The notes under the pieces were generated by a model. It was not told the origin of the DNA and did not search any database. It saw only the letters and a list, made by a program, of their open reading frames with translations. Position numbers and translations under genes: made by a program. Shown here piece after piece: positions 1 through 64,000 of a DNA stretch of 64,000 nt; the first letter of the stretch is position 1; each line of letters starts with the position of its first letter. This stretch comes from Prochlorococcus marinus XMU1419 (GTDB lineage: Bacteria > Cyanobacteriota > Cyanobacteriia > PCC-6307 > Cyanobiaceae), in contig NZ_JAAORO010000002.1 of NCBI RefSeq assembly GCF_017695955.1, forward strand, positions 248,001 through 312,000. The letters are read 5' to 3'.

Positions 1-23
1 ACTATAATTAATATCTCAAATAT

Positions 24-1208
24 TTGAAAGATTTAACTAATTTAAAAACATATATTATTGACTCTGATGATCCTCATGAAGTTGATGACGCTATTTCACT
101 AGAAATAAGAGAAGGAAATAAAAAAAATTTATGGATACATATTAGTAATCCATGCAAACTCTTTTTACATGGCTCTAATGTTGATTTAAATGCAAGAAAG
201 AGAAATAGCAGTTTATATTTAATTGATCAATATGTCCCAATGCTACCTAATGATATTCTTGAAAAGGCAAATCTAGCTCAAAATAAAGTTTCAGAAACTA
301 TTAGTGCATCAATAGAATTCAATGACGATGGTTCAATACAAAATTATGAAATATTGGAAGCAATTATAAAACCGAAATACCAATTAACATATGAAGATGC
401 CAATGAAATATTGGAACTAGAACCTAAAGAAGAAAGTGAATTAGTAGAAATTAAAAATTTATTAGAAAAAAGTATTGAATTTAGAAAACAACAAGGTGCA
501 ATTATTTTTGATAATCCTAATAGTAAAATTAAATTGTATAAGGATAAAATTATAATAAATAAATTAGAGAAAACAATATCACAAATTATTGTTGCTGAAT
601 CAATGATATTAATGGGATACGTAACAAGTTTATTTATAAATAAATATAATTTAGCGGCCGCATTTAGAATTCAAAAAATAAATTGCAATCCAAACGAAAT
701 ACTAGGTAGATATAAAGATAGTAAAATAAAGTATTTAATATTAAAACAATATATGGGAAGAAGTTATATTACAACTGTGCCAGATAAGCATGAGTCACTT
801 GGTCTTAAAATGTACGTACAATGTACTTCACCGCTAAGAAGATATTTAGATTTAATAATACAAAGACAGGTATATAACAAAATTAACAACTACGAATTTC
901 TGAGTTTTAATTCAATTTCAGAAATAATAGATTATTCTAAAAATAGACAAGTAGAAAATAATAATATATTAAAAAATGATAAATTAAAACATCTATCATT
1001 ATTTTTTATGAATGAAAATAAACCTTTTTATAAAATTATTTTTGTTAAGTGGATAAATTATAAAAGAAATATTGCACTAGTTTATTTTGAAGAGTATTCA
1101 CTAGAAATATTAATAACACTTTTTGTATCAATAGAGTTGTATAGCAATAAAGTTTATAAAGTCAAATATAGTATTAATGATAATAATCTTTTAGAGTTTA
1201 TTTATTAA
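24..1208 (+). CDS. RNase II-family (RNB) 3'-5' exoribonuclease, short form
   Basis: Likely degrades RNA processively from the 3' end in the cytoplasm. The catalytic metal-binding cluster lies at the very N-terminus (D13, E19, D21, D22, with the 6-2-1 spacing of the family), and the SPLRRYLDL segment near residue 272 carries the catalytic arginines. The 394-residue protein is nearly a bare RNB domain: there is no N-terminal cold-shock domain and no clear S1 domain, whereas classical RNase II has about 640 residues. The start is a TTG at 24; an in-frame TAA at 9-11 rules out an extension. metG follows 69 bases downstream on the same strand. Its relative at 15818-18040 has the opposite architecture. 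I am confident of the family; the substrate is unknown. Confidence 0.85.
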   Translation: MKDLTNLKTYIIDSDDPHEVDDAISLEIREGNKKNLWIHISNPCKLFLHGSNVDLNARKRNSSLYLIDQYVPMLPNDILEKANLAQNKVSETISASIEFNDDGSIQNYEILEAIIKPKYQLTYEDANEILELEPKEESELVEIKNLLEKSIEFRKQQGAIIFDNPNSKIKLYKDKIIINKLEKTISQIIVAESMILMGYVTSLFINKYNLAAAFRIQKINCNPNEILGRYKDSKIKYLILKQYMGRSYITTVPDKHESLGLKMYVQCTSPLRRYLDLIIQRQVYNKINNYEFLSFNSISEIIDYSKNRQVENNNILKNDKLKHLSLFFMNENKPFYKIIFVKWINYKRNIALVYFEEYSLEILITLFVSIELYSNKVYKVKYSINDNNLLEFIY

Positions 1209-1277
1209 TCAAAAATTTATTAAATAACTCAATAATTGTTTGAAAAAAATATCTGTTAGTATTAATAAAAACGTTTT

Positions 1278-2813
1278 ATGAGTTTTGTCATTACAACACC
1301 TTTATATTATGTGAATGATAAGCCTCACTTAGGAAGTGTATATACAACAATAATCTGTGACACAATATCCAGATATAAAAGGCTTAAAGGTGAAGATGTT
1401 ATTTTCATTACAGGTGTTGATGAACATGGATTAAAAATCCAGAGAACAGCTAATCAAAAGGGAATTGAACCAAAAACTCATTGTGATGAGATTTCAGAAA
1501 TCTTTAAATTAAATTGGATAAATTGGGATATATCCTTTGATAAATTTATAAGGACAAGCTCCAGAAATCACGAGTTAGTTGTTAATGAATTCTATGAAAG
1601 AGTGAAAGAATCAGATGATATTTACATGGGAGTTCAAAAAGGTTGGTATTGCGTTGGTTGTGAAGAATTTAAAGATAATCCAGAAAACTCAGCAACATAT
1701 AAATGTCCAATACATCAAAAAAAACTAGAATGGAAAAATGAGGAGAATCTATTTTTTAGGCTTTCTAAATACCAAAAGCAAGTCGAAAAAATAATAAACG
1801 AACCTTCATTCATTGAGCCAATTGAAAGGAGGAATGAAATTATTAATTTTGTTTCTAGAGGTTTAAAAGATTTTTCAATTTCTAGAACAAACGTCTCATG
1901 GGGTATTCCTGTCCCAGGCCACGAAAATCACACCTTTTACGTTTGGTTTGATGCTTTACTTGGGTATGTAAGTGCTATTAGTTCTAAAGAAAAAGATTAT
2001 CTATTAGAAAAATCAATTAATGGAGGTTGGCCAGCTGATGTACATTTAATTGGTAAGGATATACTAAGATTTCATGCTGTTTATTGGCCTGCAATGCTCA
2101 TTTCAGCGGGATTGAAATTACCAAAAAAAGTTTTAGGACATGGTTTTCTAACCAGAGAGGGTCAAAAAATGGGTAAAAGTTTAGGAAATGTACTCGACCC
2201 TAACATATTGCTCTCCAAATACGGAAAAGATCCTGTTAGGTGGTATCTAATTAAAGATATATCACTTGGTAATGATGGGGATTTTCAAAGCAAAAGATTC
2301 GTTGACATTATCAATAACGACTTAGCTAATACAATTGGTAATTTACTAAATAGAACTTCATCTATGTCCAGAAAATGGTTTGATAATAAAGTGCCAAATA
2401 TTGAAAAGATCTCAGATGACAATAAATTAAAAGATTTTTCAAAAATTGCAATAGAAAAATATATGAATAATTTTGATATTTACAAATTAGATCTTGCAGC
2501 TAATGAAGTCCTCAGCCTAGCAATTAATACAAATTTATATCTAAATGATAATCAACCATGGTTGTTAGTTAAAGAAAAACATAATTTGCCATTAGTTAAG
2601 GAAATAATATACAACGTTTTAGAAAGTACAAGGATAATAGGATTATTATTATTACCTTTACTGCCTGAATTATCATCAAAAATAAATGAACAACTTGGTT
2701 CTATATACTTAAATGAAATTTCTTGGGAACAACAATTAAAATGGGGATTATTAATTAGTGATTCAAGCCTCCCTAAACCAACTCCAATAATAAATAAACT
2801 TGAGTATGAATAA
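1278..2813 (+). CDS. metG: Methionyl-tRNA synthetase
   Basis: Charges tRNA-Met with methionine in the cytoplasm. The class I signatures are clear: PHLGS near residue 17 (the HIGH element) and KMGKS near residue 297 (KMSKS). A CxxC with a further Cys-Pro-x-His around residues 126-146 forms the zinc knuckle region. The length of 511 residues is normal for the form without the C-terminal tRNA-binding EMAP domain. The gene overlaps the start of the following lipoprotein gene by 8 bases, suggesting coupled translation. Both an elongator tRNA-Met and the initiator tRNA-Met, its substrates, are encoded in this window. Confidence 0.97.
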   Translation: MSFVITTPLYYVNDKPHLGSVYTTIICDTISRYKRLKGEDVIFITGVDEHGLKIQRTANQKGIEPKTHCDEISEIFKLNWINWDISFDKFIRTSSRNHELVVNEFYERVKESDDIYMGVQKGWYCVGCEEFKDNPENSATYKCPIHQKKLEWKNEENLFFRLSKYQKQVEKIINEPSFIEPIERRNEIINFVSRGLKDFSISRTNVSWGIPVPGHENHTFYVWFDALLGYVSAISSKEKDYLLEKSINGGWPADVHLIGKDILRFHAVYWPAMLISAGLKLPKKVLGHGFLTREGQKMGKSLGNVLDPNILLSKYGKDPVRWYLIKDISLGNDGDFQSKRFVDIINNDLANTIGNLLNRTSSMSRKWFDNKVPNIEKISDDNKLKDFSKIAIEKYMNNFDIYKLDLAANEVLSLAINTNLYLNDNQPWLLVKEKHNLPLVKEIIYNVLESTRIIGLLLLPLLPELSSKINEQLGSIYLNEISWEQQLKWGLLISDSSLPKPTPIINKLEYE

Positions 2814-3432
2814 CATATATAAATTAATATTTTTTTTTCCAATTTTTATTCTTGGATGTTCTCCAAATGTAATTGAAGACAATAAAACATTTTTAAAAAA
2901 AATAGATAGTTTAAATATGAATATTTTCTCTAATAAAGGAAATAAAATATACTCAATTACTAGTCCTAATTCTACTTACGATAAAGTTAAACTAGAATTC
3001 AATTTAAAAAAAACTACTATCAGTATATTTGAAGGTCAAAATATCAAATATATTATTAATTCTGATTCGTCAACATTGTCAGATAATAATAAGATTGTAG
3101 AACTGAATGGAAACGTAGAATTAAGAAGTATTAATGAAGATAATGATTATTTGTACGGAGATTATTTAATTTGGAATATTAATGAATCGAAGTATAAATT
3201 AATTGGTAATGTTAGATTTGAAAATAAAAATATTAAACTGTCTTCGAATAAAGCAATTTTGGGTAAAAATAATATTATTGAATTTTTTAATCCTGTTAAA
3301 TATATTATTAAGGATAATTATGATGAAAAAAGATATGAAATAAACTCAGAAAATGCTTACTATAATATAAATAAAGACTTTGTAACTTTTAAGGCAAAAG
3401 ATAAAAGAGTTCGCTCAAAAATATATTTTTAA
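2806..3432 (+). CDS. LptC-like lipoprotein (LPS export/assembly related)
   Basis: Probably a periplasmic lipoprotein related to LptC, the bridge component of lipopolysaccharide export. The N-terminus is a short hydrophobic signal ending in a lipobox (FILGC, Cys at about residue 18), followed by repeating beta-strand-like sequence rich in Asn and Ile, as expected for an LptC/OstA jelly-roll. I chose the ATG at 2806, two codons after an in-frame TTG at 2800, because it places the signal peptide at the N-terminus. It overlaps the end of metG and ends convergently with the next gene (4-base overlap). The lipobox is seen directly; the LptC assignment is inference from fold-like pattern and gene context. 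Confidence 0.6.
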   Translation: MNNIYKLIFFFPIFILGCSPNVIEDNKTFLKKIDSLNMNIFSNKGNKIYSITSPNSTYDKVKLEFNLKKTTISIFEGQNIKYIINSDSSTLSDNNKIVELNGNVELRSINEDNDYLYGDYLIWNINESKYKLIGNVRFENKNIKLSSNKAILGKNNIIEFFNPVKYIIKDNYDEKRYEINSENAYYNINKDFVTFKAKDKRVRSKIYF

Positions 3433-4055
3433 ATATTATTTTTTGAAAAAATATTATTAATTTTTCTTGACCAATTATTTATCCATTTTTCGTCCGACTT
3501 AGTAAAACATTTTGGACTCCAACCTCCAATCAATATAAAAGATTTCTTATTTATAGGTACAATCAAAATAGATGGGATATTTGGACAAAAGTTAACAAAT
3601 TCATCTCTCCCAGGATAAAACTTCGTGTTCGCTAAGGATATTAATTTCATATCTTTTATTGATCTAAGACAAGTTTCTCCAGGAGTAAACTCATTACTTG
3701 AAGTTATTCCTCTTTTTAATATGTTTTCTCCTTCTTTATGTATTAATATTGATGCTGCGGCAGTAGAAGTAAGTATAGCTTCAGAACCCCATGCAAGTTC
3801 GTTAATAACTTCATCCGACATATTTTTGTCGTAGTAGAAGTTATTTTCTCCTTTAAGATTAGCTTTTATACCAGCTAAAGGTTCAAATTGTTTAAATAAG
3901 AAACCTATCAAGATGATAATCAGTGATGCTATTGCAGCTAGCACTTGTGCCCTTTCGAGTTCAGGTGTAATTATTTCTATTGAAAAGAAATTTGCTAACT
4001 GAAAAAAAAAGAGAATTGTACCGACTAATATCAAAGATTTTCCATTAAATCCCAT
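3429..4055 (-). CDS. CCB2/CCB4-like cofactor assembly protein for cytochrome b6f
   Basis: Resembles the cyanobacterial/plant family 'cofactor assembly of complex C subunit B', which helps attach haem c(i) to cytochrome b6. Two membrane segments near the N-terminus (about residues 8-27 and 38-57) precede a soluble domain of about 150 residues with the features GSEAILTSTAAAS and the C-terminal GGWSPKCFT. The 208-residue length fits. The function is inferred from the family and not proven here. It is transcribed leftward and its 3' end overlaps that of the lipoprotein gene by 4 bases. Confidence 0.65.
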   Translation of the reverse strand: MGFNGKSLILVGTILFFFQLANFFSIEIITPELERAQVLAAIASLIIILIGFLFKQFEPLAGIKANLKGENNFYYDKNMSDEVINELAWGSEAILTSTAAASILIHKEGENILKRGITSSNEFTPGETCLRSIKDMKLISLANTKFYPGRDEFVNFCPNIPSILIVPINKKSFILIGGWSPKCFTKSDEKWINNWSRKINNIFSKNNI

Positions 4056-4164
4056 TTATAAAATATTAACTCTAATTAATCTATGCAAACATTATATTAG
4101 TTAGATACTTTAATCATACTCAAACATATAGTTTTTAATATATAATTGACCAAAACCTTCCAAT

Positions 4165-4476
4165 ATGAAATTAAAAATTAATAGATATCTATTTTCTACA
4201 ATCATTGCAGGTCTAATATTCTTCCTTCTTCCTACAACTTCATATGCAGAAGGAATGACCAATATAAATAAACTATTTGTTGTCACACAACAAAAAACTA
4301 TTATAAATTACGAGAAAAGTCAGCCTTCCTCTATTGACAATCCTGTAGTGGATCCAAATTTTAACACTATGAGATCAAAAGATACTGAGAGTTCAACTGC
4401 TACTTATATTGTTATTGGTTTGTTAATTGCTGCCACAATTATTCCTTTAGCTACATGGTGGTATTTCTCTAAATAA
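4165..4476 (+). CDS. Small exported protein with C-terminal membrane anchor, unknown function
   Basis: I do not recognise this 103-residue protein. It begins with a signal-peptide-like stretch (positive start, hydrophobic core about residues 9-25, then SYAEG), has a polar middle rich in Ser, Thr and Asn, and ends with a membrane segment (about 79-98) followed by YFSK. This predicts a lumenal or periplasmic loop held at both ends. A TATAAT lies at 4141-4146, only 19 bases before the ATG. cobU follows after 10 bases and could be co-transcribed. Confidence 0.7.
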   Translation: MKLKINRYLFSTIIAGLIFFLLPTTSYAEGMTNINKLFVVTQQKTIINYEKSQPSSIDNPVVDPNFNTMRSKDTESSTATYIVIGLLIAATIIPLATWWYFSK

Positions 4477-4486
4477 TAGAGAATTT

Positions 4487-5047
4487 ATGAATGCTGAGGA
4501 TTTAAGTTTTAGTGATTATTCACCTCATGTAATTTTTATTACAGGTGGTACAAAGAGTGGCAAAAGTGAATTAGCAGAGTATCTGGCAAAGGAGGTAAAA
4601 AAATTATCATACGTAGCCTTATCTGAAAAAAATGTGGATGATAGAGATTGGCGAGATAAAATTTATTTACATCAAAAAAGAAGGCCAAAAGATTGGAAAT
4701 TAATAGAAACAACAGATCTTTTAAATACATTGAGGCAAGACGAAGGTCCATTATTGATAGATTCGATTGGAGGATTCGTTATGGAAAGTATTGAAAAGGA
4801 ACAAAATGAATGGTTAACAAAAATGAATTTACTTATTAGTAACTTAATGAAAAGAAAAAGTATAACTTTTATTGTTGGAGAACAAGTAGGTTGGAGTTTG
4901 GTCTCAGAATATAAAATTGGTAATACTTATATTGAAAGAATCGGCGAGCTTCAAAAAAGAATAACCAAAATATCAAAAGATAATTGGCTTGCAATAAACG
5001 GTAGAGCAATCAAAATAGATGAAATAAGTATTGAAATACCTACTTAA
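4487..5047 (+). CDS. cobU: Adenosylcobinamide kinase / adenosylcobinamide-phosphate guanylyltransferase
   Basis: Bifunctional enzyme of late B12 (pseudocobalamin in this lineage) synthesis that phosphorylates adenosylcobinamide and transfers GMP to it. The Walker A motif GGTKSGKSE is at about residues 20-28, and LLIDSIGGFV near residue 89 matches the Walker B-like segment. The 186-residue length is typical. The histidine that usually carries the GMP was not identified with certainty (KIYLHQKRRP near residue 58 is the best candidate). trmL begins 2 bases after the stop, so the two form one transcription unit. Confidence 0.9.
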   Translation: MNAEDLSFSDYSPHVIFITGGTKSGKSELAEYLAKEVKKLSYVALSEKNVDDRDWRDKIYLHQKRRPKDWKLIETTDLLNTLRQDEGPLLIDSIGGFVMESIEKEQNEWLTKMNLLISNLMKRKSITFIVGEQVGWSLVSEYKIGNTYIERIGELQKRITKISKDNWLAINGRAIKIDEISIEIPT

Positions 5048-5049
5048 AA

Positions 5050-5532
5050 TTGGAAGTCGCTCTTTTTGAACCAAGAATTCCGCAGAATACTGGTAATATT
5101 GCCAGATCATGCGCTGCATTTAACGTATCTTTAAATCTTATAGAACCCTTAGGTTTTAAACTAGAAGATAAATATTTAAAAAGAGCAGGGTTAGACTACT
5201 GGCCCCTTGTAACTGTTAATAAGTACCAAAATTTTGATAAATTTTTAACTTCAAAATTATCAAAAAGAATTATTTCTTTCAGTAAAAAAAATGGGATTTA
5301 TTTGAAAGATTTTAAATTTAAGCAGGATGATATTTTGCTCTTTGGGAGAGAAGATTCAGGATTACCAGATTGCATTATTGATAAAAGCGACTTTTTAATA
5401 TCAATATTTATGCCGAATTTACAAACTGGAAACAATGAACAAAAAGGTGTTAGGAGTCTAAACCTTTCTGTCGCATGTGGAATTGCCATATATGAGGCTT
5501 ACAAACAAATAAATTTTCAAAATGGTAATTAA
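5050..5532 (+). CDS. trmL: tRNA (cytidine/uridine-34-2'-O)-methyltransferase (SPOUT family)
   Basis: Methylates the ribose of the wobble base in some leucine tRNAs. The SPOUT family N-terminus (EPRIPQNTGNIARSC), the central LLFGREDSGLP and the C-terminal knot segment RSLNLSVACGIAIYEA are all present and in order. The 160-residue length matches TrmL/YibK. The start is a TTG two bases after the cobU stop; no ATG gives the complete N-terminus. It is followed by tRNA-Met about 30 bases downstream. Confidence 0.93.
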   Translation: MEVALFEPRIPQNTGNIARSCAAFNVSLNLIEPLGFKLEDKYLKRAGLDYWPLVTVNKYQNFDKFLTSKLSKRIISFSKKNGIYLKDFKFKQDDILLFGREDSGLPDCIIDKSDFLISIFMPNLQTGNNEQKGVRSLNLSVACGIAIYEAYKQINFQNGN

Positions 5533-5561
5533 GTACAACCAATGGCTTACAATATTCCCAT

Positions 5562-5635
<74 letters not shown>

Positions 5636-5704
5636 TTTTAAATATTTTTAGATTGAAGAACTTAGAAGAAATTCTTAACTGACATAAACAATTACAGACA
5701 AATA

Positions 5705-5992
5705 ATGTTTAATTCACTTAGTACAGTCTTAGATCCAAAGAAATCTAAAGCAAAATATCCAGAAGCAAGGGTAATAGTTCTTGATGATAGTTTTAATACT
5801 TTTCAACATGTCGCAAATTGTCTTCTTATGATAATCCCAGGCATGAGTGAAAAAAAGGCATGGGATCTAACCATCAAAGTTGACAAGACAGGTTCGGCGG
5901 AAGTTTGGCGAGGTAATTTTGAACAGGCAGAGCTATATCATGAGCAACTATTCAGCGAAGGATTAACAATGGCTCCAATTGAGAAAACTTAA
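5705..5992 (+). CDS. clpS: ATP-dependent Clp protease adaptor ClpS
   Basis: Delivers N-degron substrates to the Clp protease. The core YPEARVIVLDDSFNTFQHV at about residues 18-37, the helix LLMIIPGMSEKKAWDL and the C-terminal AELYHEQLFSEGLTMAP match cyanobacterial ClpS. The length of 95 residues is normal. In the usual motif the second D is an N or D (LNDDFNTF); here it reads LDDSFNTF, so the substrate pocket may differ slightly. It stands alone after tRNA-Met. Confidence 0.93.
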   Translation: MFNSLSTVLDPKKSKAKYPEARVIVLDDSFNTFQHVANCLLMIIPGMSEKKAWDLTIKVDKTGSAEVWRGNFEQAELYHEQLFSEGLTMAPIEKT

Positions 5993-6144
5993 AATAATTA
6001 AGATTAACAGAAATTTTTGGCTTATAAATTCGAATCGTTCAAAGGTAAAGGTTTTCAAAGAAGAATCAAAATAAAGATATATTTTTTAATATATGTTTAT
6101 TGACTCTTTAAGAATTCTGGGTTTTATGAAAAGAAACATCTCTT

Positions 6145-6249
6145 ATGACAAACATAGAAGAACTTAAAGTTGATAAAGCTAGAGATGAATGGAGAAAGTT
6201 AATCGCTCAAGTTAGGAGGAGAACTAAACCAGTTAGGGAAGACTATTAG
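6145..6249 (+). CDS. Basic micro-protein (34 aa), unknown
   Basis: A short ORF beginning MTNIEELKVDKARDEWRKLI and ending RRRTKPVREDY. It is helical, charged and has no membrane segment. Codon use looks like that of neighbouring genes. I do not recognise it as a named family. Bases 6250-6595 downstream hold no gene I can support; an inverted repeat (AATGGCTT/AAGCCATT, 6319-6345) is the only structure there. Confidence 0.5.
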   Translation: MTNIEELKVDKARDEWRKLIAQVRRRTKPVREDY

Positions 6250-6595
6250 TATCCAAAAGTGTATACAGGATTAGTTATATAAATTATTTTATTTAGGACG
6301 TAGTTGGCGGGTAAATTTAATGGCTTCAAAAATAACAAAGCCATTCCTTGAGTCACATTAAATTCTTTATTTTTCAAAAAAAATATAAGCTAATTTTAAT
6401 TTTAAAAAGATTGTCAAATACAAACTAAAAATTCTGAAAAAAAGATATATAAGCATTTATTGATTAAGGATTATCAAGATATCTAATATCTAAAACTTAT
6501 TTAAAAAATTATAGATTCAGGGTTTCTTGTTATGTTATTAAAAAAACATAGTTATAATTTAATTTTACCTACTATCTAATACTTATAAATACCCA

Positions 6596-6745
6596 ATGAA
6601 GTATCTCATCTCAAGCAAAAGATCAAGAGCTTTATTTGGTATTGGAATAGTTGCTTTAAGTATTGGATTAATATCAAAAAAAGTAATTAACTATCCAGCT
6701 GGAGGATGTATGAAAGGTACTCAAGAAATAACCTTGAATATCTAG
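6596..6745 (+). CDS. Micro-protein with one membrane segment (49 aa), unknown
   Basis: Starts with a positive MKYLISSKRSR followed by a hydrophobic stretch (about residues 13-26) and a short polar tail containing PAGGCMKGTQ. A single-pass membrane or signal-anchored micro-protein is likely. The family is not recognised. Its stop lies 24 bases from the 3' end of the leftward thioredoxin-like gene, so the two converge. Confidence 0.5.
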   Translation: MKYLISSKRSRALFGIGIVALSIGLISKKVINYPAGGCMKGTQEITLNI

Positions 6746-6768
6746 CCATTAATCATCTTAAATTTTCC

Positions 6769-7158
6769 TTAATTCTTAAATCCAGTCAACTTTGATAACT
6801 CTTTTAGTGAAAGTACACCTAAAATTAGTTTTCCATCTATTTCCCATGTGGGAAACCCTTTAATTTTTTTATCAATGCATAATTGAGTTTGACTGTTTAT
6901 GCCATCTCTTGCACATTCAACTACATTAAGTTCTCTATAAGCTTGCTTACCAAATAATTCACTTTGATTAAGGCAATTGGGACACCAATATGCTGAATAT
7001 TTAACTACACCATTATCTTTTAGGTATTTTGCCAACTCGATTGATTCCCTAGTGCTTTCTGAGGTGACTATAAGTTCTCTCTGATTATTTAAATGGGAGC
7101 TCTTTACAACACTTGGTAAAGTAAGCAAAACTAATAGTGGGATTAATAGGCGTTTCAT
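6769..7158 (-). CDS. Exported thioredoxin-like protein (VKOR-type partner domain)
   Basis: A secreted 129-residue protein with a thioredoxin fold, likely acting on disulfides outside the cytoplasm or in the thylakoid lumen. The signal peptide spans about residues 1-19. The active-site motif is WCPNC (near residue 58), and the cis-proline loop is KGFPTWEI (near 104). Two further Cys (VVECARDG, TQLCIDKK) resemble the layout of the thioredoxin domain fused to cyanobacterial vitamin K epoxide reductases. Its ATG overlaps the stop of the upstream 50-residue gene (ATGA), so the two are translationally coupled. Function is inferred. Confidence 0.8.
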   Translation of the reverse strand: MKRLLIPLLVLLTLPSVVKSSHLNNQRELIVTSESTRESIELAKYLKDNGVVKYSAYWCPNCLNQSELFGKQAYRELNVVECARDGINSQTQLCIDKKIKGFPTWEIDGKLILGVLSLKELSKLTGFKN

Positions 7159-7307
7159 TTATTTACTACTTTTCCTCCATATTTTCTAACTATCTTATCA
7201 AGCAAGATTCGTATATCTTTATTTTTAAGTTTATCTATTTGCTGAAGATTTTCAAGAAGATCACATATTTGATCCTGTGTATCTTCATTAAATTCACTTA
7301 CTGCCAT
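7155..7307 (-). CDS. Small helical protein (50 aa) coupled to thioredoxin-like gene
   Basis: Starts MAVSEFNEDTQDQICDLLEN and ends RKYGGKVVNK. It is strongly helical and charged, with heptad-like Leu/Ile positions, so it may dimerise or bind a partner. The TGA stop (7155-7157) overlaps the ATG of the thioredoxin-like gene, which supports it being real and co-expressed. The family is unknown to me. Confidence 0.6.
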   Translation of the reverse strand: MAVSEFNEDTQDQICDLLENLQQIDKLKNKDIRILLDKIVRKYGGKVVNK

Positions 7308-7398
7308 TTATATTTAAAGTTTTTATTTTCCAATTTTAAATCAAAAGTAAATTTAAATACTTATTGTATTTATATTTTTTTATTGCTATTTTTTTAAA

Positions 7399-7438
7399 GC
7401 GGGCTAAGGTTCATATCTCCACGAGGATTTAGTCCGCT
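7399..7438. other. Structured hairpin element, candidate RNA structure
   Basis: GCGGGCTAA and TTAGTCCGC form a 9-base-pair outer stem (one G-T type pair) enclosing a loop that holds a smaller TCC/GGA hairpin. On the + strand five T residues follow within a few bases. The region 7308-7559 has no gene I can support. It could be a weak terminator, a small RNA or a leftover of a larger element; I cannot decide. Confidence 0.4.
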
Positions 7439-7559
7439 GAATTTTTAAAGATTCAATTTATTTTGGATCCTTCTTTAAAAAGTTGATTAGAAATATTCAG
7501 AAATATTTATCTGCTTAATTTCTAAATTCCATTGAAAAGAATTCTCATATAAAAATTAA

Positions 7560-7572
7560 TAGTGTGACACTA
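7560..7572. promoter_or_regulatory. Palindrome TAGTGTGACACTA over the regulator's stop codon
   Basis: A 13-base palindrome with one central base. It contains the stop codon of the 7570-7938 gene. Its core AGTGTGACACT is the exact reverse complement of the promoter-side copy at 7952-7962, so it is a likely extra binding site for the same protein. Confidence 0.45.
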
Positions 7573-7938
7573 TTTATCAATAATGTTGTTATTTCGCTTC
7601 ATAACTTTCTTAAAATACTTAAACTCAATAAATTCATGCATCATTTTGATATCGTCAGATAATATTTTTTTATTAACTGCATATTCGTCCACATTAAGTG
7701 GAGATTTTTTATTTTCAGAAATTGTTTCATGATCAAAAGAAAAGTTTATAAAATCATCTTTTTCATTGAGTTTTTTACCATATGATTCTTTTAACACACC
7801 TCGAGACCTCAACGCTTCCTCTACCAATAAACCTGTGACTTTTGACTGACTAATTTCATTAGCTGTGCACAATTTTTCAATAATTTCATGTACTTCTTCA
7901 CTTGGCAAAAAACCAATCCTTTTCCTCGGAGAGGGCAT
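7570..7938 (-). CDS. Small ribbon-helix-helix-type DNA-binding protein (CopG/MetJ-like)
   Basis: The 122-residue protein opens MPSPRKRIGFLPSEEVHEII, a basic beta-strand followed by helices (about residues 12-25 and 32-46) as in ribbon-helix-helix regulators, then a polar acidic tail. I chose the ATG at 7938 over an upstream start at 7959 because it places the strand at the N-terminus. Operator-like palindromes lie just upstream (7952-7984) and one sits exactly over its stop codon, suggesting autoregulation. No toxin gene is evident next to it, although a divergent membrane micro-protein shares its promoter region. The DNA-binding role is inference. Confidence 0.65.
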   Translation of the reverse strand: MPSPRKRIGFLPSEEVHEIIEKLCTANEISQSKVTGLLVEEALRSRGVLKESYGKKLNEKDDFINFSFDHETISENKKSPLNVDEYAVNKKILSDDIKMMHEFIEFKYFKKVMKRNNNIIDK

Positions 7939-7951
7939 AATTAAAAAAATT

Positions 7952-7984
7952 AGTGTCACACTTGCACATTATAAGTGTTGCACT
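7952..7984. promoter_or_regulatory. Tandem operator-like repeats between divergent genes
   Basis: AGTGTCACACT (7952-7962) and AGTGTTGCACT (7974-7984) lie 22 bases apart centre to centre, about two helical turns, between the ribbon-helix-helix-type gene and the divergent micro-protein at 8014. Their shared form is AGTGTnnnACT. They are well placed to control both genes. Confidence 0.5.
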
Positions 7985-8013
7985 ATATTTTATTTAAGTC
8001 AACTAATTTTGCC

Positions 8014-8166
8014 ATGCATATTTTATTATTTCCTGTCGGATTTATTCTTTGGTATCTAGCTTATGAAGCAAAACCTATCATTAATGATGAAGCAACACTT
8101 AATTGGGAAGAAAAAAATACAATTAAAAGAAATAAACTTTTAAATATAATAAACGAAAGCTTTTAA
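8014..8166 (+). CDS. Micro-protein with N-terminal membrane segment (50 aa)
   Basis: Starts MHILLFPVGFILWYLAYEAK, a membrane anchor with a cytoplasmic charged tail rich in Asn, Glu and Lys. I chose the ATG at 8014; an earlier start at 7975 would run into the operator region. It is divergent from the ribbon-helix-helix-type gene, sharing about 75 bases of promoter DNA. It could be the controlled partner of that regulator, but a toxin role is not supported by any motif. Confidence 0.55.
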   Translation: MHILLFPVGFILWYLAYEAKPIINDEATLNWEEKNTIKRNKLLNIINESF

Positions 8167-8342
8167 AATTTACTGTTAATCGATTTTGACCATTCCTTGT
8201 GCTTATTATCTAGATCTGAGATTAACTGTTTTTGATAAGTAAATTTGAGTTGATTTTCGTTAAGTGATTTTCTTGTGATAATCATCTCGTTAGAGAAAAA
8301 ATTAGGAGATTTTGAACTACTAATATTTTTTTTGACTTCCAT
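8163..8342 (-). CDS. Polar micro-protein (59 aa), unknown
   Basis: Begins MEVKKNISSSKSPNFFSNEM and ends DLDNKHKEWSKSINSKF. It is hydrophilic, without a signal or membrane segment. Its 3' end overlaps the preceding convergent micro-protein by 4 bases. Composition and codon use match neighbours; the family is not recognised. Confidence 0.5.
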   Translation of the reverse strand: MEVKKNISSSKSPNFFSNEMIITRKSLNENQLKFTYQKQLISDLDNKHKEWSKSINSKF

Positions 8343-8368
8343 ATTATGAATTCATCTATTTTTTTTAT

Positions 8369-8446
8369 ATGACTAAAAAGGTTATAAGCTCAATATTTTT
8401 ATATTCTTTTTATATTTCCTTCATATGTGTTTTAGCAGGTTTGTAA
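8369..8446 (+). CDS. Possible hydrophobic peptide (25 aa)
   Basis: MTKKVISSIFLYSFYISFICV is a positive start followed by one hydrophobic helix, as in many membrane micro-proteins of this lineage. It is too short to be sure of from sequence alone. Confidence 0.3.
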   Translation: MTKKVISSIFLYSFYISFICVLAGL

Positions 8447-8503
8447 AAAATATTAGTTTATTAAATAATAAAAGCTATATTTAAACAAAATATATGTTTT
8501 ATC

Positions 8504-8677
8504 ATGAATTTAAAGGAGAGAGGGATTACTGTTGGAGATTTACTAATAATACTAATAATAATAATCACTTCTACAATATTAATTAAATCATTTAGCAAGG
8601 ATAAGAAAACAACACTTAATTATAGTAATCAAGAGCAAGTTTCTTATAAGAATAATTACTATCAAAAATTTATTTGA
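8504..8677 (+). CDS. Membrane micro-protein (57 aa), unknown
   Basis: MNLKERGITVGDLLIILIII leads into a single membrane helix (about residues 11-27), followed by a polar Lys/Asn/Gln-rich tail. Single-pass topology with a soluble C-terminus is likely. The family is not recognised. Confidence 0.6.
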   Translation: MNLKERGITVGDLLIILIIIITSTILIKSFSKDKKTTLNYSNQEQVSYKNNYYQKFI

Positions 8678-8787
8678 ATAGCTTATATAAATTATTTATA
8701 AAACTCTTAATTAATTCAATTAACTATTAGGTATCTCTTATGTAAATTTCAAGAATACATAATTATCAAGCAATGAGTTTATGTATT

Positions 8788-8964
8788 TTAAATATTTTGA
8801 TGAAATGATTTAGAACTTTCCCATTTCAAGTTATCCTTTAAATCATTGATATCATTTGATATTGAAACTAAATTCACCATTTGAAGAATTTGACTTTTAT
8901 TTAGCCTATTAATAATAATAAGTTTATTAAGCATTTCTAAAACAGATTTATCATTAATATTCAT
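8788..8964 (-). CDS. Helical micro-protein (58 aa), unknown
   Basis: Begins MNINDKSVLEMLNKLIIINR and ends KWESSKSFHQNI. It is amphipathic and helical with no membrane segment. The in-frame length without stops in such AT-rich DNA and the coherent helix pattern support coding. Unknown function. Confidence 0.5.
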   Translation of the reverse strand: MNINDKSVLEMLNKLIIINRLNKSQILQMVNLVSISNDINDLKDNLKWESSKSFHQNI

Positions 8965-9039
8965 TGTTTGTACAAAAAACTATGATCCTTCAATTTAAAT
9001 ATTTTATTTTATAATCCTAAAAATTTCATATTGTATTTT

Positions 9040-9153
9040 ATGTTAAATATAAAAAATATTTATAAAATGATCAAAAATAAAACTTTTACTTATAAGAAAA
9101 TATCTAAAGCTCACTTTCTTATAAATTCGTTTATCGTAAAAAGAAAAAAATGA
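9040..9153 (+). CDS. Possible basic micro-protein (37 aa)
   Basis: MLNIKNIYKMIKNKTFTYKK is very Lys-rich. Its TGA overlaps the ATG of the next gene (ATGA), the usual sign of coupling here, but Lys/Asn-rich ORFs also arise by chance in AT-rich DNA. Confidence 0.3.
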   Translation: MLNIKNIYKMIKNKTFTYKKISKAHFLINSFIVKRKK

Positions 9154-9320
9154 AAAAAAACTCCAATAAAGAATACCTTAACAGAGATGAAGTTAATGAA
9201 ATGATTGAATCAGCTTTAAGGAGACATAATAGAAGATCTACAATAATATCAAGCGTACTTGGCTGGATTCTAATAGGAGGTTATTCTTTTGGACTTTTTC
9301 AAGCAGTTCAAAATGTCTAA
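9150..9320 (+). CDS. Micro-protein with C-terminal membrane helix (56 aa)
   Basis: A charged N-terminal half (MKKNSNKEYLNRDEVNEMIE, then RRHNRRS) precedes a membrane helix (about residues 32-49, SSVLGWILIGGYSFGLF). The soluble part faces the cytoplasm by the positive-inside rule. Family not recognised, but the layout is convincing. Confidence 0.65.
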   Translation: MKKNSNKEYLNRDEVNEMIESALRRHNRRSTIISSVLGWILIGGYSFGLFQAVQNV

Positions 9321-9379
9321 TTAATTTTTTAAAGTAATACTTGCAAGATGATAAATTAATATAAGACTAGGTATTTATT

Positions 9380-9601
9380 ATGAGGGAATATATTGAGGCA
9401 AATCTCACAGTTATAAGAAAATATTTAAAAAAACGAAAAAAGTATACATCAAAATTAAATAATGCTTCGATAATGGAAGAATTTAAAGAATGGAGCAAAG
9501 ATCCATTACCTGAGACAGAATCAATTTGGACTTTACCTGACTTAACGAGAAATGAAAGACTAAAAAATTTTTGTCGTTCAATTAAAAAGGAAATAAGATA
9601 A
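9380..9601 (+). CDS. Conserved-looking soluble small protein (73 aa), unknown
   Basis: Charged helical protein beginning MREYIEANLTVIRKYLKKRK, with a Trp/Pro-rich centre (EWSKDPLPETESIWTLPDL) and a basic C-terminus. There are no membrane segments. I cannot name the family. It converges with the next gene, 5 bases apart. Confidence 0.65.
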   Translation: MREYIEANLTVIRKYLKKRKKYTSKLNNASIMEEFKEWSKDPLPETESIWTLPDLTRNERLKNFCRSIKKEIR

Positions 9602-9605
9602 GTTT

Positions 9606-9764
9606 TTAACTACCTAGTTGTATATGATTTACCTTTAAGTAAAAATAACCCGCAAATCCAACTATATTCAAAATTACTACGAAAATCCAAGCTCCAATTG
9701 GCTGATTAGAATCAATTTTTTTTATTTTAACTTTTTCCTTTAGTCTTTCAATATATTTAGCCAT
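9606..9764 (-). CDS. Membrane micro-protein (52 aa), unknown
   Basis: MAKYIERLKEKVKIKKIDSN is basic and is followed by a membrane helix (about residues 22-44, including GAWIFVVILNIVGFAGYFYL). Single-pass, N-terminus inside. Unknown function. Confidence 0.6.
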   Translation of the reverse strand: MAKYIERLKEKVKIKKIDSNQPIGAWIFVVILNIVGFAGYFYLKVNHIQLGS

Positions 9765-9842
9765 ATTTAAAAATATTAAAAAGAGTATATCTAATTATAG
9801 AGAATCAAATTTTAAGGAATCTTAAATAAAATAAAATTTCTT

Positions 9843-9968
9843 TTAATTCGAATTTTTATTGTCAAGCCTGTTAATGGGATATTTAATTAACTCCTTTTTG
9901 AGATTTTTTAAAAGTTTATTGTGATTAAAAATTGTAAATTTCCTAGTAAAGGAATAGTTCCATTTCAT
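9843..9968 (-). CDS. Possible basic micro-protein (41 aa)
   Basis: MKWNYSFTRKFTIFNHNKLL followed by a Lys/Asn-rich tail with KYPINRLDN. It lies divergent to the peroxiredoxin promoter. The pattern is more protein-like than random, but nothing else supports it. Confidence 0.35.
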   Translation of the reverse strand: MKWNYSFTRKFTIFNHNKLLKNLKKELIKYPINRLDNKNSN

Positions 9969-9984
9969 TGAATTTAAAAAAAAC

Positions 9985-10036
9985 TTGCTAATTCATTATT
10001 AATAAAATTATAATACTCATTACGGTCATTCAGACC
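9985..10036 (+). promoter_or_regulatory. Promoter and hairpin leader of the peroxiredoxin gene
   Basis: TTGCTA (9985-9990) and a perfect TATAAT (10009-10014) are separated by 18 bases. Just downstream, near the expected transcription start, GGTC ATTCA GACC (10024-10036) is a short inverted repeat that could be an operator or a 5' hairpin. The start codon follows at 10068. Confidence 0.55.
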
Positions 10037-10067
10037 ATACATAATTTAAATAAGGACAAATTTTTTC

Positions 10068-10652
10068 ATGAGCTTAAGAGTTGGCCAAGAAGCACCAGAC
10101 TTTAGTGCTACAGCAGTATATGATCAAGAGTTTAAGGAGATTACACTTTCAGGTCTAAGAGGTAAATGGGTTGTTCTATTCTTTTACCCACTAGATTTTA
10201 CATTTGTATGTCCAACTGAAATCACTGCATTTAGTGATAGATACCAAGATTTCTCGGAACTTAATACGGAAATACTTGGGGTATCAGTAGATAGCAAACA
10301 CTGTCATTTGGCTTGGATACAAACCCCAAGAAATGAAGGTGGTATAGGTGATATTAACTATCCGTTAGTTTCTGACTTAAAAAGAGAAATTTGCCAGGCG
10401 TACAATGTTCTCAATGATGATGGAGAGGCTGATAGAGGTTTATTTCTTATCAATCCCGAAGGAGTAGTAATGCATACGACTGTTAACAAGGCTCCTGTAG
10501 GTAGAAATGTTGATGAAACGCTAAGGATTCTTCAAGGCTATCAATACGTTGCGGCAAACCCCGATGAAGTATGTCCAGCAAACTGGACCCCCGGGGAGAA
10601 AACAATGTTAGAGGACCCCAAAGGTAGTAAGGAATATTTTTCTGCGCTATAG
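10068..10652 (+). CDS. 2-Cys peroxiredoxin (thioredoxin peroxidase)
   Basis: Reduces hydrogen peroxide and organic peroxides using thioredoxin-type donors in the cytoplasm. The peroxidatic Cys48 sits in [12 protein letters not shown] and the resolving Cys169 in DEVCPANW; the 194-residue length and C-terminal GSKEYF tail are those of typical 2-Cys enzymes of cyanobacteria and plastids (BAS1/AhpC group). [10 protein letters not shown] segment near residue 91 resembles the GGLG motif of over-oxidation-sensitive forms, while the C-terminal YF pair is intact, so sensitivity to over-oxidation is plausible. It is preceded by a good promoter and followed by a strong hairpin terminator. Confidence 0.95.
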
Positions 10653-10667
10653 AAGAATTAGAAACAT

Positions 10668-11420
10668 TTAAGTAAGTATTGAGTAGTAAATAATTATAAA
10701 AAAATAAAAAACAAATATATTCAAAAAGGGGATAACATCTCCTTTTTGTGGTTTGGGCACAATCCAATCGCTCAAATTAGTTTTATATGATAAGAAGGCC
10801 CACGTATAAAAAGAAATTTCTATGGCGACTAGGATAAAAACATTAATTAAATTTAAGTCATTTAAACCAAAATATCTATAAATATGAAACTGATCGTCAA
10901 CACTAATATTATTAATTTGAAGATGCCAAAGATAGAGAGAAATCAAAATAAAATTTACCAATATTATTTTTTTTAATAGAAACCTAGATTTCTTAAAAAT
11001 TAATAGGATAGAAATTAAAAATATTAAAAAACTTAACTGTGGAATATCCGGTTTTGGTACATTAATTCCTTCAAGAAATAAATTTAATATAAGATCAAAA
11101 TTTATATATAAATAATCAGCTATTAAGAAAGAGAGAAATATTAAATTTATTGCTACTAAGAATAACAATCTTTTTCCTTTAATTATTTTTACACTATGGA
11201 TTTTATTCTTAGTAAAACTATAGTATGTATAATTTTTTAAAGAGTTTATATACACCAAAGATGGACATATTGCACCGCTCAAATAGTAAAGGATTGAATA
11301 AAAGGAAATATCATTAATATTGAGTGAATACAAATTAAACCATTGTTTTTGTACAAATGGAAGAATAAGTAAAAATGAAAGTGTAACTAATAAATTCGTT
11401 GTATTGTTTTTAATTATCAA
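10668..11420 (-). CDS. Polytopic membrane protein, unknown
   Basis: A 250-residue hydrophobic protein with about six to seven membrane helices and few polar loops (KPDIPQLS, LSDWIVPKPQKG). No conserved motif was recognised. The start is a TTG at 11420. It lies 32 bases downstream of the FtsH-like gene in the same direction, so the two may be co-transcribed. The last codons overlap a terminator hairpin for the convergent peroxiredoxin gene. Confidence 0.7.
   Translation of the reverse strand: MIIKNNTTNLLVTLSFLLILPFVQKQWFNLYSLNINDISFYSILYYLSGAICPSLVYINSLKNYTYYSFTKNKIHSVKIIKGKRLLFLVAINLIFLSFLIADYLYINFDLILNLFLEGINVPKPDIPQLSFLIFLISILLIFKKSRFLLKKIILVNFILISLYLWHLQINNISVDDQFHIYRYFGLNDLNLINVFILVAIEISFYTWAFLSYKTNLSDWIVPKPQKGDVIPFLNIFVFYFFIIIYYSILT
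10723..10747 (+). terminator. Rho-independent terminator of the peroxiredoxin gene
   Basis: AAAAAGG and CCTTTTT with inner GAT/ATC pairs form a long hairpin around the loop AAC, ending in five T residues. It lies 70 bases after the peroxiredoxin stop, inside the 3' coding end of the opposing membrane-protein gene, and its symmetry means it could act in both directions. Confidence 0.6.
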
Positions 11421-11452
11421 GAAAATATTTTTTTTAATTTAAAGCAATTAAA

Positions 11453-13207
11453 TCAAACTTTCAACAATTTAGAAGTTGTTAATTTAAAAACTTTTTTATC
11501 TATAGTTTCTTGATTTAAAAGTATATCAACTAATTTATCTAGTAAGACTCTATTTTTTTTCAATATTTTTATTGAATTATTTAACGAAATTTTAGAAATA
11601 TTTATGATTTCATTATCTATTCTAGAACTGGTATTTTCTGCTATGAGAGGCTTTCTTCTAAATAACCCATCTCCTAAATACATTTCATTATTATTAGAAT
11701 CCATCGAAATTGGACCAATAATTGAAAATCCATATTTTGTAACCATTTCCCTTACGATATTTGTCGCATAGGAGATATCATTTATTGAGCATTGTGTGAT
11801 TTCACCTTCACCAAAAACTATCGTTTCTGCTGCTCTTCCAGCTAAAGCAATTTCAATTTTTGAAAATAATAATTTTTTAGAAATCAATCCACTAGAAATT
11901 ACATCTTCGTCAGGGCATATTTTTGTATAACCTCCTATAGATCCAGATCTAGGTAAAATCGTAATTTTATCAACTGAATCAATTCCATTTCTCACAGCAG
12001 AAACAATTGCTCTACCTACTTCGTTATAAGCAATAATTTTTTTCATATTAGGAGAAGTTATTAATGAGCTTCTCAGGCCAATAGTGATTTTATCAAGAGC
12101 ATTTTCTATATGAAGATCACTGATTAATTTAGATTCGTCTCTTGCACAGTGAATGGCACTCTCGTTCATCAAGTTTGCAAGATCTGCTCCCGAAAATCCA
12201 ACTGTTCTAGAAGCCCAATATCCTAAGTTAACTTCGCTTGAAAGTGGTTTGGAAAGTGAGTGAACTGAAAGAATTTTTTTTCTTCCATCTAAATCTGGAA
12301 GCATTACTTCAATTTTCCTATCAAATCTACCTGGTCTTAATAATGCTGCATCCAAAATATCTGGTCTATTTGTTGCTGCTAAAACAATAATCCCAGAATT
12401 ATCAGCAAAACCATCTAATTCAGTTAGAAGCTGATTAAGGGTTTGTTCTCTTTCATCATTTCCACCTCCGATCCCAGACCCTCTTTGCCTACCAATGGAA
12501 TCAATTTCATCAATGAAAATGATACAAGGAGATTTTTCCTTAGCCTTAGAGAACAGATCACGAACTCGGCTTGCTCCAACCCCAACAAAAAGTTCTACAA
12601 ACTCTGATGCCGATATTGAGAGAAAAGGCACTCCTGATTCACCAGCGATTGCTTTAGCTAATAATGTTTTACCTGTTCCTGGTGGGCCTATTAGAAGAAC
12701 TCCCTTAGGGACTTTTGCTCCAAGATTTTCTAATTTCTTTGGTTCTTTCAAAAATGTTATTACCTCTTTTAATTCCTCAGCGGCTTCAGGGACGCCAGCT
12801 ACATCATCGAATCTCGTTTCTACATCATCAATAGTTACAAATTTAGCTTGATTTTTGGTAAAACCAAAAGCTCTGGAAGCCAATTTTGATGTACTCCTCA
12901 AGATTAAGACTATAGCTAATATAAAAATCAGGAAAAGACTTATTGAAGCAAATGAATTAGCAGCTGAGGCTTCTTTTCTACTATTGTTAATAGTTAGATC
13001 TACCTTATTTTCAGTAGCCTTTTCAAGGATTAATTGATCGTTATAAAGGATAGGTATTTTAAATTTTTCGCCATTTTTATACAGAACATCAATTTCTCTC
13101 TGCCTTGGATAGAAAAATATTGATTCTATTTTTCCCGTCTCTATATCTTCTAGAAGATCCGAATAACTCGATTTAGAATCTGAATATGAGAATTTTGATC
13201 TAAACAC
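11453..13207 (-). CDS. FtsH-like AAA+ protein lacking the protease zinc site (FtsHi-type)
   Basis: An FtsH family membrane ATPase of 584 residues. Its AAA domain looks fully active: Walker A GPPGTGKT (174-181), Walker B FIDEID (231-236), the [11 protein letters not shown] pore segment and an RPGRFDR arginine region. The peptidase domain is present, but the zinc motif HExGH is replaced by NEVGR (N395, E396, R399), so both histidine ligands are gone; the distal aspartate (D477) remains. Only one membrane helix (about 85-103) is visible: the usual first one is missing, and a stop three codons before the GTG start excludes an extension. It is likely an unfoldase or a partner of active FtsH proteins in thylakoids, similar in concept to plant FtsHi. 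That role is inferred. Confidence 0.92.
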
Positions 13208-13338
13208 TAATCTTTATAAGTGATTAATAAAGCATATATGCTTATTTAAAAAATTGACGTATATAAACAAAATATACTCAAAAGTTTTGGAGATAACCAG
13301 TTAAGGGTTATATTATTATATGGAAATAAAGAAACAGA

Positions 13339-13509
13339 ATGGCTGTACCAAAGAAGAAAAAATCAAAAAGCAAAAGGAACCAAAGGCATGCTGTTTGGAA
13401 AGGAAAAGCAGCAATAGCAGCTCAAAAAGCTATATCTTTAGGTAAATCAGTTTTAACTGGCAAAGCTCAAGGATTTGTTTACCCTATTGATGAAGAAGAA
13501 GAAGAGTAG
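13339..13509 (+). CDS. rpmF: 50S ribosomal protein L32
   Basis: A 56-residue protein beginning [20 protein letters not shown], which is the classical L32 N-terminus, and ending in an acidic DEEEEE tail. The zinc-binding Cys residues found in some L32 proteins are absent, giving the Cys-free form. It is divergent from the FtsH-like gene and convergent with ycf20, three bases away. Confidence 0.95.
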
Positions 13510-13512
13510 CTT

Positions 13513-13839
13513 TTAAGATCCTAATTTAAATGCTTCAAGTATAACGGCATAAATCGCACCAATTCTTAATTTATCAATTACGGTCCATAGATAAAAAAAT
13601 TTTGAACTTGCGGCAGGTTTAATTCTTATAATGATTTCAATAAAAAAAATAATTATTGGGACCATTATCAATTCATTTTTACCTTCAGATATAAATTTTG
13701 TAATAAAATTTGCGAACAAAAAATAACCTGTCAAAACAGAAATTAGACTAATAGATTTTGTTCTCCAAGTATCACTTAGAAAACCAAAAAATAAATTATT
13801 TAGCTGGTAGGTAATTCTTGAAAAATTAGTTTTTTGCAT
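13513..13839 (-). CDS. Ycf20-like membrane protein (DUF565)
   Basis: A 108-residue protein with hydrophobic segments at about residues 31-50 and 59-72 and the central TWRTKSISLISVLTGYFL stretch typical of Ycf20. Plant and algal relatives affect thermal dissipation of excess light (non-photochemical quenching). It overlaps the preceding HAD gene by 14 bases on the same strand, so the two are probably coupled. Family assignment is good; the mechanism is unknown. Confidence 0.75.
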   Translation of the reverse strand: MQKTNFSRITYQLNNLFFGFLSDTWRTKSISLISVLTGYFLFANFITKFISEGKNELIMVPIIIFFIEIIIRIKPAASSKFFYLWTVIDKLRIGAIYAVILEAFKLGS

Positions 13840-14590
13840 TACTAAAAGACACTAAATAATCACTTAGAAAGTTATAGTCAATATATGATTTTTTTAGTTT
13901 AGGTCCTTTAATTACATTTGCCACATTATTCTGATCACCAAGACTGTCTAAAATACAATCTAATTTAATATTTTCCTCAAGAACAATTGGGATATTTGAA
14001 GGAACAAAAATTGTTGGCAAGTTAGCTGCTAAGGAAGATTTCAATCCTGGATTAGAATCTTCAAAAACAATTGAGTTTTTTTTGTTTATGCCACTTAATT
14101 GAATTGCCTTTAAATATGGTAATGGATTTGGTTTCTTTAATTCAACGTCTTCGCTTGAAATAATAAACTCAAAAGGTTTGAAGCCATTAAAAAGATAATC
14201 AACAAGTAGATTGACTTGAATTCTTGAACTTGAAGTAACAATAAATTGTCTTACTTTTTTTCTATGTAATTCATTTATTAATCTAAAAACACCAGTTTTC
14301 AAACTAACGCAATTTGTTTTTATAATTTCTAAATAATGAAACTGCTTTGTTTCATGAATTTTGAGTATTAAATCTTCTGAGAAATTATCATTATTAGATT
14401 TAGCGTAATAAGCAATCCTATTTTTACCCCCATTTATCTTCAGAAGTTTTATATATGTATTAGCATCCCAATTCCAATCAATACCAAGGTCATTAAATGC
14501 ATTATTAAAAGCAGGTAAATGGGCCTCTAATTCAGTATTTGCGATGGTACCATCTAAATCCCAATAAACACCCTCCAGATAAGCCACCAA
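13826..14590 (-). CDS. HAD-superfamily phosphatase (CbbY/beta-phosphoglucomutase-like)
   Basis: A 254-residue hydrolase with HAD motif I DLDGTIANTE (about residues 11-20), motif II Ser/Thr in FIVTSSSR (about 117), and motif IV EDSNPGLKSSLAA near residue 197. An alpha-helical cap follows motif I, as in subfamily IA enzymes of the CbbY/PGM type. The substrate is not readable from sequence. Start is TTG 14590 or GTG 14587. It overlaps ycf20. Confidence 0.85.
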   Translation of the reverse strand: MVAYLEGVYWDLDGTIANTELEAHLPAFNNAFNDLGIDWNWDANTYIKLLKINGGKNRIAYYAKSNNDNFSEDLILKIHETKQFHYLEIIKTNCVSLKTGVFRLINELHRKKVRQFIVTSSSRIQVNLLVDYLFNGFKPFEFIISSEDVELKKPNPLPYLKAIQLSGINKKNSIVFEDSNPGLKSSLAANLPTIFVPSNIPIVLEENIKLDCILDSLGDQNNVANVIKGPKLKKSYIDYNFLSDYLVSFSNAKN

Positions 14591-14602
14591 AAAGAATTTC
14601 TT

Positions 14603-14680
14603 TTATTTACGGTAAAATACAAGAGCAATTATTGCTGGTCCTGCCAACGCAACTACAGCTAAAGGAATAAGTGTTGCCAT
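14603..14680 (-). CDS. Psb30 (Ycf12)-like photosystem II micro-protein
   Basis: Only 25 residues: MATLIPLAVVALAGPAIIAL followed by VFYRK. It is one membrane helix with the Leu-Ala-Gly-Pro-Ala-Ile-Ile segment and short basic tail that resemble Psb30/Ycf12 of photosystem II. It is shorter than usual (about 33 residues), and an in-frame TAA just upstream rules out extension. Other single-helix photosystem peptides are possible. Confidence 0.55.
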   Translation of the reverse strand: MATLIPLAVVALAGPAIIALVFYRK

Positions 14681-14762
14681 GATTAATTAATATGTTTTGT
14701 GATACTATTTTTACAAATAAATTACGAAACTGTACTGATACGTTACAAGATTGAATTAAATT

Positions 14763-15110
14763 ATGAAATCATGGACATGTATAGAAAATTGTGGAGCTTG
14801 TTGTAAATTCGACTTGAACGAAAGAAGCGATTTGGCTAACAAACTTAATAAAGAAGATATAGCTTTGATAAATTCGATGACAGCTAAAGACGGTTGGTGT
14901 AAAAACCTGGACAGAGAAAATAAAAAATGCTTAATTTATGACACCAGACCACATTTTTGCCGTGTAAGTGAATTTTCAACTTCATTTAAAGGATATTTGA
15001 AATCTGGTGATAAATTTTTAATAGATTGCTGTAAACAACATATTTCATCAAATTATGGATACCAAAGTAAAGAGATGAAAACTTTTAGAATTGCTGTTTC
15101 AGGAAAATGA
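14763..15110 (+). CDS. YkgJ-family Cys-cluster protein
   Basis: The N-terminal CIENCGACCKF (about residues 6-16) and later CKNLDRENKKCLIYDTRPHFC form the Cys cluster of the YkgJ/UPF0153 family, which is thought to bind iron or zinc. The length of 115 residues fits. Its last codon overlaps the ATG of the first half-size GDT1 gene (ATGA), and the neighbours are predicted cation transporters, so a link to metal handling is plausible but inferred. Confidence 0.85.
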   Translation: MKSWTCIENCGACCKFDLNERSDLANKLNKEDIALINSMTAKDGWCKNLDRENKKCLIYDTRPHFCRVSEFSTSFKGYLKSGDKFLIDCCKQHISSNYGYQSKEMKTFRIAVSGK

Positions 15111-15433
15111 ATAGTAAATTAGAAAAAAAAGAAAAAAATCTAGAAAAAAGTTTTTTTTCAATATTTATAACTACTTTTACAACAATTTTTATTGCTGAAC
15201 TTGGCGATAAAACTCAGATAGCCACATTAATGCTTTCTGCCGAATCGGGCAGGCCAATAATTGTTTTTCTTGGAAGTTCTATAGCATTAATAAGCTCTAG
15301 CATAGTTGGAGTTCTTATTGGTAAATGGGTATCAAAAAAAATATCTCCTCGCAAATTTGCTTTATCTACTGGTACTTTAATGATATTTATAAGTATATTT
15401 TTAGCTTATGAAACATTCAAAAATTATTTATAA
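15107..15433 (+). CDS. Half-size GDT1/UPF0016 cation transporter, subunit 1
   Basis: One of two adjacent single-domain members of the GDT1 (TMEM165/Mnx) family, which moves Mn2+ and Ca2+ across membranes. The signature ELGDKTQIATL lies near residue 30 in the first of three membrane helices. A Lys-rich N-terminus of about 15 residues precedes it. Full-length cyanobacterial Mnx carries two such repeats in one chain; here the second is the next gene, which begins at the base after this stop. A heterodimer in the thylakoid or plasma membrane is the simplest model. Confidence 0.85.
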   Translation: MNSKLEKKEKNLEKSFFSIFITTFTTIFIAELGDKTQIATLMLSAESGRPIIVFLGSSIALISSSIVGVLIGKWVSKKISPRKFALSTGTLMIFISIFLAYETFKNYL

Positions 15434-15745
15434 ATGGTTTTAAGTTTATTACTATCAACATTTCTTACCGTTTTCATAGCTGAATTGGGTGACAAAACTC
15501 AATTAGCTACTTTAACTATAAGTGGTACTTCAAATAAACCATTAGCAGTTTTTCTAGGATCTTCTTCAGCACTTGTTTTTGCAAGTTTACTAGGAGCTTT
15601 AACAGGTGGTTCTATTTCAAGTGTTTTACCCGAAGTAGTTCTTAAGTCAATAGCGTCCATAACATTTTTCATCATTGGTTTAAAGCTTTTTATCAACTCT
15701 TTCAACATCGAAAAAGAAGAAAAAGAAGAGAAAGAAAATAATTAG
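15434..15745 (+). CDS. Half-size GDT1/UPF0016 cation transporter, subunit 2
   Basis: A 103-residue partner of the preceding gene, with ELGDKTQLATLTISG near residue 17 and three membrane helices, ending in a very acidic/basic tail (KEEKEEKEENN). Both subunits keep the Glu-x-Gly-Asp-Lys-Thr motif, one from each of the two inverted repeats in full-length proteins. The ATG follows the upstream TAA directly. Mn2+ supply for photosystem II is a likely context, inferred from the family. Confidence 0.85.
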   Translation: MVLSLLLSTFLTVFIAELGDKTQLATLTISGTSNKPLAVFLGSSSALVFASLLGALTGGSISSVLPEVVLKSIASITFFIIGLKLFINSFNIEKEEKEEKENN

Positions 15746-15817
15746 TTTTAAGCTTTGATAATAAGGTGTCATAATGAAGGGTATAACCATAAATTAATTT
15801 ATAATTTCATTTAGATC

Positions 15818-18040
15818 ATGTTCACATCATCTTCAATAATTGATAATCTTAATCAGTCAGAAGGGTTAGAATATAAAAAATTATGCAGATTATTAAAAAT
15901 AACAAAGAAATCTGATAAGGATAAATTAGATATTGCTTTAACAGCGCTAGAAAAACTTGAAATAATTAATAAAAATGAAAATGATGAATATACCTGCATA
16001 AAGGATAATGATCATCTTGTCGCAAAAATAAGGTGTAGTAGCAAAGGCTATTGCTTTGCTGTAAGAGGAAAAGACAAAGAAGATATCTACATTAAAGAAA
16101 ATCTACTTAACTATGCATGGAATGGAGATAAAGTTTTAGTAAGGATAATAAAAGAGGGATATAGAAGAAGATCACCTGAAGGAATAGTTGATTGTATTCT
16201 TGAAAGATCAAATCAAATACTTCTTTCTAAAGTAGAAATAATAAACAATGATGTATATGCAATCCCAATAGACGATAGGATCCTTTCTAAAATTAAACTT
16301 CCAAAAGGGAATAAAAAATACACTTTCAATCCTGACAATAAGAATATAGTAAAAGTTGAGATTGATAGATTCCCCATAGGTCAAGAAGAAGGACTAGGTC
16401 ATGTGATACAAGAACTAAAACTAAACAATAATGAAGACTACGATACAGACTTTGTTTTATCTAAAAGCAATATCGTTAAATCATACGATTTAAATAATAT
16501 TGAATCAAAAAAAATAGAACAAAGGGAGAGGATAGACCTTACAGATAAAAACTCTTATTTATTCAAAAGTTGGAATTCTAATAATTCTCCAATACTCCCA
16601 ATGATTCAAATAGAGCAGGGAAAAAATAAAAATACTAAATTATGGATACATACAAATAATCTTGCAGAAAGAATAGATCTAAATAGTAAAAAATCTCTAG
16701 AAATATTATTCAAAGGCTTTGAATCATTTCCCTTATTAAATGATTGGCAAAACTACCTTGGTGAAGCCATAAGAAATGAATCTGAATTTAAATTTGGCGA
16801 AAAGAACGAAGCAATAAGCCTCTGTGTCAATTTAAATAGTGATAATGAAATAATTGATTGGTCATTTCATCTTACTTTAGTAAAATGCACTCTTATTGTT
16901 GGAAGTGATCATACTGACGCGCTTCTATCTAGAAAAAGCAAATCAAGAATAACCTCTCGAGTATTAAAACCTATAAAGGAATATGTCAACGATTTAGATA
17001 AAATACTAGAAATTTCATGTTCATTCAGAGAAAACCATCTTTTGAAAGGTAAGGTGGAAATTCCTGCACCACTGAATAAGATTGATGCACTAGAAGAATT
17101 TTTTATTCACAATCCAGCTGAGTATTCAAGAGGATATTTTGAATCACTAAATAAAGAAGATTGCCAAACTTACCTTTCACCAATACTATATGAAGCTAAT
17201 TTAATATGGTTCAAACATTCAAATCAATATGGCTTAAAAAGTGCAGGATACATCTCAAATGGAATAGATTACGTTAATGCTAATGAAATTATCAAATATT
17301 CAGAATTTATTGAAAATGATGTAGAGCTTAATGAAGATGGCAATTTGACATTTAGTCAAGTAATTAAATTATGTGACGACGATAATAAAAAAAGAATCTT
17401 ACATAAACTATTAATTAATGAATTTAAGGACAATGAAATAAGTTTGACATCTAAAGATCCTGATAATGATGAATCAGAAAAATTATTTATTTCTCCATGG
17501 ACAATTCCTGGATTTGACTTCACAAATATTATAAATCAGTACTGTATTTTTAATATGATAATAAATGGTAAGAAATCAAAGAAAAATAATACAAATGAAA
17601 TTAATATATCTGATAGTAATTCATTAGAATTAGTAAATTGGGATATATTTAATTCATCAATTTCAAAAAATCTAGAAATATTATTTAACAAGTTTGTAAT
17701 AGATAAACTTAATGAATTCAAGTACAAAGTTAACCAATATAAATCTAATATGATAAATATAAAAAAAGTAAGAAAAGCAGAAAAATTACTAGGTAATATT
17801 TATAGTGGTTTTATTTTATCAGTGCAAACATATGGGTTCTTTGTTGAAATATCAGAACTAAATGTAGAGGGTTTAGTACACGTAAGCACTCTTAATAATG
17901 ATTGGTATGAATACAGATCTAGGCAAAATCTATTGATTGGAAGAAAATCTAAAAAATCATATAAAGTTGGAGATCCAATAGAAGTAAAAATAATAAAAGT
18001 CGATATTCTTAAATATCAAATTGATTTAGAATTAACATAA
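15818..18040 (+). CDS. Zam/RNase R-like protein with degenerate RNB domain
   Basis: A 740-residue member of the RNase II/R superfamily, close to what cyanobacterial genomes annotate as Zam (acetazolamide resistance). An OB/cold-shock region covers about residues 60-170 and a clear S1 domain about 661-740 (SGFILSVQTYGFFVEISEL, GLVHVSTL). In the RNB region the family's Asp cluster is absent: the segment preceding LWIHTNNLAERIDL (around 285) has no IDxxxAxDxDDA motif, and the catalytic SPxRRYxD element is SPWTIPGFDF (about 556). It therefore probably binds RNA without cutting it. It is intact over its full length. A frame error is unlikely because domains on both sides are in frame. Confidence 0.8.
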   Translation: MFTSSSIIDNLNQSEGLEYKKLCRLLKITKKSDKDKLDIALTALEKLEIINKNENDEYTCIKDNDHLVAKIRCSSKGYCFAVRGKDKEDIYIKENLLNYAWNGDKVLVRIIKEGYRRRSPEGIVDCILERSNQILLSKVEIINNDVYAIPIDDRILSKIKLPKGNKKYTFNPDNKNIVKVEIDRFPIGQEEGLGHVIQELKLNNNEDYDTDFVLSKSNIVKSYDLNNIESKKIEQRERIDLTDKNSYLFKSWNSNNSPILPMIQIEQGKNKNTKLWIHTNNLAERIDLNSKKSLEILFKGFESFPLLNDWQNYLGEAIRNESEFKFGEKNEAISLCVNLNSDNEIIDWSFHLTLVKCTLIVGSDHTDALLSRKSKSRITSRVLKPIKEYVNDLDKILEISCSFRENHLLKGKVEIPAPLNKIDALEEFFIHNPAEYSRGYFESLNKEDCQTYLSPILYEANLIWFKHSNQYGLKSAGYISNGIDYVNANEIIKYSEFIENDVELNEDGNLTFSQVIKLCDDDNKKRILHKLLINEFKDNEISLTSKDPDNDESEKLFISPWTIPGFDFTNIINQYCIFNMIINGKKSKKNNTNEINISDSNSLELVNWDIFNSSISKNLEILFNKFVIDKLNEFKYKVNQYKSNMINIKKVRKAEKLLGNIYSGFILSVQTYGFFVEISELNVEGLVHVSTLNNDWYEYRSRQNLLIGRKSKKSYKVGDPIEVKIIKVDILKYQIDLELT

Positions 18041-18106
18041 ATAAATTTTCACAAAATATATTATGGAAATACTAACCAAAAAAATTTAAGATAACTTTTT
18101 ATAATT

Positions 18107-18550
18107 ATGTTTAAGAAAAAATATTTACTTTTAACTCTTTTTTTAATAATTATTTTTCAGATTTTATTATATACAAATAATAATCAAAAGACTTCATTTA
18201 GATACTTTAAATGGACCCTCCAAGAAGTAAGTATAGGTAAGTTAATCAGTATTTCGTTTTTTTCTGGTTTATTTGTAAGCACTTTATTGAATTCAACAAT
18301 TACTAGTAATAGTTTCAGAAAAAAAACTTTCGAAAATGTGGAAGATGATTTTGTATCTAATAATAATGAGGGAGAAATGGAACCAAATGTTGAGATGCCG
18401 CCACAAAGGGATATTAGAGAAACTCAACCAACAATTTCTGTTAATTATAGAGTAGTCAAAAATATGAATGAAAATAATTTAAAAAAAGATCAAAGTTATT
18501 CAAATCAAGATATCAAAGATGACTGGGATAATGATGATAATGATTGGTAG
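18107..18550 (+). CDS. Membrane protein with acidic cytoplasmic tail, unknown
   Basis: A 147-residue protein with two membrane helices (about residues 5-22 and 45-62) and a long hydrophilic C-terminal tail rich in Asn, Asp and Glu ending DDWDNDDNDW. It resembles small Ycf66/LapA-like membrane proteins only in layout; I do not recognise it. The next gene follows 60 bases later in the same direction. Confidence 0.65.
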   Translation: MFKKKYLLLTLFLIIIFQILLYTNNNQKTSFRYFKWTLQEVSIGKLISISFFSGLFVSTLLNSTITSNSFRKKTFENVEDDFVSNNNEGEMEPNVEMPPQRDIRETQPTISVNYRVVKNMNENNLKKDQSYSNQDIKDDWDNDDNDW

Positions 18551-18610
18551 AAAAATAAATTAATTAAAAAATGTTTTTTTTAATTTATAATGGAATAAAT
18601 AGTTTTTTTT

Positions 18611-19177
18611 ATGGAAGAAAATTTAGACAAAAATAACAAAGTAAATGAAGAAATATCTGACAACACTACTAAACCAAACTCTGAGGAAATAAAAGGATCT
18701 AAACCAGAAAAAGTTATAAATATGGATATAAATAATGGTAATTCTGCTAATAAAGTTGTTATAAAAAATGAAATTAATACTCCCGAAAAACCTATAACAA
18801 AACCTAAAAAAGAACTTCCAGTAGAGAAAAAGCCTTTCCAAGAATTTATTAACATACACCTAATTCCTTCACTTACTGAAGAAATTAATCAAAGAGGATT
18901 AGAAATAAACAATATTAACCTCACTAACACAAATAGACCTATTGCTGGAGATAAATGTTGGGTAATAAATTGTGAAATTAAAGATACATGTAACTTTTGG
19001 CTATCCTTTGAGAAGGATGACATTAGTTCATTAAAAAGTATTTCTTTATCAAAACCTAATCAAAAACCAAGTATTATTGAATCTTTTCTTATTGACGAAA
19101 AAAGAATTACCCTAAAATTAATTATTTCAAGAGTACTTCAAAGATTGAATGGGCAAAAGTTAATAGGAGTTAATTAA
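18611..19177 (+). CDS. DUF2996-like cyanobacterial protein
   Basis: 188 residues: a disordered Lys/Glu/Asn/Pro-rich N-terminal half (about 1-78) and a folded C-terminal domain starting KKPFQEFINIHLIPSLTEEI, with a later KCWVINCEIKDTCNFWLSF core and a final helix. This fits the cyanobacterial DUF2996 family. It sits directly upstream of acsF on the same strand. The family is suggested from recall; function is unknown. Confidence 0.6.
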   Translation: MEENLDKNNKVNEEISDNTTKPNSEEIKGSKPEKVINMDINNGNSANKVVIKNEINTPEKPITKPKKELPVEKKPFQEFINIHLIPSLTEEINQRGLEINNINLTNTNRPIAGDKCWVINCEIKDTCNFWLSFEKDDISSLKSISLSKPNQKPSIIESFLIDEKRITLKLIISRVLQRLNGQKLIGVN

Positions 19178-19257
19178 AAAAACAATAACACCAAGTTAAC
19201 TTTTCCCTCGAAAATACAAATCATAGTAAATAATAGTATTAATAAGACGAATAAAAA

Positions 19258-20430
19258 ATGGCTCAATCAACTGTTGATTCAAAAAATAAAAAAGACATTA
19301 ATAATGGAAAGATACCAGCAAAAGAAACAATTTTGTCCCCAAGATTCTATACAACAGACTTTGAGGCCATGGAAAATATGGATTTATCAATAAACGAGGA
19401 GGAACTGGAAGCTATATGTGAGGAATTTAGGAAAGACTACAATAGACATCATTTTGTAAGAAATAGTGAATTTGAAGGCGCTGCAGAAAAATTAGATCCT
19501 GAGACAAGAGAGCTTTTTGTTGATTTTCTAGAGGGAAGTTGTACTTCAGAATTTTCAGGTTTTTTACTTTATAAGGAACTTAGTAAGAGAATTAAAGTCA
19601 AAAACCCTTTACTTGCTGAATGTTTTGCTCATATGGCTAGAGATGAAGCAAGACATGCAGGTTTTTTAAATAAATCAATGAGTGACTTTGGACTTCAGTT
19701 AGATTTAGGTTTCTTAACAGCCAATAAAGATTACACTTATTTCCCTCCAAGAAGTATTTTTTACGCTACTTATTTATCAGAAAAAATAGGTTATTGGAGA
19801 TACATAGCAATCTATAGGCATCTCGAAAAGAACCCTGATAGCAAAATTTTTCCGCTATTTAATTACTTTGAAAATTGGTGTCAAGATGAAAATAGACATG
19901 GGGATTTCTTTGACGCATTAATGAAAGCACAGCCACGTACTGTTAAATCTTTAAGCAAAAAAATTACCATTGGCGGCTCTACTTTTACACACCCATTATT
20001 TGACTACTTTCATAGGTTTAGATATTTTTTGAATAATCTTCCATTAACATCCAAGTTATGGTCTAGGTTCTTTCTATTAGCTGTATTTGCAACTATGTAT
20101 GCAAGGGATTTGGGAATTAAAAAAGATTTCTACAGTTCTTTAGGTTTAGATGCCAGAGATTACGACCAATTTGTTATTAATAAAACTAATGAAACTGCAG
20201 CTAGAGTTTTCCCTGTTGTAATGGACGTTTATGATAAATCTTTTTATGGAAGATTAGATAAAATAGTAGAAAATAATAAGGTTCTTTCCGATATTGCAAA
20301 CAGTGATGGAAATAAAGTATCAAAAATTTTTAAAAAATTACCTAAATATTTATCAAACGGTTACCAGTTATTAAGACTATACTTATTGAAACCTCTTGAT
20401 AGCAAAGATTTCCAACCCGCGATTAGATAA
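19258..20430 (+). CDS. acsF: Mg-protoporphyrin IX monomethyl ester oxidative cyclase
   Basis: Oxygen-dependent di-iron enzyme that forms the isocyclic ring E of chlorophyll. The two iron-binding motifs are plain: [16 protein letters not shown] (about residues 121-136) and [10 protein letters not shown] (about 218-227), with further Glu ligands in [11 protein letters not shown] near residue 98. Its 390 residues are normal. It acts a few steps after ChlH (33334-37344), but the genes are 13 kb apart. tldD follows 31 bases downstream. Confidence 0.97.
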
Positions 20431-20461
20431 TCTTTAATACAGAGAAGATTTATAGACTCAT

Positions 20462-21883
20462 ATGCTTTCATCACAAATTCAATCAAATGAAATCGTTTTT
20501 GGTAGTTGCAATAAAGATTTATTAGAAGAAATTATTTTCTACGGCATTGGACTTGGTGCTGATTTTGTAGAAATATTTATAGAGAATACCGACAATTCAA
20601 GCGTCTTAGCTGAGGAAGATTTTATTACAAGTGTAAGTCCATCATTTGGGAGGGGTGCTGGCATCAGAATCTTCAAGGGGAAAAAGGATGGATTTGTAAG
20701 TACAAATGATTTAACAAAGCATGGCTTGATGAGATCAGTATCTCAGGCTATTGAGATGTTAGACATAACAGACAACACAAGAGAAGTATTTAACGGTTTA
20801 AATAAACATAGGGACTATAGTTTATCCAAGAAAAAATGGATTAATGAAGTCCCATCCATTCATGAGATAAGTGAAAAACTACTAGTCAGCACGAAGTCTT
20901 TAAAAAAAAATAATAAAATAATAACTAGAAAAGGAAGTTACTCAAGAAATCTGCAAGAAGTAATTATAGCCTCCAGTGACGGAACTTATGTCTCAGATAT
21001 TAGATTGCATCAAACAGTTGGACTCAACGTAATTGCAAGTGATGCCCAATATAGATCTAGTGGAAGTAGAAGATTTGGATCGTCAGGAATGCCTAATGAA
21101 TTCAGATTATGGGATTACGAAAAAGCAGCTAATGATGTGTTTGAAAGTTCAATGAACATGTTATATGCAGATTATGTTGATGCAGGACAAATGCCTGTTG
21201 TATTAGCTAATAAATTTGGTGGCGTTATATTTCATGAAGCCTGCGGTCATTTACTTGAAACCACTCAAATAGAGAGAGGAACAACACCATTTGATAATAA
21301 ATTGAATGAAAAAATTGCACATGAATCTGTAACAGCAATTGATGAAGGGATATCAGAAGGATCCTTTGGTTCATTATCAGTAGATGATGAAGGTATGGAA
21401 CCCGAAAAATCAGTTCTTATAAAAGATGGAATTTTAAAAAAATTCATATCCGACAGGGCAGGTGAATTAAGAACTGGCCATAAAAGAACAGGAAGTGGAA
21501 GAAGACAAAATTATTCTTTTGCTGCAGCTTCTAGAATGAGAAATACATATATAGCTAAAGGTGAGCACTCGAAAGAGGATTTAATCAATAGTATTAGTGA
21601 AGGTCTTTACTGCAAATCTATGGGTGGTGGCAGTGTAGGTGCTACAGGACAATTTAATTTTGCGGTAGAAGAAGGATATCTTATTAAAAATGGAAAATTA
21701 ACTAGTCCAGTAAAGGGAGCAACATTGATCGGTGAGGCTAAAGAAGTTATGCCAAAAATATCAATGTGCGGAAATGATCTCGAATTGGCTCCTGGATTCT
21801 GTGGATCCATTAGTGGAAGTGTCAACGTAACTGTTGGCCAACCTCATATTAAGGTTGATTCAATCACTGTTGGCGGAAGATAG
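20462..21883 (+). CDS. tldD: TldD-family metalloprotease subunit
   Basis: Catalytic half of the TldD/TldE protease, which trims unfolded or modified peptides. The zinc motif HEACGH is at residues 258-263 (HExxxH), and the Gly-rich segment GGGSVGATGQFNFAVEEGY and the C-terminal CGSISGSVNVTVGQP are conserved features. 473 residues. The partner without zinc follows 3 bases downstream, giving the expected tldD-tldE operon. Confidence 0.93.
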   Translation: MLSSQIQSNEIVFGSCNKDLLEEIIFYGIGLGADFVEIFIENTDNSSVLAEEDFITSVSPSFGRGAGIRIFKGKKDGFVSTNDLTKHGLMRSVSQAIEMLDITDNTREVFNGLNKHRDYSLSKKKWINEVPSIHEISEKLLVSTKSLKKNNKIITRKGSYSRNLQEVIIASSDGTYVSDIRLHQTVGLNVIASDAQYRSSGSRRFGSSGMPNEFRLWDYEKAANDVFESSMNMLYADYVDAGQMPVVLANKFGGVIFHEACGHLLETTQIERGTTPFDNKLNEKIAHESVTAIDEGISEGSFGSLSVDDEGMEPEKSVLIKDGILKKFISDRAGELRTGHKRTGSGRRQNYSFAAASRMRNTYIAKGEHSKEDLINSISEGLYCKSMGGGSVGATGQFNFAVEEGYLIKNGKLTSPVKGATLIGEAKEVMPKISMCGNDLELAPGFCGSISGSVNVTVGQPHIKVDSITVGGR

Positions 21884-21886
21884 GAC

Positions 21887-23239
21887 ATGAATTCAAGAGA
21901 AATTACAACTCAAATTTCCAAAGCAGCAAATTTCCTAAATCTTAAAAAATGGGATTATGGAGCAAGCTTTTCTAATGATTATTCTGTGCAAGTAGATAAA
22001 GGAGAGGCTAAACAACTTAAGGCATCACAAAAGCAAATTTTAACTTTAAGAGTCTGGAACGAGTCTAATTTAGTTGGTATTACAACAACTAGTGATATCA
22101 GTGAATCTGGGATTAAAAAGGCTCTAAATCAAGCAAATATAGCATCTGATTTTGGCAACAAGAATGAAAGAACAGAATTCTCACCACTAGCCAAGGATCC
22201 TATTGAAGTTAAGGATGCAAAAAAAAGAAATCCTGTTGGAATTAAAAAGTTACTTACGATTTTAAGAAAAGCGGAAGTAAAGTTATTAGAAAGCCATGAA
22301 TCTATAAAATCTGTTCCATATAATGGTCTATCTGAAAGTTTTTTTGAGAGAGTTTATGCAAATAGCGATGGTGCCTTTCGGAGTTATACCAAAAGTCAAG
22401 CTGCACTTTATTTATATGCAAGAGCAGAAGAGAAAAATAAGAAGCCTCGTAGCTCAGGTTCTGTAAAACTGGGATATGGAGTTGAAGATATAGATATAGA
22501 GTCGTGTATTAGAGACGCCTCCAATAAAACAATTTCTCATTTAAATTATTCATCTATTAAAACTGATAAATATTTAATATGTTTTTCCCCAGAGTCCTTT
22601 TTAACGATCATTAATGCCTTTAGTTCAATGTTTAATGCTAGAAGCATTTTAGATGGAGTTAGCTTATCTAATAAAAATTCTATTGGAGAGAAGCTATCTA
22701 CAGAAGCTCTTAATATTTATGATGATGGTCTTCATGAAAAGAATATTTCTTCATCACCATTTGATGGAGAGGGAACTCCTACCAAAAGACTATGTTTAAT
22801 TAATAAAGGGAGAATTGAAAATTTTATACATTCTGAATCAACTGCAAGAATATTTAAAACAATCCCTACAGGCCACGCTGGACTAGGATCAAAAGTCTCA
22901 GTTTCTCCTGATTGGATAGTAGTTGAGAAATCAGAAAAAAACTCTGATCTAAAAATATCATTAGACCACTCTACTTATGAGGGAGAATTTGTCTATATTG
23001 AAGAATTAAATGCAATCCATGCAGGTGTCAGAGCAAGTCAAGGTTCATTTTCTCTTCCATTTGATGGATGGCTCTATAAGAACGGTAAAAAAATCTCAAT
23101 AGAATCTGCTACTGTAGCAGGGGATATCAAATATCTTTTGAAAAATATAGTAAATATCGAATCAAGCCAAGAGGTAACAACAAGTGGTATTTCTCCACAT
23201 ATATGGGTAGATCAATTATCAATAACTGGTGACGCGTGA
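21887..23239 (+). CDS. tldE: TldE/PmbA-family partner subunit
   Basis: A 450-residue paralogue of TldD without an HExxxH motif, as expected for TldE/PmbA. Conserved parts include DPIEVKDAKKRNPVG, the SSPFDGEGTPTKRLCLINKG segment near residue 290 and a C-terminal SGISPHIWVDQLSITG. It forms a heterodimer with TldD that encloses the active site. Its TGA overlaps the GTG start of fmt. Confidence 0.9.
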   Translation: MNSREITTQISKAANFLNLKKWDYGASFSNDYSVQVDKGEAKQLKASQKQILTLRVWNESNLVGITTTSDISESGIKKALNQANIASDFGNKNERTEFSPLAKDPIEVKDAKKRNPVGIKKLLTILRKAEVKLLESHESIKSVPYNGLSESFFERVYANSDGAFRSYTKSQAALYLYARAEEKNKKPRSSGSVKLGYGVEDIDIESCIRDASNKTISHLNYSSIKTDKYLICFSPESFLTIINAFSSMFNARSILDGVSLSNKNSIGEKLSTEALNIYDDGLHEKNISSSPFDGEGTPTKRLCLINKGRIENFIHSESTARIFKTIPTGHAGLGSKVSVSPDWIVVEKSEKNSDLKISLDHSTYEGEFVYIEELNAIHAGVRASQGSFSLPFDGWLYKNGKKISIESATVAGDIKYLLKNIVNIESSQEVTTSGISPHIWVDQLSITGDA

Positions 23240-24222
23240 GAATTATATTCTGGGGAACACCTGAATATTCAATTGCGAGCCTTGATATTTTTATTAAATC
23301 TAATCACGAGGTAATTGCAGTGGTTAGCCAGCCGGATAAGAAAAGATCTAGAGGAAATAAATTAATATCCTCTCCTGTTAAAAGCTTTGCCGAGCAAGAA
23401 TCTTTAAAAATTTATACTCCAGCAAAAATCAGGGACAATATACAATTTATAAATGAACTTAAATCACTATCTTGTGATTTATTTATTGTTATAGCTTACG
23501 GGAAAATTTTACCCAAAGAGATATTGGAAATCCCAAAATTTGGTTGTTGGAACGCACATGCTTCATTACTTCCGAGATGGCGTGGTGCTGCTCCAATCCA
23601 ATGGTCCCTAATAGAAGGCGATGAATTTACTGGTGTAGGAATTATGAAAATGAACGAGGGACTAGATACTGGGGACTTATTATTGGAAGAAAAAATTAAA
23701 ATCGATAATGACGATAATTTAAATACACTAAAGGAAAAACTTAGTATTTTATCGGCAAAATTATTTTTAAATGCTGCATCTTTACTAGAAGAAAATATTA
23801 ATAAAAATACTAATTATAAATTAACAAAACAAAATACCCTTGGAAGAGAAATTACTTACGCAAGAATGATTGAAAAATCAGACTATAAAGTGGTTTGGAT
23901 TAATGAGGCATATAAAATTTCTCAAAAAATAAAAGCATTATACCCACGAGCATATACAACTTTTAGAGGTAAGAACCTAAAAATAATTAAAATCAAAGTT
24001 TTAAGTAATGATGATATTAAAAAAGAAAAATACCTTTTCACGAGCAATTATTCAAAACCAGGTATTATTCTCGCTGTCATAGAAAATGAAGGAATAATAA
24101 TTTCAACTAAAACTAATCCGATTGTTTTATTAGAAGCAAAACTTGAAGGCAAAAACATATCTAGCAAAAATCAATTGATACAACAGTTGAAGCCAACAGT
24201 AGGTGAATATCTCTCAGATTAA
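23236..24222 (+). CDS. fmt: Methionyl-tRNA formyltransferase
   Basis: Formylates initiator Met-tRNA using 10-formyl-tetrahydrofolate. The N-terminal RIIFWGTPEYSIASLD, the catalytic NAHASLLPRWRGAAPIQW (about residues 107-124, with Asn, His and the SLLPRWRG loop) and the C-terminal OB-like domain are in place; the length is 328. The GTG start at 23236 overlaps the tldE stop, so translation is coupled. The initiator tRNA substrate is encoded at 47044. It converges with terC and overlaps it by 4 bases. Confidence 0.96.
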   Translation: MRIIFWGTPEYSIASLDIFIKSNHEVIAVVSQPDKKRSRGNKLISSPVKSFAEQESLKIYTPAKIRDNIQFINELKSLSCDLFIVIAYGKILPKEILEIPKFGCWNAHASLLPRWRGAAPIQWSLIEGDEFTGVGIMKMNEGLDTGDLLLEEKIKIDNDDNLNTLKEKLSILSAKLFLNAASLLEENINKNTNYKLTKQNTLGREITYARMIEKSDYKVVWINEAYKISQKIKALYPRAYTTFRGKNLKIIKIKVLSNDDIKKEKYLFTSNYSKPGIILAVIENEGIIISTKTNPIVLLEAKLEGKNISSKNQLIQQLKPTVGEYLSD

Positions 24223-24929
24223 GTTTTAGGTTCTTTTTTAGAAAATCCCCAAATAAAAGCAAAGAGAATCAAAATATAAAAATAATAGTCTGGAAGTATA
24301 GACTCCTTTATTAACGTATTTAGCAAAAGCTTAATCCCAACAATTAAAATTGCTACATAACCGGCTGTTTCTAATCTAGAAAATATATCCAGAAGTTTTA
24401 GAAAAATTCCCGAAGTAAATCTTAATGCTAATACCCCAATTACTGCTCCAAATATAATTAATATATATTGATCGCTGATAGCCACTGCAGTAGTAATACT
24501 ATCTATAGAAAATGCAAAATCAGTAATTGAAAGAAGTGCTACAACCCTTAAGAATCTAAAATTATTTTTAAAATTATCATTGCCATTTTCATGATTTTCT
24601 ATATCTGATTTAAAAAAAACATTAGATAAGAATAAGTATATTAAATAAAAACCAGCAAAAATCCTAATAAGAATAAACTTGAGAAGAACATTAGATAATA
24701 TGATGAGAATAATTCTAAATAATAAAGATATTGTTATACCAATATTTAAGGCTCTTGACCTTAATTCCGAACTGTTGAGTGATTTAGTAAGAGAAGCTAG
24801 TGCGACAGCATTATCAGCCGATAATAATAATTCTAGCGCAATTAATATTGGCAAAAGTGTAAAGATTTCATACCAACTATCCACCTGATCTAGTGTGGGT
24901 ATAAAAGAATTTATTGCGGCTGAATCCAT
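24219..24929 (-). CDS. TerC-family membrane protein
   Basis: A 236-residue polytopic protein of the TerC family. It has about seven helices with conserved acidic residues within the membrane: ALELLLSADNAVALA (about 31-45) and ITDFAFSIDSITTAVAISD (about 134-152). Plant TERC is needed for thylakoid formation; other members export Mn2+. I chose the ATG at 24929, one codon inside an in-frame TTG. It diverges from mfd with about 75 bases between. Confidence 0.88.
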   Translation of the reverse strand: MDSAAINSFIPTLDQVDSWYEIFTLLPILIALELLLSADNAVALASLTKSLNSSELRSRALNIGITISLLFRIILIILSNVLLKFILIRIFAGFYLIYLFLSNVFFKSDIENHENGNDNFKNNFRFLRVVALLSITDFAFSIDSITTAVAISDQYILIIFGAVIGVLALRFTSGIFLKLLDIFSRLETAGYVAILIVGIKLLLNTLIKESILPDYYFYILILFAFIWGFSKKEPKT

Positions 24930-25003
24930 CAAATATTATTCACAAACATTATAAAATCTAATATAATATGTCGGTTATTCGTAATCAAGATTGATAATTA
25001 TAA

Positions 25004-28000
25004 ATGAGTTTAAATACTTTAATTAATTATATTTCAAACTCACAAATTACTTATGAATTAATTAAAAGAGTTTCAAAAAATAGAGAATTAAATATTATTG
25101 GTTCAAGTAGATATGCAAAATCAATAATCTTAGATAGCATATCAAAAAAAGAAAATAAAAATATATTATTAATTTGTCCAAATATAGAAATTGCCTATAA
25201 ATGGATTGGTTATTTTGAAAGCATAAATGATAAAGAAGTTTTATATTATCCACCCACAGAGCATCTTCCATACTCATCAATTAATAAATCTAAGGAGATT
25301 GAATTTACTCAGCTCACTGTTTTAGCCAAATTAATAAAAAAAGAGAGAAAAGAACTTAATATTGTCATATCAACAGAGAGATCACTTCAACCACATCTAA
25401 TAAATAAAAATTTATTAATTGAAAACAAGTTAGATTTGCAAAAAGGAATTCGAATTGAAATTCAAGAATTAGCAAATAAACTTACTTTACTAGGCTATAA
25501 AAAGGAAGATGTCACCTCTACAGAAGGGTTCTGGAGTAGGAGAGGAGAAATAGTAGATATTTATCCTGTAAATAATGAGTTACCTATAAGATTAGAATTT
25601 TTTGATAATGTTATTGAGAAAATAAGAGAATATGATCCAAATACACAAAAAACCCTTGAGAGTATCAACAATATTGAAATAATACAGGCTGGATTAGATT
25701 TACTAATAAAAGATAAGTTAAATAATTTATCTAAGAACAGAATTTTTAATTCAGAAGATACAAATAAAAATAATCTTGATCGTTATTTGGGAATAATAGA
25801 AAAAGAGCCCTCAAATATAATAGATTTTATAAATAAGGAAACAATTCTCGTAATTGATGAATCAGAAGATTGTGAAAAATTCGCAAATAATTGGTATCTA
25901 GATTCAGAAAGTAATTTTGATAATTGTGCCTTTGAATTAAATGAAAACCTTAAAAATAACGGTATTAATCGGAAGGCTAAACCAAATTTGCATTTAAAGT
26001 TTGACAAAATATTAAATTCACTGAAAAATTTTAATTTAATAAAATTTCATGAATTTGAAACTAAAAATAATATTAATAATAGGTTTTTATTAAACGATAA
26101 AAGAATTAATTCATACTCTAAGAATATAGGGAAATTATCTATTGATATAAACAAAAATATAAATAACAAAGAAAAAGTTTGGATATTATCAGCCCAGCCA
26201 TTACGAACTAGAACTTTACTTTTTGAACATGAATGTAATACAAACTTTTTAAATAATCCTTATGATATTGATGAAGCATCGAAGTCAATTAATAATTCGA
26301 CTCCATTAATTGTAAAAAATAAGAATAATTATGAAATAGAGGGTTTTTATCTACCGATATGGAAAATTGTTCTCATAACAGATAAAGAATTATTTTCACA
26401 ACAATCACTCTTTAATAATGTATTCATAAGAAGAAAAAAAAGAAGTATTAATTCAAATATAAATGTTAATAAGATTAGTCCAGGTGATTACATAGTTCAT
26501 AAAAATCATGGAATAGGAAAATTTTTAAAAATAGAAAAAATAAATATAACTGGAGATTCAAGAGATTATTTAGTCATTCAGTATCAAGATGGGAAAATAA
26601 GTGTTGCCGCTGATCAACTTGGGAGTATCAACAGATATAGAGCAAGCGGAAAAATAAAGCCAAAAATTAACAAATTAGGAGGGACGGAATGGGAAAGGAT
26701 AAAAGATAAAAATAAGAAACAAATCAAAAAAGTTGCTTTCGATATTTTAAAACTTTATGCAAAAAGAGAGAAACTTAAGGGTCATATATATCCAGCAGAT
26801 GGTCCTTGGCAAGATGAATTGGAGGAATCATTCCCCTATCAACCAACACCAGATCAAATTACTGCTGTAAAAGAAATAAAATCTGATATGGAAAGTGATA
26901 AGCCAATGGATAGGTTAGTTTGTGGAGATGTAGGATTTGGCAAAACAGAGGTGGCTGTAAGGGCTATTTTTAAGGCTATTACATCAGGCAAGCAGGTAAT
27001 TTTACTAGCACCTACAACAATCCTAGCTCAGCAACATTGGAGAACAATACATAATAGATTTTCACCTTACCCAATAAAAGTTTCATTACTTAATAGATTC
27101 AAAACTGTTAATGAGAGAAAGGAAATCTATGAAGGATTAAAAAATCAAAAAATTGATTTAGTAGTAGCAACGCACCAAATATTAGGAAAAGAAATTGAAA
27201 TAGATAATTTAGGACTACTTGTTATTGATGAAGAACAAAGATTTGGAGTAAGGCATAAGGAGAAAATTAAAAAAATAAAAACCAACTTAGACGTTTTAAC
27301 TCTATCGGCAACTCCAATCCCAAGAACTCTTTATATGAGCTTATCTGGACTGAGACAAATGAGTTTACTAAATACTCCTCCTCCATCAAGAAGATCAATT
27401 AAAACATATTTATCTGAAATAGATATGGATGTAATAAGAACTGCGATTAACCAAGAACTTGATAGGGGTGGTCAAATATTTTATGTTCTTCCAAGAATTT
27501 CTGATATTGATCAAGCTGTAAATAAATTAAAAAATATGTTTCCAATCTTAAAAATTATTGTTGCTCATGGACAAATGAACGAGACAGATCTTGAAAATGC
27601 AATGATCGCTTTTAACAATGGAGAAGTTGATCTTATGGTATGTACAACAATAATTGAGAGTGGATTAGACATTCCTAATGTTAATACGATAATTATTGAA
27701 GATTCTCACAAATTTGGACTTTCTCAGCTTTACCAACTTAGAGGAAGAGTGGGTAGAAGCGGAATACAAGCACATGCATGGTTATTCTATCCAAATATTA
27801 ATAAAATCAATGATGCTGCAAAACAAAGATTGAAAGCGATAAAAGATTTCTCGGAACTAGGAAGTGGATACCAACTCGCAATGAAAGATATGGAAATAAG
27901 AGGAGTTGGAAGCTTACTAGGAGAAGAACAAAGTGGAAAGGTTAATGCTATTGGATATGATTTATACATAGAAATGCTCCATGAGGCTATTTCAGAAATA

Positions 28001-28516
28001 AGTGGGCAAGAAATACCAGAAGTTACCGATACACAAATTGATCTTCCAATAAATGCATTTATACCTGCAACATGGATAGTAAACAGGGAAGAAAAACTTG
28101 AGGCTTATAAATCTGCTACTGAATGCTCAAATAATAATGAATTAACTGAATTAGCTACAGACTGGGTAAATAGATATGGTTCCTTACCCAAACCTGTTGA
28201 GTCATTGATTATGTTAATGAAACTAAAATTACTCGCTAAAAAATGTGGTTTTAATAAGATCAAACTTAAAAAGCCAAACATCTTAATAGAGACTAAATTA
28301 AAAAACTCTACTTTTAAAATTCTAAAAAACTCATTGTCAACTAGTGTTCAAAATAAATTTAATTTTGATGAAAGGGAACAGTTTTCGATAATAACTATAA
28401 GGGGTATAGGAGTTACTGAAATTCAGAATCAAATTGATCAATTAATGTTCTGGTTTGAGTCTTTTGTTCAAGAAATAAAAAATTTTGACAAAGATCTCAA
28501 TATCAAAAAAAATTAA
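25004..28516 (+). CDS. mfd: Transcription-repair coupling factor
   Basis: ATP-driven translocase that removes RNA polymerase stalled at DNA damage and recruits UvrA. 1170 residues with all main parts: the UvrB-like N-terminal module (about 1-350, with SRRGEIVDIYPVN near 177), the RNA-polymerase-interacting CarD/RID domain (about 490-555, GDYIVHKNHGIGKF), the RecG-like helicase (Walker A GDVGFGKTE about 643, DEEQ about 742, RGRVGRSGIQAHAW about 911) and a C-terminal TRCF domain. A TATAAT lies at 24962-24967. Confidence 0.97.
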   Translation: MSLNTLINYISNSQITYELIKRVSKNRELNIIGSSRYAKSIILDSISKKENKNILLICPNIEIAYKWIGYFESINDKEVLYYPPTEHLPYSSINKSKEIEFTQLTVLAKLIKKERKELNIVISTERSLQPHLINKNLLIENKLDLQKGIRIEIQELANKLTLLGYKKEDVTSTEGFWSRRGEIVDIYPVNNELPIRLEFFDNVIEKIREYDPNTQKTLESINNIEIIQAGLDLLIKDKLNNLSKNRIFNSEDTNKNNLDRYLGIIEKEPSNIIDFINKETILVIDESEDCEKFANNWYLDSESNFDNCAFELNENLKNNGINRKAKPNLHLKFDKILNSLKNFNLIKFHEFETKNNINNRFLLNDKRINSYSKNIGKLSIDINKNINNKEKVWILSAQPLRTRTLLFEHECNTNFLNNPYDIDEASKSINNSTPLIVKNKNNYEIEGFYLPIWKIVLITDKELFSQQSLFNNVFIRRKKRSINSNINVNKISPGDYIVHKNHGIGKFLKIEKINITGDSRDYLVIQYQDGKISVAADQLGSINRYRASGKIKPKINKLGGTEWERIKDKNKKQIKKVAFDILKLYAKREKLKGHIYPADGPWQDELEESFPYQPTPDQITAVKEIKSDMESDKPMDRLVCGDVGFGKTEVAVRAIFKAITSGKQVILLAPTTILAQQHWRTIHNRFSPYPIKVSLLNRFKTVNERKEIYEGLKNQKIDLVVATHQILGKEIEIDNLGLLVIDEEQRFGVRHKEKIKKIKTNLDVLTLSATPIPRTLYMSLSGLRQMSLLNTPPPSRRSIKTYLSEIDMDVIRTAINQELDRGGQIFYVLPRISDIDQAVNKLKNMFPILKIIVAHGQMNETDLENAMIAFNNGEVDLMVCTTIIESGLDIPNVNTIIIEDSHKFGLSQLYQLRGRVGRSGIQAHAWLFYPNINKINDAAKQRLKAIKDFSELGSGYQLAMKDMEIRGVGSLLGEEQSGKVNAIGYDLYIEMLHEAISEISGQEIPEVTDTQIDLPINAFIPATWIVNREEKLEAYKSATECSNNNELTELATDWVNRYGSLPKPVESLIMLMKLKLLAKKCGFNKIKLKKPNILIETKLKNSTFKILKNSLSTSVQNKFNFDEREQFSIITIRGIGVTEIQNQIDQLMFWFESFVQEIKNFDKDLNIKKN

Positions 28517-28588
28517 ATTATTAAAAAATTATTTAAAATTCGCGAAAGAGTCCAATTTCGGTTAGGTTTGTAAAAATTTAATTAACTT

Positions 28589-28750
28589 ATGGGTGAATAT
28601 ATAGATGTTGGAATACAAAATTCAATTATACCCTTGTCAATTATATTGTCTTCAGTATTAGTTGGTGTATTCGCTTTATTTGGAGAAGAAACAGAAAATG
28701 ATGATGATGACTCTGATTCAGGAAGTGGTGGATTAATGCAACCAATTTGA
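28589..28750 (+). CDS. Membrane micro-protein with acidic tail (53 aa)
   Basis: MGEYIDVGIQNSIIPLSIIL starts a single membrane helix (about residues 13-32), followed by an Asp-rich tail (ENDDDDSDSGSGG). The layout resembles small photosynthetic-complex subunits, but I do not recognise it. It converges with the next gene two bases away. Confidence 0.65.
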   Translation: MGEYIDVGIQNSIIPLSIILSSVLVGVFALFGEETENDDDDSDSGSGGLMQPI

Positions 28751-28752
28751 AA

Positions 28753-29121
28753 TCATTTGTAATCAATTATTCTGGTCTTTTTGTTGGTAATCCTAAAAAT
28801 TCTGTATAAAGAACCTATTAATAAAATTAATATAACAAAATAAGAAATAAAAATAAAAATCACCAACAATACTTCAGATAAATTTGCAAGAAGATTATTT
28901 AACAAAATAAAAGATTTTTTTAATGTAGAGGGTAAATTTTGTATAAGGAAATTCTTTTTAGGTATTAAATAATTTATATAAATTAAAAAAAGACTCGTAA
29001 TTAACATAAAAGCAGATTCAATAAAAAGTCTTTTTTTTGTTTTTCTTCTTAAACTTAATTTTTTTTTGAAAATATATTTATCAGATTTCATATTTAATTT
29101 TGGGATGTTTAGATCTGCCAT
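28753..29121 (-). CDS. Two-helix membrane protein, unknown
   Basis: 122 residues with a very basic N-terminal section (about 11-31, many Lys/Arg) followed by two strong membrane helices (about 34-50 and 84-107). The N-terminus is probably cytoplasmic. Unknown family. It may be the last gene of the leftward block that runs from dapB. Confidence 0.6.
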   Translation of the reverse strand: MADLNIPKLNMKSDKYIFKKKLSLRRKTKKRLFIESAFMLITSLFLIYINYLIPKKNFLIQNLPSTLKKSFILLNNLLANLSEVLLVIFIFISYFVILILLIGSLYRIFRITNKKTRIIDYK

Positions 29122-29209
29122 AAACTAAAATTAAATGAACAAATAATGATAATTCATATAAGAAATTAACCTATACTATCGTGTTTATATTTAAGATGCT
29201 ATTAGGTAT

Positions 29210-29794
29210 TTATTTTTGATTTATTAATTCATTTTTTTCTTTATCTTCTGCAGGATTATAAAAATAAATTAAAGTTGAAGAGAATAGAAATAAAGAACAA
29301 ATTGCAATAAATGGAGGCATAAAGAATCTAAAAAATTTCACTTTATTTAATCTAAATTTTATTTTTTTTGAAAAATTATTAGAAACGCAACCATTTCTTA
29401 TATTGATTTTTGATGATTCATTTAACTGATCAAAACAATTTATTGTATCTGACAACAATGAATTACCAATCTTTAAAGTTAATGGTTTTACATTTGGTTT
29501 AGAACTCTTGAGAACAATATTATGAATATGGAGATTATCAGCTTTTATATCAATTAATTTAGACTCATATTTTGGGATTTCGTTTTTGATTAAAAGATTT
29601 GAATAAATATAAAAGGCATTCATTATAGGCCTTAAATGCTCAATTTTCCCTTCGATGAGTGGTTTATCAATTATATTTAGTTTCCATTGAGAAATTATTG
29701 ATATTTGGTCTTTATTTTCATTATTTGAATAATCTGGCAATCCGATAATTTCGAGACTTACAGAAGATTGATGAAATGATAATTTATTTTGCAT
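29210..29794 (-). CDS. DUF4335-like protein with C-terminal membrane anchor
   Basis: A 194-residue cyanobacterial protein: a beta-rich soluble part starting SFHQSSVSLEIIGLPDYSNN, a central KIGNSLLSDTINCFDQL, and a membrane helix near the C-terminus (about 158-178). In cyanobacteria DUF4335 and DUF3038 genes are usually adjacent, as here (4-base gap). Function unknown; family naming is from recall. Confidence 0.6.
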   Translation of the reverse strand: MQNKLSFHQSSVSLEIIGLPDYSNNENKDQISIISQWKLNIIDKPLIEGKIEHLRPIMNAFYIYSNLLIKNEIPKYESKLIDIKADNLHIHNIVLKSSKPNVKPLTLKIGNSLLSDTINCFDQLNESSKINIRNGCVSNNFSKKIKFRLNKVKFFRFFMPPFIAICSLFLFSSTLIYFYNPAEDKEKNELINQK

Positions 29795-29798
29795 ATTA

Positions 29799-30257
29799 TT
29801 AATAATCGAATAAAAAAAACTTCAACTTTTGATAACCCTGATTTGAGATACAAAGGGATAAGGTAAACAAAGATTTAATAATAATTTCATCATTTTCTGC
29901 TTGATTTATAAGCTTTTTAACCCTCATACTTTCTATGTTAAACCTTTCATTAATAAGCTCAATAAATCTCTTATTAAAATCATTCCAAATAACTGAATTC
30001 TTTTTTAGATCTTCTTTAGATTTAAGAATCTCTCTGATATAAGGATAAAGATATCTAGACATTTCAGCGGTGATTTTAATTAAGGCATCAAATTCATCAA
30101 GTTTAATATTGTTTTTAACATAAGATTTTCTCAATGGATTATTATTCCTTATTTTCCAAATTGAAACTTTATTAGGAAAAAATTCATTTAGATTAAGTCT
30201 ATTTGAAAAGGCGTAAAGTGATTGAATACCATTTAAATCAATAGTTTCTAGAATCAA
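29799..30257 (-). CDS. DUF3038-like protein, start codon uncertain
   Basis: A mostly helical protein of at least 152 residues, paired with the DUF4335-like gene. The first canonical start in frame is a TTG at 30257, but the frame stays open upstream to 30359 and reads SRQSIEKLDLLLLILETIDL across the proposed start, which looks like the missing first helix. The upstream stretch has no ATG, GTG or TTG. A purine-rich AAGGAAATC lies just before an ATA codon at about 30296, and a TATAAT-like box lies further upstream. The real start may be non-canonical, or an error or frameshift may hide it. Confidence 0.65.
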   Translation of the reverse strand: MILETIDLNGIQSLYAFSNRLNLNEFFPNKVSIWKIRNNNPLRKSYVKNNIKLDEFDALIKITAEMSRYLYPYIREILKSKEDLKKNSVIWNDFNKRFIELINERFNIESMRVKKLINQAENDEIIIKSLFTLSLCISNQGYQKLKFFLFDY

Positions 30258-30362
30258 TAATAATAAATCAAGCTTTTCTATCGATTGTCTTGATATCTGA
30301 TTTCCTTTATTTAAAACAGTAATAGTTCTTGTTGAAAATATGAAATGATTATAACAGAATTA

Positions 30363-30560
30363 TTATTCGATATTTTGAAATAAAAATGAATATAACTTAT
30401 CAAGTTCTTCAATAGTTAGTATTCCATAACTCCATAATAAGATTGGCAATGGGGTGTTATTTTTCGAAGATAACTTAATACCAAGTTCAATTGATGACTC
30501 ATCTAAACCTATTTCATTTATTAAAAAAATTATCATCTCTTTAGATACATAATTATTCAT
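30363..30560 (-). CDS. DUF2949-like small protein
   Basis: 65 residues, MNNYVSKEMIIFLINEIGLD then a helix-turn region with LPILLWSYGILTIEELDKLYSFL. This matches the small cyanobacterial DUF2949 family. It ends 6 bases after the UbiH-like gene, so it lies in the same leftward run. Function unknown. Confidence 0.7.
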   Translation of the reverse strand: MNNYVSKEMIIFLINEIGLDESSIELGIKLSSKNNTPLPILLWSYGILTIEELDKLYSFLFQNIE

Positions 30561-30565
30561 GAATA

Positions 30566-31720
30566 TTATTTAATTCTTGAGTAAATGAGTGATTTAGTCA
30601 TTTGATTAAGAACTAATTTTCTTATTAATAGAAATTTATTTAAAAGTAAAAATGAAAATTTTCTTATTGGAAATAAAAAAATGTTCCTATTTGCAAAAAT
30701 TGAAATCAAAGAATCAGTTATAAAAATAGTAATTACGATATCTAAAATCCTGCTTGTAAAATACTTAAATTTAAATAAGATCAAATGCATCTTGGTAGTA
30801 GCAAAATTTTTATTAAAAAGATCAAAAATAGTATTAACATCTCTCCAACAAGTATTAAGACCCTGACCACCCACAGGATGAAAAGTATGAAATGCATCCC
30901 CTACAAAAACTAATTTTTTAAAATTTAAAACTGGTAAATTTAAGGTTAACGAAACAGGGAAAATATTAAATTCTCCAATAATTTGATCTAACTTAAATTC
31001 ATCAGGCAAGATGGTTGATAAATTATCCATTAGAAAATTCTTATCAGAATTTAACCTTTCAACAGCCTTTAATGTACTAGAGGTCCAAATTACTTGATAT
31101 AAGTTTTTTCCTAAGGGTAATAATGCAAGTGGACCTTCTTTTCGGAAAATTTCATAAGCACGCTTTTCACAATTACCTCTTAGAGAAACTTTAAAAGTTA
31201 AACAAGATTGATTATAAGATTTTTTTATATCTACAAAATCAACCAATTTTTTATCAAGTGAATTTGCCCCTGTTGAAAGGAATTGATAATCAAATAATAT
31301 TTTTTTACGTAACAATATCTGTGGCGTCATAAAAAAAATATTTTCATAATTATCAATCTCTTGAAAAAATACTTTCATAAGATCTGAATGTTTAACTACC
31401 CAGCCAATATTTTCAGCAGAACTTATATCATCATCTAAATCAGAAATTGATAAGTTGGTTTTAGCAGAAGTTATGCTATCTGAAATTGAAAGGGTATCAA
31501 AGCCAAATAAGAATGGTTTTAATTTTTCCCAAAGTCTGAATTTTGATAAGATTTTTCTTGTTGAGTGAGTAATTGCATAAGTTCTATCTTTATCAATTAA
31601 TCTATCTTTTGTTAATAAATCAGTTAAAAAAATATTGCAATCAAATTTTGAAAGTGCAATTGAAAGTAATAAACCCGTTGGACCCGAACCAACAATTTTA
31701 AAATTTAATTTTTTTTTCAT
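30566..31720 (-). CDS. UbiH/VisC-like FAD-dependent hydroxylase
   Basis: A 384-residue flavoprotein monooxygenase. The N-terminal dinucleotide-binding GSGPTGLLLSIALSK (about residues 10-24) and the second FAD motif GDAFHTFHPVGGQGLNTCWRD (about 272-292) are clear. This family hydroxylates quinone precursors; in cyanobacteria it may act in plastoquinone synthesis. Start at the ATG 31720, with a GTG one codon upstream as alternative. Substrate is inferred only. Confidence 0.85.
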   Translation of the reverse strand: MKKKLNFKIVGSGPTGLLLSIALSKFDCNIFLTDLLTKDRLIDKDRTYAITHSTRKILSKFRLWEKLKPFLFGFDTLSISDSITSAKTNLSISDLDDDISSAENIGWVVKHSDLMKVFFQEIDNYENIFFMTPQILLRKKILFDYQFLSTGANSLDKKLVDFVDIKKSYNQSCLTFKVSLRGNCEKRAYEIFRKEGPLALLPLGKNLYQVIWTSSTLKAVERLNSDKNFLMDNLSTILPDEFKLDQIIGEFNIFPVSLTLNLPVLNFKKLVFVGDAFHTFHPVGGQGLNTCWRDVNTIFDLFNKNFATTKMHLILFKFKYFTSRILDIVITIFITDSLISIFANRNIFLFPIRKFSFLLLNKFLLIRKLVLNQMTKSLIYSRIK

Positions 31721-31739
31721 CACATAATATAAATATCAA

Positions 31740-32381
31740 CTATCTATTCAAATAAATATAGCAAATTTCCTCAAATGCTGGTCTTAATAAATAGGGATAC
31801 TCACCTACCCATAAATTAATTTCTGGAAGCCAAGCATCGGTCAAATATAAATCTCTGTCAAAATTGCGGTTATTAGATGTTAATAAACATCTGATACTCG
31901 AACCCACTCTAATTAGACTATGCTTATTTTCCATAGGAAAACTTAACTTTTCTAAATAACCATCTTCATCTTCTAATTCAAGTACTAACCAAGTCCTTTT
32001 GTTTTCGATAACTTCTAATCTACCTTGCCTATTAGATTGTTCTCTTGAACTTTCAATCTTTTCTGTTTTATATATATCTGATACATAACCATCAAATATA
32101 GAAAAAAATTTATATTTTCTTAATTGCAAATTTTTTCTACTTGATTCAAGAATAGGTCCCCAGATTATATACAAAAAGAAAGCTACACAAAGCAATAACC
32201 AGAAATTATTTGTTTGATCTCCAGTCGAACTAATGATTAATGAGATAAATCCACCAATTGAAGAAACTATTACTCTTTGAAGAATTTTTCTTGGATTACC
32301 CAAAGCATATTTAAATTGACTTCCGGTACCTACCGCAGGAATAAGTTTTGAAACTTGATTTGAATTAATTGGAATGAGCAT
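31740..32381 (-). CDS. Conserved-looking membrane protein, unknown
   Basis: 213 residues with two membrane helices (about 36-54 and 61-80) following a Gly-rich N-terminus (IPAVGTGSQFKYALGNPRK), then a soluble, probably beta-rich domain with EDGYLEKLSFPME and a C-terminal YPYLLRPAFEEICY. The domain looks like a conserved cyanobacterial family, but I cannot name it. One base separates it from dapB upstream. Confidence 0.7.
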   Translation of the reverse strand: MLIPINSNQVSKLIPAVGTGSQFKYALGNPRKILQRVIVSSIGGFISLIISSTGDQTNNFWLLLCVAFFLYIIWGPILESSRKNLQLRKYKFFSIFDGYVSDIYKTEKIESSREQSNRQGRLEVIENKRTWLVLELEDEDGYLEKLSFPMENKHSLIRVGSSIRCLLTSNNRNFDRDLYLTDAWLPEINLWVGEYPYLLRPAFEEICYIYLNR

Positions 32382-32382
32382 T

Positions 32383-33231
32383 TTAGAAAATCAATTTTTC
32401 AAGTCCGTAAATTAAAGTTTCATAACTACCTATTTTTTTAATAGCCTGTAGAACACCTGGCATATATGCCTTTCTATCAATAGTGTCATGCTTAATTGTA
32501 TAAGTTTCACCTGGAGATCCCATAATTACTAATTGATGTGCTAATAACCCTGGTAATCGTACAGAATGTATATTAATTCCTGAATCTCTGAGACCTCCCC
32601 GCACACCTTTCAATGACTCAGACTCTTTTACTAAATTCTGATTAAATTTTTTTGGGTACTCTTCAATCATTTCTGCAGTTTTTATACAAGTACCACTAGG
32701 GGAATCAGCTTTTTGATTATGATGCATCTCTATTAATTCAATATTGTCATAAAATCTTGCAGCTACAGATGCTGCCTGCTGAAGAAGAACCATCCCTACT
32801 GAAAAATTAGGAATTATTGCACAACCAACAGATGCCTTCTGAGCAAAAACAGACAAGTCTTTTATTTGCGAAGAAGAAAGTCCTGTGGTTCCGACCACTG
32901 GTGAAATACCGTAGGCGATAGCTGATCTGGTATTTTCATATACAGAATTAGGATGAGTAAAATCAACAAGAACAGGTTTTATATTTTTATTTCTATAATT
33001 TTGGCTAACAGAACATAAAGTTCCTTCAAAATCGTTAGAAACAAAAATATCACAATTTTTTACCTTTAATAATTCAGAAATATTTGAACCATTGTTCTTT
33101 TCATTTATGTCAATTGCTGCAACAAGTTCACAATCTGTGGAATTTAATACTGTATTCACAACTTCGCTACCCATTCTGCCTAAAGCTCCGGATACTAGTA
33201 CTGGTATAGGTTTTTGAGAATTTTCAGTCAT
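32383..33231 (-). CDS. dapB: 4-hydroxy-tetrahydrodipicolinate reductase
   Basis: Lysine/diaminopimelate pathway enzyme. The NAD(P)-binding [12 protein letters not shown] near the N-terminus, VGTTGLSS near residue 115, the catalytic [14 protein letters not shown] (about 168-181) and the C-terminal [19 protein letters not shown] are all typical. 282 residues. First gene of the leftward block and divergent from chlH. Confidence 0.96.
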
Positions 33232-33333
33232 TTTTGTTAAAAAATTTTTTTTAAAGGTTGTTACACGCTATTTATATTGCACACAATAACGTCTTTTCAC
33301 TCGTAGGCTGGTAGAAATACTTAAAGAAAATCA

Positions 33334-36300
33334 ATGTTTACGCAGGTCCGCTCAGCAAACCGCAGAGTATCTCCTGTTGAGGATAACAAACACAAAGTTG
33401 TAATAAAAGCAGTTTATGTTGTCCTTGAGCCACAATACCAAAATTCCTTAACCGAAGCTGCAAAGTCAATTAACGAGATGAATGGGCCAATAGGTATAGA
33501 CCTTAGTGGCTATCTTATCGAAGAACTTAGGAATGAAAGTAATTTTGAAGATTTTAAAGAAGATATAGCTAATGCAGATATATTCGTTGCTTCCCTAATT
33601 TTCATTGAAGATCTTGCTCAAAAAGTAGTTGATGCAGTATCTCCACATAAAGATAAACTTAAAGCCTCAATTATTTTTCCCTCTATGCCAGAGGTAATGA
33701 GATTAAACAAGTTAGGTTCATTTAGCATGGCCCAACTTGGCCAATCTAAAAGTATTATTGGAGATTTTATAAAAAAGAAAAAAGAATCTGATGGAGCAAG
33801 CTTCCAAGATTCAATGTTGAAGTTATTAAATACACTACCTTCAATACTTAAATACCTACCAGTAGAAAAAGCTCAAGATGCTAGAACATTTATTCTGAGT
33901 TTTCAATATTGGTTAGGTGGTACTACTGAGAACTTAAAAAACTTCTTGTTAATGATTTCTGAGAAGTATGCAGTTTCAGAGAACATAAAAGATCAAATTG
34001 AAGAGTTCAAAATTCAAGACCCTGAAACATTCCCAGATTTGGGAATTTGGCATCCTCTTGCGCCGTGTATGTTTGAAAGTCTTAAAGAATATCAAAATTG
34101 GGAGAATAACAGGAAAGATATAAATCCTAAAGATAATAAAACTCCAACTATAGGTTTAGTGCTTCAAAGAAGTCATATAGTTACAGGAGATGATGCTCAT
34201 TATGTTGCAGTAATTCAAGAATTGGAATATAGAGGTGCGAGAGTACTTCCTATCTTCTGTGGGGGTTTGGATTTTTCTAAACCAGTCAATGAATTTTATT
34301 ATGATTCAATAAATAAAGATCAACCTATAGTAGATGGAGTTGTATCTTTAACTGGTTTTGCACTTGTTGGTGGCCCAGCAAGGCAAGATCATCCTAAAGC
34401 TATTGAAGCCCTAAAAAGGCTAAACAGACCTTATATGGTTGCACTTCCTTTGGTATTTCAAACCACACAAGAATGGGAAGATAGTGATTTAGGGTTACAC
34501 CCCGTTCAAGTAGCACTTCAGATTGCAATTCCAGAACTTGATGGTGCAATTGAACCTATCATTCTCTCAGGTCGTGATGATGCCACAGGTAAGGCTCATA
34601 CACTACAAGATAGAGTAGATGTAATTGCTGAAAGAGCAATAAAATGGTCCACTTTAAGAGTAAAACAAAGAAAAGACAAAAAATTAGCTATTACAGTATT
34701 TAGTTTTCCTCCAGACAAAGGAAATGTTGGAACAGCAGCATACTTAAACGTTTTTGGCTCAATTTACAGAGTGCTACTCGAAATGAAGTCAAAAGGTTAT
34801 CAAATAGACGAACTTCCAAATAATTCAAAAGAATTAATGGAAAAAGTAATTAACAACCCAGAAGCAATGGATGGCTCTCCGGAGTTAAATATTGCTCATA
34901 AAATGTCAGTAAAAGAATACGAAGAATTCACACCATATTCACAAAGACTTGAAGAGAATTGGGGTAAACCTCCTGGGAACCTTAATAGTGACGGACAGAA
35001 TCTTCTTATATACGGAAAACATTTTGGAAATGTTTTTATAGGGGTTCAACCTACATTTGGCTATGAAGGTGATCCGATGAGATTACTCTATTCAAGAAGT
35101 GCTAGTCCTCATCATGGTTTTGCTGCTTACTACACTTATGTAGAAAAAATCTGGGGTGCTGATGCGGTTCTTCATTTTGGTACTCACGGCTCACTGGAAT
35201 TTATGCCTGGGAAACAGATGGGCATGAGTGAAACATGCTACCCTGATTCCCTTATTGGATCATTGCCTAATTTGTATTATTACGCTGCGAATAATCCATC
35301 TGAAGCAACAATTGCTAAGAGAAGAGGATACGCTTCAACCATAAGCTATTTAACTCCTCCTGCAGAAAATGCAGGACTCTACAAAGGGCTTAAAGAACTA
35401 AGTGAACTCGTTGGTTCTTATCAACAATTAAGAGAAAATAGTAGGGGTATTCAAATTGTTAATGCAATAGTTGAGACCTCTAAACAATGCAACCTTGACA
35501 AGGATGTAGAGCTTCCTTCAAAAGACGTAGAAGAACTTTCATTAGACGAAAGAGATTTATTTGTTGGCAATGTTTATAAACAGTTGATGGAAATTGAAAG
35601 TAGATTATTACCTTGCGGTCTTCATACTATTGGAGAAGCTCCAACAGCAGAAGAAGCTGTTGCAACACTTGTAAATATTGCATCTTTAGAGAGAGAACAA
35701 GAGGACTTAAGATCTCTTCCTGGATTACTTGCAGAATCCATGGGTCTAACTATTGAACAAATTTATGATGGTAATAATAAAGGTGAACTTAAATTTGTAG
35801 AGTTAAATGAAAAAATCATAAAGACAGCGAGAGAGTCTATTTTTGCGATGGTCAACTCTTTAAAAATTGTTGATGGCAGAGTTTATCTAGAAAAATCACT
35901 TCTTTCCAAACTTTTTGACTTACTTAAAATTTTTGGCCTGAATTTGCCTACCCCTTGGCTAAGAGTCTGCAGATCAAATGGGTTTAATGAAGTTAATCAG
36001 AAGGATTTAAATAAATTATTTGATTACTTACTTTTCTGTCTTGAACAGGTTTGCGCAGACAAAGAAATGGATAGCCTTATTAAAGCACTAGATGGGAATT
36101 ATGTTTTACCTGGACCAGGTGGAGATCCTATAAGAAATCCAGGCGTTTTGCCCAGTGGTAAAAATATCCATGCACTTGATCCTCAATCAATCCCAACTAC
36201 AGCTGCAGTAGCTGCAGCAAAGTCTGTGGTTGACAAATTAATTGCAAGACAAAAGGAAGAGCAAGGGACTTGGCCTGAAACAATAGCTTGTGTTTTATGG

Positions 36301-37344
36301 GGTACTGATAACATCAAAACTTATGGAGAATCACTGGCTCAAATTTTATGGTTTGTTGGGGTAAAACCAAAACCTGATTCTGTTGGCAGAATCAACAAAC
36401 TAGAATTAATTCCTTTAGAAGAATTAGGTAGGCCAAGAATAGACGTAGTGGTTAACTGTTCAGGGGTATTTAGAGATCTATTTATCAATCAAATGGCATT
36501 AATAGATCAGGCAGTCAAATTAGCTGCAGAGGCTGATGAACCATTGGAATTTAATTTTGTAAGGAAACATTCACTAGAACAAGCAGAAAAAGAAGGCACC
36601 TCTATCAGAGAAGCTTCAGCGAGAGTTTTCTCTAATGCAAGTGGAAGCTACAGTTCAAATGTTAATTTAGCCGTAGAAAATTCAACTTGGGAAGAAGAAA
36701 ATGAACTACAAGAAATGTATTTATCACGTAAAACATATGCTTTTAATGCTGATAATCCAGGTGAGATGAACCAAAAAAGAGAGGTATTTGAATCAGTAAT
36801 GAAAACAGCAGATGTTACATTTCAAAACCTTGATTCCTCAGAGATTTCATTAACAGATGTAAGTCATTATTTTGATTCAGATCCAACAAAATTGATTAAG
36901 ACATTAAGAGATGATGGAAAAGAACCTAATAGCTATATAGCGGACACTACAACTTCTAATGCTCAAGTCAGAACACTTGGAGAAACTATCAGATTAGACT
37001 CAAGAACAAAACTTTTAAATCCTAAGTGGTATGAAGGTATGCTCAAATCCGGTTATGAAGGAGTTAGAGAACTTTCTAACAGACTTAATTACACTCTTGG
37101 TTGGAGTGCTACAAGTGGCCAAGTAGATAATTTTGTATATGAAGAAACTAATGAAACATTTATAAATGACGAAGAGATGAGGAAAAGATTAATGGATCTT
37201 AATCCTAATAGTTTCAGAAGAATTGTTGGAACTTTGCTAGAAGTAAATGGTAGGGGATATTGGGAAACTTCAGATGAAAATATAGAACAGTTGAAAGAAC
37301 TATACCAAGAGGTAGAGGATAAAATCGAAGGAGTTAAAGAATAA
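33334..37344 (+). CDS. chlH: Magnesium chelatase subunit H
   Basis: Large porphyrin-binding subunit that, with ChlI and ChlD, inserts Mg2+ into protoporphyrin IX, the first committed step to chlorophyll. 1336 residues match the family. Landmarks are the N-terminal [32 protein letters not shown] (about residues 613-629), the [18 protein letters not shown] segment (about 928-945) and a C-terminal [15 protein letters not shown]. It stands alone, divergent from dapB by 102 bases and convergent with folP. AcsF, at 19258, acts later in the same pathway. Confidence 0.98.
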
Positions 37345-37352
37345 TAAATTTA

Positions 37353-38207
37353 TTATTTTCGGTAGATCTTATCAGCTACTTTCAGAATTTGATAATTTAG
37401 TTTTACGTTGTGAACTCTTACAATATCAATATTGTATTGAGAACAAAGACAACTTATTGCAAGTGTTCCTATATCCCTTTCTTTTGGATTTTTCTCATTC
37501 AAAATTTCGCCTATAAATCTTTTTCTTGATGCACCAATCAAAATTGGTAAATTCCATTTTTTAAATACATCTAAGTTTCTCAAAATTTCCAAATTATGAA
37601 TGATATCCTTTGAAAAACCAATTCCAGGATCCACTATTATATTTCTTTCAGATATATTTTTTTCTAAAGCATTCTTTATCAACTTATCAAGCGAGCACTT
37701 AACTTCACTCAATAAATTATCGTATTTTGAAAGATCATTCATATTTTTACTATTTCCACGACTATGAGTTATTACAAAAGGGCAGTTAAATTTTGCAACA
37801 ACATCTAAAATCTCCTTATCTCTTCTTCCTCCCGTAACATCATTAATCCAATTTGCACCATTTATAAGAGCTTCGTGAGCAACGTCAGAATGAAATGTAT
37901 CAATAGAAATTAAGATCTCAGGGTATTCAGATTTTATTAATTTCAAATAAGGAATCAACCTTTTAATTTCTTCATTAGATCCAACTTCCTGGGCCCCAGG
38001 CCTAGTACTCTGAGCTCCGAGATCAATAATATCAACTCCATTATATAAGAAATTTTTAACTTGATTTAGTACTTTCTTTGAAGAATTTAAATCGCCTCCA
38101 TCACTAAATGAATCAGGTGTTAAATTAATAACACCCATAATTGAAGTTTTTTGGCCCCAGCCTTCTGGCCATGGGTTTTTATTATTGATAATTTGCAATT
38201 CTTGCAA
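37353..38207 (-). CDS. folP: Dihydropteroate synthase
   Basis: Condenses p-aminobenzoate with dihydropterin pyrophosphate in folate synthesis. The signature segments [15 protein letters not shown] (about residues 24-38), [16 protein letters not shown] (about 61-76) and [10 protein letters not shown] plus [12 protein letters not shown] are present. 284 residues. The start is a TTG at 38207, overlapping the end of tpiA by 26 bases, which suggests coupled expression; a TTG a few codons inside is possible. Confidence 0.95.
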
Positions 38208-38907
38208 AACTCTTAGGATCTAATGAAGCTCCTCCAACCAAAACTCCATCTATATCGCTCATTGACATAATTTCGTCAATATTATTAGGTTTAACTGATC
38301 CTCCATATTGAATAATCACATCTTCAAAACCTATTAATTTTCTAATCAAAGAACATATCTTATTTGCGTCTTTAGCTTCACATGTTTTACCAGTCCCAAT
38401 AGCCCAAATTGGCTCATAGGCGACTATGAGATTAGCTGGATCTGTATTTTCTAGTCCCTGTTCAACCTGTCTAGTAATAACTCTATCAGCTTCACCTCTC
38501 TCTCTTTGTTCCAATGTTTCACCTACACAAACTATTGGAGTGAGTCCATTGGATTGAGCAAAAACTGCTCTTTTATTAATTTGTTCATCACTTTCACTAA
38601 AGTATTTCCTTGGTTCACTGTGACCGACTATTGCATATGAGACTCTATGTTCAAGAAGCATTTTAGGTGATATTTCGGCTGTAAATGCTCCTTCATCTTC
38701 CCAATGAATATTTTGACTTGAAATATCTAAATAATCAAAATTAGTGTGATTAGAAAAGGTTGAAATAGCAGTAAATGGGGGAGCAATAACTACTTTACGA
38801 TCATTCTTAATACTTTTTATTAAGGGTAAAAACTCCTCTAAATAGGATTTAGACTCAGCACAAGTCATATTCATTTTCCAATTACCGGCAATTACAGATT
38901 TTCTCAA
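38182..38907 (-). CDS. tpiA: Triosephosphate isomerase
   Basis: Interconverts glyceraldehyde 3-phosphate and dihydroxyacetone phosphate for glycolysis and the Calvin cycle. AGNWKMN (residues 7-13, catalytic Asn and Lys), IVGHSEPR (His) and [13 protein letters not shown] (catalytic Glu) are complete, with the phosphate loop [10 protein letters not shown] and [10 protein letters not shown]. 241 residues. Start TTG. It lies between the S4 gene upstream and folP downstream on the same strand. Confidence 0.97.
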
Positions 38908-38959
38908 AATACTATCTCCAAGAAAAACATATTAATATAAACCGAGCTGAATAAGCCAA

Positions 38960-39136
38960 CTATTCAAAAATTAATTCATTTTTTAGAAACATAACTTTAT
39001 CTCCTCTATTTAGTTTCCTCCCTCTTCTAGTTTCAATTTCACCATTTACTTTAACTGAACCTGATTTAATGAATAATTTAGCCTCTCCGCCAGAAGAGAC
39101 CAAATTTTGCCATTTTAAGAATTGATCTAATTTCAT
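38960..39136 (-). CDS. S4-domain RNA-binding micro-protein (RlbA/YbcJ-like)
   Basis: A 58-residue S4 domain: MKLDQFLKWQNLVSSGGEAK, then LFIKSGSVKVNGEIETRRGR and KLNRGDKV. The Lys/Arg residues and the Gly-rich turn are those of small S4 RNA-binding proteins. Likely binds structured RNA such as rRNA. About 50 bases upstream of tpiA on the same strand. Confidence 0.85.
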   Translation of the reverse strand: MKLDQFLKWQNLVSSGGEAKLFIKSGSVKVNGEIETRRGRKLNRGDKVMFLKNELIFE

Positions 39137-39194
39137 TGTTTTGTAAAATCAAAGATATTGATAAAATAGGATAAACAATAAAATATATAATATC

Positions 39195-40901
39195 TTGCGA
39201 TTAATCCCATCAATCAGACCATATTCAACTAAGTTTATTAAGGGTTTTGTATGCATGCTTATCTATGTAGGTTGTTGGCCTTTATTAGCTTATTTAGCGG
39301 GAAACTTAATTCCGGCAATTGGAACTGGCGACCTTGTAAGAGTTTTTAACATAATAGTTAAGTCTTTATTAATATTTTTGATACAAAAAACTGCCCAATT
39401 TGGACAAGATGTTTTTATTGCGAAACCATCCCTGGAAATTAGTGAAATAATGAGAGGAAATTTATTTAGTAAAATACAAAAAATAAATTTGAATTCTATT
39501 GAAAAGATTTCCGCCGGAGACATAACATATAGACTTACGGAAGACGCAGATAGAGTAAGCGAAGTTATTTATAAAACAGCTCAGGATACTATTCCATGTA
39601 CCTTACAATTATTAGCCGTAATAATTTATATGATTTATTTAGATTGGTCACTGACATTATCAACTTTTGTATTAGCACCAATGATTATTCTTTCTGTTAA
39701 TAGTTTTGGAAGAAGAGTTTTATTAGCATCTGAGAAGAGTCAAGAATCAACTAGTGACCTAGCAGGATTAATTGGTGAATCAATTAATGGGATGTCAACA
39801 ATAAGAGCTTTTGCCGCCGAAAACTGGATTGAGAACAGATTTCAAAAGAGATTAGGTGCAAATAAAAAAGCAAAATATAAAACATTAAAATTACTTGCAT
39901 TTCAGCATCCGATTGTTGGCTTTTTAGAAGCATTTGGAATACTAGCAGTATTAGGTTTAGGAGCAGCAAGAATTAACCTAGGCCTTCTAACGAGTCAAGA
40001 ATTTAGCAGTTTTTTCGCTGCAATATTAATGCTTATTGATCCAATAAGCCATGTAAGTACAAATTTTAATGATTACAAACAAGCAGAAGCATCTATAAAA
40101 AGGTTGAAAAACATAAATCAAGCACCTATCGAAGACAACAAAAAAAATTTAACAAGGATATTAAATATTGAAGGTGAAATCTGTTTCAAAAAAGTAAATT
40201 TTGAATACAAAAAAGATAATAATGTTCTTAAAGATATAAATCTAGAAATCAAAAAAGGAGAAGTTACAGCTTTCGTGGGAGCTTCAGGTGCTGGGAAAAG
40301 CACGATGATGGCATTAATATTAAAATTTATAACGCCAAATAATGGAGATATTTATATTGATGGTAAAAATCTAAAATCATTAAATACAAAAGACATAAGA
40401 AATAATATTGCACTTGTTCAACAACAGCCTTTTTTATTTTCAGGGAAAATTATTGATGTAATAAGGATGGGTAGAAAATTTTCAAAAGAAGAAGTTATAG
40501 AGTCAGCAAAAAAGGCAAATGCTCACAACTTTATTAGAACCCTACCAGATAAATATGAGACAAGGATTACTGAAAGAGGATCAAATTTCTCAGGAGGTCA
40601 GATTCAACGGTTAGCAATTGCAAGAGCAATTCTAGGAAATCCATCAATTCTTCTTTTAGATGAGGCAACAAGTGCATTAGATGCAGAATCAGAATCAGAG
40701 GTACAAGAAGGTCTTAATAGAGCCATGAAGGGTAGAACTGTAATTGTAATTGCTCATAGATTAGCCACTACTCAAGAAGCGGATAAAATTATTGTCTTTG
40801 ATAAGGGTAAAATTGTTGAGATTGGGAAACATCTTGATTTACTTAATAAAAAAGGAATTTATAAAGAATTATGTGAAAAACAATTAATTAAAAGCATATA
40901 A
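39195..40901 (+). CDS. ABC transporter with fused membrane and ATPase domains (MsbA/MDR type)
   Basis: A 568-residue half-transporter. Six membrane helices occupy about residues 1-300, and the ATPase follows with Walker A GASGAGKST (about 363-371), Q-loop, signature NFSGGQIQRLAIARA (about 466-480), Walker B SILLLDEATSALD and the H-loop IAHRLATT. Probably a homodimeric exporter of lipids or small hydrophobic compounds. The start is a TTG at 39195. Divergent from the S4 gene. Substrate unknown. Confidence 0.9.
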   Translation: MRLIPSIRPYSTKFIKGFVCMLIYVGCWPLLAYLAGNLIPAIGTGDLVRVFNIIVKSLLIFLIQKTAQFGQDVFIAKPSLEISEIMRGNLFSKIQKINLNSIEKISAGDITYRLTEDADRVSEVIYKTAQDTIPCTLQLLAVIIYMIYLDWSLTLSTFVLAPMIILSVNSFGRRVLLASEKSQESTSDLAGLIGESINGMSTIRAFAAENWIENRFQKRLGANKKAKYKTLKLLAFQHPIVGFLEAFGILAVLGLGAARINLGLLTSQEFSSFFAAILMLIDPISHVSTNFNDYKQAEASIKRLKNINQAPIEDNKKNLTRILNIEGEICFKKVNFEYKKDNNVLKDINLEIKKGEVTAFVGASGAGKSTMMALILKFITPNNGDIYIDGKNLKSLNTKDIRNNIALVQQQPFLFSGKIIDVIRMGRKFSKEEVIESAKKANAHNFIRTLPDKYETRITERGSNFSGGQIQRLAIARAILGNPSILLLDEATSALDAESESEVQEGLNRAMKGRTVIVIAHRLATTQEADKIIVFDKGKIVEIGKHLDLLNKKGIYKELCEKQLIKSI

Positions 40902-40925
40902 TTTTTATCTAAATTTTTTAAAAGT

Positions 40926-41148
40926 TGAATCCATTAAGCAAAACTCAAGTAATTCTTCAAATCAAGTTTTAACCATTGAAGGTAAGAAATATAATAAATG
41001 AACTCTCTAAAGATATAGAAGAATCAATAAAAGGATTAAAAATAGCAGAAATATAAATTAAGTTGAACAAAGAAACATTGAAATTACTATCAATTAGCCG
41101 AAACTCCTAAGCAAATCAATTATGAGAAAAGTTAAAAACTTAGGGTAG
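40926..41148 (+). pseudogene. Decayed small gene (DUF6447-like helical protein)
   Basis: Reading the + strand gives SSNQVLTIEGKKYN, then, after a shift of about two missing bases near 40995, NELSKDIEESIKGLKIAEI, stop, IKLNKETLKLLSISRNS, stop, ANQL, stop, EKLKNLG. The parts join into one continuous helical protein of about 70 residues that resembles the small marine picocyanobacterial DUF6447 family. With a frameshift and three in-frame stops it is a pseudogene. Family name is from recall. It lies convergent to carB. Confidence 0.65.
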
Positions 41149-41152
41149 AGTT

Positions 41153-44100
41153 TTAATAATTATGAATTTCTTGTAGAGAGTAAGTATCGATTTTATTACT
41201 TCGAAGAGATTTAATTGCTTTTAAAGCTGCCTTGGCTCCTGGAATTGTTGTAAAAGTCGGAATATTATATTCTATTGCAGCCCTTCTTAAATATGCATCG
41301 TCATGCAGAGCCTGAGAACCAATTGGAGTATTAATTATTAATTGAATAAGTCCAGAGCGTATTAAATCTTCAATATTTGGTCTACCTTCATGTACTTTTA
41401 GGACTTCTTCAACTTGAATACCTAGATCAAGTAAGTATGATGCTGTACCCTTTGTTGCAACTAATTTAAACCCTAAAATCAACAATTCCTTAGAAATTTC
41501 TTCAAGATATTTTTTATCCAAATTATTAGTAGACAAAAAAGCTACGCCTTCAGAAGGGACTCCATTTCCTGCTGCCAATTCTGACTTTGCATAAGCAATT
41601 CCAAAATCTTTTGCTAAACCCATTACTTCTCCAGTAGATCGCATTTCTGGACCAAGAAGTGTATCGGATCCTGGAAATCTTTTGAAAGGCAAAACAGCTT
41701 CCTTTACTGCCTGATACTTTGGATAATATTCTTTAGTAAAATTAATATTTTCTAATGTAAGTCCCTGCATTAATTGGGTAGCTAGTTTAGCTACTGGTTT
41801 ACCTATAGCTTTTGAAACAAATGGGACTGTCCTTGAAGCTCTTGGATTAGCTTCAAGAATAAATACTTGATCTTCATTGTTATTTAAATTAGTTACCGCA
41901 AATTGCAAATTAATTAAGCCAACAACATTTAGTCTTTTTGCTATTAATTTGGTCCAATTCCTAACGGTTTCTAAAGTGGAAGATGAAAGAGATATTGATG
42001 GTAAACAGCATGCAGAATCACCAGAATGTATTCCTGCAGGTTCAACATGCTCCATTAGTCCAGCAATTACAACCGAACCTTCTAAATCACATAAAGCATC
42101 AACATCTATCTCAATTGCATTATTCAAATATTGATCGAGAAGTATTGGATGATCAGGTGATACCTTCACTGCCTCAGAGATATATCTTGATAGTTCATTC
42201 TCATTCTTAACAATTTCCATTGCCCTTCCTCCCAGAACATAAGAGGGTCTTACAACTAGAGGAAAACCTATATTTTTTGCTACAATTTGCGCCTCTTCTT
42301 TAGTGCGAGCTAATCCGTTTAAAGGTTGCCTGATATTTAATTCTTCAAGTATTTTTGTAAATTCCTCTCTATCTTCTGCTAGATTTATTGAAATTGGTGA
42401 AGTACCAAGTATTTTTGATCCAGTTCTGGCACCATCACTTGATTTAAGCCAATCAAATAAGGGCATTGATAATTTCAAGGGAGTTTGGCCTCCAAATTGA
42501 ACAATCAAACCATCAGGATTTTCAGCTTCTAATATATTTAGTACATCCTCCAAAGTTACAGGTTCAAAATATAAAATATCACTAGTATCGTAATCTGTTG
42601 ATACAGTCTCAGGGTTACTATTAACCATAATTGTTTTATAACCATTGGTGGAAGCCTGATATGAAGCATGGCAACAACAGTAATCAAATTCAATTCCCTG
42701 ACCAATTCTGTTTGGACCCCCACCAAGAATCATAATTTTTTTTGATTTATTATTTGTTGAAATCTCGCTTTCAAAAACTTGAGATTTTAAATTAATAAAA
42801 TAATCCTCGTATGTTGAGTAATGATAGGGAGTAGATGATGAGAATTCTGCTGAACAAGTATCAACAGTTTTATAAATTGGGATTATGTTCAAATCTTTTC
42901 TATATTTTCTTACTTCAAAGAACTCAGAATGAGTCAAATTTGCAATCTGTTGATCTGAAAAGCCTAATTGTTTAGCATGTAACATCAAATCTCTATCTAG
43001 ATCATAAAGTTCTTTATCTTTCAAAAAGTTTTGTTCAAAATCAAAAATATTGTGTAATTTTTCGATAAACCATAAATCAATATTCGTAATTTCTTGAATA
43101 TAAGAATTGGTTTTTCCAAGTTCCATAGCTTTTTTTAATATGAGAATCCTTTCAGATGTAGGAGTTCTTAAGCTATTCTTTAAGTCATTCTCGTTATTAA
43201 TTGGATCAAGTGAATCACATTCCCATCCACAAATATCTAGTTCTAAGGACCTTAACGCTTTTTGAAATGATTCTTCAAAAGAGCGACCAATTGCCATTGA
43301 CTCACCAACTGATTTCATAGATGTACTTAAAGTATTTGACGAGCCTTTAAACTTTTCGAATGCAAATCTCGGAATTTTTGTAACGACATAATCGATTGAA
43401 GGTTCAAAACAAGCAGGTGTTTTTTTTGTAATGTCATTAATAATTTCATCAAGTGTATAGCCAACAGATAATAAAGCTGCAATTTTAGCTATGGGGAATC
43501 CAGTAGCTTTACTTGCCAAAGCAGAGGATCTACTCACACGTGGATTCATTTCGATGACAATTACCTCTCCATTAGAGGGATTTATTGCGAACTGGATATT
43601 ACTCCCCCCAGTCTCAACACCAACCTCTCTAATTATTTTCAATGATAAATCTCTAAGTCTTTGATATTCTTTATCAGTTAAAGTCTGTGCGGGAGCTACA
43701 GTAATAGAATCTCCAGTGTGCACACCCATTGGATCTAAATTCTCAATACTGCAAACTATTACTACGTTATCTGCAGTATCCCTCATTACCTCTAATTCAA
43801 ACTCTTTCCATCCAATAAGTGATTTTTCGATTAATATTTGGTTACTTGGACTTTCATCCAATCCTGTTTTACAGAATTCAACAAATTCCTCAAGGTTATA
43901 TGCAATTCCACCTCCTACACCACCTAGAGTAAATGCAGGTCTTATTATAAGAGGGTAGGAATCGATTTTTTTTAATACATCTTTTGCCTCAGTTAGATCT
44001 GAAGCTATTCCAGAAGGGCATACATTTACATTTATTTTTTCCATCGATTCTTTAAACAGTTTTCTATCTTCAGCTTTATTAATAGCTTCTAAATTAGCTC

Positions 44101-44449
44101 CAATTAATTCAACATTATTTTTTTTTAAAAAATCTGACTCAGATAATTTAACTGCAAGATTCAAAGCAGTTTGACCACCCATGGTGGGAAGAATTGCATC
44201 AGGTTTTTCTCTTAAAATGATCTGAGAAACTATTTCAGGAGTTAATGGTTCTATATATGTTTTATTTGCTATCTCAGGATCAGTCATTATTGATGCCGGA
44301 TTTGAATTTATTAAAATAATTTCATAACCAGCTTTTCTTAAAGCTTTACAGGCTTGAGTACCAGAGTAATCAAATTCACAAGCTTGACCTATAACGATCG
44401 GGCCTGAACCTAGAATAAGAATTCTTTTAAGATCACCTCTTTGAGGCAT
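41153..44449 (-). CDS. carB: Carbamoyl-phosphate synthase large subunit
   Basis: Makes carbamoyl phosphate for arginine and pyrimidine synthesis. 1098 residues with two homologous ATP-grasp halves: [20 protein letters not shown] near residue 11 and its repeat [18 protein letters not shown] near 576; [12 protein letters not shown] (about 171) and [12 protein letters not shown] (about 729); and a C-terminal allosteric MGS-like domain (about 960-1098, with [11 protein letters not shown] and the usual GxPxIxDLI segment). All parts are intact. Stands alone and is divergent from the DUF3318 gene. Confidence 0.98.
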
Positions 44450-44556
44450 AATTTAAAACTACATTTATTTCATGCTACTTATAAATCATCAGATGTTAAT
44501 CAAGTTACTTGAAAAGCAACATTTGTTTCTATAGTATTGGTAGAAATTAATTTTTT

Positions 44557-45195
44557 ATGAGCGAACTTCAGCGACTTAAAAGTTTGTTGCCTCCGGAAAA
44601 TGAAAGTTGGGTATTTGTTGAAGCTGCTGCTGCTATAGACCCACCTTTAATTACACTTGAGGAAATCGGTCGCGACGAAGTAGAAATTCAAATAGACCTA
44701 GATACTTGGGATAACTTTGCAATTGACCACAGAAATTTATTGTTTTGGCATGAAGTAGGCAAAATTCAAAACGACACAATACCAAGAGACGGTTGGGAAA
44801 TGGCTGCTCTTGCTATAGGGCTTGGAGGAGCTATAGGGGAATTGTGGGTACAAGATGGTTTACTACTATTACTAGCTCTTGGGTTATCAAGTTTTGCAGG
44901 TTATAGATTATATATTAAAAATAATTCTGAAAAAAAACTTCAGGACGCTATTCTTGCAGACGAAAGAGCGATAGATCTTGCTTGCAGATTTGGTTATAGT
45001 ATTCCAAATGCTTATAAAAGCCTCGGAGGAGCATTAAAAGAATTAATTGAGAACACTAGAAAAAAGAAAAAAAGAAGTTTCTTTGAGGATAGATTAGATG
45101 CCTTAAGAAAAAGTGCTGAAAAAGCTAGATCTGAATTATCTCAGCAAGAAGGATCAGAAAAGTCAGTTTCAAGCGAAAATGTATATGGACAATAA
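44557..45195 (+). CDS. DUF3318-like membrane-associated protein
   Basis: 212 residues. N-terminus SELQRLKSLLPPENESWVFV, then a conserved WDNFAIDHRNLLFWHEVGKIQNDTIP stretch typical of DUF3318, two adjacent hydrophobic segments (about 84-116), LADERAIDLACRFGYS, and a charged C-terminal tail. Function unknown. Its end overlaps rsfS by 11 bases, so the two are likely coupled. Confidence 0.75.
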   Translation: MSELQRLKSLLPPENESWVFVEAAAAIDPPLITLEEIGRDEVEIQIDLDTWDNFAIDHRNLLFWHEVGKIQNDTIPRDGWEMAALAIGLGGAIGELWVQDGLLLLLALGLSSFAGYRLYIKNNSEKKLQDAILADERAIDLACRFGYSIPNAYKSLGGALKELIENTRKKKKRSFFEDRLDALRKSAEKARSELSQQEGSEKSVSSENVYGQ

Positions 45196-45529
45196 GAATT
45201 TAGTATACATGGCAGCCAAAGCTTGTGATGAAAAAAAGGCTAAAGATATAAAACTTATAAAAATTGATAAGGTATCTTTCATAAGCGAATGGATATTAAT
45301 TGCAGAGGGATTGTCTGATGTCCAGGTTAGATCCATTACTAACTCTGTAGAAGGAGAATTGAGAGATAAAGCTAAGATTGAACCAATAAGAAAGGAAGGA
45401 GTTAACGAGGCAAAATGGGCTTTACTTGACTATGGTGATTTAATAGTAAATATTTTTCAGCCGGAAGTAAGAAAATATTATGATCTTGAATCTTTTTGGA
45501 GTAATGGAGACGGTCTTACTTTTCCATAA
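45185..45529 (+). CDS. rsfS: Ribosome silencing factor RsfS (Iojap family)
   Basis: Binds L14 and blocks joining of ribosomal subunits when cells slow growth. The family core is plain: ACDEKKAKDIKLIKIDKV, then SEWILIAEGLSDVQVRSITN and WALLDYGDLIVNIFQPEVRKYYDLESFW. I chose the ATG at 45185 (MDNKNLVYMAAKA) because it matches the usual N-terminus; 45179 is two codons earlier. About 114 residues, normal for the family. It overlaps the DUF3318 gene. Confidence 0.93.
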   Translation: MDNKNLVYMAAKACDEKKAKDIKLIKIDKVSFISEWILIAEGLSDVQVRSITNSVEGELRDKAKIEPIRKEGVNEAKWALLDYGDLIVNIFQPEVRKYYDLESFWSNGDGLTFP

Positions 45530-45537
45530 TTTATATT

Positions 45538-46032
45538 ATGAGCGAATCTAAATGTCCTGTCCCTAAGGAACAACAACCCACAAATGAATTTATTGAATTA
45601 TCAAAATCAGTCATTTTTTCTTGGCCTAAAACAAAAATCTCATTAATTCTTGTATTGATTAAATTTTGGGTAGTTTCTTTTTTTATATTTCTCGTTATTT
45701 CCTCAGGAAGTATATATTTCGAAAAGTCCACTCTAAAATATATTCTAATAAGCCTCTTTAGCAGCTTATCAATACCTCTTTTAGTTACTTTAAGATTATA
45801 TATTGGTTGGAATCACATATTTAAAAGACTAACCTCTGAAAAAGTTGAATACGAAGAGTCCGGTTGGTATGACGGTCAAGTATGGATAAAGCCATTAGTT
45901 TTAAAAGAAAAGGAATCACTTATTGCCTCAATTGAGGTAAAACCTATCTTAAGAAATTTAATTCAAATTCTTTCTATCATCTCAGTTTTAGCTTTGTCAG
46001 GAATTCTGCTTTTTCAATATAACAATTTCTAA
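45538..46032 (+). CDS. CGLD27/Ycf36 (DUF1230) membrane protein
   Basis: 164 residues. The N-terminal CPVPKEQQPTNEFIELSKS is diagnostic of the CGLD27/Ycf36 family of cyanobacteria and plastids. Membrane helices lie at about residues 38-60, 66-86 and 140-158, and the SGWYDGQVWIKP motif is in between. Eight bases separate it from rsfS and the next gene starts right after its stop. Photosynthetic organisms carry it; the role is not known. Confidence 0.85.
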   Translation: MSESKCPVPKEQQPTNEFIELSKSVIFSWPKTKISLILVLIKFWVVSFFIFLVISSGSIYFEKSTLKYILISLFSSLSIPLLVTLRLYIGWNHIFKRLTSEKVEYEESGWYDGQVWIKPLVLKEKESLIASIEVKPILRNLIQILSIISVLALSGILLFQYNNF

Positions 46033-46998
46033 ATGAGTTCAAACTTTAAAAACCTTTACACATCTAACAACCCCCCTTTACAAGCAACCTTAATTAGAGG
46101 TTCAAAGATTGAGTCAATTCATAAAATTCATGCTGTTATTAGCGACAAAAAGGGCAGGGTTCTAATGTGTGCTGGGAATCCAGAATATAAAAGTTTTATA
46201 AGATCAGCATTAAAACCATTCCAAGCAATACCTTTTGTTAGCAGTGGAGCCGCATCAAAAATTAACAATGCTTCAAAATCGATAGCATTAGCATGCGGTT
46301 CACATAGTGGATCAAAACTTCATTCGCGGGAAGCCTTCAAAATTTTATGGGAACACGATATAGACATTAATAATTTGAAATGTCCTTTATTAAAAACAAG
46401 CCCATTAGAGCATAATTGTTCAGGTAAGCATGCTGCTTTTTTAGCTACATGTAAAAAACTAAATTGGCCATTAGATAGTTACTTAAAAGGGAATCATCCA
46501 CTTCAGGTTGAAATATTCAGAATTGTTTCCGAATTACTTGAAATCCCATTATCTGAAATAAATGCAGAACGTGATGACTGTGGCGCCCCAACTCTCTATT
46601 TAAAGCTAATACAAATGTCAAAGTTATATTCACTTCTAAGCAGTTCCGAAAATGCTGAATTAGAGCAAATAAGTAGAGCTATGACAACAAATCCATTAAT
46701 GATAAGTGACAATAATAAATTTGATACGGAAATAATTAAGTCCTCTCACGGACATGTCATAAGTAAAGGTGGAGCAGAAGGGATACAGTGCCTTTGTAAG
46801 GTTAATGAAGGAATAGGACTGGCTTTAAAAGTAGAAGATGGTTCAAAAAGAGCTAAACATGCTGTTAGTCTTCACTTACTAAAACAATTAGAGTGGATAT
46901 CTGACTTAAGAATTCAAGACATTGAAGAAAAGGTTTTTAATTTGTCTCAAGGAGTGAGAATTGAAGTTAATGGTCAATTAAAATTCCAAGAATCATAA
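46033..46998 (+). CDS. Asparaginase II-family protein
   Basis: A 321-residue protein of the Pfam Asparaginase_II type, opening with PPLQATLIRGSKIESIHKIH, then RSALKPFQAIPFV near residue 57, a conserved ACGSHSGSKLH (about 87-97), HNCSGKHAAFLATCK (about 133-147) and DDCGAPTLYLKL (about 186-197). It likely releases ammonia from asparagine. It starts directly after the ycf36 stop, forming the end of the DUF3318-rsfS-ycf36 cluster. Confidence 0.9.
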   Translation: MSSNFKNLYTSNNPPLQATLIRGSKIESIHKIHAVISDKKGRVLMCAGNPEYKSFIRSALKPFQAIPFVSSGAASKINNASKSIALACGSHSGSKLHSREAFKILWEHDIDINNLKCPLLKTSPLEHNCSGKHAAFLATCKKLNWPLDSYLKGNHPLQVEIFRIVSELLEIPLSEINAERDDCGAPTLYLKLIQMSKLYSLLSSSENAELEQISRAMTTNPLMISDNNKFDTEIIKSSHGHVISKGGAEGIQCLCKVNEGIGLALKVEDGSKRAKHAVSLHLLKQLEWISDLRIQDIEEKVFNLSQGVRIEVNGQLKFQES

Positions 46999-47043
46999 AG
47001 AAATAAAAAAAACAACCCTTTCAGATGTATGCTATGTATATGC

Positions 47044-47120
<77 letters not shown>

Positions 47121-47126
47121 TGTAAA

Positions 47127-47149
47127 AGCAGCCTAATGGCTGCTTTTTT
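47127..47149 (+). terminator. Rho-independent terminator after initiator tRNA
   Basis: AGCAGCC TAAT GGCTGCT followed by a run of six T residues: a perfect 7-base-pair stem with a 4-base loop, seven bases after the tRNA's CCA. Confidence 0.93.
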
Positions 47150-47237
47150 AGTATTTCCAATTAATTTTGGTATTTAATTTAGGTTGCCGAAAAACTGCAA
47201 GGTTTTATATCAAACAAAAAAGCGCTTTAAAAACTCT

Positions 47238-47336
47238 TCATAGATCCCTTTGGATTGAAAATTTTAAGTCAACTCTAACTATTAGTCCAATAATTATTAA
47301 AAAAATTCCCACATAAGAGTTCAATGATAAATCCAA
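47238..47336 (-). CDS. Possible membrane micro-protein (32 aa)
   Basis: Starting at a TTG, DLSLNSYVGIFLIIIGLIVR is a clean single membrane helix with a short polar tail DLKFSIQRDL. No ATG is available. The rest of 47150-47489 holds nothing I can support. Confidence 0.25.
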   Translation of the reverse strand: MDLSLNSYVGIFLIIIGLIVRVDLKFSIQRDL

Positions 47337-47489
47337 AATTTTAATAAAGATTCTAATTATAACTTTAGCTCATAAATCTTTTCATAAAATAGTCAATAAC
47401 AAAGAATTAAAAAAAATCTAAAATTTGATCCTTTTATTTTTTAAATAAAATAATTAATGTAGAGTTAAAATCACATAATTTAAAAATTT

Positions 47490-47636
47490 GTGCAGAATTT
47501 ACTTCAGCGTGATCTAGGCTCAAACTTGCTATCAATAGCAATAATATTAGGATGGTTAGGTTTATTTTTTGTCTTTTTGCGATTATTAACAATCTTGATA
47601 AAAAGAATTCTTGAAGCGATATTTAAAAAATCATAA
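47490..47636 (+). CDS. Membrane micro-protein (48 aa), GTG start
   Basis: The peptide after the GTG reads QNLLQRDLGSNLLSIAIILG then a membrane helix to FLRLLTILIKRI and a basic end. A stop lies three codons upstream of the GTG. Single-pass topology; unknown family. Confidence 0.5.
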   Translation: MQNLLQRDLGSNLLSIAIILGWLGLFFVFLRLLTILIKRILEAIFKKS

Positions 47637-47707
47637 ATTTTGAAAAGAATCAATTTTGCAGGAAAATCACATTATTCTTTTTAGAGTAAGTATAATAACC
47701 TAAAAAA

Positions 47708-48097
47708 ATGTCAATTTTAGATAAAACTAAAATAGGAAATAATGTTCGTGTAAATTTAGAACTATCTAAAGATAGACTTAATAAAGAAATCATTGATGCT
47801 CTAAGTATTTCTCCCTTGGGTAAAATAAGTGATTTTAGAATAACTGATGGTAAAGGCATAGGAGTTATCTTGCGATTATCTAATGGAAAAGAACAATGGT
47901 TCTTTGAAAATGAAATAGACCTTCTTGACGAAAATGGTAATGTAATTAAAAAAAATATTGATAAAGAACAGGAAAATAATTTAATATCAGGAATCTTATT
48001 TAAATTAAAGTATGAGAATAAAAATAAGGTTAGTGAGTTACTTAATCCAATTAACTTTTTTCTCTGGCTAATTGTATCGATGAAAGATATTTTTTAA
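47708..48097 (+). CDS. DUF2862-like cyanobacterial protein
   Basis: 129 residues: a small beta-rich domain starting KIGNNVRVNLELSKDRLNK, with ISDFRITDGKGIGVILRLSNG and QWFFENEIDLLDENG, matching DUF2862. A C-terminal hydrophobic segment (about 108-125) may anchor it. It precedes the ABC exporter genes by 65 bases on the same strand; a functional link is not established. Confidence 0.75.
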   Translation: MSILDKTKIGNNVRVNLELSKDRLNKEIIDALSISPLGKISDFRITDGKGIGVILRLSNGKEQWFFENEIDLLDENGNVIKKNIDKEQENNLISGILFKLKYENKNKVSELLNPINFFLWLIVSMKDIF

Positions 48098-48162
48098 ACA
48101 ATCAAAATTTTTTTAAGATATAAAAAATTTAAGTAAAACACTAGGAAATTTTAAAAATAGAA

Positions 48163-49158
48163 ATGTCAAAAAATATTATTGAAGTCAGGAATTTATCTAA
48201 GTCATTTTATATCTCTTCTAAAGAACCAGGCCTAAAAGGAACCTTTAAACATTTCTTTAGAAGACAGACAAAAAGTTTAGAAGTAATAAAAAATATAAGT
48301 TTTGAAATTAAACAGGGAGAAATAGTAGGTTTTCTTGGAGCTAATGGAGCTGGGAAAACAACAATCTTAAAAATGCTTTGTGGCTTAATTTATCCAAGTG
48401 ATGGTTCAATTTCAGTTTCAGGCCACTTACCTTTCAGAAGAAAAGAAAATTTTCTGAAGATCATTACCTTAATAATGGGGCAAAAACAACAACTTATTTG
48501 GGATCTTCCACCAATAGAGTCATTTTATTTAAATGCATCAATATATGACCTAGATAAGTACGAGGCAAAAAGAAGAATAAAAAAATTATCAGATATGCTT
48601 GAGATAGATGACGAGCTATATATACCTGTTAGAAAGTTATCCCTAGGTCAGCGAATGAAGTCAGAATTACTAGCTGCTTTGATACATGAACCAAATATTT
48701 TATTTTTAGATGAGCCAACACTTGGTTTAGATATTAATGCACAAAGAAATTTAAGAAAATTTCTTCAAAAATATAATGACGAAACTAATGCAACGATATG
48801 CTTAACGAGTCATTACATGAAAGATATTACATCGCTATGCAAAAGAGTTATATGTGTTCATAATGGATCTATCTCATATGATGGGAAGCTCGACCAATTA
48901 TTAAAAAAACTTTCTCCTGTTAAGGAAATATTAATAGTTTGTCGCTCTGAAGAAGATGCATTTAAGTTGGTTAATTCAAGTTTTACTGTTAAAAATAAAA
49001 CGAAGAATGAGATCACAATAAAAGTTGAAAATAAATCTATTACCTCTTCATTGAGAACTATCCTAAATAATTTTGATATTGAAGACCTATATATAAATGA
49101 GCCACCAGTAGATGAAATAATTGGGAAAATTTTAATTAAAAAAGATTATGATATCTAA
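48163..49158 (+). CDS. ABC exporter ATP-binding subunit (NatA/DUF990 system)
   Basis: 331-residue ATPase with Walker A GANGAGKTT (about residues 64-72), Walker B NILFLDEPTLGLD (about 182-194), an unusual signature LSLGQRMKSELLAAL in place of LSGGQ, and the H-loop TSHYMKDI. The LSLGQ form is common in this ABC-2 subfamily. It is followed by two ABC-2 permeases with 4- to 11-base overlaps, giving a complete three-gene exporter. Substrate unknown. Confidence 0.92.
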   Translation: MSKNIIEVRNLSKSFYISSKEPGLKGTFKHFFRRQTKSLEVIKNISFEIKQGEIVGFLGANGAGKTTILKMLCGLIYPSDGSISVSGHLPFRRKENFLKIITLIMGQKQQLIWDLPPIESFYLNASIYDLDKYEAKRRIKKLSDMLEIDDELYIPVRKLSLGQRMKSELLAALIHEPNILFLDEPTLGLDINAQRNLRKFLQKYNDETNATICLTSHYMKDITSLCKRVICVHNGSISYDGKLDQLLKKLSPVKEILIVCRSEEDAFKLVNSSFTVKNKTKNEITIKVENKSITSSLRTILNNFDIEDLYINEPPVDEIIGKILIKKDYDI

Positions 49159-49942
49159 TTTGATTAAGAATAAGTTTTTCACTTTATTAAAAGTCCAATA
49201 TTCAAACATGTTGGAATATAGGGTGGAAATCGCATTATGGGCGATTTCTGGAATTATTCCATTTTTCATGTTAAACATATGGACAAACAATAACCTTAAT
49301 GAATCAATAAACATTAGTGATGTTATGCTTTCCAGGTATTTCTTGTGTGCTTTTTTTGTTAGACAGTTTTCAGTAGTTTGGGTTGTATTTAGCTTTGAAG
49401 AAGATTCGCTTATGGGTAAAGTATCTCCGTACCTAATTCAACCATTAAATCCATTTTTTAGATATTTTGCACAACATCTTGCAGAACAAATCACAAGATT
49501 TCCTTTCGCGCTAATAATCGCATTTTTATTTTTTATTTTCAATCCAGAAAGTATATGGATACCAAATTTGGGCATTTTAATCTTATCTATAATATCGATT
49601 TTCCTATCATTCTTAATTCAATTTTTAATTCAGTCAATAGTTGCATGTTTATGTTTTTGGACAGAAAAAGCATCCTCAATCGAAAGATTATTATTTATCC
49701 CAACTTTATTTCTCTCAGGTCTATTAGCTCCAATAGCCTCATTTCCTGAATATGTTAAATCATGGATTTATTTAACTCCTTTTCCTTATCTAATCGATTT
49801 CCCTGCAAATCTACTATCAGGAAATACAACAAATGTTTTTAGAGGATTAAGTATTCAAATTCTATGGATTCTATTGTTTTTTCCAGTCTTTAAAAAAATA
49901 TGGTTAGAAGGAACGAAAAGATATACTGCTATGGGGTCATGA
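49148..49942 (+). CDS. ABC-2 type permease subunit 1 (DUF990-like)
   Basis: 264 residues, six membrane helices. The N-terminal YSNMLEYRVEIALWAISGI, a central IQPLNPFFRYFAQHLAEQI and the C-terminal segment ending GTKRYTAMGS fit the cyanobacterial DUF990 permeases. It overlaps the ATPase gene by 11 bases and the second permease by 4 (ATGA), so the three are one operon. Confidence 0.88.
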   Translation: MISNLIKNKFFTLLKVQYSNMLEYRVEIALWAISGIIPFFMLNIWTNNNLNESINISDVMLSRYFLCAFFVRQFSVVWVVFSFEEDSLMGKVSPYLIQPLNPFFRYFAQHLAEQITRFPFALIIAFLFFIFNPESIWIPNLGILILSIISIFLSFLIQFLIQSIVACLCFWTEKASSIERLLFIPTLFLSGLLAPIASFPEYVKSWIYLTPFPYLIDFPANLLSGNTTNVFRGLSIQILWILLFFPVFKKIWLEGTKRYTAMGS

Positions 49943-50733
49943 ACCTTAAAAAATATTTAAAAGTTTATACAAAATTTTTGTATACATCTTTAGCCTCTGA
50001 ATTGGAGTACAAAACAAATATATTAATTGATTTGATTTCTGCTATTTTAAGTTTAATAGGGAGTATTTTTTTATTATCTATTTTCTTTCAAAACAATAAA
50101 AGTATAGGAGGTTGGGAATTTGAACAAGCATTAATAATTCAAGGTATTTATACAATTTTGAATGGAATAACTAGTACATGGTTCAATCCCAATCTTACAG
50201 AAATAGTTAAACATATAAGAGAAGGGACATTAGATTTCGTACTCTTAAAACCTATTGATAGTCAATTTTTTATCTCATTAAAAAAAATAAATCCTTCTGG
50301 GATTTTAGAAATAACACTAGGATTTTTTTTATTATTATATTGCGTCAGGATTAATCAAATAAATTTAAATTTAAGTTTCTTTTCTTTATCTTTTATTACA
50401 ATAATTTGTTCGATTAGTATTTTATATAGCTTATGGTTTTTTATCTCTACAACTACTATTTGGTTTGTTAAAACATGGAACGCGACTGAAGTATTGAGAT
50501 CATTCCTTTATATTGGAAGATTTCCTTTGAATTCATTTTCTTTGTCTCTAAGAATATTTTTTAGTGTGTTCATTCCTATTGCATTTATAACTACAATCCC
50601 CTCTGAGGTTTTCCTTGGTTCTTCTCAATTATGGAAAATAATGCTTGAAGTTATTGTTGCCATGGTATTTTTCCTCACATCTAGGAAGTTTTGGTTATAT
50701 GCCTTAAAGTTCTATACATCTGCCTCAAGTTAA
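49939..50733 (+). CDS. ABC-2 type permease subunit 2 (DUF990-like)
   Basis: Second permease, 264 residues, starting MNLKKYLKVYTKFLYTSLAS. Helices alternate with GGWEFEQALIIQGIYTI and IREGTLDFVLLKPIDSQFFI, the latter a family hallmark. I chose the ATG at 49939, which overlaps the TGA of the first permease; an earlier frame start at 49900 lies inside that gene. The heterodimer with subunit 1 would form the channel. Confidence 0.88.
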   Translation: MNLKKYLKVYTKFLYTSLASELEYKTNILIDLISAILSLIGSIFLLSIFFQNNKSIGGWEFEQALIIQGIYTILNGITSTWFNPNLTEIVKHIREGTLDFVLLKPIDSQFFISLKKINPSGILEITLGFFLLLYCVRINQINLNLSFFSLSFITIICSISILYSLWFFISTTTIWFVKTWNATEVLRSFLYIGRFPLNSFSLSLRIFFSVFIPIAFITTIPSEVFLGSSQLWKIMLEVIVAMVFFLTSRKFWLYALKFYTSASS

Positions 50734-50736
50734 ATA

Positions 50737-51003
50737 TTATTTAACAATATCCCTACAAAATTCCCAAATTCTTTGTTTACTTTTCAGACTAGAAAGCCTC
50801 GATAATTTCTCAAAATTAGTTTTAGTTTTTTCAACAGATAAAAGTCTACAGTTATATTTAATTTGATAATGCCTTGAAATAATTCCTAATTTAAAAGCAA
50901 AATCGCAAAAGATAATGAAAATTCCGAATATTAAAAAAATTTTTAATAAATTTGAAAAAGACTGAGAATAATTCTCCTTTTCAGTTTTTAATTCAAACTT
51001 CAT
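50737..51003 (-). CDS. Small membrane protein (88 aa), unknown
   Basis: One membrane helix (about residues 21-41) between a charged N-terminus and a basic C-terminal region (RLSSLKSKQRIWEFCRDIVK). It ends 3 bases from the converging permease gene. The next gene upstream overlaps its start (TAATG). Unknown family. Confidence 0.6.
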   Translation of the reverse strand: MKFELKTEKENYSQSFSNLLKIFLIFGIFIIFCDFAFKLGIISRHYQIKYNCRLLSVEKTKTNFEKLSRLSSLKSKQRIWEFCRDIVK

Positions 51004-51230
51004 TATTTAACAATATGTTGAGGACACTTAATTGCAGCAATAGCAACAGCTGTAACTTTAAAATTTTCTGACTTCTCAATAACCTTTTTAACTTCTAATG
51101 GACCAAATTTGTGACTAGCATCACTATAAGAAAGAAGTAAAGACTTATAATTATCATGACCTAAATTTCTATATTCACAGAAATTATCTCCAACATAGTT
51201 CAAAAGGGTTATTAATGTTAATTCAATCAT
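51003..51230 (-). CDS. Small soluble protein (75 aa), unknown
   Basis: Begins MIELTLITLLNYVGDNFCEY, then GHDNYKSLLLSYSDASHKFG and a helical end with IAAIKCPQHIVK. No membrane segment is certain. It is coupled by overlap to the 88-residue gene downstream. Not recognised. Confidence 0.6.
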   Translation of the reverse strand: MIELTLITLLNYVGDNFCEYRNLGHDNYKSLLLSYSDASHKFGPLEVKKVIEKSENFKVTAVAIAAIKCPQHIVK

Positions 51231-51394
51231 TAAAGCTTTTTAACTTACAAAGTTCATATGAATAATACAATGCATAATTTTTTTAACAAGTTTAATCGCT
51301 AAAAACACTTTAAATCTGGAATTTAAAAGGTCACTTATGGATTGTATTATTTCAAGATTATTTCTGAATTGCGCAAAAATATAAATGAAAAACA

Positions 51395-51528
51395 TTAAAG
51401 CACTATCCGTAGTGTGCACCAGTAATCTTTAACGCACTACCGATAGGGGGTTGCATTTTTTAAGAAATTGGTTTAAAAATAAGGTTCCCCATCACCTGGC
51501 CACACTTATGTGAGGCCTTTTTTTTTTC
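51395..51528 (+). ncRNA. Candidate free-standing structured RNA with strong terminator
   Basis: CTATCCGTAGTG (51403-51414) and CACTACCGATAG (51435-51446) form a 12-base-pair stem with one mismatch; GCACTA/TAGTGT can also fold locally around TCCG, so two structures compete. About 50 bases later there is a strong terminator on the same strand. No protein gene lies between, and the next gene on either side does not read into it from the + strand start. This is the layout of a small RNA gene. The 5' end is not defined. Confidence 0.5.
51498..51528 (+). terminator. Rho-independent terminator of the candidate RNA
   Basis: GGCCaCAC TTAT GTGaGGCC with one A-A mismatch, followed by eleven T residues (51518-51528). 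On the opposite strand no T run follows, so it acts rightward. No coding gene ends just upstream. Confidence 0.85.
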
Positions 51529-51697
51529 CCTCCTTTAAAAAAGGCTTTAACTTAAAAAAATAATTTGATGCAACAAATAAGTTATTAAAAGTTAGGATCA
51601 TGAATAAATTCAAAATGAACTAAACTTTAATAACTTTAATAGCTATCCTTAGCCTTTATATCGACATTAACCTCATTAATATTCAAAAGTAATTAAT

Positions 51698-52510
51698 CTA
51701 AAAAAAACTGATTAGGGATTTCATAAGTAAACTAATCCCAACAAAAAAACAGACGATTATAAAAGTTTTTTTAATTAATTTGTTTCCCTTTAACTTTGAT
51801 AGATGAGCTCCTAAATATCCTCCTGTAAAAGAGCCAACTATCAATATTAGAAGTAAATTTAAAGATACTGTACCTATTTTACTCAAAAAAATAGCTCCTA
51901 TGAAATTCCAAAAAATTCCAACTGTAAAAAAAGTTACACTTATTGCACTAAGAAAATCCATTCCATAGGTTTTTATTAAAAGTATCGTTACGAGCAATCC
52001 CGTCCCTGAAGAAATAGAACCATTTAGAATACCTATTATGAAAATAAAAATTAAAAATCTAATTTTTTGATTCAAATTAAGTCCATTTTCCCTAGATGAC
52101 AAACCTAAATCTGATTTTAAAAATGAGTAAATTGAGAGAAATATTGAAATCACCCCTAAAAATAAATATAAATACTTTTCTGATATAAATTCAACGATAG
52201 AAGCTCCAAAAAATACTCCTGGGAGTCCAAAAATCAAAATTTGCAATACAACATTAATATAATTTTTTAGAGATTTGTAATTTCTTAATGAACCACCAAG
52301 TCCCAATGCTACTGTTGCTAATTTATGACTTGCTAAAGCCTGATAATATGGAACACCAAATAAAATCAATGCAGGCAATTGAAGTAAGCCTGCTCCACCT
52401 CCAGAAATTGCTGAAAAAGTATTAGAAAAAAAAGATATAAAAAATATTGAAATACTCCTAAAAAAAGAATATTCAAGGCTATCAATAAAGTTTGTTAATA
52501 AATAAAGCAT
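51698..52510 (-). CDS. TauE/SafE-family membrane permease
   Basis: 270 residues with about eight helices. The Gly-rich FSAISGGGAGLLQLPALILFG (about 34-54) and the repeat ILNGSISSGTGLLVTILLIKTYG (about 160-182) are the family signature, and GGYLGAHLSK lies near the C-terminus. Relatives export sulfite, sulfonates or other organic anions. Substrate is open. The 51529-51697 stretch downstream holds no clear gene. Confidence 0.9.
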   Translation of the reverse strand: MLYLLTNFIDSLEYSFFRSISIFFISFFSNTFSAISGGGAGLLQLPALILFGVPYYQALASHKLATVALGLGGSLRNYKSLKNYINVVLQILIFGLPGVFFGASIVEFISEKYLYLFLGVISIFLSIYSFLKSDLGLSSRENGLNLNQKIRFLIFIFIIGILNGSISSGTGLLVTILLIKTYGMDFLSAISVTFFTVGIFWNFIGAIFLSKIGTVSLNLLLILIVGSFTGGYLGAHLSKLKGNKLIKKTFIIVCFFVGISLLMKSLISFF

Positions 52511-52644
52511 AAAATCTAAACACTAAGTTGTATAAATAAATATTGTTATTCTAAAAATAAACTTATATCTTAAAATTTTATCTTCTCTTTTTTAAATCAT
52601 AATTAAATAAAAACTGTTATTATCAAAAAAATCATCAAGAAATC

Positions 52645-52992
52645 ATGCATAAGCAAGATGCAATTCACCTTGATCAGCTATGTCCCAAAATAAATAATAA
52701 AACCTGGAGAGAGTCTCTTCATAAAATCACTGCATATAAATGCATTTATTGCGGCAACCCATCAGAATCACTTGATCACCTTCATCCCATGTCAAAAGGA
52801 GGTATTAGCAGTACAAGTAATTGCGTACCATGTTGTTTGAACTGTAATGGCAAGAAATCAGATTCGGAAGTTCTTAGCTGGTACAGAAAGCAAAATTACT
52901 ATGATCCAAGAAGGGCTATGGCAATAAGAGCATGGATTAAAGATGATTTAAGACTTGCTTCGGTTCTTTTGAATTACTTAAATAAAAAATGA
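52645..52992 (+). CDS. HNH endonuclease-fold protein
   Basis: 115 residues. Zinc Cys pairs CIYCG (about 34-38) and CVPCCLNCNGKKSD (about 61-74) frame the HNH core SLDHLHPMSKGGISSTSNC with the catalytic His-Asp-His region. This is the form common in cyanobacterial small HNH proteins. It is single, with no adjacent methylase or toxin partner, so a restriction role is not supported. Start at ATG 52645. Confidence 0.88.
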   Translation: MHKQDAIHLDQLCPKINNKTWRESLHKITAYKCIYCGNPSESLDHLHPMSKGGISSTSNCVPCCLNCNGKKSDSEVLSWYRKQNYYDPRRAMAIRAWIKDDLRLASVLLNYLNKK

Positions 52993-53079
52993 TTATATGA
53001 ATTTATTAAACAAATAGAAAATATTTAGAATGAAAACTTAATATTACTTCCAATTTTGGCAAAGCATATTAAATATAGT

Positions 53080-53274
53080 TCAAATGATTCTACTTCCCTC
53101 TATATTTATTTTATTGCTCCTAAAAATCTTAATATTAGAATAGTCATCTTTCCAAATTATTGGTGAGTCTATAACCTTCCTCTCAGGAGATTTTACTGAA
53201 AAAATTAAGCCAAATACAAAAAAAATAGTTATCAAGATTATAGTCATTACTAATTTATCTGGAATATTATTCAT
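53080..53274 (-). CDS. Small membrane-anchored protein (64 aa), unknown
   Basis: MNNIPDKLVMTIILITIFFV forms one membrane helix (about residues 9-27), followed by a polar tail with SPERKVIDSPIIWKDDYSNI. It follows the 133-residue exported protein by 9 bases on the same strand, so they may be co-expressed. Family not recognised. Confidence 0.65.
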   Translation of the reverse strand: MNNIPDKLVMTIILITIFFVFGLIFSVKSPERKVIDSPIIWKDDYSNIKIFRSNKINIEGSRII

Positions 53275-53283
53275 TTGCTTAAT

Positions 53284-53685
53284 CTATTTAGTAAAATTTT
53301 TGTCTGGAGTAGTTTTTTCATATATTTCTAAAAAGTATGATTTAAAGTAGTTAACACCTTCCTTCCCAATCAAGCCAAATGAACGTCCACAATCATTTAC
53401 AACTTTCAGTGAAATTTGATTAGCCAAATCACCCTTCTCAATCCATTTTTTTTGTGGATTATAAGAAAATGAGATAATATTTTCTGTTTTTACAATAGCG
53501 GATTTCATTGCTTCATCTTTAGAAAAACCATTTTGAATAGCCTTACAATATTTTCTTGAAAAATTATTAGAAATCCTATTTTGAAGTAAACTAACACTAG
53601 GGTCTGATGTGTCAAAAGCAAATCCAACTATAGGATTTAATGTAAAAACTATAAAAAAAAATAAACCAAAAAAGAATTTCAACAA
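53284..53685 (-). CDS. Exported protein, unknown
   Basis: 133 residues with a cleavable-looking signal peptide (about 1-23, ending VGFAFD), then a mainly helical lumenal/periplasmic domain with YCKAIQNGFSKDEAMKSAI and DCGRSFGLIGKEG. The two Cys residues could form a disulfide. The start is a TTG; a second TTG is the next codon. Unknown function. Confidence 0.7.
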   Translation of the reverse strand: MLKFFFGLFFFIVFTLNPIVGFAFDTSDPSVSLLQNRISNNFSRKYCKAIQNGFSKDEAMKSAIVKTENIISFSYNPQKKWIEKGDLANQISLKVVNDCGRSFGLIGKEGVNYFKSYFLEIYEKTTPDKNFTK

Positions 53686-53849
53686 TAGATATAAATCAAT
53701 GCTTATTAGTAATATAACAGTTTTTCTTATTATCCTTTAAATCAAGTCTCATAATTATTTTTGGAATTATTAAATTTCAATTTATTAAAAATTAATAGTA
53801 ATGCAATAAGTTCAGTAATAATAGTCAGAGGTTTATCAGACTACTAATT

Positions 53850-54071
53850 ATGTACGAAACAATGTTGACATTGTTATTTTTCCCTGATTGGACAAACGGT
53901 CTTCCCTCAGACTTTTTAATACTTCATTTTTTCGTTGGGGCAGTGATTTTTCCATTCAATATGATTCATGCTAAAGCAAGGAAAATTGATAGTCAAAACC
54001 CTGAGGAGGCAGCTAATGGTTATAAGAATTCAGACAACACCACATTTTTTGGTTACGAAGAAATCAATTAG
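53850..54071 (+). CDS. Small membrane protein (73 aa), unknown
   Basis: MYETMLTLLFFPDWTNGLPS, then a hydrophobic helix (about residues 23-41) and a polar tail (KARKIDSQNPEEAANGYKNS). Codon use and length fit a real gene. Not recognised. Followed 36 bases later by another membrane micro-protein. Confidence 0.65.
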   Translation: MYETMLTLLFFPDWTNGLPSDFLILHFFVGAVIFPFNMIHAKARKIDSQNPEEAANGYKNSDNTTFFGYEEIN

Positions 54072-54107
54072 ATTTCTCTAAAAGTACTTAAAGAAATTAC
54101 TTAATTA

Positions 54108-54332
54108 ATGATAATTTCCCTAAATTCATCTTTAGATTTAAAAATTTTAAGTCCTAGAGAACCTATAGGTTTATTAATACTTCTTTTAGGGTTAATATTT
54201 ACTGGGATGATTTTTTATATTATCTACGCTGTAAGCACAAATCAAGAATCTCTCGAAGATAAAAAAATAAGAACAAAAAGAGAATCTTTGCAGCAAGAGA
54301 AAATAGGAAAATTATTTCCTAAGAAAAAATAA
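54108..54332 (+). CDS. Small membrane protein (74 aa), unknown
   Basis: One helix (about residues 19-41: PIGLLILLLGLIFTGMIFYI) with a short N-terminal outside part and a strongly charged Lys/Glu tail, helical and coiled-coil-like. Unknown family. The region 54333-54556 beyond it contains only a weak leftward ORF. Confidence 0.65.
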   Translation: MIISLNSSLDLKILSPREPIGLLILLLGLIFTGMIFYIIYAVSTNQESLEDKKIRTKRESLQQEKIGKLFPKKK

Positions 54333-54441
54333 ATTTAATTGTTTTATTATTATTTAAAAATCTATTTATGTTATTAATCAGTAGATCAGTTGGATCTAAA
54401 AACATTAGTTTTAGCTCATTTAAATTAAACATTTTTTCCAT
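54319..54441 (-). CDS. Possible micro-protein (40 aa)
   Basis: MEKMFNLNELKLMFLDPTDL then INNINRFLNNNKTIK. A helical short peptide overlapping the end of the converging gene. Coherent, but not recognisable. Confidence 0.3.
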   Translation of the reverse strand: MEKMFNLNELKLMFLDPTDLLINNINRFLNNNKTIKFIFS

Positions 54442-54556
54442 TTTTTTATACTAACAACTAAATTCATTTTACTAGATATAAATATTTTGATTTATTTAGG
54501 TAAACATTTCCACAGCCAGCAAAAAATGTTAAAAATGGGAAATATCTTTTTAAGTT

Positions 54557-55060
54557 TTGGAGCATATACCTCAATATCTATTTCTTGCTAGTGGAGTAAA
54601 GGATGAAAAAGGTTTTTGGATTGTAGGAGTCAAAAATTGTGATGAAAGTATCCTCGACGATAAAAACCTTTTAGATTGCTATAGAAAAGAATTAATAGGA
54701 AATGAATCAGCTAAAGATATTCTTTTTGCTATTAATTTAAACATAAATAATTTATTCAACGAATTAATAAATAAAAATTATTTACTCGAAAGACCTTCAA
54801 TAGGGATTTCTTTTGATTTCCCACTTAATCTCTTGGAAAGTATTTTTGATTTTTGGGTAGATATATATAAAAATCAAGAAGCTTGGGAAACTTGTATAGG
54901 TCTTCTTAAAGTCAGAAAAAGAATTTCCCTTATTAACTTAATTAAAAGCAAAAGCTTAAAGGGAGACACAAAAAAGTGGGCTGTAAAAGTTGAAAATCTA
55001 CATTCCTATATCCCAAACATAGTTAACAGTGAAAAGCAAAATGAACCTATGTGGAAATAA
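54557..55060 (+). CDS. Soluble protein (167 aa), unknown
   Basis: Begins EHIPQYLFLASGVKDEKGFW and has a long alpha-rich core (NINNLFNELINKNYLLERP, then FDFPLNLLESIFDFWVDIYKN). The start is a TTG; a stop codon 3 codons upstream rules out extension. No motif recognised. Confidence 0.7.
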   Translation: MEHIPQYLFLASGVKDEKGFWIVGVKNCDESILDDKNLLDCYRKELIGNESAKDILFAINLNINNLFNELINKNYLLERPSIGISFDFPLNLLESIFDFWVDIYKNQEAWETCIGLLKVRKRISLINLIKSKSLKGDTKKWAVKVENLHSYIPNIVNSEKQNEPMWK

Positions 55061-55135
55061 TACTATTTTTAAATAAGATTGAATATTTACTTCTTGGAGT
55101 ATTTAAGTAAAAATAAAGTTATCTATTGATTAAAA

Positions 55136-55321
55136 ATGAATAAGCCATATTCTTTTAGTAATGATCAAATGAATGGAATAGTCGAAGACACTTATAGTAA
55201 GATCATAAAAGAATGTGAAAACTTAAAAAAAAATACTAATTGTCCAAACGAGCAGGTGGTAGCACTTTTAAGTGTAATAGCTTCTAATTTTGCAACGGCA
55301 GCTGAAAAAAAAGACAATTGA
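55136..55321 (+). CDS. Small helical protein (61 aa), unknown
   Basis: MNKPYSFSNDQMNGIVEDTY followed by two helices and ending IASNFATAAEKKDN. It ends two bases before the phosphoribosyltransferase-like gene begins, so it probably belongs to that cluster. Not recognised. Confidence 0.65.
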   Translation: MNKPYSFSNDQMNGIVEDTYSKIIKECENLKKNTNCPNEQVVALLSVIASNFATAAEKKDN

Positions 55322-55322
55322 G

Positions 55323-55718
55323 ATGATAAGTTTTTTTACCTGGAGCGAATTTGATAAAAGCGTAGATCACATATCTAAAGAATGCAAGTTTTTAGAGTTT
55401 TCTGGAATATATGGGATTCCTCGTGGTGGTTTATGCCTTGCCGTGGCACTAAGCCATAAATTAAAACTAAACTTAATTTCAGAACCAAAAAAAAATTCAT
55501 TAATAGTGGATGATATTTATGAAACTGGAATCACATTAAGCAGCTTAAAAAATATAGAGGGTGCAACTTTTTTTGTATTGTTCAGCAAGATCAAGCCTAC
55601 GTGGTGGAATACTGTACATATTTCTGAAAAAAATGAATGGATAGTTTTCCCCTGGGAAAACACTTTAAATGTTCATAGTGATCGTAATGAATATATCAAT
55701 AAAAGAGGTTTAAGTTGA
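55323..55718 (+). CDS. Phosphoribosyltransferase-like protein
   Basis: 131 residues with IPRGGLCLAVALSH near residue 32 and a PRPP-binding SLIVDDIYETGIT near residue 59, the type I phosphoribosyltransferase signature. The protein is short, about the size of the minimal fold. I chose the ATG at 55323, after the stop of the upstream gene; a frame start at 55290 lies inside that gene. It overlaps the start of the deoxyribosyltransferase-like gene by 4 bases, forming a probable nucleotide-salvage pair. Confidence 0.8.
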   Translation: MISFFTWSEFDKSVDHISKECKFLEFSGIYGIPRGGLCLAVALSHKLKLNLISEPKKNSLIVDDIYETGITLSSLKNIEGATFFVLFSKIKPTWWNTVHISEKNEWIVFPWENTLNVHSDRNEYINKRGLS

Positions 55719-56200
55719 AAAAGAAATTATATCTCGCAAATCCATATGGATTTTCAAAACAAACGAAGAAACTCTTATCTGAATTTATTAAAATTTTCAA
55801 TGATTTAAATATTGAAGTTTTTGAACCATTTGAAAGAACAAAACATATATTAAAAAAAGAAGGCGCCTGGGCTTATGAATTAGCAAAAAGTAATTTAAAT
55901 GATTTAAAAAAATGTGATTGCGTTTTTGCGATCGTTAATGGAACACCTCCAGATGAAGGTGTCATGATTGAACTAGGTATCGCAATTGCTCTCAAGAAGG
56001 ATATCTTTTTATTTAGAGATGATTTTAGAAGTTGTTCTGATAGCGATCAATATCCATTAAATCTCATGTTATTTCTTGGACTGCCTAAAGATAATTGGGA
56101 AAAATATTATTTTGAATCATTAGAAGATATAAAAAGTAATAAAAAAAGATTTGTGGAGTGGGCAATAAATCAACCAAATAAAACATCAACCATTAAGTAG
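55715..56200 (+). CDS. Nucleoside 2-deoxyribosyltransferase-like protein
   Basis: 161 residues. The N-terminal LYLANPYGFSKQTKKLL and the catalytic-type segment GTPPDEGVMIELGIAIAL (about residues 82-99, with Asp and Glu) are those of the nucleoside deoxyribosyltransferase family, which swaps bases on deoxyribose or hydrolyses nucleotides. Start is TTG at 55715, overlapping the upstream stop. Whether it transfers or hydrolyses cannot be told from sequence. Confidence 0.82.
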   Translation: MKKKLYLANPYGFSKQTKKLLSEFIKIFNDLNIEVFEPFERTKHILKKEGAWAYELAKSNLNDLKKCDCVFAIVNGTPPDEGVMIELGIAIALKKDIFLFRDDFRSCSDSDQYPLNLMLFLGLPKDNWEKYYFESLEDIKSNKKRFVEWAINQPNKTSTIK

Positions 56201-56258
56201 AAGTTTTAATTTTAAATATATCTATTAAGGTGCTAGAATAATATTTATTTAGAAAATT

Positions 56259-56435
56259 TTGACACAAGTTACAGTCGGAGAGAATGAGGGAATTGAGTCT
56301 GCCCTTAGAAGATTTAAGAGACAAGTATCTAAATCGGGAATCTTCGCAGATTTAAAAAGACTTAGACATCACGAAACACCTATTGAAAAATACAAAAGAA
56401 AGTTGCAGCAGAGAAGAAAAGCAAGACGAAGATAA
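56259..56435 (+). CDS. rpsU: 30S ribosomal protein S21
   Basis: 58 residues: [20 protein letters not shown] then [20 protein letters not shown] and a basic C-terminus KARRR, matching S21. The start is a TTG. It is alone on the + strand with the helix-hairpin-helix gene converging from the right. Confidence 0.95.
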
Positions 56436-56509
56436 TCTGCTAAAGCTCATAACTTTTTTGAAATCTTTAATATTATAAAATTTTTAAAGGTTTAAAATAG
56501 AAAATTTAA

Positions 56510-56848
56510 CTATTTAAGCTTTTTTAGCTTCTTAACTAGATTTACTCCAACTCCTGATACAGCAAGCAAATCTTTTTCATCAGCAGCTATAACTGCTTTT
56601 GTAGTTTTAAATCCAGCCTCATATAAAGCTTTAGCGCTTTTTGCTCCAACACCTGGAAGTGTTGTTAAAGTTTCAATATTTTTCTTAGAGTTAACCGTTT
56701 TGGTTTTGGTTTTGGTTTTGGTTTTGGTTTTGGCTTTTGAGGTTTTTGCAGACTTAGATGCTTTTTTTTCTTTCTTTAAAGGTGCTTCAGGCGTTACTGC
56801 ACTTTTAAATAGAATTGATTTTAGTTTGCTTAGAAATTTTGAAATCAT
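56510..56848 (-). CDS. Helix-hairpin-helix protein with Lys-Thr repeat linker
   Basis: 112 residues. The C-terminal half holds two helix-hairpin-helix motifs (LTTLPGVGAKSAKALYEAGF, then LAVSGVGVNLVKKLKKLK) that bind DNA non-specifically. The N-terminal 25 residues are basic and hydrophobic, and the middle is a Lys/Ala/Ser/Thr linker containing six Lys-Thr pairs coded by a hexanucleotide repeat. It may be a histone-like or DNA-repair-associated protein. Confidence 0.8.
   Translation of the reverse strand: MISKFLSKLKSILFKSAVTPEAPLKKEKKASKSAKTSKAKTKTKTKTKTKTVNSKKNIETLTTLPGVGAKSAKALYEAGFKTTKAVIAADEKDLLAVSGVGVNLVKKLKKLK
56697..56732. repeat. Hexanucleotide repeat (GTTTTG)6 in the HHH gene
   Basis: Six perfect GTTTTG units followed by a near copy GCTTTTG. 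On the coding strand it gives alternating Lys and Thr. Because the unit is 6 bases, length changes keep the frame. Confidence 0.95.
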
Positions 56849-57116
56849 TGCAACGTATATGAGTAATAAAATTAGCCCTTCATTCTAATACTTTATCAAA
56901 TTCCAAGTGGAATTAATAACAAAACAATAGATAATTGAATAGAAATAATTTATTTACAATTATATAAAGACATACATTTAATACTTATGCAAGCTTACGA
57001 GCTATAGCAGTATGTTTAATATTAGTCTAATAACTTTAAAAAATAATGTTCTTTCAAAAATTAAAAGCATATATTAATAGTAAATTAAAAGTTTTAATAA
57101 AGATCAGATCATAAAA

Positions 57117-57710
57117 ATGAAACTTTTATTTATAAGTGGCCCTTCTGGAAGCGGTAAAACAACTTTATCAAATCAAATAATTAAAAAAAATAAAAATGGT
57201 ATTATTTTAAGAACCGACAATTACTATAAGACAGGTTTAATAAGTAAATTACTATCAAAATTTGTAGAAGGTTTTTTTGATAGAAGTATTAGTTTTAATA
57301 ACAAACTATTCAAAAAAGACTTTGATTTTATCTATAAGAATGGAATTTCAGTAAGTGATCGTTATTATAATTTCGAAAAGAAGACAATTAAAAATATCTC
57401 AAAAGAAACAAATAATATTAGTTTTTTAATTGTTGAAGGTATTTTTTCCAAAGAATTCTCAAACACTTTAAATAAAAAAGATTATTATTTATTAGAAATA
57501 AAAACTAAAAAAAATGAGTGCATGAAAAGAGTTGTCAAAAGAGATATAAAAGAAAGGGGGAAGGATAAAAAACAAGCTGAAAATGATTTTTTAAGATCAT
57601 GGGACATTTATTACGATAAATTCAAACCTAATAGCATAAAAAATAGTACAAATAAATTCATTATTGAAAAAGACACTAATATAGATAAAATTCTGAAAAA
57701 TATTATTTAA
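57117..57710 (+). CDS. Uridine kinase-like P-loop kinase
   Basis: 197 residues with Walker A ISGPSGSGKTTLSNQ (about residues 5-19), a substrate region RTDNYYK near residue 36, FLIVEGIFSKEF near 103 as Walker B, and a lid-like RVVKRDIKERGKD. This layout matches uridine/cytidine kinases and related small-molecule kinases. It converges with the oxidoreductase gene with an 8-base overlap. Confidence 0.8.
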   Translation: MKLLFISGPSGSGKTTLSNQIIKKNKNGIILRTDNYYKTGLISKLLSKFVEGFFDRSISFNNKLFKKDFDFIYKNGISVSDRYYNFEKKTIKNISKETNNISFLIVEGIFSKEFSNTLNKKDYYLLEIKTKKNECMKRVVKRDIKERGKDKKQAENDFLRSWDIYYDKFKPNSIKNSTNKFIIEKDTNIDKILKNII

Positions 57711-58869
57711 TAAAATCACTAAATTTTTTCTCTAAGATTAAAGCGCTTAAAATTGAGCCTTCAATCCTGCCAAATCCTTCTCCTTCAAACCAGTCTCCGC
57801 AAAATCCAATTCTATATTTTCTAATCAATTGAAAAGATAATGGGACGGCAATGCCAGAAGGCTGTGAAGCTCTCCATTTCATAATAGAGATTTTTTCATC
57901 AAAAGTTAATTTATTTACTACAGAATTCCCTTCAAACAGTTTATTGAAATTAGTAATTATTTTATGTTTAAAAACTTCTTCATCTTTTGCATTTATATAG
58001 GAATTAATTAACTCTAAATTTTTTGTATGTACTACAATTCCTAATTTATTATTATCCTGCATTTGAAAAATAATTCTTTCAAATTTATATTTATTTTCTA
58101 AATTATTTTTTAAATAAAAATACCTTTGTTTTTTAGAATAAAAATCTTTATAACTATAATTTTCATTTGTATAAATTAAAAAAGTTAACCTAGGAATAAA
58201 TGATTGTTCTTCTAAAAAATTTAATAGTAAGTCTATTTTTTTATCGCAATTTAAAGGGATAGCTTTTCTTAATGGAATTTGATTAACATTTAATATATCC
58301 AATGACCTTTTATGTAACAACAAATTAGTTGATAGGACAAGATATTTAGATTTAAATTTGTCGCCATTTTTTGATGTAAGTACCCATTCCTTATCGTTAA
58401 ACTTTAAATCAACTATTAAAGTTTCAAAGTAAAAATTTATTTTCTTCTTTAAATCATTAGATTCAATTATCTTTTGAGATAATTGACTCATGGAATCTAA
58501 AGAAAGATAATTAACCCCACATGAAAATTCGGATTTTTTTTGGCTTTCTGAATTAGAATCATCATTTAGAAAAAATAAATCTGAGTCGTCAATTTTAATA
58601 AATTTATTTGCCAATAATTCATCAATATAACTTTTTAATAGAAGATTATTTTTACTGTTAGATATATTAAAATTTGGGGCACCATGGTTTAGTTTCCATC
58701 CTTTAAATCTATTACTTATTCTTGTACTTGATCTCCCTCCTAGTCCACGACCAATCTCAATTAATGCAACTTTTTTTGTATTATTACTTTTAAGATATTT
58801 CGAAGCAAAAACACATGCAGATATTCCTCCACCTATTATTAATAAGTCATATGTAAAATTACTTTTCAT
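57703..58869 (-). CDS. FAD-dependent oxidoreductase (renalase-like)
   Basis: 388 residues. The N-terminal dinucleotide-binding IIGGGISACVFASKYLK (about residues 11-27), GRGLGGRSSTRIS (about 39-51), the NHGAPNF segment (about 61) and a C-terminal FCGDWFEGEGFGRIEGSILSA (about 353-373) match flavoproteins of the amine oxidase/renalase group. Substrate unknown. It lies 20 bases downstream of the MTHFR-like gene, so they may be co-expressed. Confidence 0.82.
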   Translation of the reverse strand: MKSNFTYDLLIIGGGISACVFASKYLKSNNTKKVALIEIGRGLGGRSSTRISNRFKGWKLNHGAPNFNISNSKNNLLLKSYIDELLANKFIKIDDSDLFFLNDDSNSESQKKSEFSCGVNYLSLDSMSQLSQKIIESNDLKKKINFYFETLIVDLKFNDKEWVLTSKNGDKFKSKYLVLSTNLLLHKRSLDILNVNQIPLRKAIPLNCDKKIDLLLNFLEEQSFIPRLTFLIYTNENYSYKDFYSKKQRYFYLKNNLENKYKFERIIFQMQDNNKLGIVVHTKNLELINSYINAKDEEVFKHKIITNFNKLFEGNSVVNKLTFDEKISIMKWRASQPSGIAVPLSFQLIRKYRIGFCGDWFEGEGFGRIEGSILSALILEKKFSDFIK

Positions 58870-58889
58870 AATTATAATATTGACAGAAA

Positions 58890-59693
58890 TTATCTTTCAT
58901 TTTCTAAAAAATCATGAACAACATCAAGTTTCTTTGATGATGAAAAATCAGATTCAATTACAGGAGTGATATTATTTTTTTTATAAAAACTAACTAAATC
59001 GCTGGTAAACTCAAAAAAATTTTCTAATGAATATAAACACTTTTCTGAAATATATACCTCTTTCCAAGGACGAAATTTAAACCGCGCTATAAATTGTTTA
59101 GAAGGAATAAATAAACTTCCAAATAGATTTAATTTTTCATCTTTTGCAACTTTCTTAAGATAAGTCATCTCATTCTGAATAACTTTAATATCTGTGCCAT
59201 ATTGAAACCAAATTGAATTTATTAATCCTGTCGAAATTTTCCTTTCAAACCTTTCCCTTTCTGAAGAGATCTCATAATATTTTTTTAGATATGGATTGTA
59301 AGCTATACCTAATTTAACATTTAAATTTTTTTCTTTTTTTAAATAACCTAATACATCAATTGAATCAAAGTTTTTTTTCTTTTTTGATCCTGATAAAAGC
59401 AGAATTTCATAATTTCTATTGTTGTGAGAATTTTTAATAAAATCTAAAAAATCTTCATATGATTTTTTTTTATTCTTTGAATATTGATGATAAAGACTAT
59501 AATGATAAGTCACATTGAATTCATGGTATTTTTTAGATATGCAATTAATGGTTGAATTAAATAATTCCTTCTTTATAAGTCCTTTACATGGAATATTTAT
59601 ATTTTTAATATTATTAAATTTGCAGAAATTAAGTTTATTTTCTAATTGAGAAATATCTTTAAATGACAATTCAAACCGTATATTATTGTTCAT
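58890..59693 (-). CDS. Methylenetetrahydrofolate reductase-like TIM-barrel protein
   Basis: 267 residues with a short-repeat beta/alpha pattern, a KLGIAYNPYLKKYYEISSER segment (about 141), SIWFQYGTDIKV (about 175) and GSLFIPSKQFIARFKFRPW (about 202). This resembles the MTHFR barrel but is distant from MetF; flavin-contacting residues are not certain. It may act on folate or a related cofactor, as a partner of the flavoprotein downstream. The function is inferred only. Confidence 0.55.
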   Translation of the reverse strand: MNNNIRFELSFKDISQLENKLNFCKFNNIKNINIPCKGLIKKELFNSTINCISKKYHEFNVTYHYSLYHQYSKNKKKSYEDFLDFIKNSHNNRNYEILLLSGSKKKKNFDSIDVLGYLKKEKNLNVKLGIAYNPYLKKYYEISSERERFERKISTGLINSIWFQYGTDIKVIQNEMTYLKKVAKDEKLNLFGSLFIPSKQFIARFKFRPWKEVYISEKCLYSLENFFEFTSDLVSFYKKNNITPVIESDFSSSKKLDVVHDFLENER

Positions 59694-59747
59694 TATTTAG
59701 TTTTTGAATTTCATCATTAATCATATTAACGAAAACACGCATCTGAT

Positions 59748-59769
59748 ACGGTTCTTATTTTAGAGCCGT
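59748..59769. other. Hairpin between divergent genes
   Basis: ACGGTTCT and AGAGCCGT form a stem with one G-T type pair, followed by TTTTATTATT on the + strand. It looks like a terminator, yet both flanking genes point away from it, so it could end a short unannotated transcript. Nothing else in 59694-60033 is supported; a 25-codon open stretch at about 59805-59875 lacks a start. Confidence 0.4.
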
Positions 59770-60033
59770 TTTATTATTCTTAACCCTTAGCAAATAACTA
59801 GGAAAATCGACAATTCAGCTTTTAAGGAAATTTTATCTTCTGCAGATTTTGAAATAATAACAGTAAAACATATCTAATTTTCTGCTATTAATAAACGGGC
59901 AAAGATAAACAAAGACCTGCAAAAATACTAAAAAATAGAAAAATAATCTCGTATCAAAAATAATTATTTTACTTATTAATAAAAATAAAAATAAGTTTCA
60001 TGTATATAGGCAAATAATTAATTATTTCCTTTT

Positions 60034-60513
60034 TTGGCAATTGATATATCCAAAAAAGATTTTCATGAACTCGAGAGGTTAGAATATCAAAAAGAATTAT
60101 TTAAGAATATGGCAAGCCAGAATTATCTAATTGCAATAGCTTTAATAGAGCAAAACCTTGTTAGAGCAATGCCTCTTGGAGGTAAAGAAATTAAAGATAA
60201 TATAGAGGAATCAGAAAATTTAAAGAAACTTGGAGAAGAAGTTATTTTAAATCTACTAATGAGGGTTTTTCAAAGAAGTGATGAAGGTGCTTTAAAAAGG
60301 TCTTCTGAAGAAAAAGGTTTGCTTCTGGTTCATATGCATCCTAAGAGAATGCAGAAAGAGCTTCCATTCATTAAATCTGAATGGATAAGAGACGGAGATA
60401 CACAACAATTTTTAAAATACCTTGGCAATCTCTCCAAGGAAGTATGGACTGCATCATTTGTAAAATACAAAGGTATTGAGTTTACTTCAATCTCAAAAAA
60501 TGAAGAAATCTAA
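60034..60513 (+). CDS. Soluble protein (159 aa), unknown
   Basis: Opens with AIDISKKDFHELERLEYQKE, then a helical body with MASQNYLIAIALIEQNLVRA, DEGALKRSSEEKGLLLVHMH and a C-terminal KEVWTASFVKYKGIEF. The start is a TTG at 60034. No motif recognised. It converges with the S51 peptidase gene. Confidence 0.7.
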   Translation: MAIDISKKDFHELERLEYQKELFKNMASQNYLIAIALIEQNLVRAMPLGGKEIKDNIEESENLKKLGEEVILNLLMRVFQRSDEGALKRSSEEKGLLLVHMHPKRMQKELPFIKSEWIRDGDTQQFLKYLGNLSKEVWTASFVKYKGIEFTSISKNEEI

Positions 60514-60535
60514 AATATATAAAATGGTAATTTTT

Positions 60536-61216
60536 TTATAGGATTTCTTTATTTAAAGTATTATTTTCCTTATAGACTCTAAAACAATTTTTACCATTAC
60601 CAAAATCTATTGAGGAATATTCAATATTATTTTTTAGGTGCAAGGCACAATTGCCCTCAATACAAATACAAGATTTAATAATTTCTCTATTTATAACATC
60701 ATTAACATAAGGTTCCCTCTCTTTTTCTTCATCAAAATGTGGGCAGGCAATGCCTTCAACTATTCCTAAGCAATCTATTATAGATAATTCTTCAGCATAA
60801 GAATCAGTTATACCTTTATCAAACCAACAAATAGCACCAGCACTTACACCACTCATTACAATTCCTTTTTCATAAGCATTTCGCAAAATTTCATGTAAAT
60901 TCCATTCTTTCCAGACAGCTAACATACTTTTTGTATTGCCTCCTCCAACATAAATGATGTCTTGCGTTAAAACTTTATCTTCTAAGTTTTCTGTTCTAGA
61001 GAAAAAATCAATATGACTTGTTATACAATCAAGTTTGGAAAATGCTCTATAAAAATTTAGTTTGTACAAACTACTATCACCAGATGCTGTCGGAATAAAG
61101 CAAATTTTTGGTCTTTTTTTATTAATTAATGAAATTATATATTTTTCAATTTCAAGAGAGCCTAATGAACGTCCAAACCCTCCTCCACCAATTGCGACTA
61201 TATTTTTACTATGCAT
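60536..61216 (-). CDS. S51-family peptidase (dipeptidase E / cyanophycinase-like)
   Basis: 226 residues. The catalytic Ser nucleophile is in MSGVSAGAICWF (GxSAGA) near residue 123, and YVGGGNTKSMLAVWKEW (about residue 88) and ACPHFDEEKE (about 157, with the His) are conserved. It is closer in size to aspartyl dipeptidase than to cyanophycinase (about 270). Substrates are probably Asp-containing dipeptides. It diverges from the GNAT gene by 20 bases. Confidence 0.85.
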   Translation of the reverse strand: MHSKNIVAIGGGGFGRSLGSLEIEKYIISLINKKRPKICFIPTASGDSSLYKLNFYRAFSKLDCITSHIDFFSRTENLEDKVLTQDIIYVGGGNTKSMLAVWKEWNLHEILRNAYEKGIVMSGVSAGAICWFDKGITDSYAEELSIIDCLGIVEGIACPHFDEEKEREPYVNDVINREIIKSCICIEGNCALHLKNNIEYSSIDFGNGKNCFRVYKENNTLNKEIL

Positions 61217-61236
61217 ATTAAATAGAATATTTACTT

Positions 61237-61707
61237 ATGAATTTAAGACAAATTACCATTAAAGATCAACTGGAATTAAAGAAGGTTTATTTTGATTCAA
61301 TTCAATCCTTAGATGAAAAAATTTATAGTAAAGAGCAAAAAAGGGCCTGGTCAAGCCAAGCTTGGAATAATCCAAATTTTGATAAGTCAATAACTAAAGG
61401 GAAAGGATGGCTTCTAAGTAAACAAGGAATAATTATAGCTTTTGCCACAAGATATCCCAAGGATAGAATTGCATTATTTTACTGTAAAGGTAAATTCCAA
61501 AGAAAAGGTTGCGGCTCTAAGTTACTTCATAGATTAGAAGATGATGCTAAAAAAGAAGGTATAGATTCCCTTTCAACTGAAGCAAGCTTAATAAGTTATG
61601 AATTATTTCTTAAAAATGAATGGAAAATTATACGTAAAGAAAAAGTAATTATAAATAACATTTTTTTTGAAAGATATAAAATGATAAAAATTATAAAAGT
61701 TAATTAA
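61237..61707 (+). CDS. GNAT-family N-acetyltransferase
   Basis: 156 residues. The acetyl-CoA-binding FQRKGCGSKLLHRLEDDAKKEG (GxGxxL type, about residues 87-108) and the terminal LKNEWKIIRKEKVI segment identify the fold. Substrate unknown. The next gene begins 10 bases later. Confidence 0.88.
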   Translation: MNLRQITIKDQLELKKVYFDSIQSLDEKIYSKEQKRAWSSQAWNNPNFDKSITKGKGWLLSKQGIIIAFATRYPKDRIALFYCKGKFQRKGCGSKLLHRLEDDAKKEGIDSLSTEASLISYELFLKNEWKIIRKEKVIINNIFFERYKMIKIIKVN

Positions 61708-61717
61708 TTAATTAATA

Positions 61718-62041
61718 GTGTCTAACAAAAGTAAAAGATTTATCCTAATTCAAAGAGTTCTAATTTGGACGCTATACTTTTTTTCAGGATTTATACTTTA
61801 TTTTAAAAAAGGTATTTTACCTTCTGCGATAATTACTTTTTCAAGAATTATTTATCCATTATCTGTTTTTTGGTTGCAAATAAGAATTAAAAAAAGAACT
61901 AATTTTCTACCTATTGATTCAAAAATGACAACTTCTCAGTTATGGTTTAATTTATTACCCGTTATTGCATCTCTATTAACTGTAATTTTTTCTTTAACTA
62001 ATGCTTTTCTGTATATTCTAGAAAAATTAATTAATTCTTAA
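61718..62041 (+). CDS. Small membrane protein (107 aa), unknown
   Basis: Three predicted membrane helices (about residues 12-26, 32-52 and 74-95), a GTG start and a Lys-rich N-terminus (SNKSKRFILIQRVLIWTLYF). It may be co-transcribed with the GNAT gene. No motif recognised. Confidence 0.6.
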   Translation: MSNKSKRFILIQRVLIWTLYFFSGFILYFKKGILPSAIITFSRIIYPLSVFWLQIRIKKRTNFLPIDSKMTTSQLWFNLLPVIASLLTVIFSLTNAFLYILEKLINS

Positions 62042-62160
62042 ATAAAATAAATTGATCATTTCCTAATTGCATTAGAAATTTCTCTCATAAAAAACATAAT
62101 GTAAAGAAATTTGCCTTTTACATATATTTGTTTAAATTTTAAATAGTGATCAATACAATC

Positions 62161-62310
62161 ATGAAAAATATTTCATTAAAGGAAAATATTGGTTTTAACA
62201 AAAAAAAGGATATAAATGATCATGAATTATTCTCTTTAAAAATCACAGATAGTTTATATAAAAAGGATATTGGGAAATTTCTTGAGACCCTCTCCTCTCA
62301 CTTTATTTAG
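62161..62310 (+). CDS. Micro-protein (49 aa), unknown
   Basis: MKNISLKENIGFNKKKDIND, then a charged helical end with DIGKFLETLSSHFI. Hydrophilic. Its length and lack of stop codons in AT-rich DNA make it plausible, but only that. Confidence 0.45.
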   Translation: MKNISLKENIGFNKKKDINDHELFSLKITDSLYKKDIGKFLETLSSHFI

Positions 62311-62400
62311 AAAAATATTTTTTCTAATCTTCAAATTCAAACAGTACTATTAATAAATAACAATTTGAGCGATAATAGGTAAAATTTTAAGAATACTCCA

Positions 62401-62718
62401 ATGCAATTATTTCTTGCTGACTGCCAATTCCCAGACATTGAGAATCAAGTAAAAGCTTATCAATTATTTGTGGAGGCCTGGGAAAACGGTGAAATTGCTA
62501 AATCAGATAAAACAGACAACTTTGAGATGTTATTTAGAGTGCATGCTCCAGGGGAAGGTAGAGTAGTTTGTTTATGTAAGGCACATAGTGATAAAGAAAT
62601 ATTTGCGCATTTTGCTCCATGGAGAGCGAAATTTGGCATTCATATGGAATTTACGCCTGTAATAAGTTGTCAAAATGTTGTTGATTACCATAAAGATTTA
62701 TTTAAAACTTTAGGGTAA
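62401..62718 (+). CDS. DUF3303-like small protein
   Basis: 105 residues with QLFLADCQFPDIENQ, then MLFRVHAPGEGRVVCLCKAH and a FAPWRAKFGIHMEFTPVIS segment, matching the DUF3303 domain of cyanobacteria (ferredoxin-like alpha/beta fold). Function unknown. The downstream micro-gene begins 23 bases later on the same strand. Confidence 0.8.
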   Translation: MQLFLADCQFPDIENQVKAYQLFVEAWENGEIAKSDKTDNFEMLFRVHAPGEGRVVCLCKAHSDKEIFAHFAPWRAKFGIHMEFTPVISCQNVVDYHKDLFKTLG

Positions 62719-62741
62719 TTAGCTTAGATCTCAAAATTATC

Positions 62742-62918
62742 GTGATTAAACCTTTTCCTAATCTCCTCTCTAAAAGAAATAGCAACTTATTATCTTCTAA
62801 AAATAGTCCCAAAGAAGATGAAAAAGTTAAATCTAAACCATTAATAATATTTGGTTTTGTAATCTCTTTAACATCCATATTTTTACTTTTATTTACCATT
62901 AATAATAAATTTGGATGA
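62742..62918 (+). CDS. Membrane micro-protein (58 aa), GTG start
   Basis: IKPFPNLLSKRNSNLLSSKN, then a membrane helix (about residues 34-52: PLIIFGFVISLTSIFLLLF) and a short polar end. Basic N-terminus in the cytoplasm. Unknown. Confidence 0.5.
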   Translation: MIKPFPNLLSKRNSNLLSSKNSPKEDEKVKSKPLIIFGFVISLTSIFLLLFTINNKFG

Positions 62919-62987
62919 TATATGAGTAATTAGGACTATTACCTGGGAACAAATATGTTCTATTATTAATTTAAAAATAATTACTAT

Positions 62988-63104
62988 ATGGCATTTAATG
63001 AAGGTGGAATGGCTTCAGGTCTTCTTATTATCGCAGTATCAATAGTTTTTGCTGCAGGGTTTGGATTTTTAGTCTTGCATTTTGTCCCTGGAACACCTTT
63101 TTAG
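62988..63104 (+). CDS. Single-helix membrane micro-protein (38 aa)
   Basis: MAFNEGGMASGLLIIAVSIV followed by FAAGFGFLVLHFVPGTPF. It looks like a photosynthetic or respiratory complex subunit of the small single-helix type, but I do not recognise which one. The proline-rich end is distinctive. Confidence 0.65.
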   Translation: MAFNEGGMASGLLIIAVSIVFAAGFGFLVLHFVPGTPF

Positions 63105-63138
63105 GGGTTATCCAACTGAATATAATTTACTAAATCTC

Positions 63139-63309
63139 TTAAACATTAACAGTTTCTAAATCCTGCATTTGGTTATCATCAAGATTAGAATTATTTTTTA
63201 AACGATAGGCATAAAATAAAGTTCCAAAAGCTATGGTACTAGAGACAAAAATTCCTGATATGAGTATCAAGGCAAAAAGACCTCCTATTAGTCCACCTTT
63301 TAATCTCAT
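63139..63309 (-). CDS. Membrane protein (56 aa), unknown
   Basis: One membrane helix (about residues 4-32, GGLIGGLFALILISGIFVSS) with a polar tail DDNQMQDLETVNV. I chose the ATG at 63309; the frame is open to a further ATG at 63432, which would add a second helix (97 residues in total). Which start is used is not clear. Confidence 0.6.
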   Translation of the reverse strand: MRLKGGLIGGLFALILISGIFVSSTIAFGTLFYAYRLKNNSNLDDNQMQDLETVNV

Positions 63310-63469
63310 CAAATTTGATTTAATTAAAAGTATTGATAAAATAACAATAGTAGCTTTTAGAGAAGAGATTTTCAAAAAAGTAAATGGGTAAAAAGGATTA
63401 AACAACATTTTTTTAGCAGAATATAATCTCAATACATACTAAAAATAAATTTTAAAAACCGCATAAAAA

Positions 63470-63489
63470 AAAGACTCAAATGAGTCTTT
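63470..63489 (-). terminator. Terminator of the 45-residue membrane protein gene
   Basis: GACTC/GAGTC stem extended by A-T pairs around AAAT, with a run of T residues on the minus strand (seen as A residues from 63464). It lies just downstream of the 63516-63653 gene. Confidence 0.85.
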
Positions 63490-63515
63490 ATAAAATCTAA
63501 ATTAATTTTGATGAT

Positions 63516-63653
63516 TTATGCATCAGGGTCAAAATTCTTTAGGTTAGGACCAGCAACTAGACCAACAAGACCAAAAAGGACTAAAGAACCAATTCCAAAG
63601 CCTGCTGCCCAAGGATTGAAACCACCTAAAGCAAAAGAAGCTAATAAATTCAT
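63516..63653 (-). CDS. Small membrane protein (45 aa), unknown
   Basis: MNLLASFALGGFNPWAAGFG, then IGSLVLFGLVGLVAGPNLKN and FDPDA. One or two membrane segments with many Gly residues. It has its own terminator, which supports a stable independent transcript. The pattern suggests a photosystem-type peptide but I do not recognise it. Confidence 0.7.
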   Translation of the reverse strand: MNLLASFALGGFNPWAAGFGIGSLVLFGLVGLVAGPNLKNFDPDA

Positions 63654-63854
63654 GATTTAAAACATAATATCTCCGAGTAAGCATACAGATTTTTATGAAA
63701 AATATACCTATATTGAGACATTTCTTCGTAATTATGAGAATCTTTTAGCTATCTCTTTAATTGAAATCCACAAAATTTTTATTTTTTGTTTTATTATCAA
63801 AAGAATTCCCTTTTTATTGGCCTACTTTAAGACGAATAAAACTGTTTTTTTCTA

Positions 63855-64000
63855 ATGACCTCCGACTACACTTTTATTTATGATGGAGAATGCCCATTCT
63901 GCAATCATTTTGCTGAGCTACTAGAAATCAAAAGCAACATAACTAAAATAAAAATTCTTGATGGTCGCAAAAATTTAACTCTAATAAAATCTCTTTTAGA
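63855..64000 (+). CDS. DCC-family thiol-disulfide protein (DUF393), cut by window end
   Basis: The N-terminus reads MTSDYTFIYDGECPFCNHFA: the Asp-Gly-x-Cys-Pro-x-Cys signature of DCC-family (DUF393) proteins. Only 48 residues are inside the window; the rest lies beyond. Likely acts on thiols, inferred from the family. Confidence 0.85.
   Translation, partial: MTSDYTFIYDGECPFCNHFAELLEIKSNITKIKILDGRKNLTLIKSLL

Follow-up and report, generated by a model that had tools for sequence, protein, structure and literature searches.

The intergenic interval at 51395-51528 of the window (by which we mean the whole stretch of DNA analysed, 64 kb of a 1.64-Mb genome) very probably carries a gene for a small RNA with its own terminator. 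The reading as a genus-wide gene for an RNA of a predicted 80 nt or so is strongly supported by sequence conservation. With moderate confidence we further propose that this gene stands under tandem boxes of the nrdJ/NrdR type and that its RNA pairs with the start of the rpoD4 mRNA and blocks its translation. In this scheme, two tandem palindromic boxes would span the promoter and the start site, and NrdR, the presumed repressor at nrdJ, would act on them. The RNA (about 51447-51526) would consist of a 5' G-run, a short hairpin, the seed CCCCAUCACC and the terminator. On release of the repressor, which presumably comes with a shortage of deoxynucleotides and with nrdJ switched on, the RNA would be made and would pair with GGCCAGGGUGAUGGGGAUCC, the Shine-Dalgarno/start-codon region of the mRNA of rpoD4 (a group 2 sigma factor), and this pairing would block rpoD4 translation. 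The features of the locus are as follows.

51003-51230, minus strand: 75-aa ORF, a conserved neighbour without assigned function (no Pfam family).
51400-51415, plus strand: operator box 1, GCACTATCCGTAGTGT, a palindrome of nrdJ/NrdR type that contains arm 1 of the inverted repeat (rank 5 of 63,985 by the de novo nrdJ motif).
51416-51433, no strand: 18-bp spacer between the boxes, constant in length and drifting in sequence.
51434-51449, plus strand: operator box 2, GCACTACCGATAGGGG, of nrdJ/NrdR type, containing arm 2 (rank 1 of 63,985 by the same motif).
51438-51443, plus strand: inferred -10 element TACCGA, a positional guess (by eye the sole conserved candidate from box 1 to the RNA).
51447-51526, plus strand: predicted small RNA of about 75-80 nt, starting anywhere from about 51447 to 51451 (RNA-only model R2).
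51472-51483, plus strand: short hairpin UUUA-AAAA-UAAG, CUUA-GAAA-UAAG in some relatives (seen by eye in alignment A3, absent from the consensus fold).
51487-51496, plus strand: seed CCCCAUCACC, with predicted pairing to the rpoD4 start region (near-invariant; duplex energy).
51498-51527, plus strand: intrinsic terminator, a stem-loop at 51498-51517 followed by ten T at 51518-51527 (-11.1 kcal/mol, z -3.73).
51698-52510, minus strand: TauE/SafE-family permease, a neighbour (PF01925, E 2.4e-36).

The first-pass annotation had described an element that reads rightward between two leftward genes, and this placement holds, since the 75-aa ORF and the TauE/SafE gene both lie on the minus strand. 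Among 61 homologous loci, which were retrieved via the element itself and some of which share one genome, the 75-aa ORF adjoins the element in all 61 and the permease in 60. A 59-aa ORF at 51240-51419 (minus strand) overlaps box 1 and has matches in 42 of the 61 loci (42-53% identity in those printed, own copy aside) and none in the MED4 locus L130; it is probably not a gene. The absence of a coding gene was also borne out, because in the MED4 copy (L082) a stop follows the third codon of the 20-codon, TTG-initiated frame of the RNA.

The DNA at 51340-51540 matches 203 of the 266 genomes of the genus and 80 of the 87 good ones. The genus is here taken as high-light Prochlorococcus, as its member G032, which we take to be MED4, carries both published rpoD4 primers. 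The RNA-only model R2, built from 53 sequences, matches 251 of the 266 and every one of the 87 good genomes, with one to five matches each; in the window it matches 51447-51525 with 71.5 bits, a score to be read with the window copy (L047) being part of the model, and the next best match has 13.8 bits. R2 was also found in 17 of 40 genomes chosen across the family (1 to 10 matches each, E up to 0.01), and the other 23, without match, are presumably Synechococcus- and Cyanobium-type. In one family genome, seven of the ten R2 matches lie within about 51 kb (G316:C1:89619-140408). A scan for CCCAGG variants retrieved 33 stretches, 31 from Prochlorococcus and two from the uncultured Synechococcaceae isolate AG-439-B13. 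The viral contigs and phage records searched gave no match to the element. The conservation at the level of both DNA and RNA model, together with that of the neighbours, bears out the earlier suggestion of a non-coding RNA with its own terminator, and from it we infer that the interval is transcribed. The G-run by the presumed RNA start ranges from 4 to about 11 G across copies (for example L078, L088, L100 and L103), possibly by slippage at initiation.

The terminator had been announced as strong, about 50 bases downstream of the repeat and followed by eleven T; strong it is, and it begins 51 bases after the second arm, while the T-run counts ten. Its stem-loop reads GGCC-A-CAC-TTAT-GTG-A-GGCC, and none of 200 shuffles of the terminator part is as stable. 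In 44 of 53 relatives, this part exceeds its own shuffles in stability by more than 2 sd. A simple terminator scan listed none in the interval, we think because of the A-A mismatch in the stem. The consensus fold of the 53-row RNA alignment (A3, made from 56 candidates by dropping a mis-assigned copy, a truncated one and one more of high-light type) holds only six pairs, none with changes on both sides; therefore, we claim no RNA structure beyond the short hairpin, seen by eye, and the terminator.

The evidence on the promoter comes from a comparison with nrdJ, the class II ribonucleotide reductase gene. The family NrdJ_Z (TIGR02504) identified 0 of 5 and was discarded; TIGR02505 is the correct one, and with it nrdJ genes were collected across the taxonomic family, the upstream stretches of 34 being used. 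A motif was derived de novo from these 34 stretches by expectation-maximisation from random starts, with no typed consensus, and proved to be the palindrome ACGCCACCGGTGGCGT, by which the two arms of the inverted repeat rank 5 and 1 among the 63,985 positions of the window. Once this motif had been masked, a second search yielded an unrelated GC-rich one. The single top match of the nrdJ motif lies within the RNA promoter at all 55 high-light loci, at all 19 RNA-model loci and at 27 of 33 pattern-found loci. By length, 1.7, 0.8 and 0.4 would be expected, and permuted motifs, with averages of 8.8, 3.5 and 1.6, equal the observed count in 1, 0 and 0 of 300 cases. In the reverse test, a matrix of the high-light sRNA boxes scores the nrdJ stretches at a median of 8.2, their shuffles at -2.4 and the rpoD4 upstream regions at -5.9, although one by one only 5 of the 34 nrdJ stretches beat 99% of shuffles. 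The copies behind the counts of promoter top matches, spacing, covariation, terminators and left hairpins, and the 56 candidates for alignment A3, were gathered with the exact 10-mer; those whose seed has changed, L028 for example, are omitted.

An earlier matrix, by which the arms ranked 1 and 2 of 63,985, was largely circular, its boxes having been picked by a consensus typed after the arms had been seen; the spacer was restricted to 13-17, and six of the 34 nrdJ promoters were dropped. With the same picker, matrices from shuffled promoters also find the arms, placing both among the top 16 in every one of 20 trials and as the top 2 in two of them, and therefore this test is withdrawn as evidence. 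The picker does find real boxes, with a score of at least 20 in 28 of 34 promoters versus 4 of 680 shuffled ones. The nrdJ boxes are weak in three high-light genomes (L189-L191). The regulator gene nrdR (TIGR00244) is present in nine of nine genomes searched, the copy of the host genome lying at G000:C1:296032-296472. Exact matches to the operator inside a gene that we take to be ruvC (L178 and L179) look like coding chance. Meanwhile, the perfect palindrome CACTACCTATAGTG occurs at L167:1501-1514 and L177:1501-1514, ahead of an operon of presumed cobO-like, dcd and thyX genes beside what we take to be ntcA, a position fitting a deoxynucleotide regulon.

The boxes are 34 bp apart in the window. 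Among 106 copies, the spacing is 34 bp (63 copies), 40 (18), 33 (11), 41 (5), 31 (3), 32 (2), 42 (2), 39 (1) or 30 (1), that is, 33-34 or 40-41 bp in 97 and 31-32 bp in five; spacings of 34 and 40 bp are about half a helical turn apart. Previous work places NrdR boxes about 31-32 bp apart (PMC2892513), and the nrdJ promoters agree with that published spacing, 28 of the 34 having a spacer of 15 or 16 although 5-40 was allowed. Because the spacing here departs from it, we speak of NrdR-type boxes and do not file them as a proven NrdR site. The arrangement resembles the NrdR-controlled nrd promoters in having two tandem palindromic boxes that span the promoter, box 2 overlapping the inferred -10 and the start, and in that the nrdJ-derived motif finds the boxes; it differs in that a putative small RNA, and not a reductase gene, would be controlled, and in the spacing of 34 bp versus 31-32 bp (PMC2892513). 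Recognition of a similar palindrome by some regulator different from NrdR would account for the spacing of 34 or 40 bp, and permuted GC-rich palindromes do sometimes find the arms (24 of 2000 column-permuted motifs placed both in the top 5). We nevertheless regard such a regulator as rather unlikely, since the top match of the nrdJ motif itself falls so regularly in the RNA promoter. The arms are best described as palindromic boxes of the nrdJ type that would work like an NrdR operator, the binding of NrdR being suggested by this likeness.

The predicted target rests on the seed. Alignment A1 holds 30 high-light copies retrieved through DNA similarity alone; 29 of them have the complete seed 10-mer, and all 30 keep the first nine letters. 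The invariance of the seed within R2 is built in, because many rows were found by a seed-containing pattern. The sequence CCCCATCACC occurs exactly five times in the host genome: in two RNAs of the family, in one left partner (described below), inside one coding gene, presumably trpD, and at the start of a sigma factor, which is the only gene start among the five. This start reads AGGAGGCCAGG-GTG-ATG-GGG-ATC, and the protein belongs to the cyanobacterial RpoD family (TIGR02997). Its MED4 orthologue carries both rpoD4 (PMM1697) primers reported under MED4 locus tags for Prochlorococcus PCC9511 (PMC2921402). When 81 genomes were searched with the protein, the best 30 loci all had the exact 10-base complement at the rpoD4 start. 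The predicted duplex of the seed region with the rpoD4 Shine-Dalgarno/start region has -36.8 kcal/mol and ranks first against 3,633 stretches of the window (mean -9.3, sd 3.8, best -24.4), and the best of 500 shuffled seeds reaches -28.9. In sequence, the element shows what is expected of a bacterial trans-acting antisense sRNA gene, being a conserved intergenic gene with a terminator, no ORF and a seed complementary to a gene start. PMM1697 has earlier appeared, with weak scores, among the candidate targets of Yfr1 (PMC3142192).

At many sibling loci, a second, leftward RNA seems to start across the boxes with GGCYGGGUGAUGGGGAU or a similar sequence and often has, by eye, a terminator of its own. 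At many of these loci, it carries GGGUGAUGGGGAU, the same as the rpoD4 start region, in the loop of a hairpin. With a stem of at least 4 pairs required, the motif lies in a hairpin loop in 31 of 32 distinct left copies (L064-L116), compared with a fraction of 0.56 for shuffled flanks, the best offset having been chosen for real and shuffled flanks alike. Meanwhile, the stem arms vary jointly, for example GGCCG/CGGUC, GGUCGG/UCGGCU and UGGCUGG/UCAGUCA. Because the left motif copies the rpoD4 start region, the left hairpin RNA may perhaps be a decoy that mimics it. The second copy in the host genome (L064:860-1115, that is, G000:C3:31759-32014) shows both parts as a divergent pair that is complementary across the seed motif, the right RNA facing a left hairpin RNA with a terminator-like end of its own.

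These left RNAs also give ground for another view of the target, in which the small RNA is real but chiefly titrates, or is titrated by, the divergent hairpin RNA and family members, the rpoD4 likeness having some other cause. Besides the GGGUGAUGGGGAU hairpin loops at sibling loci, the behaviour of the target site may be counted in its favour: CAGGGTGATGGGGATCC at the rpoD4 start is unchanged in 30 loci (L239-L268), including six genomes without an R2 match, and since it is exact where no RNA is detectable, the rpoD4 start must be conserved for further reasons too. However, the window copy has no left partner and yet is conserved, and the rpoD4 complementarity runs past the 10-mer into GGCC, covering the ribosome site. 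We therefore consider this view unlikely, and pairing with the rpoD4 start remains the preferred reading.

The arms of the inverted repeat, CTATCCGTAGTG (51403-51414) and CACTACCGATAG (51435-51446), are complementary at 11 of 12 positions by eye, and the repeat listing gives the pair as a 27-base repeat with 70% complementarity. Each arm is also partly self-complementary, arm 1 being CACTA-TCCG-TAGTG; both the repeat and the local folding were thus correctly noted in the first-pass annotation, which took them for two competing folds of an RNA. Accordingly, an earlier view had the RNA start upstream of 51400 and include both arms as a switch between local and long-range hairpins. The arm region indeed folds well by itself (-16.9 kcal/mol, z -3.04, two of 200 shuffles as good), and the whole interval has -37.8 kcal/mol (z -3.40, two of 200 dinucleotide shuffles folding as well), while the predicted RNA without the arms has a z of only -1.72 (10 of 200 as good). 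In addition, an average of 3.39 of the 4 central positions are paired between the high-light arms, and with the two groups pooled the arm complementarity exceeds permutation (p 0.002), which we ascribe to group structure, as the high-light and other copies differ. When the own arm 2 was compared with shuffled arm 2, after removal of the 17 copies out of 106 in which a box scored no more than 5 bits, no covariation was found within the 33 distinct high-light arm pairs (p 0.96) or the 31 distinct others (p 0.48). Similarly, RNAalifold on the 30-row alignment gave none of 31 pairs with changes on both sides. The would-be loop keeps its length and not its sequence: the spacer has 18 bases in 55 of 56 high-light-type copies at a mean pairwise identity of 0.42, whereas in the 56 copies the boxes reach 0.94 and 0.92 and the first 46 nt of the RNA part, which end with the seed, 0.96. 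A spacer of constant length and free sequence fits promoter geometry, and a palindrome that is present twice will look like one extended inverted repeat and equally like a pair of local hairpins, hence the appearance of competing folds. As the arms, moreover, are found by the nrdJ-derived motif and precede the stretch with RNA-level conservation, they are better explained as DNA operator boxes than as an RNA stem, and the claim of competing folds finds no support; a switch built from them seems improbable. That the interval holds a strong terminator and promoter debris without a functional RNA is scarcely credible, given the contrast between the RNA part and the spacer in identity and a copy in every one of the 87 good genomes of the genus.

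The findings can be combined into a wider and more tentative proposal, which we consider possible and somewhat doubtful, namely a genus-wide circuit in which NrdR, the sensor of deoxynucleotides, would control both the reductase and a multi-copy sRNA family silencing RpoD4 at the start codon, with a divergent hairpin decoy at many copies, so that the supply of DNA precursors would set a daily-cycle sigma factor with a tunable threshold. If the proposal is true, the reductase repressor and a group 2 sigma factor are connected through a genus-wide small RNA, DNA synthesis is tied to transcription control, and an sRNA and a target-mimic decoy are joined in one locus. Few regulatory proteins are reported in Prochlorococcus (PMC2518516). 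The MED4 rpoD4 (PMM1697) cycles daily (PMC2663038), and rpoD4 was lower at 15:00 under UV, which delays replication, a difference significant only before multiple-test correction (PMC2921402).

A comparison with Yfr-type cyanobacterial RNAs had been recommended and was a fair guess, although no Rfam family matches the element at gathering score and the MED4 copies lie off all Yfr8-Yfr21 positions. In the whole window, Rfam at gathering score returns only two tRNAs, and the sub-threshold matches (best E 0.035) are to families of other organisms. The MED4 copies lie at 936759-936837, 772357-772438 (minus strand) and 348895-348966. Like them, the Yfr8-Yfr21 RNAs of MED4 in Table 1 of PMC2518516 are intergenic and several are of similar size; unlike what identity would demand, no position in that table coincides with a MED4 copy. 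Meanwhile, 13 stretches spanning the 14 Yfr8-Yfr21 entries contain neither the seed nor CACTA-N4-TAGTG with up to one mismatch. Yfr19, an 82-nt RNA in a -> <- -> gene context, was considered and rejected, the MED4 copies being elsewhere and the Yfr19 stretch lacking seed and operator.

Yfr1, Yfr2 and Yfr10 of MED4 are comparable: they are short, act in trans and have conserved motifs that are almost complementary, one RNA being able to neutralise the other, and Yfr2 is multi-copy with a CGRE1 motif at yfr2 (PMC6778093). The present RNA differs from their descriptions, by which the two are set apart, in its seed CCCCAUCACC, in the lack of an Rfam match and in an nrdJ-like operator versus CGRE1. 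Yfr103, a candidate for the low-light copies, is likewise multi-copy, with seven paralogs in Synechococcus CC9605, and is present in low-light Prochlorococcus. From -58 to -29 relative to its start it has an imperfect palindrome, roughly in the place expected of box 1; compared by description only, its paralogs of 290-328 nt, with no high-light strain listed, contrast with the roughly 80 nt predicted here (PMC5069720). In the main-text parts consulted of PMC2518516, PMC7368042, PMC5069720, PMC6778093 and PMC3898218, supplements aside, the RNA is not described. Among the papers listed, titles and the opening parts of abstracts revealed no link of NrdR with Prochlorococcus, rpoD4 or an sRNA, and text matches to the bare seed motif looked, among the matches listed, unrelated by title. 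It is possible that the RNA has already been published under some name. Two copies have established RNAs nearby: a Cyano-1 RNA of Rfam lies about 100 bases downstream of one copy (L068:859-925, minus strand), and a Glutamine-II riboswitch shares a stretch with another (L070:1933-1995, minus strand).
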